Shown here piece after piece: positions 1-36,567 of a DNA stretch of 36,567 nucleotides (the stretch's first letter is position 1; every line of letters begins with the position of its first letter). The position numbers were made by a program, and so were the translations under genes. Location: contig PLNN01000035.1 of NCBI GenBank assembly GCA_003142795.1, positions 1-36,567 of the forward strand. The letters run 5' to 3'. This DNA comes from Candidatus Omnitrophota bacterium (lineage in GTDB: Bacteria; Omnitrophota; Gorgyraeia; 2-01-FULL-45-10). The notes under the pieces are model-generated. The model did no database searches. It had not been told where the DNA came from and saw nothing but the letters and a program-made list of their open reading frames with translations.

Positions 1-3000
1 CATCCGGCATGGTCTACTACCATTATCTTGATGAGAATTGGAACAGTCAGGGATATGGAAGAGTGGATATATCGCGAAGACAGACCGCATTAGATGGCGA
101 GCTATCTTACACGTATACTTACTACCAGGATTCGGCAGGAAGGCTCGAGACGAAAAATGCATATTTTGACTCTAGCTTTACCAACCTTGTGGAAACCTAC
201 TTCTATGACAATGACCCTATAGGAACTGGACACAGCTATTACACCGATGGCCGCATCTCTTCGACAATACTTGCCTCACTCGATTCATCCGGCATGGTCT
301 ACTACCATTATCTTGATGAGAATTGGAACAGTCAAGGATATGGCAGAATGGACACATCGAGAAGAGAGACTGCGTTAGACGGTGAGATATCTTACACATA
401 TAGTTACTACCAGGACTCTACAGGAAGGCTCGAGACGAAAAATGCATATTCAGACCTTAATAGTACATCTCTTGTGAAAACCTACACGTATACCTATTAC
501 GATGATAGCTGTATCCTTTCAACAACACTTGCCTCACCTGATTCATCCGGCATGGTCTACTACCACTATCTTGATGAGGATTGGAACTCTCAGGGCTACG
601 GCAGAATAGACCAATCTGTGAGACAGTCTGCATTAGGTAGCGAGCTATCTTACACGTATAGTTACTACCAGGATTTCACAGGAAGGCTTGATACGAAAAA
701 TGCATATTTTGACTCTAGCTTTACCAACCTTGTGGAAACCTACTTCTATGACAATGACCCTATAGGAACTGGACACAGCTATTACACCGATGGCCGCATC
801 TCTTCGACAATACTTGCCTCACCCGATTCATCAGGCATGATCTACTACCATTATCTTGATGAGAACTGGAATGGTCAAGGGTATGGAAGGGTGGACTTAT
901 CGCGAAGACAGACTGCATTAGACGGTGAGATGTCTTACACATATAGTTACTACCAGGATTCCACAGGACGACTTGAGACGAAGAATGCGTATTCTGACTT
1001 AAACGGGACGGCTCTTATAACAACCCGCACCTATTATAATGATCCAACGAATTACCTTTCCTCAGTAACTTTTGCATTAGCCGATTCTTTTGGCATGATC
1101 TACTATCACTTTCTTGATGAAGATTGGAGCTCTCAAGGATACGGCAGGATTGATAAATCCGCATCAGATATTCCTCGTAACGGTAATCTTGAATATACAT
1201 TTAGCGGCGATCTTGTATATATAGGCGAGCTCTCATATGCCTATACTTATTATGACGATTCTACAGGTCGGCTCAAGACAGTGAATGCATATTCAGACTC
1301 CAATTGCATAAGCCTACTTACAACTTATAACTATTATAACGATTCTACGAATAGACTCGAGACAAAAGTAGATGCGGCCAGCGGCGAGACCTATACCTAT
1401 TATAACGATGCCTCGGGCTACATCGAATCTCAAACATTAGTTTCACCTGATTCTTTCGGGAACGTCTACTACCACTATATCAATGAGAACTGGAACAACC
1501 GGGGATTCGGCAGGGTCGATGAATCTATTATGCAGACTCCTGTTAACGGCGAGCTTTCTTATACGTATACTTACTATATCGAGGATCCGACCTGGGTCGA
1601 GACAAAGAACGCGTATTCCGATGCTAATTGTAAGATGCTTATAGCTACCTACAATTATTTTGATGATGAAACGAACAGGATTAAGTCAAAGACGGAGTTT
1701 CCTGCGGCTACATCTGGTGCGGCGTCACCGATGTTGGATGTCATCAATAGTCAAGGCGTAACCTATACCTATTATAACGATTCCACGGCATATGGGGAAT
1801 CCAAGACTTATATCAATACAAGCGGAAGGATTGAAACAGACTACTATCTAAACGAGAACTGGAATTACCGCAGCTACGGCAGGATCAGTAAATCTACGAC
1901 TGTCAGCGGGAATTCGTATTCCTATACTTACTATGACGATTCTACGGATCGCCTTCAGTCAGTAAGCTCATATTGGGACGATAACTGGACAACTCTCGAT
2001 GCTATCTATAATTATTCTGATGATCCAGCAAATAGAGTTATGTCAAGAACAGATTCTTCTCCATCAATACCTAATGTATCCAGAATAGATTACATCTATT
2101 ATAACGATTCATTAATAAAATCGAAAACTGTGGTTTTTTACAAGGGTTCCTATACTTTAGACTATCTTGATGAGAATTGGGATAATCAAGGCTATGGTAG
2201 AGTTAAGAAAGAATTTGACAATATTTATTATGGCGCCACTCATGAAATAGATATAATTTATTATTATTATACTGACGATTCGGGATGTCCCGCTGGAATG
2301 ACAGTTCATAGGGAATTCCCGGAATTCCCAAGCACATCCTACGATGGTAGTATAACCATAGCTAGGGGGTTTGACGTTGACCCATACCATTATACGCGTT
2401 ATACGCTTTGGCCCGGTAACACTCGGTTGTACTACACAGGTACTTTTTATCTCACTTATACCGGAAACTTGCTTGTTGAAGGAGAGCCCACGACGCAGAC
2501 ATTCAATGGTATTGATGTGACCGCTGGAGGTTGGGACGATACGTATGAGTCGCAAAATATATTGCAGGTTAATGCTATACAACAACAGATTTCGAATTTG
2601 AATAATTCGACTGACCAGTTTCCGAACGGCGAGGATGCGGGGAAACAACAAATCGATAATAAAAATCAGCAGATAGGTATTGATTCCAATAATATTATGG
2701 ATTTGAGTGATTTTATGAATCGTGATGATTTAAAAGCGGTATTAAAAGCAAAGTATGGTGATCAGAAGGGTACTGAATTATTTGATGGTGTAACGAATAT
2801 AGAAACTTATCTAAACCAGAATTATCCGTCTATCGATATAAGAGCTAACGATTACGTTAATACGACAGTAAATTTACCACCCACGCTCGACAATCTGGGT
2901 ATCAAGATATCATTTTCCGCCGGCGACCCATTTTTTGGTAGTTATGATGTAGATCCTTTACTCGGAGTTTATAATGGCCGCGATGCTTTTGTTAAAGTTG

Positions 3001-3539
3001 ATATCGACCTCAAGAATGGCTCTGCCGTAGAAGCGAATATAACGACTACTTCAGGACCAACATTCTTTACCAAGACGACCTTAAGCACAGATTTGACCCA
3101 GATAGGCTCAGAGAACGGTTCATATATCACTCTCTACTCTCCAGCATTGTCTTCTACCTCCTACAATTTTTCTGGCGTCAATGCCGAGGGCTGTTATTTT
3201 GGGGTACGCTATGATACGGTTAATACAACTGACCTGTTACATACGAATTCCGAAGCCCTTGTCTACATTCCGCAGGAAGTGATAGAAGGGCGGAGGCAGG
3301 CCGTGACCAGTAGTGAAGTATATGGGAAATTATTGTATGATATATACAACAATACCAAAATGTCTTTGACACCGGCAGAGATGAATATTATTGAAACGGG
3401 AACTGCAGTGATTGCCCAACAGGCCCTGCAGAATATTACATCGCTGACACCGACCGACAAGATGAGTATAATCAATGGCCAGATAGCCGATATACTTTAT
3501 AAAGTTATGGCGCCACATATAATATATTATATAGAGTAA
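1..3539 (+). CDS. C-terminal part of a large repeat protein (YD/RHS-like degenerate repeats, units with YYHYLDENWNSQGYGR and YTYYxDSTGRLETKNAY); start lies upstream of the window
   Basis: ORF open from the first bases (in-frame S-G-M matches the repeat context DSSGMVYYHYLDE); many imperfect internal repeats; stop at 3539. Confidence 0.8.
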   Translation, partial: SGMVYYHYLDENWNSQGYGRVDISRRQTALDGELSYTYTYYQDSAGRLETKNAYFDSSFTNLVETYFYDNDPIGTGHSYYTDGRISSTILASLDSSGMVYYHYLDENWNSQGYGRMDTSRRETALDGEISYTYSYYQDSTGRLETKNAYSDLNSTSLVKTYTYTYYDDSCILSTTLASPDSSGMVYYHYLDEDWNSQGYGRIDQSVRQSALGSELSYTYSYYQDFTGRLDTKNAYFDSSFTNLVETYFYDNDPIGTGHSYYTDGRISSTILASPDSSGMIYYHYLDENWNGQGYGRVDLSRRQTALDGEMSYTYSYYQDSTGRLETKNAYSDLNGTALITTRTYYNDPTNYLSSVTFALADSFGMIYYHFLDEDWSSQGYGRIDKSASDIPRNGNLEYTFSGDLVYIGELSYAYTYYDDSTGRLKTVNAYSDSNCISLLTTYNYYNDSTNRLETKVDAASGETYTYYNDASGYIESQTLVSPDSFGNVYYHYINENWNNRGFGRVDESIMQTPVNGELSYTYTYYIEDPTWVETKNAYSDANCKMLIATYNYFDDETNRIKSKTEFPAATSGAASPMLDVINSQGVTYTYYNDSTAYGESKTYINTSGRIETDYYLNENWNYRSYGRISKSTTVSGNSYSYTYYDDSTDRLQSVSSYWDDNWTTLDAIYNYSDDPANRVMSRTDSSPSIPNVSRIDYIYYNDSLIKSKTVVFYKGSYTLDYLDENWDNQGYGRVKKEFDNIYYGATHEIDIIYYYYTDDSGCPAGMTVHREFPEFPSTSYDGSITIARGFDVDPYHYTRYTLWPGNTRLYYTGTFYLTYTGNLLVEGEPTTQTFNGIDVTAGGWDDTYESQNILQVNAIQQQISNLNNSTDQFPNGEDAGKQQIDNKNQQIGIDSNNIMDLSDFMNRDDLKAVLKAKYGDQKGTELFDGVTNIETYLNQNYPSIDIRANDYVNTTVNLPPTLDNLGIKISFSAGDPFFGSYDVDPLLGVYNGRDAFVKVDIDLKNGSAVEANITTTSGPTFFTKTTLSTDLTQIGSENGSYITLYSPALSSTSYNFSGVNAEGCYFGVRYDTVNTTDLLHTNSEALVYIPQEVIEGRRQAVTSSEVYGKLLYDIYNNTKMSLTPAEMNIIETGTAVIAQQALQNITSLTPTDKMSIINGQIADILYKVMAPHIIYYIE
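150..279. repeat. 130-bp repeat copy 1; copy 2 at 693-822 appears identical by eye
   Basis: Direct comparison of acgaaaaatgcatattttgac...cgacaatacttgcctcac at both places, offset 543 bp. Confidence 0.85.
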
Positions 3540-3574
3540 CCCAACTGTTCAAGAGTATTATAGGAAAGACAAAA

Positions 3575-4546
3575 ATGAATAAATCTAAAATTTTATTATA
3601 TGGTGCAATTTTTATAATCTTATTTTCCACTGCAAGGTGTTTTGCATCTGATAAAGGGCCTGAAATAAAAGGGAGATTCGTTTTTGATTCAAATAGGCAA
3701 TCATTTTCAGATATCTTCATTACCGAAAATGGCAAAACAAGACTTCTTCTAAAAAATGCAGGACATCCCGTTTGGTCTGCAAGTGGAAAGATAATTGCTT
3801 GTACAAGCATTGATGATGAATTAAAGAAGTATGGATTTTGGATCGTGGATTACAACAACAATAATAAAGAATTTATAGAAATGCCAGCGGGACTTGGAAT
3901 GCCGGTTATTTTTGGATGGAGTCCGGATGATACAAAGATATATTATGTACCACACTCCCTTGTAAGATCGGAATATAAGAATAAGGTTTACTATTATAAT
4001 CTTTTATCAAAGACTCACACAAAGATAATAGAATTGGACGAGAAATTTTACATTCAGGTTTTCAAAATCTCTCCTAAGGGCGATAAGTTTATAATAAGCG
4101 GTTCGGCTGGCATGCGAAATCTTGCTTCTTATATATCAAATAGCGACGGAACAAATCTCAGGATGATAGGAAAATATAGAGGTAACAGTGCATGGTATCC
4201 CGATAATGAGCATATAGTTTATATAACGAATATCTCAGAAGACGGTCAGCAGTATTCTTACGATATACCTGCGCGGGGATATTTTTTTAGGATGAACATA
4301 AACACTGGTAAGATAGAAAAACTATGGCGCTGTAATATACCGTGGCTCATGGATATCAAAATATCACGTGATGGTAAATATTTTTATTATGTGGCCTCAG
4401 TGCCGGGAGGAGGGCGCGCTATATACGTCTCCCCGATAGACAATCCCGATAAAGTGATCCAGGTAACACATCCTGTGCCCTTAACCTCAGTTCCAGGCAG
4501 TCATTCGCACGATGATAATCCCGATTGGTATCAAGAAGGTAAATAG
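3575..4546 (+). CDS. Secreted TolB-like / WD40-like beta-propeller (PD40) protein
   Basis: Signal peptide; repeated motifs such as GHPVWSASGKIIACTS, GWSPDDTKIYYV, SAWYPDNEHIVYIT. Confidence 0.65.
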   Translation: MNKSKILLYGAIFIILFSTARCFASDKGPEIKGRFVFDSNRQSFSDIFITENGKTRLLLKNAGHPVWSASGKIIACTSIDDELKKYGFWIVDYNNNNKEFIEMPAGLGMPVIFGWSPDDTKIYYVPHSLVRSEYKNKVYYYNLLSKTHTKIIELDEKFYIQVFKISPKGDKFIISGSAGMRNLASYISNSDGTNLRMIGKYRGNSAWYPDNEHIVYITNISEDGQQYSYDIPARGYFFRMNINTGKIEKLWRCNIPWLMDIKISRDGKYFYYVASVPGGGRAIYVSPIDNPDKVIQVTHPVPLTSVPGSHSHDDNPDWYQEGK

Positions 4547-4607
4547 GGGACGTGTCATTTAGGGACACACAACTCTAAAGTATTTTAAAATATTTTGCAA
4601 TAATTTA

Positions 4608-4664
4608 GCCTCTTTTTACGTCTTTATATATGAGAACATGTATAAAGACGATCAAGAGGCTTTT
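4608..4664. terminator. Long stem-loop followed by TTTT; terminator or REP-like hairpin
   Basis: GCCTCTT-ttta-CGTCTTTATATATG-agaa-CATGTATAAAGACG-atc-AAGAGGC then TTTT. Confidence 0.6.
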
Positions 4665-4686
4665 AAATATCAAAAAGGTAAGTTAG

Positions 4687-7149
4687 ATGAAACGTCCCAT
4701 CCTATACATAGTCATACCATTCTGTATCGGAATAGCGCTTGAGCGCTTTCTCAAGATCCCTGCCGCATATTCGATCATAGCCAGTTTTATTTTTATAGCT
4801 CTTGCCTTATTAAGATCCAATAAAAATGTATTTTCGCACATCAGCCTATACGCAGCCTTATTCTTCTTCGGCATGGCTGCCTATCAGAATTCAACACAAT
4901 TGCCTGCAGACCATATATCCCATTATATCCAAGACATGCCGCAACAGGTCCTTGTGAGGGGAGTGGTGATAGATGATCCGATAACGTCTTCAGCATTATA
5001 TGGTAAAAAGAGGACGGGTTTTGTGCTCCAGGTTAAAGGATTGGGAAAAATGGGACAGTCCCCTTTGGGGACAGTCCCTATTTTTCCTGTTACCGGCCTC
5101 GTAAAAGTCAGCGCCTACTCCGATAAGGGAATACCGGTATCTTTCGGCGACGAGCTTCTCCTTGGGGGAGTATTGGCAAAACCGCACGGACTGAAGAATC
5201 CCGGCGTCTTCGATTACGAGGAATATCTGGCGATAAAAGACGTCCATGCCGTCCTTCGAGTGAAAGATGATTCACCGATAAAGAAACTCGGCAACCGTGC
5301 CGGATGGTTCAACAAATCCGCTTATAAGTTAAGGCACGCCATAAGGAACTTATTCGACAAATATCTAGAGCCTCCTTACGGCGGATTTATGAACGCGATA
5401 ATGATAGGCGACAGGAGCGCGCTCCCGGATACCATTATGGATGACTTCATAAAGACAGGCACGGTCCACATCATCGCCATAAGCGGCCTTAATGTAGGAT
5501 TGATCGCCGCGCTGTTCTTAGCGTTCTTCGGCATATTGCGATTCCCGAAGAAGATCAATCTTGCGCTGACGCTCGTATTTCTTGTTTTCTATACTATCGT
5601 CGCAGGCTCAAGCCCGCCGATAATCAGGGCCACGATGATGTTCGCAGTATTTGTCATAGGATATATAATAGACAGGGAAACCGATACCCTGAATTCTCTT
5701 TCTTTGGCCGCGTTTTTAATACTTCTTTGGAACCCGAAAGAGCTGTTTGACCCGAGTTTCCAGCTCACATTTGTGTCCCTGGCCGGCGTAATAATATTTG
5801 TTCCGAAGATAAATGAGCTGACAGGGTTCGCAATGGCCGCAAGGCGCGTTTCTGTCTTGCAAAGAATGGCCCGTTATTTATATATCGGCATAGTGACATC
5901 GATAGCCGCATGGCTTATAACGTGGCCTATAATTTTAGCTTACTTCAATATAGTTTCGCCAATATCCATAATAGCCAACCTTGTCGTCATACCGTTATTA
6001 TTTGTCCTGACGGCGGCTTCATTCATATTTGCCGGCATAGGTTTTCTGTCAAATTTTTTTGCGAATGCGGCCGCGCCGCTCTTATGCGCCGTCGAAAAAT
6101 GCCTTTTTATGTCGAATCGCTTTTTTGCCGGGATCCCGCTCTCTCACTTCAGGGGGCCCGCGCCGGGGCTTACGTTCCTCGTTCTCTATTATTCGTTGAT
6201 TGCGCTATTGTTTTTACCGGCCATGGTTGAATTCGGCCGGATAACTTTAAGAAGGCAAAGCGTTCTTTTGGTTATTCTCATATTTTTGAATATATTGGTA
6301 TGGCAAGAGAGCATAAATTTCAATAACCAAACTTTAAAGATAACATTTTTAGATGTGGGGCAGGGAGATTCCGCATTTATAGAACTTCCGGGAAATGGGA
6401 ATGCGCTGATCGACGGAGGGCCGGGCGGAGAAGAGGGAAGGTTCGATGCCGGGAAATCCGTAGTAGCGCCGTATCTATGGAATAAAGGAGTAAGATCGAT
6501 CGACGCCGTTATCGTGACGCACTTTCACGCGGACCATTTGGGCGGGCTCATCTACATATTGAAAAATTTTAAAATAGGCTGCGTCATAGATAGCGGCGCG
6601 GTGATACCGGATAGCGCGATGTATAATGAATACATAAAGATCCTGAAGAAAAACCGCATAAGACATTTAAGGGTCGCGAGCGGCGATGTGATCGGACAAG
6701 TGAGCGGCGTGAAATTTTTCGTGTTGAACCCTTCGGAAAACGCCGGCGCGCAGGGATCGTTGTCTTCGGAGAATGACAATTCCGTAGTTCTGAAACTTGT
6801 TTATAAAAATTTCAGCTGTATCTTTTGCGGCGACGCATCATCCGGGGCCATGAGAAACATTATTTCGTATGATTCGTTTTTGAGGTCGGAGGTTATGAAA
6901 GCGCCACATCACGGCGGAGGTCTTGGCGATGAAGAAATCGCGTCGGACTTTTTCATTCGCGTGTCGCCGAAGGTATGCATAATGAGCGCAGGGGATATGT
7001 ACAAGCGAGTTGCGCGGCCTGAGCCAGGATCAAATTTTATAAATTATTTAAATTCAATATGTTATGAAACAAGAAAAAATGGCGCAATAGAAATTTTATC
7101 GGATGGAAGTAGCCCGTATAAAGTCAAAACATACGGGCAGAAAAACTAA
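4687..7149 (+). CDS. comEC: ComEC/Rec2 DNA-uptake channel protein with competence domain and C-terminal metallo-beta-lactamase-like domain
   Basis: Multiple TM segments; IGDRSALPDTIMDDFIKTGTVHIIAISGLNVGLIAALF; LDVGQGDSAFIELPGNGNALIDGG; THFHADHLGGL; MKAPHHGGG. Confidence 0.93.
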   Translation: MKRPILYIVIPFCIGIALERFLKIPAAYSIIASFIFIALALLRSNKNVFSHISLYAALFFFGMAAYQNSTQLPADHISHYIQDMPQQVLVRGVVIDDPITSSALYGKKRTGFVLQVKGLGKMGQSPLGTVPIFPVTGLVKVSAYSDKGIPVSFGDELLLGGVLAKPHGLKNPGVFDYEEYLAIKDVHAVLRVKDDSPIKKLGNRAGWFNKSAYKLRHAIRNLFDKYLEPPYGGFMNAIMIGDRSALPDTIMDDFIKTGTVHIIAISGLNVGLIAALFLAFFGILRFPKKINLALTLVFLVFYTIVAGSSPPIIRATMMFAVFVIGYIIDRETDTLNSLSLAAFLILLWNPKELFDPSFQLTFVSLAGVIIFVPKINELTGFAMAARRVSVLQRMARYLYIGIVTSIAAWLITWPIILAYFNIVSPISIIANLVVIPLLFVLTAASFIFAGIGFLSNFFANAAAPLLCAVEKCLFMSNRFFAGIPLSHFRGPAPGLTFLVLYYSLIALLFLPAMVEFGRITLRRQSVLLVILIFLNILVWQESINFNNQTLKITFLDVGQGDSAFIELPGNGNALIDGGPGGEEGRFDAGKSVVAPYLWNKGVRSIDAVIVTHFHADHLGGLIYILKNFKIGCVIDSGAVIPDSAMYNEYIKILKKNRIRHLRVASGDVIGQVSGVKFFVLNPSENAGAQGSLSSENDNSVVLKLVYKNFSCIFCGDASSGAMRNIISYDSFLRSEVMKAPHHGGGLGDEEIASDFFIRVSPKVCIMSAGDMYKRVARPEPGSNFINYLNSICYETRKNGAIEILSDGSSPYKVKTYGQKN
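5052..5078. repeat. REP-like imperfect palindrome inside comEC
   Basis: GGGACAGTCCCC-TTT-GGGGACAGTCCC, arms complementary except one A:A. Confidence 0.7.
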
Positions 7150-7166
7150 CTTTTTTATATTTTACC

Positions 7167-7195
7167 TTGACAAAGTATATATTATATGATATATT
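7167..7195 (+). promoter_or_regulatory. Sigma70-like promoter upstream of the PilZ gene
   Basis: TTGACA - 17 nt - TATATT. Confidence 0.6.
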
Positions 7196-7290
7196 TTAAC
7201 AAATTGAAGCGATTTTCAGATGCAGGAATTATATTATTTTTATAAAATGTCCCGGGAAAAACAAGGGATAAAATAGGAGCCAGACGCTAG

Positions 7291-7656
7291 ATGGAGAATC
7301 TAAATAATGTGGAAGAGAAACGCAGATACAGAAGAATAGATTCGGCCCTTTCGGTTAGGTACAGAAATTTAAGAAAAAACGAAAATCCCACGATCGAATC
7401 CCTCAGTAAAAACATAGGCGAGGGAGGGGTGTGTTTTAACTCGGGCGAATTTATTTCGCTTGCTTGCCGCATGATAGTGGAGATAACCCTGCCAACGACA
7501 CCAAAACCGATAAAGGCCATATCGAAAGTGGCCTGGATCAGAAAGATTCCTGCCGGCGATAGTTACCAGATAGGCAATCAGTTCTTGGAAATAACCAAAG
7601 ACGACAGGGATCGCATATCGCAATTCATCAATCAGGTAGTGAAGTTAAATACCTGA
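7291..7656 (+). CDS. PilZ-domain protein
   Basis: RRYRRIDSALSVRY...SKNIGEGGVCF...AKVAW-like region ISKVAWIRK; GNQFLEI. Confidence 0.8.
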   Translation: MENLNNVEEKRRYRRIDSALSVRYRNLRKNENPTIESLSKNIGEGGVCFNSGEFISLACRMIVEITLPTTPKPIKAISKVAWIRKIPAGDSYQIGNQFLEITKDDRDRISQFINQVVKLNT

Positions 7657-7703
7657 CCTCATCGGAAACTGAAGTTCCCTCATCCTAAAAAGTAATTCAT
7701 TCT

Positions 7704-7733
7704 TTGACTAATCGATCATTTGCATGGTATAAT
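7704..7733 (+). promoter_or_regulatory. Sigma70-like promoter overlapping the track's predicted TTG start
   Basis: TTGACT (7704-7709) - 18 nt - TATAAT (7728-7733). Confidence 0.65.
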
Positions 7734-7748
7734 TTATCCTTAAAATAT

Positions 7749-9767
7749 ATGAAGAAGACTATAATTAATTACAAAATATTTCTCATGACAGGGATCATTC
7801 TCGCGCTCTTGTCAAATACGGCTTTTGCATATTGGTTATGGACGCCTGAGACTAAGAAATTCGTAAATCCCAAATACGCCGTCAAGGATAGCCCTAAAGA
7901 ACAGTTCGATTGGGCGATGAGTTTCTATAATGCAAAAGACTATCAGCGTGCCGTTTCTGAATTCGAGAAACTGGTCAAGCAGTATGAGTATTCCGAATAT
8001 GCCGCCGATTCCCAGTATTATGCAGGCCTTTCCTATGAGACCATGGGGAAGTTCTATATTGCGTACCAGAATTATCAAAAAGCGATAGATAATTTTCCTC
8101 ATATCGAAAATTTAGACGAGATAATCGCAAGAGAATTTAATATAGCGAATTTCTACGCCACTAAAGATAACCCGAAGGTCCTCGGCATGGATATAATGAT
8201 GGCCCTGGACCGGGCAATAGAGATATATAAGAAGGTAGTGGATAACGCTCCGTACGGCAAGCTTGCCGAAGAGTCCCAATTTAAGATGGGCGAGGCTCTC
8301 AAGAAAGGCGAGCGTTATGACGAGGCCATACAGGCGTTCCAAAAGCTGGCGGAAGATTATCCAAATTCCAAATTCGCGGACAAAGCACGATACGAGACCG
8401 CTTATTGCGCCTACAAGGCATCCTTGAAACCGGCTTATGATATCGAACCGACCGACAAAGCGATAAAGGCGTTCCAGAATTTTGCGGAATCCAACCAGGA
8501 TAAAGAACTGTCGAAAGAGGCAGATAAGACGGTCTTGCGGCTTAGGGATAAGGCTGCCGAGAAATCTATGATAACTGCCAGGTTCTATGAGAGTCAGAAC
8601 CATTACCAGTCCGCGGTAATATATTATCAGGAGGTATTGGATAAATTCCCGGATTGTTCCTTTGTGAAAGAGGCGAGAACAAAAATAGATAAATTGTCCG
8701 CTGTTATAAAGAACCGCGAAGACAGAGCTAAAGGGCTGCCCGGAGAAGGACCAAGATCCTGGAACCCAATAAAATTCGCAAACAAACCTAAACCTAAAGA
8801 AACAACTGATCAAAACCAGGCGCCGAAGGCCGCAAAGTCCAGTACATGGAAACCATTCAGTTTTGCAAATAAACCTAAGCCCGAGAAAGTAGCTGCTGAT
8901 CAAGTCCGGGAAGCGAAAGCCAAACCTAGTACATGGAAACCATTCAGCCTTGCAAGTAAGCCGAAACCCAAGAAAGAACCCGTCCAGGCCGTTACAACTG
9001 ATAACGCTGATCAGAATACTAAAGTAGAAAACGCTAAGGTCCAAAAAAAAGGATGGGCGCCTTTCACTTTAGCAGGACCGGCCAAGAAAAAGGAAACGGT
9101 TGAGCAAGCCCAAGCGCCTAAGGCTGTAAGAGCAAGCACATGGAAACCATTCAGCTTTGCAAATAAACCTAAGCCCGAAAAAGTAGCTACTGAGCAAGTC
9201 CGGGAAACGAAAGCCGAAAAACCCAGCACATGGAAACCATTCAGTTTTGCAAATAAACCTAAACCCGAGAAAGTAGCTGCTGAGCAAGTCCAGGAACCGA
9301 AAGCCAAACCCAGCACGTGGAAGCCATTCAGCTTTGCAAGCAAGCCGAAACCCAAAAAAGAACCCGTCCAATCCGTCACAACTGATAGCGCTGATCAAGA
9401 TAATAAAAAGAAAGAATCGGCCGGGCAAGATCAGGAACCGAAAGCCGTGAGGCTTAATAGCTGGAGCCCGCTTAATTTTAGCGGTAAACCAAAACCTGGG
9501 AAAACTCTTGTCGCATCTCAAACCGAGCCTTTAAAAACAGAAACCGCACCGGTAACTGAAGAGCCGCAGGCAACAACTGCTGCTCAAGGTGCCGAAGCGG
9601 AAAAGGCGCCGGTTGTTCCGGAAGCGGGAGCTGGTGTCGAGGCTGCTCCAGCGTCAGAGACAACTACCGAGCCCGCAACCGAGACGGTCGCGATCAAAGA
9701 TACAAGTACGGCTCAAGATACAGGTGTGGCAAATACAGACGAACCAAAAAAGCAAGAGGTGAGATGA
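7749..9767 (+). CDS. BamD/YbgF-like TPR outer-membrane assembly protein with long repetitive C-terminal tail; start revised from 7704 to 7749
   Basis: Signal peptide MKKTIINYKIFLMTGIILALLSNTAFA; TPRs (DYQRAVSEFEKLVKQYEYSEYAADSQYYAGLSYE); Lys/Pro-rich repeats. Confidence 0.75.
   Translation: MKKTIINYKIFLMTGIILALLSNTAFAYWLWTPETKKFVNPKYAVKDSPKEQFDWAMSFYNAKDYQRAVSEFEKLVKQYEYSEYAADSQYYAGLSYETMGKFYIAYQNYQKAIDNFPHIENLDEIIAREFNIANFYATKDNPKVLGMDIMMALDRAIEIYKKVVDNAPYGKLAEESQFKMGEALKKGERYDEAIQAFQKLAEDYPNSKFADKARYETAYCAYKASLKPAYDIEPTDKAIKAFQNFAESNQDKELSKEADKTVLRLRDKAAEKSMITARFYESQNHYQSAVIYYQEVLDKFPDCSFVKEARTKIDKLSAVIKNREDRAKGLPGEGPRSWNPIKFANKPKPKETTDQNQAPKAAKSSTWKPFSFANKPKPEKVAADQVREAKAKPSTWKPFSLASKPKPKKEPVQAVTTDNADQNTKVENAKVQKKGWAPFTLAGPAKKKETVEQAQAPKAVRASTWKPFSFANKPKPEKVATEQVRETKAEKPSTWKPFSFANKPKPEKVAAEQVQEPKAKPSTWKPFSFASKPKPKKEPVQSVTTDSADQDNKKKESAGQDQEPKAVRLNSWSPLNFSGKPKPGKTLVASQTEPLKTETAPVTEEPQATTAAQGAEAEKAPVVPEAGAGVEAAPASETTTEPATETVAIKDTSTAQDTGVANTDEPKKQEVR
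8754..9510 (+). repeat. About eight ~29-45 aa units with motif S-[TS]-W-x-P-[FIL]-x-[FL]-[AS]-x-K-P-K-P
   Basis: RSWNPIKFANKPKP, STWKPFSFANKPKP (x3), STWKPFSLASKPKP, GWAPFTLAGPAKK, STWKPFSFASKPKP, NSWSPLNFSGKPKP. Confidence 0.9.
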
Positions 9768-10306
9768 TGAAGAGGCCTTTTCTTTTATTTTTTATGTCAA
9801 TTCTTTTGCTTATTCCCGGGTGCGGGTACACGACCCGCTCTTTGCTTCCTTCGGACTTGAAGACAATATACGTGGATAATTTTAAGAATGCCATCAACGT
9901 CAGCGCGGAACAGAGTAACCTCAGGATGTATAGAGGATATAGACCGGGCATGGAACGCGATCTGACGACGGCTGTGAACGACAAGTACGTTTTTGATGGG
10001 AATCTTGGCATTGCCAGGGAGCCGAACGCCGACCTCATACTTACCGGAGAATTGGTAGACTTCCGGAGAGAGGCTTTAAGATACGACGCCAATAATAACG
10101 TGGAAGAATACAGGATCATAATGATAGTGAACATCGAGCTAACGAACCACAAGACCGGAAAAGTGATGTGGACCGAAAAAGGGTTCTCCGGGGAAACGAC
10201 CTACAGGACCTCCGGGTCTCTGGCGAAATCCGATACTGCCGCTGTCAACGATGCTATCATCGATCTGGCGAGACGAATAGTGGAGAGAACCGTTGAAGCA
10301 TGGTAA
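9764..10306 (+). CDS. lptE: LptE-like LPS-assembly lipoprotein
   Basis: Lipobox LLLIPGCGYTTRSLLPSDLKTIYVDNFKN; TGELVDFRREALRYDANNNVEEYRI; translationally coupled to the upstream gene. Confidence 0.8.
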   Translation: MMKRPFLLFFMSILLLIPGCGYTTRSLLPSDLKTIYVDNFKNAINVSAEQSNLRMYRGYRPGMERDLTTAVNDKYVFDGNLGIAREPNADLILTGELVDFRREALRYDANNNVEEYRIIMIVNIELTNHKTGKVMWTEKGFSGETTYRTSGSLAKSDTAAVNDAIIDLARRIVERTVEAW

Positions 10307-11259
10307 CCCCGCGCGCGGTTTTTTTATTTACCGGGAACGATAGTTATTTAAAAGACAAGGCATTAGAGGAATTAAGCTCATCCCTCCTGGATAATTCTTC
10401 AAAAGAACTGGATTACAAAGTATTCTATGGCGGCGATTCGGACATGAGAGAGGTGCTTGATTGCGCCGGCACCATCCCGTTTTTAGCCAAGAAGAAACTC
10501 ATAGTCATAAAAAACGCTGAAAAATTCGCCAAGGAAGAAAAATCGCGCCTCATCGCATATATTAAAAATCCGATAAATTCAACCTGCCTTGTATTATTGT
10601 CCGATGATGAAGACTTTCTTTTAAAAGATGATATAGCCGAGCATGCAACCGTCCGCAGGTTCGGCGTTTTAACGGACCGCGATTTAAATTCGTGGATCAG
10701 GGATCTTGTTGCATCAACAGGTACCGGCAAAAAGATATTGCCGGATGCCGTGGAAACCCTGAAAGAACTGCAGGGCCAGGACCTTCTGTCGCTACAGCAG
10801 GAGATCGAGAAACTCATAGCCTTTGTGGGCAAGAGGGGCGAGATAAGCTCCGATGACGTTGAGGAGGTCGTAGGCAAAAGCATTGCGGCATCGGCTTTCG
10901 ATCTCACAGCCGCGATAGGTGAGAATAGGGTAGACGATGCCATGCGCGTTATTTCAGACCTTGTTTTGACAGGCAAAAGACATTACGAGATAATAGGGCT
11001 TCTCTGCTGGCATCTTAAAAGAGTGATGAGGGCCAGGATCCTCAGGGATAAAGGAGAGTCGGATACGCGCATAGCGAGCATGTTAAGAATACCCGGAAGG
11101 CACGCCGATGATTTTTTTGTTCAGCTTGCGTCCCTCGATATAGGGAAAATACGCTCCAGGATGCGCGTCCTTCTCGAGGCTGACCTGGACCTGAAACGGA
11201 CAAAATACGACCCGGCGCTTATTTTGGAATTTGCCGTAATAAGGATGTGTCTTACTTAA
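10300..11259 (+). CDS. holA: DNA polymerase III subunit delta
   Basis: FLFTGNDSYLKDKALEEL; GTIPFLAKKKLIVIKNAEKF; ASAFDLTAAIGENRVDDAMRVI; position before rpsT. Confidence 0.9.
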   Translation: MVTPRAVFLFTGNDSYLKDKALEELSSSLLDNSSKELDYKVFYGGDSDMREVLDCAGTIPFLAKKKLIVIKNAEKFAKEEKSRLIAYIKNPINSTCLVLLSDDEDFLLKDDIAEHATVRRFGVLTDRDLNSWIRDLVASTGTGKKILPDAVETLKELQGQDLLSLQQEIEKLIAFVGKRGEISSDDVEEVVGKSIAASAFDLTAAIGENRVDDAMRVISDLVLTGKRHYEIIGLLCWHLKRVMRARILRDKGESDTRIASMLRIPGRHADDFFVQLASLDIGKIRSRMRVLLEADLDLKRTKYDPALILEFAVIRMCLT

Positions 11260-11515
11260 CTTTTGAGAGCTTCTTCATAAGGCGGGAGATCGACCTGGAC
11301 GCGGCATTGGCTTTGATGACCCCTTTTGAGGCGGCTCTATCTATTTTTGACGTAAGAACTTTTAATGCGGACTTGGCATCCTCAAGCTTCTTTGACGCGA
11401 TGAGCCTTTCGAAACTCTTTTTCAGGGTCTTCAGCTCTGACTTCGTGGTAATGTTCCTGAAGTGTCTTTTTTTAGCTTTTCTAAGTTCTTTATAAGCAGT
11501 TCGTTCTCTTGGCAT
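11252..11515 (-). CDS. rpsT: 30S ribosomal protein S20
   Basis: RTAYKELRKAKKRHFRNITTKSELKTLKKSF...DRAASKGVIKANAASRSISRLMKKL; convergent with holA. Confidence 0.93.
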   Translation of the reverse strand: MPRERTAYKELRKAKKRHFRNITTKSELKTLKKSFERLIASKKLEDAKSALKVLTSKIDRAASKGVIKANAASRSISRLMKKLSKVK

Positions 11516-11541
11516 AAGATCCTTTCAATTTTGTAGACGTA

Positions 11542-11570
11542 ATTATATCATTTCACTTATTTTCGGTCAA
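11542..11570 (-). promoter_or_regulatory. Sigma70-like promoter for rpsT
   Basis: Minus strand TTGACC - 17 nt - TATAAT, with GAAAGGATCTT before the ATG. Confidence 0.7.
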
Positions 11571-11597
11571 GCGATTTAATAAACTTTCATATTCATT

Positions 11598-13130
11598 ATG
11601 AACAAAACAAAACTGATAAAATCTACGGGTACTATAAGCATTGCTACCGCACTTAGCAGGGTGCTTGGCTTTGTCAGGGATATCGTTATAGCCAATTTTT
11701 TCGGGACGGCCATATACGCCCAGGCGTTCGTAGTCGCGTTCCGCATCCCGAACCTCTTAAGGGACCTGATAGGAGAGGGGGCGACGAACGCCGCTTTCGT
11801 TCCTGTGCTTACGGACGAACTGACGAAAAATGGCAAAGACGAGTTCTTTAAACTGGCGCAGGTGATACTGAACATCCTTTTCCTGGTCCTCATCGCCCTC
11901 ACGGTCATCGGGATATTCGCCTCTCCTATCATAGTGAAGCTGATAGCGCCGGGTTTCTCAGCCAACGCGGAGAAGTTCGAGGCGACCGTTACCCTGACGC
12001 GAATATTATTCCCTTTCCTGATCATGGTCGGGCTGTGGGCATATGCCATGGGCGTCCTGAATTCGTTGGGTGTTTTTGCGGCCCCCGCCTTCGGGCCGTG
12101 TCTTGTGAATATTTCGATGATACTCTGCGCCATGTGGTTCGGGGAGAACGTCTTCGGCCTGGCGTCAGGAGTGCTGGCCGGCGGAGCGCTGCAGCTTTTT
12201 ATCCAGTTCCCTTCTCTCTACAAGCACGGATGGAAGCCAAGGCTTACAGCGGAATTTTCACATCCAAAAGCTAAAAGGATAGGCAAACTTTTGGTCCCGC
12301 GCGCACTTGGCGCATGTGTTTATCAGGTAAACGTTTTTATAAGCACAATACTTGCTTCATTATCAGGCATAGTAGGCGAGGGCGCGGTAGCGGCCATATA
12401 TTATGCTAACAGGGTCTGGCAGCTGCCTCTGGCGATATTCGGGATAGCGTTGGCGCAGGCCGCTCTTCCTGCGATGTCCAGGCACGTCGCCCTTAACGAT
12501 ATGGGAAAACTTAAAGAGACGGTCCTTTTTTCTCTGCGGGTATTATTCTTCATATTAATACCTTCAAGCATCGGCCTTATGGTCATGGGAACGCCGATCA
12601 CGAAAGTCCTTTTTGAGAGAGGAGCGTTTACGGCCTATTCGACGCAAATAACCGCGAGCGCCCTCTTCTTTTACGCTATAGGCCTTGTCGCCTGCGGCGG
12701 CATAAAAGTCCTTGTGAGCGCGTTCTATGCGATGCATGATACAATGACCCCCGTCAAGACGGCCTTCTGCGCGCTCATCATGAACATAATCCTGAACCTC
12801 GCCCTGATGTATCCCCTCAAGGTAGGAGGGCTTGCGCTGGCCACTTCCATTTCGGCCATATTCAATTTTATCGCGCTATATATTTTATTGAGAAAGCGGC
12901 TGGGAGATTTCGGCATAAAACAGACAATAGATTCTTTCTTAAAGGTCACCTTAGCCAGTTTGGTCATGGCCGGGGCGCTTGAGGCCGCATTGTTATATAT
13001 CAATCGCGTTACGCCTCTCAGCCTGCTTGGAATAATAGGGGCGGGCATCGTGATCTTTTTAGCGGTAAGCCATTTACTTAAAGTTGATGAACTTAAAGAG
13101 ATGCTGGTATGGATCAAAAGGAAAAGATAA
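11598..13130 (+). CDS. murJ: Lipid II flippase MurJ (MviN)
   Basis: STGTISIATALSRVLGFVRDIVIANFFG; AFRIPNLLRDLIGEGATNAAFVPVL; multi-TM. Confidence 0.95.
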   Translation: MNKTKLIKSTGTISIATALSRVLGFVRDIVIANFFGTAIYAQAFVVAFRIPNLLRDLIGEGATNAAFVPVLTDELTKNGKDEFFKLAQVILNILFLVLIALTVIGIFASPIIVKLIAPGFSANAEKFEATVTLTRILFPFLIMVGLWAYAMGVLNSLGVFAAPAFGPCLVNISMILCAMWFGENVFGLASGVLAGGALQLFIQFPSLYKHGWKPRLTAEFSHPKAKRIGKLLVPRALGACVYQVNVFISTILASLSGIVGEGAVAAIYYANRVWQLPLAIFGIALAQAALPAMSRHVALNDMGKLKETVLFSLRVLFFILIPSSIGLMVMGTPITKVLFERGAFTAYSTQITASALFFYAIGLVACGGIKVLVSAFYAMHDTMTPVKTAFCALIMNIILNLALMYPLKVGGLALATSISAIFNFIALYILLRKRLGDFGIKQTIDSFLKVTLASLVMAGALEAALLYINRVTPLSLLGIIGAGIVIFLAVSHLLKVDELKEMLVWIKRKR

Positions 13131-14512
13131 AAGCCCTGCCCGACTCTTCGGGTGTTTACATCATGAAGGGCGATAACAATAAAGTCCTTTACGTCGGCAA
13201 GGCCTCTAATTTAAGGAAGAGGGTCTCCAGCTACTTCCGCTCCAGGGCCGGGCATAGCGACAGGATAGCGTTGATGGTCGCTCAGGTAAAGGATATTACC
13301 TATATACCGACCTCTACGGAAGCCGAGGCGCTGATCTACGAAAACGGCCTGATAAAGCAGCTTGATCCTAAATATAATGTCGCGCTCCGTGATGACAAAA
13401 GCTATCCGATGCTGAAACTTACAATGAATGAAAGGTTCCCGCGCCTGTTCGTAACGCGGCAGAAGAAAGACGACGGAGCGGCTTACTACGGCCCGTATTC
13501 GGATGCGAGATTGTTGCGAGAGGCGCTGATAGCGCTGCGTCAGATATTTCCTTTAAGGAGCTGCGGGGCCCTTCCTAAAACGGTTTGTCTCAATTATCAT
13601 ATAAAACAGTGCCTTGGCCCGTGTGCAAGCGTGATCTCCAACGATAGATATATGGATGTGGTGTCGGAGCTGAAATTATTTTTGGAAGGTAAAAGAGCGG
13701 AACTGTTAAAACTCCTATCGGTCCGCATGGCAGAAGCCGCCAAAAAAGAAGATTTCGAAGAAGCCGGACGTATTAAATCAAGGATAGAGGCCTTAAGTTC
13801 TATCAAAGAAAAGAGCGTCAGCTATTATCCGGCAGGCGAGCTTGAAGAGTTGAGGAATTTACTGAAGATCAAAGGGCCGATAGAAGTGATCGAGGCGTTC
13901 GACGTCTCTAACATAATGGGCAAGGCCGCGGTCGGGTCGATGATATATTTTTATAAAGGCCGCCCTAAGAAGAGCGAATACAGGAAATTCAGGATAAAGA
14001 CGGTTTCAAAGATAGATGATTACGCTATGATGAGGGAACTTGTCAGGAGGCGCTATTCAAGGTCTTTGGAAGAAAAGAGAAGATTGCCGGACCTGATATT
14101 GATAGACGGAGGCAAGGGGCACCTGTCCGCAGTAGTGACCGAGCTTGAAAAACTTGGGCTAACAGACATGCCGGCGATCGGTATCGCTAAAGAGTTTGAA
14201 CATATTTATACAAAAGACAGCGATAAGCCGATAATGTTGCCGCGCGAATCGAAGGCCCTGCATCTCCTGGAAAGGGTGAGGGATGAGGCGCACAGGTTCG
14301 CCATCGGGTATCATAAAAAATTGATGTCCAAAAGAATAGAATTTTCGGAACTTGACGAGATTAGGGGCGTAGGGCCAAAGAGAAAAAAAGAACTGCTGAA
14401 GCATTTTAGCGGTATAGGCGGCGTAAAAGCTGCAAGTATAGAAATGCTTTTAAAAGTGAAGGGCATGGATGAAAGATCGGCGCGAAATATTATCGAACAT
14501 TTCAAAAAATAA
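13109..14512 (+). CDS. uvrC: Excinuclease ABC subunit C, compact form (467 aa)
   Basis: GIY-YIG DSSGVYIMKGDNNKVLYVGKASNLRKRVSSYF; UVR motif; EAFDVSNIMGKAAVGSMIYF; PDLILIDGGKGHL; C-terminal HhH. Confidence 0.93.
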   Translation: MDQKEKIKALPDSSGVYIMKGDNNKVLYVGKASNLRKRVSSYFRSRAGHSDRIALMVAQVKDITYIPTSTEAEALIYENGLIKQLDPKYNVALRDDKSYPMLKLTMNERFPRLFVTRQKKDDGAAYYGPYSDARLLREALIALRQIFPLRSCGALPKTVCLNYHIKQCLGPCASVISNDRYMDVVSELKLFLEGKRAELLKLLSVRMAEAAKKEDFEEAGRIKSRIEALSSIKEKSVSYYPAGELEELRNLLKIKGPIEVIEAFDVSNIMGKAAVGSMIYFYKGRPKKSEYRKFRIKTVSKIDDYAMMRELVRRRYSRSLEEKRRLPDLILIDGGKGHLSAVVTELEKLGLTDMPAIGIAKEFEHIYTKDSDKPIMLPRESKALHLLERVRDEAHRFAIGYHKKLMSKRIEFSELDEIRGVGPKRKKELLKHFSGIGGVKAASIEMLLKVKGMDERSARNIIEHFKK

Positions 14513-14777
14513 AAAGCTGACGGATTTTGAAAAGAAAGTTTACAAGGCAACTTTGGCTATCCCGAAAGGCGAGGTGCGGTCATATAAATGGGTGGCTGGA
14601 ACAATCGGTAACCCGAGATCATGCCGTGCTGTCGGGAACGCATTGAATAAGAATCCTTATGCTCCGGTAGTTCCGTGCCACAGGGTCATCAAGTCGGACG
14701 GCTCTGCAGGAGGTTTTGCACTAGGCTTAAAGGCGAAGTATCGTCTATTAAAGAGAGAAGGCGTTGACTTACAGTAA
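14469..14777 (+). CDS. ogt: 6-O-methylguanine-DNA methyltransferase catalytic-domain protein (MGMT/ATL family)
   Basis: IPKGEVRSYKWVA; RAVGNALNKNPYAPVVPCHRVIKSDGSAGGFALG; overlaps the uvrC 3' end by 44 nt. Confidence 0.88.
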   Translation: MKDRREILSNISKNKKLTDFEKKVYKATLAIPKGEVRSYKWVAGTIGNPRSCRAVGNALNKNPYAPVVPCHRVIKSDGSAGGFALGLKAKYRLLKREGVDLQ

Positions 14778-14793
14778 ATAAGACTGTTATAAT
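14764..14793 (+). promoter_or_regulatory. Sigma70-like promoter upstream of prfB
   Basis: TTGACT - 18 nt - TATAAT. Confidence 0.5.
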
Positions 14794-14802
14794 GATAAAA
14801 TT

Positions 14803-15898
14803 ATGATAGAAGAGCTGAAAGAACAATTAAAGATAATAGATGCAAAGCTTACTGCTTTGAGAGGTTTTCTTTGACGTCGATAACTCTATAAAAAGGATAT
14901 CTTCGCTGGAAGGCGAGATGTCAAAGGCAGATTTCTGGAAGGACGAAGAGTCGTCCAAGGCAGTCATAAAAGAGCTTAAGGCATTGAAGGCCTCCGCAGA
15001 CCCATTCATTAAAATAGAAACTGAATACAAAGATCTGAGAGATATCGTTTCGATAGCTACCGCGGAAGATGCAGATGCTCTTCGGCATTTCAAAAATGAC
15101 CTTGGGCGGTTAGGGCAAAAAGTCGACAGCCTTGAATTCAACAGCATCTTGAACGATCCGCAAGACCGCTCTAATGCGATCATGAGCGTGAATGCCGGGG
15201 CCGGCGGAACAGAGTCATGCGACTGGGCAGCGATGCTCTTGCGAATGTATTCGAGGTGGGCGGAGAGCAAGGGTTACCAGATCGTATTGATAGACCAGCT
15301 TGCCGGTGAAGAGGCGGGGACGAAGAACGTTACCATCCTGATAAAAGGTGACTTCGCTTACGGTTACCTGAAATCGGAATCCGGCGTACACCGGCTCGTG
15401 AGGATATCGCCGTTCGATTCCAATAAACGCAGGCATACTTCGTTCGCGTCCATAGATGTCATTCCGGAAGTTCCGGACGATATCCCGATAGATATTAAAG
15501 AAACCGACCTGAAGATAGACACCTATCGCGCGGGAGGAAAGGGCGGCCAGCATGTCAATAAGACGGACTCTGCGGTAAGGATCACCCATCTGCCGACAGG
15601 CATCGTGGTCCAGTGCCAGAACGAACGTTCGCAGCTGAAGAATAGATCGATGGCGATGAAGATCCTGAAGGCCAGGCTTTACGAGAGCGAGAGACAGAAG
15701 AAGGTAAAAGAGATGGAGAGCGCTTACGAGGCGAAGAAAGAGATAGCTTGGGGGAGCCAGATAAGGTCGTATGTGCTGCATCCATATTCCATGGTAAAGG
15801 ACCATAGGACTGATCATGAAACGGGAAACGCTCAAGGCGTGCTCGAAGGGAAGATAGACGAATTTATAGAAGCGTACTTAAAGTCAGGAAAGAAATAA
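14803..15898 (+). CDS. prfB: Peptide chain release factor 2 with programmed +1 frameshift
   Basis: ATG at 14803 reads 23 codons to CTT TGA C (TGA 14872-14874) preceded by SD-like TTGAGAGG; +1 frame (GAC GTC GAT...) continues to [15 protein letters not shown] and [26 protein letters not shown]. Confidence 0.95.
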
Positions 15899-15902
15899 TC
15901 AT

Positions 15903-18650
15903 ATGATAAATTTAATACTCAAAAAAATAATCGGGACACAGAATGAGCGGATGCTTAAAGGGGTCCGCCCGCTGGTCGAAGTCGTAAACGCGCTGGAGCC
16001 GGAAATATCAAAGCTGTCCGACGCGGACCTTAAAGCAAAGACGCCGGTATTTAAGCAAAAGATAGCAGCGAGGTATCAAGAGCTTAAAGGCGAATTGAAA
16101 GAGGTAGAAGACGCTTTTATGGCCTCTACATCGCCCGATGAAAAAGAGAGAATAAAGCGGAAATTACGCGATCTCAAGAATAAGATCTTCGATGATGTCC
16201 TGCCGGAGGCATTCGCCGTAGTGCGCGAAACAGCGAAACGAACATTGAAGATGAGGCACTTCGACGTCCAGATCATGGGCGGCATAGTCCTGCATCAGGG
16301 CAGGATCGCTGAGATGGCGACCGGCGAAGGCAAGACATTGGTGGCGACGCTGCCGGTATATCTTAACGCGTTGACCGGCGAAGGAGTTCATGTAGTTACT
16401 GTGAATGATTACCTTGCCAACAGGGATAGGGAATGGATGGGGCCGGTCTATGAATTCCTGGGCCTGAGCGTGGGAGCGATACAGCACGACATGGACCAGA
16501 AGGCGCGGCAGGCCGCGTACGCCTGCGATGTAACGTATGGGACGAACAATGAGTTCGGGTTCGATTACCTGCGCGACAACATGGTGGTGAGTAAAGATGA
16601 TATGGTCCAGCGCCCGCTCAATTACGCGATAGTGGACGAGGTCGATTCTATTTTAATCGATGAATCGAGGACCCCTCTGATAATTTCCGGGCCGGCGGAA
16701 GAATCGACCGATAAGTATTACATAATAAATAAGATCGTCCCGAAGTTGAAGGGCAAGATCATAACGGACAAAGACGAAATAGAGGCCAAATACAAGGGCC
16801 TGGACATAGAGAAGGGCATAGACTATATAGTCAACGAAAAGAATCACACGGCTAACCTTACCGAAGAGGGAGTGGTAAAATGCCAAGATCTTCTCGGCGT
16901 GAAAAACCTGTATGAAGATATACATTCCGAGTGGGAACAGCATATACGCCAGGCGTTACGCGCGCACGTCCTTTATAAGAATGACGTAGATTATGTCGTT
17001 AAGGACGGCGAGGTCATAATAGTCGATGAGTTTACCGGCCGTCTTATGCCCGGAAGGCGCTGGTCGGATGGGCTGCACCAGGCCGTCGAAGCAAAAGAAG
17101 GCGTCAAGATCGAGCGCGAGAACCAGACGCTTGCCACCATCACATTCCAGAATTATTTCAGGATGTACAGGAAGCTGGCCGGAATGACCGGCACTGCAGA
17201 AACCGAAGCGATAGAATTCGGCAAGATCTATGGGCTTGATGTTGTGGTGATGCCTACAAATCAACCGATGAAGCGAAGCAACCATCCGGACGTCATATAT
17301 AAAACAGAGAGAGAAAAATTCAATGCGGTGTGCGCCGAGATAGCGGGATTTTATAAAGAAGGGCGTCCCGCCCTTGTCGGCACGATCTCTATAGAGAAAT
17401 CCGAACATCTCAGTACTTTATTAAAACGCATGGGGATCCCGCATCATGTCCTGAACGCAAAATACCACGAACAGGAAGCGCAGATAATAGCAAAGGCAGG
17501 GCAAAAGTACGCTGTGACGATCGCGACCAACATGGCAGGCCGCGGAACGGATATAGTCCTTGGGGAAAGCGTGGCCCAGCTCGGCGGGCTTCATGTCCTG
17601 GGCACTGAGCGCCACGAGGCGCGGCGCATAGACAATCAGCTGCGCGGCCGTTCGGGAAGGCAGGGCGACCCCGGCTCGAGCAGATTCTACCTGTCGCTGG
17701 AAGATGACTTGATGCGCATATTCGGCTCGGAGAGGATAAAATCTGTTATGGACAAGCTCGGTATGGAGGAAGGCCAGGACATACAGCATCCTTTTATAAC
17801 ACGAGCCATTGAGACGGCCCAGAAGCGTGTAGAGGCTCACAATTTCGAGATACGGAAACATCTTCTTGAATATGACAATGTCATGAACCGCCAGCGGGAA
17901 GTTATCTACGAAGAGAGGCGAAAGGTCCTGTTCGGCGAAGACCTGAAAGAATATATCTATGAGATAGCCGAAGAGGTCGTCGATTATGCCCTTGGCTCAT
18001 ACCTGAATGAGAAGGCCAGCGCAGATCTTTGGGACTTTAAGGGGCTGAGGCAGTATTTTGATCTAAGGTTCTCTATCAAGACGTCGGATCTTAATTTAGA
18101 AGAGATGCGCCACCCTGAGATCAAGGATGCTATACTGGACCTGATGAAGAAGACATACGATGAAAAAGAAAGATCTCTGGGTAAGGAGATGGCCAGGCAT
18201 CTTGAGAGGATGGTGTTGCTGCAGGTCGTGGATTCCAAATGGAAAGACCATCTATACGCCATGGACAGTCTAAGAGAAGGCATCGGGTTGCGGGCGTACG
18301 GCCAGCGCGACCCGCTCGTAGAATACCAGCATGAAGGTTATGCCATGTTCATGGATATGATAGACCGGATAAAAGAGGATACCCTCGAGTATCTCTTCAA
18401 GATACAGGCTGTAAAAGAAGAGAAGGATGCTTCCGTATTCGATTTTTCCAGGCAGAGCCTGGTGCACGAAGAGAAGACCCAGTTCCAGGATGTTCAATTG
18501 AAGAAAGGGGCCCAGTCTGCGGCGGAGTATGAAGGCCAGCTGCCCGAACAGCATGTCGCTACATATAAACGGGAGGCGCCGAAAGTCGGCAGGAACGACC
18601 CCTGCTCATGCGGGAGCGGGAAAAAATACAAAAAGTGCTGCGGGAAATGA
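15903..18650 (+). CDS. secA: Protein translocase subunit SecA
   Basis: [54 protein letters not shown]-terminal SEC-C motif [17 protein letters not shown]. Confidence 0.98.
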
Positions 18651-20176
18651 AAAAAGGCTATCAGTTTATACTCATTATAGCGTCCTCGATCCTGCTGATA
18701 TTATCTTTCCCGGATTTTAATTTAGAGTTTCTCGCCTGGATCGCCCTTATTCCTTTACTCTTTGCCATAGAAGGTGCTCAGCCGCGCAAAGCATTTCTTT
18801 TATCATATCTCTGCGGTTTTTTATTTTTCTTAGGCACCATTTATTGGCTGATCCACGTAACTCTCCCCGGTATGGTTGCGGTAGTGGCTTATCTCGCTTT
18901 ATATTTCGGATTTTTCGGTCTTATTATATCCCGCGCCCCGCGCCTTAAATCCTATACCCTGCTTTTCTTTATTCCCGCCGCATGGACAGCCTTGGAGCTC
19001 GTGCGCTCGCATCTTTTGGGCGGATTTGGCTGGAATCTTTTAGGTTATTCCCAAAGTTTTAATTTGCCTGTTATACAGATAGCCGATATCACCGGAGCGT
19101 ATGGTGTAAGTTTTCTGGTCTGCCTGGCTAATGCGGCTATATTTTTGACCATTAAAGATCTTAAAAATAAGGACGCTACTTTTAAGTGCCTTGCCATAGC
19201 GCTAGTCCTGATATTTATATCGGTAGGTTATGGTGTTTACAGGGTAAGGAATATCTTTACCGGAGAGCGGGTAAGGATCGCCGTCATCCAGGGGAACATC
19301 CCGCAGGCCAAGAAGTGGGATGTGAATTTCAGGGAAGCGATATTGAGTAAATACGAATCTCTGACAAGGCAGGCGGCTAATAACAAGGTGGACCTTGTGA
19401 TATGGCCCGAAACCTCTGTGCCTGGGTTTCTTGAAACTGACCGCGATCTTCTGGAACGGATGAGGGAGCTTGCCAAAAGCATAAAATCCCCGATCTTTGC
19501 CGGGGCGCCCGCAGAAGACGGGGATCAGTATTATAACAGCGCCTTATTGATCTCCGAAGACGGCCAAATATTGGGCCGGTATGACAAAATGCATTTAGTG
19601 CCTTTCGGAGAATACGTGCCGTTTAAAAAGGCCCTTTCCTTTGTAGAACGATTTGCGCCATCTCCTATAGGTGATTTTTCGAAAGGTAAATCGCCGACCG
19701 TTTTTAAATTTTTTATTGAAAGGAGCGCCAAAGGTGATAAGACAAGCTGGAAGCTGCTCAAGAAAGTCAAATTCTCGTGTCTTATATGTTTTGAGGACAC
19801 ATTCCCGGGTATCGCCAGGGGATTTGTAAAGCAAGGCGCTACGTTCCTGGTGAATATAACCAACGACGCGTGGTTCCATAAAACGAACGCGGCGTATCAG
19901 CATGCCCAGGCGTCTGTTTTCAGGGCTGTCGAGAACAGGGTCAATGTGGTCAGGGCGGCCAATACGGGCCTTTCCTGCTTTATAGACCAGAGGGGGAAGA
20001 TAACCGCGGAAGTTAAAGTCGGAAGCGATAGGCTGTTTGTCGAAGGGTTTGAGATCCACGACATAGTATTGACCAATGCGAAGACTTTATATACGGAATA
20101 CGGGGATATCTTTGCCTATATCTGCGTTTTGTTTGCCGCATTTGGCCTCGTCAGGGCCAGGAAAATATCAGGATGA
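18647..20176 (+). CDS. lnt: Apolipoprotein N-acyltransferase; likely start 18647 (ATGA overlap with secA) rather than 18608
   Basis: Multi-TM N-terminus; [67 protein letters not shown]. Confidence 0.93.
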
Positions 20177-21831
20177 ATTTAACATACCTCCTTATAAAAA
20201 CTTTTGTCTTCAAGGCAAGACGATTCGAAAATGCTACTAGGTCTCCCATAAAGGCTCAGGAGAAAGTGCTCATCGATTACCTGGCACGCAATAAAGATAC
20301 CGAATACGGCAGGACTTATGGTTTTTCCGGCATCAGGTCGATAGCGGAATATCAAAGAAAAGTGCCGCCCAGCGACTGCGCCAGCCTTAAGTCTTACATC
20401 GAGCGAATGACTAAGGGCGAAGGAAATATACTTACGGCGGACAAACCTGTCTTCTTCGGGCTTACCAGCGGGACCACGGCCCGCCATAAATTTATCCCGG
20501 TCACAAAATATTCGCGCGATAAAAAACGCGAATGCGCGGACCTTTGGTCATATTATATTGCATGCGATCATCCCGCGATCCTCGAGGGCAAGATACTCGC
20601 CATAGTAAATACCGACGTAGAAGGATTTACGGAATCCGGGATACCGTACGGCGCGGAAAGCGGGCATGGATATAACAATTTACCTCTTCCTGTAAGGCAT
20701 CTATATGCCTTGCCGTGGCAGGTATTCAATATCCCGGATTATGAATCGAGATACTACTGCATATTGAGGCTGGGCATCGAACAAAACATCACCACGCTTG
20801 CCACGCTGAATCCCAGCACCATAGTCCTGTTATGCCAGAAGATAGATGTTTGGAAGGACAGGATCATAGCTGATATAGAAAATGGAACTCTTAGTAAAGA
20901 TCTTAAGATCCCGGAGGACGTCAGGGGCAGCATAACGAGAACTCTTAAGGCGAATCCAAAAAGAGCCGGTGAGCTTAAAGATATTTTAAAAGAAAAGGGC
21001 GAGCTTCTGCCGAAATATTTCTGGCCCGATATGCAGTTAATAGAATGCTGGAAAGGCGGGACGGTAAAATTGTATCTGAAAGAGTTGCCGAAATATTTTG
21101 GGCAAACTCCCGTAAGAGATTTCGGATGCCTCTCCACCGAGGCACGAAGCTCTATACCCATGAGCGATGAGGGGGCGGGAGGCGTATTGGCCATAAATAC
21201 AAATTTTTATGAATTTCTTCCAAAAGAAGATATTGACAAAAAAGATAAACGCTTCCTCCTGTGCGATCAACTGGAAAAGGGAAGAGAATATTTTTTGATA
21301 GTGACCACGCCCGGAGGATTATACAGGTATAATATAGACGACATAATTACTGTCGACGGATTTTTTAACAAGACCCCGGTAATAGAATTTGTCCAGAAAG
21401 GACTTAACGCGGTATCTATGACAGGGGAGAAACTTTATGAATCACATGTCAATAATGCTGTCAATCTTGCGGCCGAAAAGCATAAATTAATAGTAAGGTT
21501 TTTTTCCGCGTGCGCCGAGATAGGCGTCAGTCCCCGCTATATATTTTTGGTAGAATTTAATGAAGAGCTCACCCGCGATAAAAAAGAAGCGCTGTTAAGG
21601 TCGATAGAGGAAGAATTGTATAATCAAAATAGCGAATACGAATATGCGCGAAGGTCCGAACTATTGGCGCCGCCGGTGCTTAAAGTAGTCAGGAGGGGCG
21701 ATTTTGAGAAATACCGCGCCAGGAAGATCAGCGAGGGGACCCGCGACAGCCAGTTTAAAGCTCCCGAATTGACGTCCGATCCCGCTTTCCAGGAGAATTT
21801 CAACATAGAAGACGTAATAACCATAAAATAA
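20173..21831 (+). CDS. GH3-family (GH3 auxin-responsive promoter-like) acyl-adenylating enzyme
   Basis: FFGLTSGTTARHKFIPVT; TPVRDFGCLSTEARSSIPM; EYFLIVTTPGGLYRYNIDDIITV; EFVQKGLNAVSMTGEKLYESHV. Confidence 0.88.
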   Translation: MNLTYLLIKTFVFKARRFENATRSPIKAQEKVLIDYLARNKDTEYGRTYGFSGIRSIAEYQRKVPPSDCASLKSYIERMTKGEGNILTADKPVFFGLTSGTTARHKFIPVTKYSRDKKRECADLWSYYIACDHPAILEGKILAIVNTDVEGFTESGIPYGAESGHGYNNLPLPVRHLYALPWQVFNIPDYESRYYCILRLGIEQNITTLATLNPSTIVLLCQKIDVWKDRIIADIENGTLSKDLKIPEDVRGSITRTLKANPKRAGELKDILKEKGELLPKYFWPDMQLIECWKGGTVKLYLKELPKYFGQTPVRDFGCLSTEARSSIPMSDEGAGGVLAINTNFYEFLPKEDIDKKDKRFLLCDQLEKGREYFLIVTTPGGLYRYNIDDIITVDGFFNKTPVIEFVQKGLNAVSMTGEKLYESHVNNAVNLAAEKHKLIVRFFSACAEIGVSPRYIFLVEFNEELTRDKKEALLRSIEEELYNQNSEYEYARRSELLAPPVLKVVRRGDFEKYRARKISEGTRDSQFKAPELTSDPAFQENFNIEDVITIK

Positions 21832-21891
21832 AAAATAACCTTCCCGGCCTTGACGGGAGCTGTGTCAGGTGGTAAACTTTTTATTATCATA

Positions 21892-22695
21892 ATGCGAATG
21901 AAAAAAACATATCGAAATATTATTAGCGCTATGGCGTTGGTCTCTGTTTTTCTAACATTGCCCTGCGCTTGTAATGCGGAAAAGATCTATTATAAGGACG
22001 GCAGGATCTTGAATGAAAAGATAACGTACCGGAATAGAGGCGTGATCTGGTACAAGAGATCGTCGGGATTGGCAGGAATTAACATAAAAGACATAGAAAA
22101 GATAGAGAATGACGACGGTTTCGTTTCTAAGTACGATTATAAAACCATAAGCCGGGATATCCAGAGCTCTATAAAGGAAAAGAAGTATGATAATGCCATT
22201 ATGTTATGCAGCGTTTTGCTTGAAACGATACCCGATAATGCCGGCATACGTTATCTGCGCGGAATATTAAACCAGAAGACGGGCAACCCGGAAAAGGCCA
22301 GGGAGGATTACGAATATCTTGTAAAAAGTAAGGCCGCCGACGCCGCCATTCTTAACAACCTTGGCGCCATATACGCGGCCGATCAAAAATACAGGGAAGC
22401 CGCGGACCTGTTCATTAAAGCCGCTGCCGAAAATCCCGGTGTGGTACAGGTCCATGATAACCTTGCGCAAGCATCGCTTGCATCGAAAGATTATGAGCGC
22501 GCGGCTTCAGAATACGAAAAGGTCATTGATCGGGAACCGGATAATGTGAACGCATTGTATAATTTAGGCATTATATATATGAGCAAAGGTGAATATCAAA
22601 AAGCAAAAGGACTATGGGAAAAGATCCTGAGTGTAAAACCTGAAGATGACGATACGAAAAAGGCTTTGGAATATTTAAAAGATAAGGCCCGATAA
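21892..22695 (+). CDS. TPR-repeat exported protein; start revised from TTG 21850 to an ATG at 21892 or 21898
   Basis: Signal peptide region; TPRs (AILNNLGAIYAADQKYREAADLFIKAAAENPG; VNALYNLGIIYMSKGEYQKAKGLWEKIL). Confidence 0.75.
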   Translation: MRMKKTYRNIISAMALVSVFLTLPCACNAEKIYYKDGRILNEKITYRNRGVIWYKRSSGLAGINIKDIEKIENDDGFVSKYDYKTISRDIQSSIKEKKYDNAIMLCSVLLETIPDNAGIRYLRGILNQKTGNPEKAREDYEYLVKSKAADAAILNNLGAIYAADQKYREAADLFIKAAAENPGVVQVHDNLAQASLASKDYERAASEYEKVIDREPDNVNALYNLGIIYMSKGEYQKAKGLWEKILSVKPEDDDTKKALEYLKDKAR

Positions 22696-22714
22696 TTATA
22701 TAAAGAGGATCAAT

Positions 22715-24061
22715 ATGCGAAAAAAAGCTTTTACCATCCTGGAATTGCTGATAGTAATAGTAGTGTTATGTGCCCTGGTCGGCATAGCTTTGGTTTCATA
22801 CAAGTACTATGTCGAAAAAGCTCAATCCGCCGAAGCGCTCGTCAACATCGACGTTATAAAACGGGGCGAAGAGATACGCCATTTGCAGGCGGGCGCTTAC
22901 GTAGAGGCAAACGGCGCGGACGATATCAACGCAAAGCTATCTTTAAATATTATGCCCAGGTATTACGACTATGCTGTTTTTGTGGATACGGCCGCAGATA
23001 ATTTTTTGGTAGTGGCAAAGAGGTTAGGGGAAGATCTGAGCGATTATCTTGGCTCAGGCACTTTGCCGGCTGATTTCATGGTTATAGCTATGGATAAATC
23101 TGGCGGTGTGAGTAATTCCGATCTTTTTGCTACGACCGGAGGGCAGGGTACCGGAGGCGGCTCCGGCGGCACAAGCGGCTTTGGCGGCGGTGGTGGCGGG
23201 GTTACATCGTGGATTGGCGGTGGTGGCGGCACGGGCGGAGGGACCGGTGGCGGCACAGGAGGCGGATCGGGCGGGACCGGGGGTGGCACCGGTGCCCAAC
23301 AGCCTCAGGGTGTTGGAAACGCAACGGCAGCAGGCCTGCCAGGCACCGTGTATAATGCAACGATCGATGAAATAATGGCTGCGATTTCTTCAATGCCAGC
23401 TACGCAATTTAGCTATACAACATCCACAAATATAACTCAACAAGGCGATACAGTACAAAGCCTTTTGGACCTTATTGCGAACCGGAACATACAGATCGCT
23501 TGGGCGGACCTGCCTTACTCGGTTGAAGTAACTTCGACATATTGGTCAATCTTCGGTATTTGGGGCACCTGGGTTAGCCCCGCAGATAATGTCATACGGC
23601 TTAATAGCGCAATGCAGACCCTGCCAGGCTTTCCGCCGGAAGATATTGCATCGATACTAATACATGAAGCTACTCATGCCGATTATGCATATAATTCAAA
23701 CAAATGGGAGAATCGCATCAAAACAATGTGGCCCGACGTGGGTGCTACAGTTGATGCGGCAATAGCCAAAGGAGATCCGGATCCGCTTCGAAGCCAGTTA
23801 TATCAAAATACCATAGGAGGCGTAACCGAGTGGGCTTTGGCTTCGACTCAAATCGAAGAATACTTTACTCACATGAATGAGGCTGAGCTTTGGGGACAAC
23901 TCCGGACTAATTATGCGGGCGTAGAAGGCGCAGGGATAATGATGGAAGACGATAACTATACTTATTCTCAATCTGAGGCTGATATGCGCGCGCATATTGG
24001 CTCTATGTCTATTTACGCTAGTCTGCCCGTATTTTATTATGACCCTAACAATCCAACTTAA
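22715..24061 (+). CDS. Type IV pilin/pseudopilin N-terminus + Gly-rich linker + C-terminal domain with HEXXH motif
   Basis: MRKKAFTILELLIVIVVLCALVGIALVSYKYYVEKAQSAEA; GGGTGGGTGGGSGGTGGG linker; IASILIHEATHADYAYN (HEATH at 23663-23677). Confidence 0.8.
   Translation: MRKKAFTILELLIVIVVLCALVGIALVSYKYYVEKAQSAEALVNIDVIKRGEEIRHLQAGAYVEANGADDINAKLSLNIMPRYYDYAVFVDTAADNFLVVAKRLGEDLSDYLGSGTLPADFMVIAMDKSGGVSNSDLFATTGGQGTGGGSGGTSGFGGGGGGVTSWIGGGGGTGGGTGGGTGGGSGGTGGGTGAQQPQGVGNATAAGLPGTVYNATIDEIMAAISSMPATQFSYTTSTNITQQGDTVQSLLDLIANRNIQIAWADLPYSVEVTSTYWSIFGIWGTWVSPADNVIRLNSAMQTLPGFPPEDIASILIHEATHADYAYNSNKWENRIKTMWPDVGATVDAAIAKGDPDPLRSQLYQNTIGGVTEWALASTQIEEYFTHMNEAELWGQLRTNYAGVEGAGIMMEDDNYTYSQSEADMRAHIGSMSIYASLPVFYYDPNNPT
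23140..23300 (+). repeat. Low-complexity Gly-rich coding repeat (ggcggn)n
   Basis: Direct reading; encodes GGQGTGGGSGGTSGFGGGGGG...GGGTG. Confidence 0.85.
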
Positions 24062-24073
24062 AAGGAGAGTTTG

Positions 24074-24655
24074 ATGAAATTTGTCCATAACTGTTTTATC
24101 TTAATGATAGGGGCGGTCTTTATGTTAAATCTTTCCGGCTGTTCATCTAATTTAAAGTATGAAAAATATATTAGTAAAAATCCTGCGATAGATTTTACGG
24201 TAGATCGCATATCCGGTTGGGAAGCCCAGGAGCAGATAGGCTCTTTTAATAGTTTTATTCAGCTATGTTTTTACGAGCCTGTGATAAAAGGCAAAGGTTT
24301 ACGGGCCATGATGGTGATTACAGTAGAAGAAAGCTCGAAGATCGCGATTACGCCCAAAACACTCGACGGTTTGAAGGCCGATATAATAAAAAAACGGATG
24401 TTGTTTAATTCTGCCAAGGTATTGACAACCGCCGATAAAAAGTTTTTTGGATCGAATGCCATTAGCATAGATTTATCTTATAAGACTATCGCTGACCCTG
24501 TTAGGACGGCTAAACTTGTTCCGTATAAAGAAAAAATAATTATTTTTGAAAGGAATAGGGAATTTTATATCGTAAGATACGCGAATTTAGCCGACGATTT
24601 CGATAATTATTCCAAGGCATTCGACCATATCGTAAAATCGATAAAATTCAAATAA
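24074..24655 (+). CDS. Hypothetical lipoprotein
   Basis: Signal/lipobox MLNLSGCSS; RBS aaggag; start 24074 ATG preferred over TTG 24071. Confidence 0.65.
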   Translation: MKFVHNCFILMIGAVFMLNLSGCSSNLKYEKYISKNPAIDFTVDRISGWEAQEQIGSFNSFIQLCFYEPVIKGKGLRAMMVITVEESSKIAITPKTLDGLKADIIKKRMLFNSAKVLTTADKKFFGSNAISIDLSYKTIADPVRTAKLVPYKEKIIIFERNREFYIVRYANLADDFDNYSKAFDHIVKSIKFK

Positions 24656-24716
24656 CTACCCCCACAGGTTCCTGTCCAGGCTTCTGTATGAGATCGCCTT
24701 GGAGACAGAATGAGTT
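24656..24716 (-). pseudogene. comM: 3'-terminal remnant of comM (encodes ...S-K-A-I-S-Y-R-S-L-D-R-N-L-W-G-stop)
   Basis: Aligns with the 3' end of the comM fragment at 25625. Confidence 0.8.
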
Positions 24717-24725
24717 ATCCACAAT

Positions 24726-24751
24726 GTAGGGGACGTTTAAACGTCCCCTAC
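24726..24751. repeat. 26-bp perfect palindrome GTAGGGGACGTTTAAACGTCCCCTAC
   Basis: Self-reverse-complementary on reading. Confidence 0.9.
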
Positions 24752-24758
24752 TATTAAG

Positions 24759-24992
24759 TTATTGTTCGTAATACACGATATCACACGGTTGACCTTTCAT
24801 CGTTTGACAGAGAGGGCAATTATCTTCAAGACCATTGTCAATCTGGCTGTCAAGAACCTCTTTCATTCTCTGTTTTATCTGTTCCTCCGTAGGATTGTCC
24901 AGATGGATTATGTTATAACCGTTTACCCTGGAAACGATAACATTTCTTCCGTATACTCTTGTTAATTGGTTTAATGGTGTTGCGCCAGTCAT
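24759..24992 (-). CDS. Small hypothetical protein with C-terminal CPLC...C cysteines
   Basis: 77-aa ORF directly downstream of the ORF6N gene on the same strand. Confidence 0.5.
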   Translation of the reverse strand: MTGATPLNQLTRVYGRNVIVSRVNGYNIIHLDNPTEEQIKQRMKEVLDSQIDNGLEDNCPLCQTMKGQPCDIVYYEQ

Positions 24993-25020
24993 TGTATTAC
25001 CTTCCTTATGATTTAAGATT

Positions 25021-25536
25021 TTAATCCTCGTGTGGGTGGAAACCTATACGTCGCTTTGGTTTCTCGGACGGCGTTAAAAGTTGTCTTATTGCGTCAAAGA
25101 CAATTTTGAACTGATGGTCGTATTTTGTTTCCATTTCAGCTATTTTCTTCCTAAGGTCATTATTTGTTAGAAGCATTCTTCTTAGCTGAGTAAACGTACG
25201 CATTATTTGTATATTTACTTGGATAGCTTTTTTGCTATTGAGGACGCTGGAGAGCATTAAAATCCCGTATTCAGTGAAGGCCAAAGGTCTTTTACGTAAT
25301 CCCATTTTTTCCTTATTGGATATCACAATTTGTGATATCCAATTTTTCGCCTCGTTCTCGGTTATCTGGAACATAAAATCGTCAGGAAACCTCAGAATAT
25401 TTCTCTTCACTGCTTGATTTAGGATTCTGGTTTCTGTGCCATACAAGAACGCTAAATCGCGATCAAGCATAACTTTCTTACCTCTTATCATGTATATCTT
25501 ACTGGCGATTACGTCCGTTGATAGTAAATTAGACAT
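25021..25536 (-). CDS. ORF6N-domain (KilA-N-associated) DNA-binding protein
   Basis: VIASKIYMIRGKKVMLDRDLAFLYGTETRILNQAVKRNILRFPDDFMFQIT...RPLAFTEYGILMLSSVLNSKKAIQVNIQIMRTF. Confidence 0.9.
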   Translation of the reverse strand: MSNLLSTDVIASKIYMIRGKKVMLDRDLAFLYGTETRILNQAVKRNILRFPDDFMFQITENEAKNWISQIVISNKEKMGLRKRPLAFTEYGILMLSSVLNSKKAIQVNIQIMRTFTQLRRMLLTNNDLRKKIAEMETKYDHQFKIVFDAIRQLLTPSEKPKRRIGFHPHED

Positions 25537-25595
25537 GCTATTCCCTTCTTATTTAAGGCACCAATTTGGCACCTTAAAACTTAAACTCTTATTGG

Positions 25596-25620
25596 AACCG
25601 GTCGCAAAATGCGACCGGTT
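25596..25620. terminator. Perfect 11-bp stem, AAA loop, just past the comM fragment stop; terminator-like but lacks a clear U-tract
   Basis: AACCGGTCGCA-AAA-TGCGACCGGTT. Confidence 0.55.
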
Positions 25621-25624
25621 GTAG

Positions 25625-26131
25625 TTACCCCCACAGGTTTCTATCCAGGCTCCTGTATGAGATCGCCTCGGAAATATGATGGGCCTCGATGACGTCTTTC
25701 CCGTCGAGGTCAGCGATCGTGCGGGAGACTCGCAGGATCTTATCATAAGCCCTTGCCGATATGCCAAGCTCCAGGATCGCCAGCTTCAACAATTCTTCGC
25801 TTTCTTTGTCGAGGACACAGAACTTCTCCAGCTCTTTCGACTCAAGATGCGCGTTAAAATAAACACGTTCGTTCCCGTAACGCGCCTTTTGTCTCTCCAA
25901 AGCCTTATCGACACGCCTTCGTATCTCATCTGAAGGCTCGCCTCTGCGCTTATCGGTCAGGTGCTCCAATTTCAACCGGGGGACTTCAAGATGAATATCT
26001 ATCCTGTCGAGAAGCGGCCCCGATATTTTTGAAAGATAGTTCTGTATCTGGAACGGCGAACAGTGGCATTCGTGTTTGGGGTCGGTGAAGTATCCGCACG
26101 GGCAGGGGTTCATAAATAGAATTTTACTCAT
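25625..26131 (-). pseudogene. comM: C-terminal fragment of ComM/YifB (Mg-chelatase-like AAA ATPase), N-terminal two-thirds missing
   Basis: MNPCPCGYFTDPKHECHCSPFQIQNYLSKISGPLLDRIDIHLEVPRL...GISARAYDKILRVSRTIADLDG...EAISYRSLDRNLWG; homology stops just upstream of MNPCPCG. Confidence 0.92.
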
Positions 26132-26217
26132 GGAATTGTTAAAACGGCAGAGCTACGCCTGCTATTTTTTATTTATAACAAGAAGGGATAATTAAAACAT
26201 GGGAAGGATAAGGTGCT

Positions 26218-26997
26218 ATGGGAAAAGGGAAAAGGTGTGTTACTGCGGAAGATCGCTGGAAAAGGATATTAAGCAAAACTAATTACTATAATATCAAAGA
26301 TAAGTGGGAGAAGGCCTTAAAAGCCAATGATTGTCGCGATCTTAAAAAGAAGGAAGATCCGCTGGCAGGGATCTATAAAACACACGGAGATACTTCAACT
26401 CTCGGTCGAATAAGTAATTATAATAGTTTATTTTGGGGATGCTTTTCCAATCCTGTCTATACCAAACAGAAGATCGACGATGAAATTAAGTATGATGTAA
26501 CCGAGAAAGGCATACTACAGAATGGAAGCCGGGCAAGTCAAATAAATGAGAGGTTGAAGAAACTCCACGAAGGTCCGGTCCGTAGCGCATTCGATAAGGT
26601 TAAGGCGCCTCATTATGAGAAGTATGGAAGGTATTGCCATTCAAAAGATGAGAGTATTTTCGATTTCCTTAAAATAGCGCGCATGAAAGAATATAGTTTT
26701 CTAATCTATCCTGCGTCGGGCAGCCAAGCAGAGCAAGAATCCAAAAGCAAAGCTCCGAAGTTTGGCATAGCTTCTGTCAACATAATGAGCAAGCTACAAC
26801 GCAATGTAGGGTTTCTTCGTTCAAAGGGCAAGAGCATCAAAGAAATAGCGACAGAACTTAATTGCACGGAGCAGAATATAAGAAAGGCATTGAGCCGATA
26901 TGTGAAGAATTGCAGAAAACAAGCCGAATATCGAGATAAAATAGCTCAAAAAAAGTTTGAAAAAAGACTGGAAAATAGTCCAAAAACGGTTGTTTAA
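26218..26997 (+). CDS. Uncharacterised protein with C-terminal helix-turn-helix-like segment
   Basis: RSKGKSIKEIATELNCTEQNIRKALSRYVKNCRKQ resembles a sigma-70 region 4/recombinase-type HTH. Confidence 0.6.
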   Translation: MGKGKRCVTAEDRWKRILSKTNYYNIKDKWEKALKANDCRDLKKKEDPLAGIYKTHGDTSTLGRISNYNSLFWGCFSNPVYTKQKIDDEIKYDVTEKGILQNGSRASQINERLKKLHEGPVRSAFDKVKAPHYEKYGRYCHSKDESIFDFLKIARMKEYSFLIYPASGSQAEQESKSKAPKFGIASVNIMSKLQRNVGFLRSKGKSIKEIATELNCTEQNIRKALSRYVKNCRKQAEYRDKIAQKKFEKRLENSPKTVV

Positions 26998-27096
26998 TTT
27001 CCTTATAGTGAGGGGATAAAAACCCTTTCCATAGCACCATAGGGGCAGGGGAGTTTCCCACTTCCTTGCCCCATTCAAAAAAATCGGATCATAGTA

Positions 27097-27235
27097 GGTC
27101 TCGTATTTATAAACTGAAAGCGCCTATATAGGCTTAACCTATAACGCTTGGGGTTGAGACCACCCGCATTTTCTAAGGGATGTCATTATACTTAGATTTT
27201 AGCCCAGTATGCTTAACGGCATATTGGGTTTTTTT
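27097..27235 (+). ncRNA. Candidate structured RNA: nested stems followed by a rho-independent terminator
   Basis: GGTCTC(27097-27102)/GAGACC(27156-27161); AAGCG(27118-27122)/CGCTT(27145-27149); TATAGG(27127-27132)/CCTATA(27138-27143); terminator 27203-27235. Confidence 0.4.
27203..27235 (+). terminator. Rho-independent terminator
   Basis: CCCAGTATGC-TTAACG-GCATATTGGG then TTTTTTT. Confidence 0.88.
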
Positions 27236-27270
27236 GTGTTTATAAGCCTAAAAGGAGGTTAATTAAGCGT

Positions 27271-27489
27271 ATGAATAAGCGTATGCGTGGCCGTATCAAG
27301 TGGTATCACGGAAAAAAGCATTTCGGATTCATTGTCGGGGATGAAGACAACCGTGAAGTTTTCTTCCATATAGATGATTGCCGGGGATTCTCGCCTGAAG
27401 AAACCATGCTTGTCGAATTTGAAATAGGGCTTGATCGTATAAAGAGAGAAAAGGCAATGAATATTAGAACCGTAACCGTAGAACCGTAG
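27271..27489 (+). CDS. Cold-shock-domain-like protein
   Basis: GRIKWYHGKKHFGFIVGDEDNREVFFHIDDC; RBS aggagg upstream. Confidence 0.8.
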   Translation: MNKRMRGRIKWYHGKKHFGFIVGDEDNREVFFHIDDCRGFSPEETMLVEFEIGLDRIKREKAMNIRTVTVEP

Positions 27490-27498
27490 GAGAGCTAA

Positions 27499-29631
27499 AT
27501 GGAACAACAAACAAAAACACCCCTTGAATGGGCATTATTCTATGCCTCTAAAGGTTGGGCGGTATTTCCATGTGATAACGAGAAACGCCCGATGACTGAG
27601 CATGGATTCAAAAACGCAACAACCGACCCTGAAAAGGTAACCGAGTATTTTACTCGTTATCCCAATGCTAATATTGGAATTGCCACAGGCAAGGTATCAG
27701 GCCTTTTCCTTTTAGATATAGACATTAAAAAAGGAAATATTGGTGATCAGTCTTTACGTGAATTGGAAGATGAATATGGCAAGTTACCGCACACTGTTTC
27801 GGAAATAACCTGGAGTGGCGGGCAGCATTTTTTCTTTAAATACCCTGAATGCGGAATGCCGAACGTGCCATTTATTCGCCCGGGGATTGAAATTAAAGGA
27901 GATGGTGGATATGCTATCGTTGCTCCTTCTAAATATAAAGGGGAATGTGGCGAAGGTGACTACTGTTGGGAAGTGAGCTCTAGTCCTGAAGATACAGAGC
28001 TTGCCGAGGCTCCTGAATGGTTACTGAAGATAACGTTAGACATACTCTCAGACAAAATTTCTACCGATCCCGCCGAAAAGACTGTAGGTGATATAAGTAT
28101 TACCGATGTCTTATCAAAGGCAAACATTTCTACGAAAACAATCGGAGGGCAGCTTGTATGCAGCCACCCTGTTCATGGTTCAACGAATGGTAATAACTTC
28201 GTTGTTCATCCCGAGAAAAATGTATGGCGCTGCTTCAGGTGCGGATCCGGCGGGGGAGCGTTATCATTGATTGCCGTATTGGAAGGCATTATTCCATGCG
28301 ACCAAGCAAGGCCTAGAGGATTAAAAGAAGATAATTTTATAAAGACCCTCGATCTTGCGGAAGAAAAATACGGATTTAAGGTAAAACACTCCCACAAAGG
28401 AAACAGGCATATAAAAGTAGCCTCAGAAATACAGAAGACGCACAAGATAATATATTGCGCCAATGATTATTATGAGTATCAGGGCGGATACTACAAGAAG
28501 ATAGATGAGGCCATTATTCAGGGATGGATAAAGCAGCTTGTCGGAGATCAGTTTAGACGCTGCTTGGCTGAAGAGGTTAAATATGCTATTCAGACCGACA
28601 CTTACCTTGAGCCGGATAAGTTAAATACGTCTAATTTTCTTAATCTCAAGAACGGACTTTATAACCTTGAGGATGAAACATTAAAGCCTCATACCCCCGA
28701 TATATACTCTACGATCCGGCTTAATGTATCTTATGATAAAAAGGCAACCTGTCCAAAGTGGTGTAAGGCCGTCCACGAGATCCTTGAGGGGGACCAGGGG
28801 AAGGTCGCTACCTTGCAGGAATATTTCGGTCTCTGTCTTACGAAGGAAACGAGATACCATAGGGCGTTGTTTATGCTCGGAGAGGGAGCAAATGGAAAGT
28901 CAACCATCCTCTATATCCTTGAAAACATTATAGGTGAGCAGAACAGGACCGCACTTCCGCTTGAGGTCCTCAATAATCCTCTATATATAGCCAATCTCTA
29001 TAATAAGCTTGTGAATATAAGCATAGAGACTAACGCTAAGAGTGAAGTTTATGACGCTTATTTTAAGGCTATCGTTGCCGGCGATACGGTAAAAGCTAAC
29101 CCAAAATATAAAGAACCTTTCGACTTCAGGCCATATTGTAAGCTGATTTACGCGCTCAACACTATGCCAAGAGTTAATGACAAGACGTATGCGTTTTATA
29201 GAAGGCTTCTCATATTAAAATTTAATCGGCAATTCCAGGGTAACTACGACAATAAAAACCTGAAATATGAACTCCTAAAAGAGATAGACGGGATCTTCTT
29301 ATGGTGTATAGAAGGCTTGCGTAATCTTCGGCAAAATGGAGATTTTAAACCCACGGATGAAATGGTAAAGGAGGTCGAGGAGTATCGCCGGGAGAATAAC
29401 AACGTGCTCCTATTCGTTGAAGAGGAATATGAACTCGGGCCGGACAACTCAATATCCAAGAAAGATAGTTACATCGATTATTCCGAATGGTGTAAGACAA
29501 ACGGATATAAGCCTCTCTCCAAGAAACGCCTTAGTATGGAGTTTATCAAACAATTTCATCTTGAGCCCGATTCAAGGGATAATTTCGGGGATAGGGTATG
29601 GTTAGGGATAGGAAAGCGGAGAATGGCTTGA
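27499..29631 (+). CDS. Phage/plasmid primase-helicase: Prim-Pol (AEP) + CHC2-like Zn finger + D5_N + SF3 helicase
   Basis: KGWAVFPC..KRP; FLLDIDIKKGN; CSHPVHGSTNGNNFVVHPEKNVWRCFRCGSGGGALSLI; Walker A MLGEGANGKST; KLIYALNTMPRVND. Confidence 0.92.
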   Translation: MEQQTKTPLEWALFYASKGWAVFPCDNEKRPMTEHGFKNATTDPEKVTEYFTRYPNANIGIATGKVSGLFLLDIDIKKGNIGDQSLRELEDEYGKLPHTVSEITWSGGQHFFFKYPECGMPNVPFIRPGIEIKGDGGYAIVAPSKYKGECGEGDYCWEVSSSPEDTELAEAPEWLLKITLDILSDKISTDPAEKTVGDISITDVLSKANISTKTIGGQLVCSHPVHGSTNGNNFVVHPEKNVWRCFRCGSGGGALSLIAVLEGIIPCDQARPRGLKEDNFIKTLDLAEEKYGFKVKHSHKGNRHIKVASEIQKTHKIIYCANDYYEYQGGYYKKIDEAIIQGWIKQLVGDQFRRCLAEEVKYAIQTDTYLEPDKLNTSNFLNLKNGLYNLEDETLKPHTPDIYSTIRLNVSYDKKATCPKWCKAVHEILEGDQGKVATLQEYFGLCLTKETRYHRALFMLGEGANGKSTILYILENIIGEQNRTALPLEVLNNPLYIANLYNKLVNISIETNAKSEVYDAYFKAIVAGDTVKANPKYKEPFDFRPYCKLIYALNTMPRVNDKTYAFYRRLLILKFNRQFQGNYDNKNLKYELLKEIDGIFLWCIEGLRNLRQNGDFKPTDEMVKEVEEYRRENNNVLLFVEEEYELGPDNSISKKDSYIDYSEWCKTNGYKPLSKKRLSMEFIKQFHLEPDSRDNFGDRVWLGIGKRRMA

Positions 29632-29791
29632 CGCATTTGAAATTATGGGATAACCAATCTGTGCTTGTCTTGTCGCTTTTGTCGCATTTGGCGCATTTTC
29701 CTATTGTTTATTATGATTTCATTTTTTTAAAGAAAAGAAAGAAAAATAGATAAAAAGAGGTAAATATATAATTACAGAATAACAATAAGAA

Positions 29792-29817
29792 AATCTGTCA
29801 AATCTGTCAATCTGTCA
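29792..29817. repeat. Three direct 9-bp iterons AATCTGTCA
   Basis: aatctgtca at 29792, 29801, 29809 (last two share one base). Confidence 0.7.
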
Positions 29818-29839
29818 AACATAGAAGGAGTAAAAAAAC

Positions 29840-30238
29840 ATGGAAAATCAACATAAGGCAACTGAATTTAATCCGACACCTGAACAGATAGTTTTTGCAG
29901 AGGCATATATAAAGCAACAGGGCAATGTTACGCAAGCGTTTGAGGAGATAGACAAAGACAGAACCGTTTATTACACAAACTGGCGTAAGCAACCCGGCTT
30001 TGAGACGTGGCTTTCCGAGTATGCTAAGACAGAGGTCCTTAAACGCATAGGCAAATGGTATCTGATCGCTGAAAAGTATGCTGAGGCCGGGTCCTTCAAG
30101 CATCTTGAAATGCTTATGCAGATAGCGAAAGAGTTTAAGGCTGCGCCTGGTGTCGAGTTTAATACCTATCAAGCCTTCTTTGACAAGATCGCTGAGAAGG
30201 GTCTTCAGACTAAGCGAGGTATAGCACATGACGAATGA
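29840..30238 (+). CDS. Terminase small subunit-like protein
   Basis: PTPEQIVFAEAYIKQQGNVTQAFEEI...YTNWRKQPGFETWL HTH-type pattern; immediately upstream of TerL. Confidence 0.65.
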   Translation: MENQHKATEFNPTPEQIVFAEAYIKQQGNVTQAFEEIDKDRTVYYTNWRKQPGFETWLSEYAKTEVLKRIGKWYLIAEKYAEAGSFKHLEMLMQIAKEFKAAPGVEFNTYQAFFDKIAEKGLQTKRGIAHDE

Positions 30239-31733
30239 AGAGAGGGAGGAAGGTCTGCAGATAGCCGCGGAAAAATCAAAGAAGAGCCTCGTTGACTTTA
30301 GGTCTTTTTGCCTTAGCCAGGATGGTGATCTCGAGTCGGCAGCTTTTCATTATCAATGGTCCAAGATGTTATTGGAGGATAGCGACAACTTTGCTATCGA
30401 GGCCTTCCGTGAGTCCGGGAAATCTCAGTATGTTTTGCGGTCCTTCCCGCTTTATTGTCTTATGTTCCCAAGCGTCAAAAGAGACTACATAGTGATAATC
30501 AAAAAGAACGCTACCCTTGCTAACAGTAAGCTCAAAGAGATAACGCGAGAATTTATGTCGAGTCCTTTGATGTCTCAAAGACGCGTTAAGGTATATGACG
30601 AGTCCGGAGAGGTATTCAATGTGGATGTGAAGAATGACGCGGGCGAGATTGTCAACGTGCGGATAGAGGCTTACGGTAAGGGTGGATCTATTAGGGGCCT
30701 GTCATACAAGGACCGCCGGCCTAAGATAGTTATTATAGACGACCCTCAGGATGTAGAAGACGCGGAGAGCGAGGCAATAAACGAGACTGACTGGAATTGG
30801 TTTGTGTCAGACGTAATGTTCTTAGGGCAGAACGCGCGGGTATTTCTTATTGGTAACAACCTCGGGGAAAAATCCATAATCGAAAGAGTGTTTACTCAAG
30901 CTGAATCTCTGAAATTTAAGACCATGAGGATCCCGGCTATCGTAGATGGACAGTCAGCTTGGCCATCTAAATATACTATCGAATCCATAGAGGCAGAGAG
31001 AGAAAACTTTCGCAAGCTCGGGAAGATAGATATTTGGATGAGAGAAAAGATGTGCGAAGCCCTCTCTGATGAGATGAGGACCTTTCATAAAGAAGATATT
31101 ATGCATTATGATCCGGCTCTCATTTCTGAACTATCCAAAAAGTGTAACATCTTTATCGCCGTTGACCTTGCCATAAGCGAGAAAAAGAGCGCAGACTATA
31201 CTGCGATTCCTGTTGTGGGAGTGAACTCTGACAATCAATGGTTCATCCTCGATTGCGTGTATGGCCGGTTCGATCCGTCAACGACGATAGACCACATCTT
31301 TAACCTTGTGCGCCGGTGGCATCCGATAATAGTTGGAATCGAAAAAGTCGCCTTCCAGCGCGCCCTGATACACTTCGTTATGAAAGAAATGCCTATCAGG
31401 AATACGTTCTTCTGTATACAACAACTTGAGGCGGAGAAGCAGAAAGAGCTTCGCATTAAAGCATTGCAGCCGCGCTTCAAAGCTAAGACGGTATGGCTTC
31501 CGCAGAAGGCATCCTGGCTTGATGAAATGGAGACAGAGCTTCTCAGATTCCCTAAGTGTCTGCACGATGATCTGATTGATGCGCTTGCTTACATAGAAAC
31601 ATTCAGCTATCCCATGGACAAAGCGTTTCTACGTAGACAGGAGTTTGCAAACACAGGCATAAACCTCGAATTTGCAAACAATGGGAACTATGATCTGCTT
31701 GCTATAGATCCGAAATTTGACCCATTTAAATAG
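30228..31733 (+). CDS. Phage terminase large subunit (ATPase + nuclease)
   Basis: AFRESGKSQY; PKIVIIDDPQD; IFIAVDLAISEKKSADYTAIPVVGV; HPIIVGIEKVAFQRAL; CLHDDLIDALAYIE. Confidence 0.9.
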   Translation: MTNEEREEGLQIAAEKSKKSLVDFRSFCLSQDGDLESAAFHYQWSKMLLEDSDNFAIEAFRESGKSQYVLRSFPLYCLMFPSVKRDYIVIIKKNATLANSKLKEITREFMSSPLMSQRRVKVYDESGEVFNVDVKNDAGEIVNVRIEAYGKGGSIRGLSYKDRRPKIVIIDDPQDVEDAESEAINETDWNWFVSDVMFLGQNARVFLIGNNLGEKSIIERVFTQAESLKFKTMRIPAIVDGQSAWPSKYTIESIEAERENFRKLGKIDIWMREKMCEALSDEMRTFHKEDIMHYDPALISELSKKCNIFIAVDLAISEKKSADYTAIPVVGVNSDNQWFILDCVYGRFDPSTTIDHIFNLVRRWHPIIVGIEKVAFQRALIHFVMKEMPIRNTFFCIQQLEAEKQKELRIKALQPRFKAKTVWLPQKASWLDEMETELLRFPKCLHDDLIDALAYIETFSYPMDKAFLRRQEFANTGINLEFANNGNYDLLAIDPKFDPFK

Positions 31734-31790
31734 GGCAAACAATACCCCCCTGTATTTAGTAGGGGTTTTCATACACAAAAAAGAGAGGGT

Positions 31791-31810
31791 AAACAAACGA
31801 CCGTTTGTTT
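31791..31810. promoter_or_regulatory. Operator-like inverted repeat AAACAAACG-AC-CGTTTGTTT
   Basis: Perfect 9-bp arms, 2-bp spacer. Confidence 0.55.
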
Positions 31811-32002
31811 GGTATATATGGACAGGGCCGGTTTAGTAAATTTGAGAAACAGAGCAATGAGCGTTATACATAGTGCCAGGACGCATAGGATTGCGTAGGA
31901 TTAACGACGAACTCAAAACAATAGAAATGCTCGCACAAAAAGAAAATCGATTGTGGGGCATTCTAAGACTTAATAGCAAAAAGGGGAGTGGCATTTCCCT
32001 TG

Positions 32003-32031
32003 TTGACACCCTTTCTTTTTCGTCCTACAAT
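32003..32031 (+). promoter_or_regulatory. Strong sigma70-like promoter
   Basis: TTGACA - 17 nt - TACAAT, upstream of the 32105 ORF. Confidence 0.75.
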
Positions 32032-32104
32032 AGTCTTATATACTACAAGGCTTTACGTATAAGTAACATATAATAATATTAGCAAAACTATCGGAAGGGA
32101 AAAT

Positions 32105-32494
32105 ATGGCAAATACATTATCCTATCTTCTTACTTGTGGGCGTGTAATTAAAGACCAAAACACCCAATTTTTTACTTATTTAGATGTGTTTGATATGCTT
32201 GTAATACCCAAAGGAAGCGAATTTTTAATTCAAAGTTTTTGTGTTGCTGGAAAACTACATTTGGATATAAGCGGTCAGGTTGAAGCAAAAATAAAATTTA
32301 TATATCCCGATGGAACGGAGTCGATCCCTTCAAGCGTAAGCGGTATTGTAAATCCAGGGTATCTTGAGATTACGGCATCTTTCAATATGGTAAAATTTTC
32401 TCAAATCGGGAAACACTATCTCAAAGTAAATTTTCAAGGAGAGCAACTGGAGACAAGTAATAAATTTTATTTTGAAGTTATCAAACAACCTTAA
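32105..32494 (+). CDS. Hypothetical beta-rich protein, possibly DUF6941-like
   Basis: 129-aa ORF after the promoter; pattern IDISGQVEAKIKFIYPDGTE; family assignment tentative. Confidence 0.6.
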   Translation: MANTLSYLLTCGRVIKDQNTQFFTYLDVFDMLVIPKGSEFLIQSFCVAGKLHLDISGQVEAKIKFIYPDGTESIPSSVSGIVNPGYLEITASFNMVKFSQIGKHYLKVNFQGEQLETSNKFYFEVIKQP

Positions 32495-32499
32495 AAATT

Positions 32500-32829
32500 A
32501 TGCCAAACGAACCTTTAGAATCTCTTACCCCCAATGCTGAACCTGCAAAACAGTCTCTTGAACAAAGACCTTCTAAGAACGATAAAGATGTAGTAGCCGA
32601 ACTTTATGAAAAAACGCGGCAACTCCAAAAAGAGATTGCCAAGCATAAGAGAGAACTCGATATATTACTTGGATTGGTAGTTTTTGGATTTATCGTTTTG
32701 TTGGTTATGGTGGCTGAGATGATAATACAATCGTGCCACGAGAGAGCCGTATCTTACAATGAATTATTAAAGCAAGTCTATTCCTTGCAGAACCAGGTTC
32801 AGTCGCAAGATGATAAAGCCGATTATTGA
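32500..32829 (+). CDS. Small coiled-coil/single-TM protein
   Basis: Predicted coiled coil then LLGLVVFGFIVLLVMVAEMII. Confidence 0.6.
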   Translation: MPNEPLESLTPNAEPAKQSLEQRPSKNDKDVVAELYEKTRQLQKEIAKHKRELDILLGLVVFGFIVLLVMVAEMIIQSCHERAVSYNELLKQVYSLQNQVQSQDDKADY

Positions 32830-32859
32830 AAATGAAGAGATAAATATAAAGTAATATTG

Positions 32860-32886
32860 GCAACCTCAAAAGGGTTGCTTTTTGTT
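32860..32886 (+). terminator. Rho-independent terminator
   Basis: GCAACC-tcaaaag-GGTTGC then TTTTTG. Confidence 0.8.
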
Positions 32887-32898
32887 TCGAAATACATC

Positions 32899-32927
32899 TT
32901 GTATTAGATTGTGTCAGATTGTATAAT
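32899..32927 (+). promoter_or_regulatory. Sigma70-like promoter
   Basis: TTGTAT - 17 nt - TATAAT. Confidence 0.65.
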
Positions 32928-32959
32928 AAGCAGAGACATAGACAAGGAGTATTGTAAGA

Positions 32960-33154
32960 ATGCATAAGATTTTAGTAACAAAAGAAGTAGCCCAAATGCT
33001 TCGCTTGCACGAAGAATATGTAAGAGAGCTTATCCGGCAGAGGAAGCTTAAGGCCTATAGAGAGGGCCGGAGAGGCGGCTATCGTATAACTATGAAGGCA
33101 GTTGATGATTATATTGCCAAGAAACATAGAGAGATGGAGGTTTCTAAACGATGA
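32960..33154 (+). CDS. Excisionase/MerR-type helix-turn-helix protein (HTH_17-like)
   Basis: LVTKEVAQMLRLHEEYVRELIRQRKLKAYREGRRGGYRITMKAVDDYIAK. Confidence 0.82.
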   Translation: MHKILVTKEVAQMLRLHEEYVRELIRQRKLKAYREGRRGGYRITMKAVDDYIAKKHREMEVSKR

Positions 33155-33363
33155 AATACTCATACCTAATAGGTGGGCTTGTGGCGTTCGGTTTAAGCTT
33201 TATAGTCCATAGGTTTTTTATTCAGTTTATCGTTCTTGGAGTATTTCTAATAGTCTTATATGTGATCGAGAAGAATAGTTGCGATGTGGTAGCCTTAAGA
33301 GTGTCGATTGAAGAGCATAATGAGTTAATAAAGAAAGACATAGAGGAGATGAAGAAGAAATAA
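33151..33363 (+). CDS. Small membrane protein
   Basis: Hydrophobic IGGLVAFGLSFIVHRFFIQFIVLGVFLIVLYVI; 4-nt overlap with the upstream ORF. Confidence 0.55.
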   Translation: MKYSYLIGGLVAFGLSFIVHRFFIQFIVLGVFLIVLYVIEKNSCDVVALRVSIEEHNELIKKDIEEMKKK

Positions 33364-33377
33364 GGAGAGGGAACAAT

Positions 33378-34709
33378 ATGAGAAATAGGAAACCGTTACT
33401 ACTTTTATGTCTATCAATAATGATCCTTTGGAGTATAGGTTGTGCGAAGCAGTCGGCACAAATCGCCATAGTTAAAGACGGTGAGAAAACTGAATACTAT
33501 GATTCTCAAAAGAGGCAGATTAAAAGCATGGGAATTTATAAAAACGGTAAGCTCGATGGTAAATACAAAGAGTTTTATCAGGATGGAGAACTGAAAGTAG
33601 AGGCAGCTTATAAAGACGGACAGAAAAATGAAGCCTATAAGGCTTATTTTCCAAAATTTGAACTTAATCAATTAGCTCAAAAAATTAAAGAAGAGACTTT
33701 TTTTATTAATGGCAAAGAAAATGGAATCCACAAGAAATACTATGATGATGGAACGCTTTCAGAGGAGTCAACTTTTGTAGATGGCAAACAAGAAGGAATT
33801 GATAAATTTTATAATTTAGACGGAAGCTTAATGAATGAGCTGAATTTTAAATCTGGCAAGCAGGATGGATTATCAAAATCATATAATGACAAAGGGAATT
33901 TGATTGGAGAGTCAAATTATAAAGATGGAGTATTGAATGGAATTAGTAAAGTATATCTTAGTAACGGACAGGTATCTTATGAATTAAATTATAAGAATGG
34001 TATTAATGATGGTTTTTATAAAACATATTATCCGAATGGAAATCTTAAGGAAGAAATTACTGTAAAAAATGACAAATGGAATGGTCCTGCCAAAATGTAT
34101 TATGAAAATGGGGTCTTACAAAAGGAAGTAAATTTTAAAAATCAGAAGGAAGAAGGGCTTGGTAAGACGTATGACGAAAATGGGAACTTAATGGCTGAAG
34201 TTATAATGAGAAACGGGAAAAAAGATGGAATTATGAAAATTTATAAGGACGTAAAACTTACTAATAAACTCATGCAAGATATGTATAAAGATACAAAGCT
34301 TAGACAAGAGATTAACTTTAAAGAGGACAAGTTGATCGGTTCCAAAATTTATGATGACAAAAATGATGTTATTGAAGAAGATTATTTTTATGATGATGAT
34401 AAACAACTAACAAAGGCTTATATACTATACGATGATGAGACCATGAAGCCCTTGCCAACACCCGTATTATTTATTGAGCAAAACATGAAAAATGATAAAC
34501 CGGAGGGGGTAACTAAGATATATAATGCATTAGGAGCTGTAACGGTTGAGTGGAATTATCATAATGGCAAGCCGGATGGCATAACGAAAAGTTACTATCA
34601 TAATCATACTACAGTCGTTCAATATGCCGACACATACAAAGATGGCGTAAAAATTCATAGAAAAGCTTATGATGAAGAGGGAAAGCTTAAGTTTGAACAG
34701 GATTATTAA
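33378..34709 (+). CDS. MORN_2-repeat lipoprotein (YwqK-like)
   Basis: Lipobox IMILWSIGCAKQ; repeated KNGKLDGKYKEFYQDGEL / KDGVLNGISKVYLSNGQVSYELNYKNGINDGFYKTYYPNGNLKEE. Confidence 0.85.
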   Translation: MRNRKPLLLLCLSIMILWSIGCAKQSAQIAIVKDGEKTEYYDSQKRQIKSMGIYKNGKLDGKYKEFYQDGELKVEAAYKDGQKNEAYKAYFPKFELNQLAQKIKEETFFINGKENGIHKKYYDDGTLSEESTFVDGKQEGIDKFYNLDGSLMNELNFKSGKQDGLSKSYNDKGNLIGESNYKDGVLNGISKVYLSNGQVSYELNYKNGINDGFYKTYYPNGNLKEEITVKNDKWNGPAKMYYENGVLQKEVNFKNQKEEGLGKTYDENGNLMAEVIMRNGKKDGIMKIYKDVKLTNKLMQDMYKDTKLRQEINFKEDKLIGSKIYDDKNDVIEEDYFYDDDKQLTKAYILYDDETMKPLPTPVLFIEQNMKNDKPEGVTKIYNALGAVTVEWNYHNGKPDGITKSYYHNHTTVVQYADTYKDGVKIHRKAYDEEGKLKFEQDY

Positions 34710-34718
34710 GAGGTAAAA

Positions 34719-35243
34719 ATGAGAATCGTGGTAGTTTTAGTTTGTCTATTACTAATATCAGCTGTTACCTTTGCCGACACGCAAGTCTATTTCTCCCCTA
34801 ACGGTGGCTGCCAGAAGGCTGTTATTACAGAGATCGATAAGGCTCAAAAAACCGTTGATATTGCAATGTATTACCTTACCGCAAGAGAAATCGCCCAGGA
34901 GCTTGTTAAGGCTAAAGATCGTAATGTAAAAGTGCGGATCGTATTAGACAAAAGCCAAGAAACGCAGAATTATTCTAAGAGCAGATATTTAATCAAACGA
35001 GGCTTTGAGGTTAAATATCATACTGGCCCTGGCCTTATGCATAATAAATTCGCTGTTATCGATAACAATGTTCTTATAACAGGTTCATTTAACTGGACTC
35101 CTACAGCAGATCAAAAGAATGAAGAAAACTTACTTATAATGACTGATAAGGATCTTGTAAGGAAATATACCGATAGGTTTGAATATTTGTGGAAGATGGG
35201 CAGAAAGGGCGAATTAAAGGGGGGAGAAACTGATGAAGAGTAG
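34719..35243 (+). CDS. Exported phospholipase D-like (HKD) nuclease
   Basis: Signal peptide; MHNKFAVIDNNVLITGSFNWTPTADQKNEENLLI. Confidence 0.9.
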   Translation: MRIVVVLVCLLLISAVTFADTQVYFSPNGGCQKAVITEIDKAQKTVDIAMYYLTAREIAQELVKAKDRNVKVRIVLDKSQETQNYSKSRYLIKRGFEVKYHTGPGLMHNKFAVIDNNVLITGSFNWTPTADQKNEENLLIMTDKDLVRKYTDRFEYLWKMGRKGELKGGETDEE

Positions 35244-35970
35244 TGTAACGAAACCAATTTACTTATTAATAATTATTATGATTTTAGGGTGTCTCTGGCT
35301 GAAATCAAATTGTTTTGCAAGCGAACATGGTGAAGTGTTCAATTTCACAAAAGATTATATAGAGAGCCTGGGAGATTGTAGATTAGCACAGATTGCAGAA
35401 GAGGACAGTTTGGCGAACAATGCCGGCGACATCAAATCCACTATTGATTTAATGAAAACAGCCAGACTAAAAACGGTTAGATTTAATACGGCTATTTTAC
35501 GATTAGATCCATATAAAAATTCGTCTAATAAGTTGATTAAAGAAGCAGCAGCATTCATTATTAATTCATATCAAATGCTAAAAGAAGCATGCGAAGAAGG
35601 CTTGAGAATGCAAGAGAAATTATTGAATGAAAAAGAAGAGACGTTAAATCAGGGAAAATATGCAAGTAAAGCAAGCGAACTTCAAGCTAAGAGCGAAATG
35701 GCTCTGGAGCAACTAATGCGCTGTTCCGTTTTAGTTGACGATAGTCTTATTGACCTCAAACCGGATGAAAATAATCATTGTTGTTATTTAAATATCACTT
35801 CAGTAGAAAGAAAAGAGCTAATAGATAAAATGCATAGCATCTTTGATGCCAAAATAGACGAGATACAACCCAAGTCTAATTTTAGTTATGTAGATGGTGC
35901 TGCGGCACTTGTAATGAAAATTTTAAAAGACGATCATAAAAGTGCAGATGAAAGACCTAAAGCAAATTAG
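35233..35970 (+). CDS. Hypothetical exported helical protein
   Basis: Signal peptide-like N-terminus; overlaps the PLD gene. Confidence 0.6.
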   Translation: MKSSVTKPIYLLIIIMILGCLWLKSNCFASEHGEVFNFTKDYIESLGDCRLAQIAEEDSLANNAGDIKSTIDLMKTARLKTVRFNTAILRLDPYKNSSNKLIKEAAAFIINSYQMLKEACEEGLRMQEKLLNEKEETLNQGKYASKASELQAKSEMALEQLMRCSVLVDDSLIDLKPDENNHCCYLNITSVERKELIDKMHSIFDAKIDEIQPKSNFSYVDGAAALVMKILKDDHKSADERPKAN

Positions 35971-35989
35971 CTAAAAAATGGGAGGTATT

Positions 35990-36232
35990 ATGTTTAAGAA
36001 ATTATTGGCAAGTTTGTTATTAGGAGTATGTCTGATGTTGTTCTCAGGTGTAAGTGTAGCTCATGCAGATACCTATGTAGGCAGTAAGAACTCAACAAAA
36101 TATCACTATACTTGGTGCAAATGGGCCAAGAAGATCAACCCCAATAATAAGGTTGTCTTTAATTCAGCACAGGAAGCTCAGGCTGCTGGATATATACCAT
36201 GCAAGGTTTGTAAGCCGCCGATGAAAGATTAG
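35990..36232 (+). CDS. Small secreted protein with Ada-like Zn-binding domain; start revised from 35978
   Basis: YVGSKNSTKYHYTWCKWAKKINPNNKVVFNSAQEAQAAGYIPCKVCKP; GGAGG RBS lies inside the upstream start. Confidence 0.75.
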   Translation: MFKKLLASLLLGVCLMLFSGVSVAHADTYVGSKNSTKYHYTWCKWAKKINPNNKVVFNSAQEAQAAGYIPCKVCKPPMKD

Positions 36233-36235
36233 AAT

Positions 36236-36567
36236 ATGCAAAATAACGATCTAAATACTCAAGGAGATACTCCGAGGGAAAAGCGTGCATGGTGTAGATG
36301 TAAGATAAAACTTATCGATTCGATTAAAGAAAAAGGTGATAAAAATAACAAAACCGGAAACTATGGATTTACCGAGGCTGAGCGTAAGGTTCTCGAAGAA
36401 ATGAAAGAGTGGGTTAAAAATTCCTGCCTTGTCTGCCCCTACTGTAAGCGACCATTAAAAGAGGCCGAGATTATGAAAAATTTAGATAAAACAAGAGAGA
36501 TTGTAACCTGTCCATATTGCCATAAAGAAACTATGGGTAGGGAACTAAAATGGGAATGGGAAAAATG
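36236..36567 (+). CDS. Partial ORF with two zinc-ribbon-like CPYC motifs, open at window end
   Basis: MQNNDLNTQGDTPREKRAWCRCKIK...CLVCPYCKRPL...VTCPYCHKETMG. Confidence 0.6.
   Translation, partial: MQNNDLNTQGDTPREKRAWCRCKIKLIDSIKEKGDKNNKTGNYGFTEAERKVLEEMKEWVKNSCLVCPYCKRPLKEAEIMKNLDKTREIVTCPYCHKETMGRELKWEWEK

Follow-up and report, generated by a model that had tools for sequence, protein, structure and literature searches.

A locus that encodes a replicase and both terminase subunits, with no recognised structural genes beside them, raises the question of whether it belongs to an ordinary prophage or to a satellite that travels in the particles of another virus. Such a locus lies at one end of contig PLNN01000035.1 (assembly GCA_003142795.1, Candidatus Omnitrophota bacterium, positions 1 to 36,567, forward strand; GTDB lineage Bacteria; Omnitrophota; Gorgyraeia; 2-01-FULL-45-10). 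This stretch, hereafter the window, is the entire contig C40 (36,567 bp) of a single metagenome-assembled genome (MAG) from an uncultured bacterium (1.94 Mb, 70 contigs, completeness 92%). A preliminary description had suggested a possible phage satellite, a reading that our analysis supports. The arrangement is repeated in a sister element of the same genome, and the satellite lifestyle is a prediction from gene content. We consider it probable that a phage satellite of ~18 kb, inserted in yifB by its own large serine recombinase, has its replication and packaging arm here, and that it is equipped with its own terminase and dependent on the procapsid of a helper podovirus.

Gene content and integration of the element

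As read from the assembly, the window holds one end of an integrated element of ~18 kb (element 1) that encodes a PrimPol-D5 replicase, TerS, TerL, cargo proteins, XRE regulators, a resolvase and a recombinase. The region originally delimited (26218–36567) proved to be a real arm of an element, but its limits did not hold, as the left edge is a split yifB gene at ~26096–26113 and the right coordinate is only the contig end. The attachment core in yifB/comM, ATGAACCC[A/C]TGCCCGTGC (26096–26113), forms this left edge and matches C39:61598-61615 at 17 of 18 positions, at the break of an N-terminal yifB half. A C-terminal fragment of the host yifB/comM flanks the element on the reverse strand of the window (25625–26131; Mg_chelatase_C, 1.4e-32), and a ChlI family search found one yifB in the genome, the N-terminal half on C39, with its break at the identical codons (MNPCPC). 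Beyond that half, C39 encodes a 488-aa large serine recombinase (PF00239 and PF07508; phrog_95, 7.6e-109), a resolvase, two XRE proteins, a 120-aa protein and, at the contig end, a PDZ fragment. Outside the element, an ORF6N-domain protein (25021–25536) adjoins the yifB fragment, and a protein encoded at 22715–24061 has an N-terminus that weakly resembles type IV pilins (below cut-off), as well as a glycine-rich stretch and a HEATH (HExxH-like) motif.

All element genes in the window lie on the forward strand. The first (26218–26997) encodes a 259-aa protein with a C-terminal helix-turn-helix (HTH) resembling sigma region 4 (weak Sigma70_r4_2 match, 2.9e-5, below cut-off), followed by a cold-shock domain protein (CSD; 27271–27489; PF00313, 7e-10; 74% amino acid identity to the element 2 copy described below). 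A PrimPol-CHC2-D5/P4-family replicase is encoded by one 710-aa ORF (27499–29631), in which family matches located PrimPol (PF09250, 3e-39), a CHC2 zinc finger (2e-5) and a D5/P4-family helicase (PF08706, DUF5906, TIGR01613 at 1.7e-73). A TerS-like small terminase subunit (29840–30238) overlaps TerL. The name TerS is an assignment from position, size and conservation, because a family search gave no significant match for this ORF; it is 88% and 79% identical to TerL-linked copies on C70 and L012, respectively, and 30% identical over 98 aa to the TerS of L145. The large subunit, TerL (30228–31733), matched phrog_38 ‘terminase large subunit’ (1.5e-82), Terminase_6C and TIGR01630 (above cut-off); a profile search against the PDB returned no matches. 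Directly after TerL, a terminator-like hairpin with the inverted repeat AACAAACGACCGTTTGTTTG (31744–31812) is kept downstream of TerL in C40, C70 and L012, and shuffled sequences gave no chance match, making it a candidate packaging or operator site.

Downstream follow a DUF6941-like protein (32105–32494; 6.7e-5, below cut-off), a small protein of no clear family that is predicted to contain a membrane segment (32500–32829), and an Xis-like HTH_17 protein (32960–33154; PF12728, 2e-12; excisionase phrog_66, 1e-6). The remainder is cargo: a MORN-repeat lipoprotein (33378–34709; PF07661, 2e-32), a relative of which is carried by C12 (match to L047, 3.6e-36); a secreted PLD-family protein (34719–35243; PF13091, 4e-35); and two further secreted proteins (35233–36232), of 245 aa without known family and of 84 aa with an Ada-like zinc motif. 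A zinc-motif protein (36236–36567) runs to the contig end, its final 22 bases forming the start of C12. The Prim-Pol/CHC2/D5 replicase, TerS-like and TerL proteins and Xis-like HTH that had been claimed for this region were thus borne out, TerS by context and the others by family matches.

The remainder of element 1 was traced through terminal overlaps. The final 22 bases of C40 are the initial 22 bases of C12; one identical 22-mer terminates both C12 and C70, at a gene start, and another opens both C39 (reversed) and C5, inside a PDZ domain. We therefore read element 1 as C40-C12-[PDZ gene]-C39 (17.9 kb plus a gap, ~18 kb in all) and a second element (element 2) as C70-[same PDZ gene]-C5:1-3430 (14.8 kb plus a gap), a pairing settled by the attachment sites: element 1 is framed by the two parts of yifB, element 2 by a tRNA-Glu 3' end. 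The piece missing from the assembly of both elements is probably part of one PDZ lipoprotein gene, with a predicted size of ~0.6 kb, because a similarly laid out homologue in G149 is one lipoprotein of 322 aa in which the PDZ domain is located towards the C-terminal end.

Element 2 (C70 and the start of C5) is bounded by the tRNA-Glu 3' end CCCCATGGGGACGCCAA, present on both contigs as its att site. Both of its ends appear to carry a tyrosine integrase, and it also encodes CSD, PrimPol-D5, TerS and TerL (88% and 81% amino acid identity to element 1, respectively), a 653-aa protein without assigned function and small genes. No portal or capsid was recognised in it, one short predicted gap apart. 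The tyrosine recombinases (L008 2502–3764 and L011 2221–3339) include one with a C-terminal HTH, and element 2 may be a tandem or composite insertion. A virion role for the 653-aa protein was dropped, as it had no significant similarity to the internal virion protein of element 3 (below), and an apparent stop inside the C70 TerL match was only the terminal stop codon.

Origin and maintenance of the terminase

Alignment showed that TerL retains its catalytic positions intact, with EAFRESGKSQ as Walker A, IVIIDDPQD as Walker B, and D313, E372 and D451 as the acidic residues of an RNase-H-type nuclease, roles assigned by reference to the family. In a 94-row tree, the TerLs of the window, C70 and L012 formed one clade (SH-aLRT 100), which was sister to the podovirus TerLs L058-L063 (support 100) inside phage TerLs. 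The closest TerLs were those of podoviruses with a phrog_38 TerL (L058-L063, G388; 63–68% identity). The TerS proteins of these sister phages had no similarity to the element TerS beyond that of shuffled sequences, and a C-terminal motif apparently shared between them was dropped as not significant. As TerL is sister to podovirus TerLs and TerS is unrelated to theirs, the simplest account of this mixed origin is that TerL came from a podovirus and was combined with a different DNA-recognising subunit.

Comparison of elements 1 and 2 gave dN/dS values of 0.068 for TerL (approximate, with dS ~1.8 near saturation), 0.153 for TerS, 0.119 for the PrimPol N-terminus and 0.126 for CSD, indicating that all four are selectively maintained. 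Degraded terminase active sites, which had been named as evidence against a satellite, were looked for and the sites were found intact, with TerL at a dN/dS of ~0.07. These values bear on the possibility that the locus is a prophage in decay, stripped of its structural genes and no longer mobile. The absent structural genes and the host-like appearance of the secreted cargo would suit decay, whereas the intact catalytic residues, dN/dS of 0.07–0.15, complete recombination genes and attachment sites, and recurrence of the same portal-less TerS-TerL pair in element 2, whose integrase and site differ, all argue against it. We regard decay as unlikely.

Related elements and the missing portal and capsid

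A third element is complete on one contig (C5:25350-39654; L009 5350–19654), spanning 14.3 kb between 19-bp repeats of a tRNA-Asp 3' end. It encodes D5, TerS (Terminase_2, 2e-7), an 872-aa homologue of an internal virion protein (phrog_6651, 1.6e-28), XRE, a resolvase and an integrase; TerL, portal and capsid were not recognised in it. A different genome of this class (G088; L224 8130–19901, L232) contributes an element beside tRNA-Ser that encodes CHC2, D5, TerS (Terminase_2, 2e-13) and a TerL-like ATPase (phrog_5902), so named only for its Walker motifs and context. Cargo, a pair of XRE genes, a resolvase, a gene for an HTH protein and an integrase truncated by the contig end make up the rest, and no capsid was recognised. 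From IMG/VR, L145 (14,874 bp; probably circular at 14.7 kb because of a 127-bp terminal repeat) encodes a tape measure protein, HK97 capsid, TerS, TerL (phrog_38), CHC2, D5, integrases and a resolvase, with no portal recognised. A plan of D5, TerS, resolvase and integrase therefore recurs with differing virion fragments.

Scans of IMG/VR with the element 3 internal virion protein and with the PrimPol N-terminus returned none, and a scan with the TerS alignment returned L012 only. Across GTDB contigs, a single TerL sequence found no relatives, and a TerL alignment found ten loci, mostly in Synergistota, none both close and capsid-less. D5 relatives in G127, G059, G196, G346, G135 and G212 were set aside as more distant elements with no bearing on packaging.

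These related elements also inform a second alternative, that element 1 is a non-viral integrative island which spreads by other means and keeps TerS-TerL for a purpose such as concatemer processing or interfering with how an incoming phage is packaged. Much of the cargo (secreted proteins, PLD-family protein, MORN repeats) has no phage relatives, and sequence cannot show whether TerL docks on a helper portal. However, the catalytic sets of both motor and nuclease are retained, the internal virion protein homologue of element 3 and the HK97 capsid and tape measure of L145 point to use of virions, and the family matches run included none to a conjugation gene. An island of this kind seems to us improbable, to about the same degree as decay.

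As the preliminary description had stated, no recognised structural genes follow TerL: its 4.8 kb downstream in the window contained no recognised portal, protease or capsid, and held the DUF6941-like protein, small proteins without assigned function, MORN lipoprotein, PLD-family protein and small secreted proteins instead. A portal, capsid or tail module directly downstream, specified beforehand as the mark of an ordinary prophage, was also sought. No portal, capsid or tail gene was recognised in element 1 when it was followed over the contig joins, which led to the serine recombinase and the second att half. Across the MAG, the portal family PF12236 gave no significant match (best E 0.1), and neither did PF20911, the GP7 capsid of the closest TerL relatives. 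PF12236 does detect portals beside related TerLs (1e-111 to 1e-148). Among related TerL loci gathered from IMG/VR and GTDB, 63 of the 66 with at least 3.7 kb beyond TerL had a portal within 2.4 kb of it, a count read by eye from a combined scan of two profile searches, one of which alone tallies 53. The three without a portal match were rejected as further capsid-less cases, L083 and L130 for head proteins downstream and L122 for an integrase adjoining TerL (235–3339; its TerL belongs to this family and has a tyrosine integrase immediately after it, with no portal match in 3.9 kb). No portal was found in the 3.7 kb after TerL on C70. The same TerS-TerL pair occurs on L012, from another metagenome; with only 1.2 kb beyond TerL, this locus supports the TerS-TerL clade and not by itself the absence of a capsid, so that the label ‘capsid-less’ is provisional for it. 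Divergent structural genes might conceivably be present among the ORFs of the element that lack a family.

Elements 1 and 2 could still be a pair of ordinary prophages if an identical portal, capsid and tail module in both had been merged during assembly and then lost in binning. The same two 22-mers break both gapped elements, hence an identical stretch is indeed missing, but it starts at a gene start and ends in a PDZ domain, and the G149 homologue predicts a length of only ~0.6 kb. A long identical module is itself unlikely given that the adjoining shared genes are only ~80% identical. Moreover, where relatives place the portal at most 2.4 kb from TerL, 4.8 kb in the window and 3.5 kb on C12 are taken up by other genes, and the complete element 3 has no capsid. 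Such a prophage pair is very unlikely, slightly more so than either decay or an island. The recombinase, att site and replicase led us to reject a gene-transfer agent.

Proposed packaging cycle and comparison with known satellites

The reading that we favour is the satellite, and the element probably spreads by loading its own DNA into helper virus particles with its own TerL. Neither a helper phage nor a pac site or an excised form was detected. The analysis establishes the integration signature, a gene content lacking a recognisable portal or capsid, an intact and maintained terminase, the descent of TerL from phages and a TerS that differs from those of the sister phages. The cycle that we propose is as follows. 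Once a helper phage becomes active, the serine recombinase and Xis-like protein would excise the element, which the PrimPol-D5 protein, judging by its domains, would replicate. The DNA would then be marked by the element's TerS, and its podovirus-derived motor, TerL, would dock on the helper portal and pump it into helper procapsids, with portal, capsid, tail and lysis or release functions all supplied by the helper. Because the element measures ~15–18 kb, against 35–40 kb for related phage contigs, we would expect it to be packaged either as concatemers in heads of full size or in smaller heads.

More tentatively, Omnitrophota might host a previously unrecognised satellite family whose members carry their own terminase together with single other virion parts that differ by member (the internal virion protein homologue in element 3; capsid and tape measure in L145) and apparently no portal. 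The helper portal would then be the common docking point, and a podovirus TerL joined to an unrelated TerS would amount to a naturally re-targeted motor. A satellite with a full terminase and no portal would be a plan between those of PICI and cf-PICI, and terminase-portal docking could be common to different genomes, which is testable with defined protein pairs. To our knowledge, no such element is known from Omnitrophota, a phylum with few studied viruses; our comparison covered PICI, cf-PICI, P4-like satellites, PICMI and AH14b, and work on tycheposons, on marine virion-encapsidated elements or on satellites at large may contain a precedent.

We describe the element as satellite-like and integrative, and place it in no named family. 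It agrees with the general notion of a satellite, an integrative element without full virion genes of its own, one short predicted gap included. PICIs have an integrase, a divergent regulator, a primase-replication module, no structural or lytic genes, a size of ~15 kb and at most terS (PMC6092414). The integrase, divergent regulator and primase-replication module have counterparts here, as do the lack of matches to structural and lytic genes among the proteins searched, the size of ~15 kb and the terS that PICIs sometimes carry, a likeness of overall plan; the element differs in its own TerL, its gene order and, for element 1, a serine recombinase. Like cf-PICIs, it encodes both TerS and TerL, but the portal, major capsid protein, protease and connectors that accompany these in cf-PICIs (PMC10690885) were not recognised. 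With P4-like satellites it shares a P4-family primase-helicase (TIGR01613, 1.7e-73), the lack of structural genes and an expected helper dependence. P4 relies on the helper terminase, and none is recognised in AH14b of Pseudomonas (PMC4936722), whereas this element encodes one; sid and psu, which together with AlpA-type genes and the lack of an own terminase define P4-like satellites, were not among the family hits. PICMIs are likewise small integrative elements without capsid-remodelling genes, but they lack identifiable packaging genes and insert beside fis (PMC10803314), in contrast to the TerS-TerL pair and yifB site found here.

A terminase without a portal thus matches none of PICI, cf-PICI, P4, PICMI or AH14b exactly. 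The capsid-less satellites compared use the helper TerL, and those with their own TerL bring portal and capsid, making this element unusual. It also departs from ordinary prophages of its TerL lineage, which have portal and capsid genes close to TerL. The podoviruses L058-L063 and G388, whose phrog_38 TerLs are the closest, differ from the element in encoding a portal, GP7-type or related capsid genes where the sequence allows, and an unrelated TerS, and viruses of this type are the likely TerL donor or helper.
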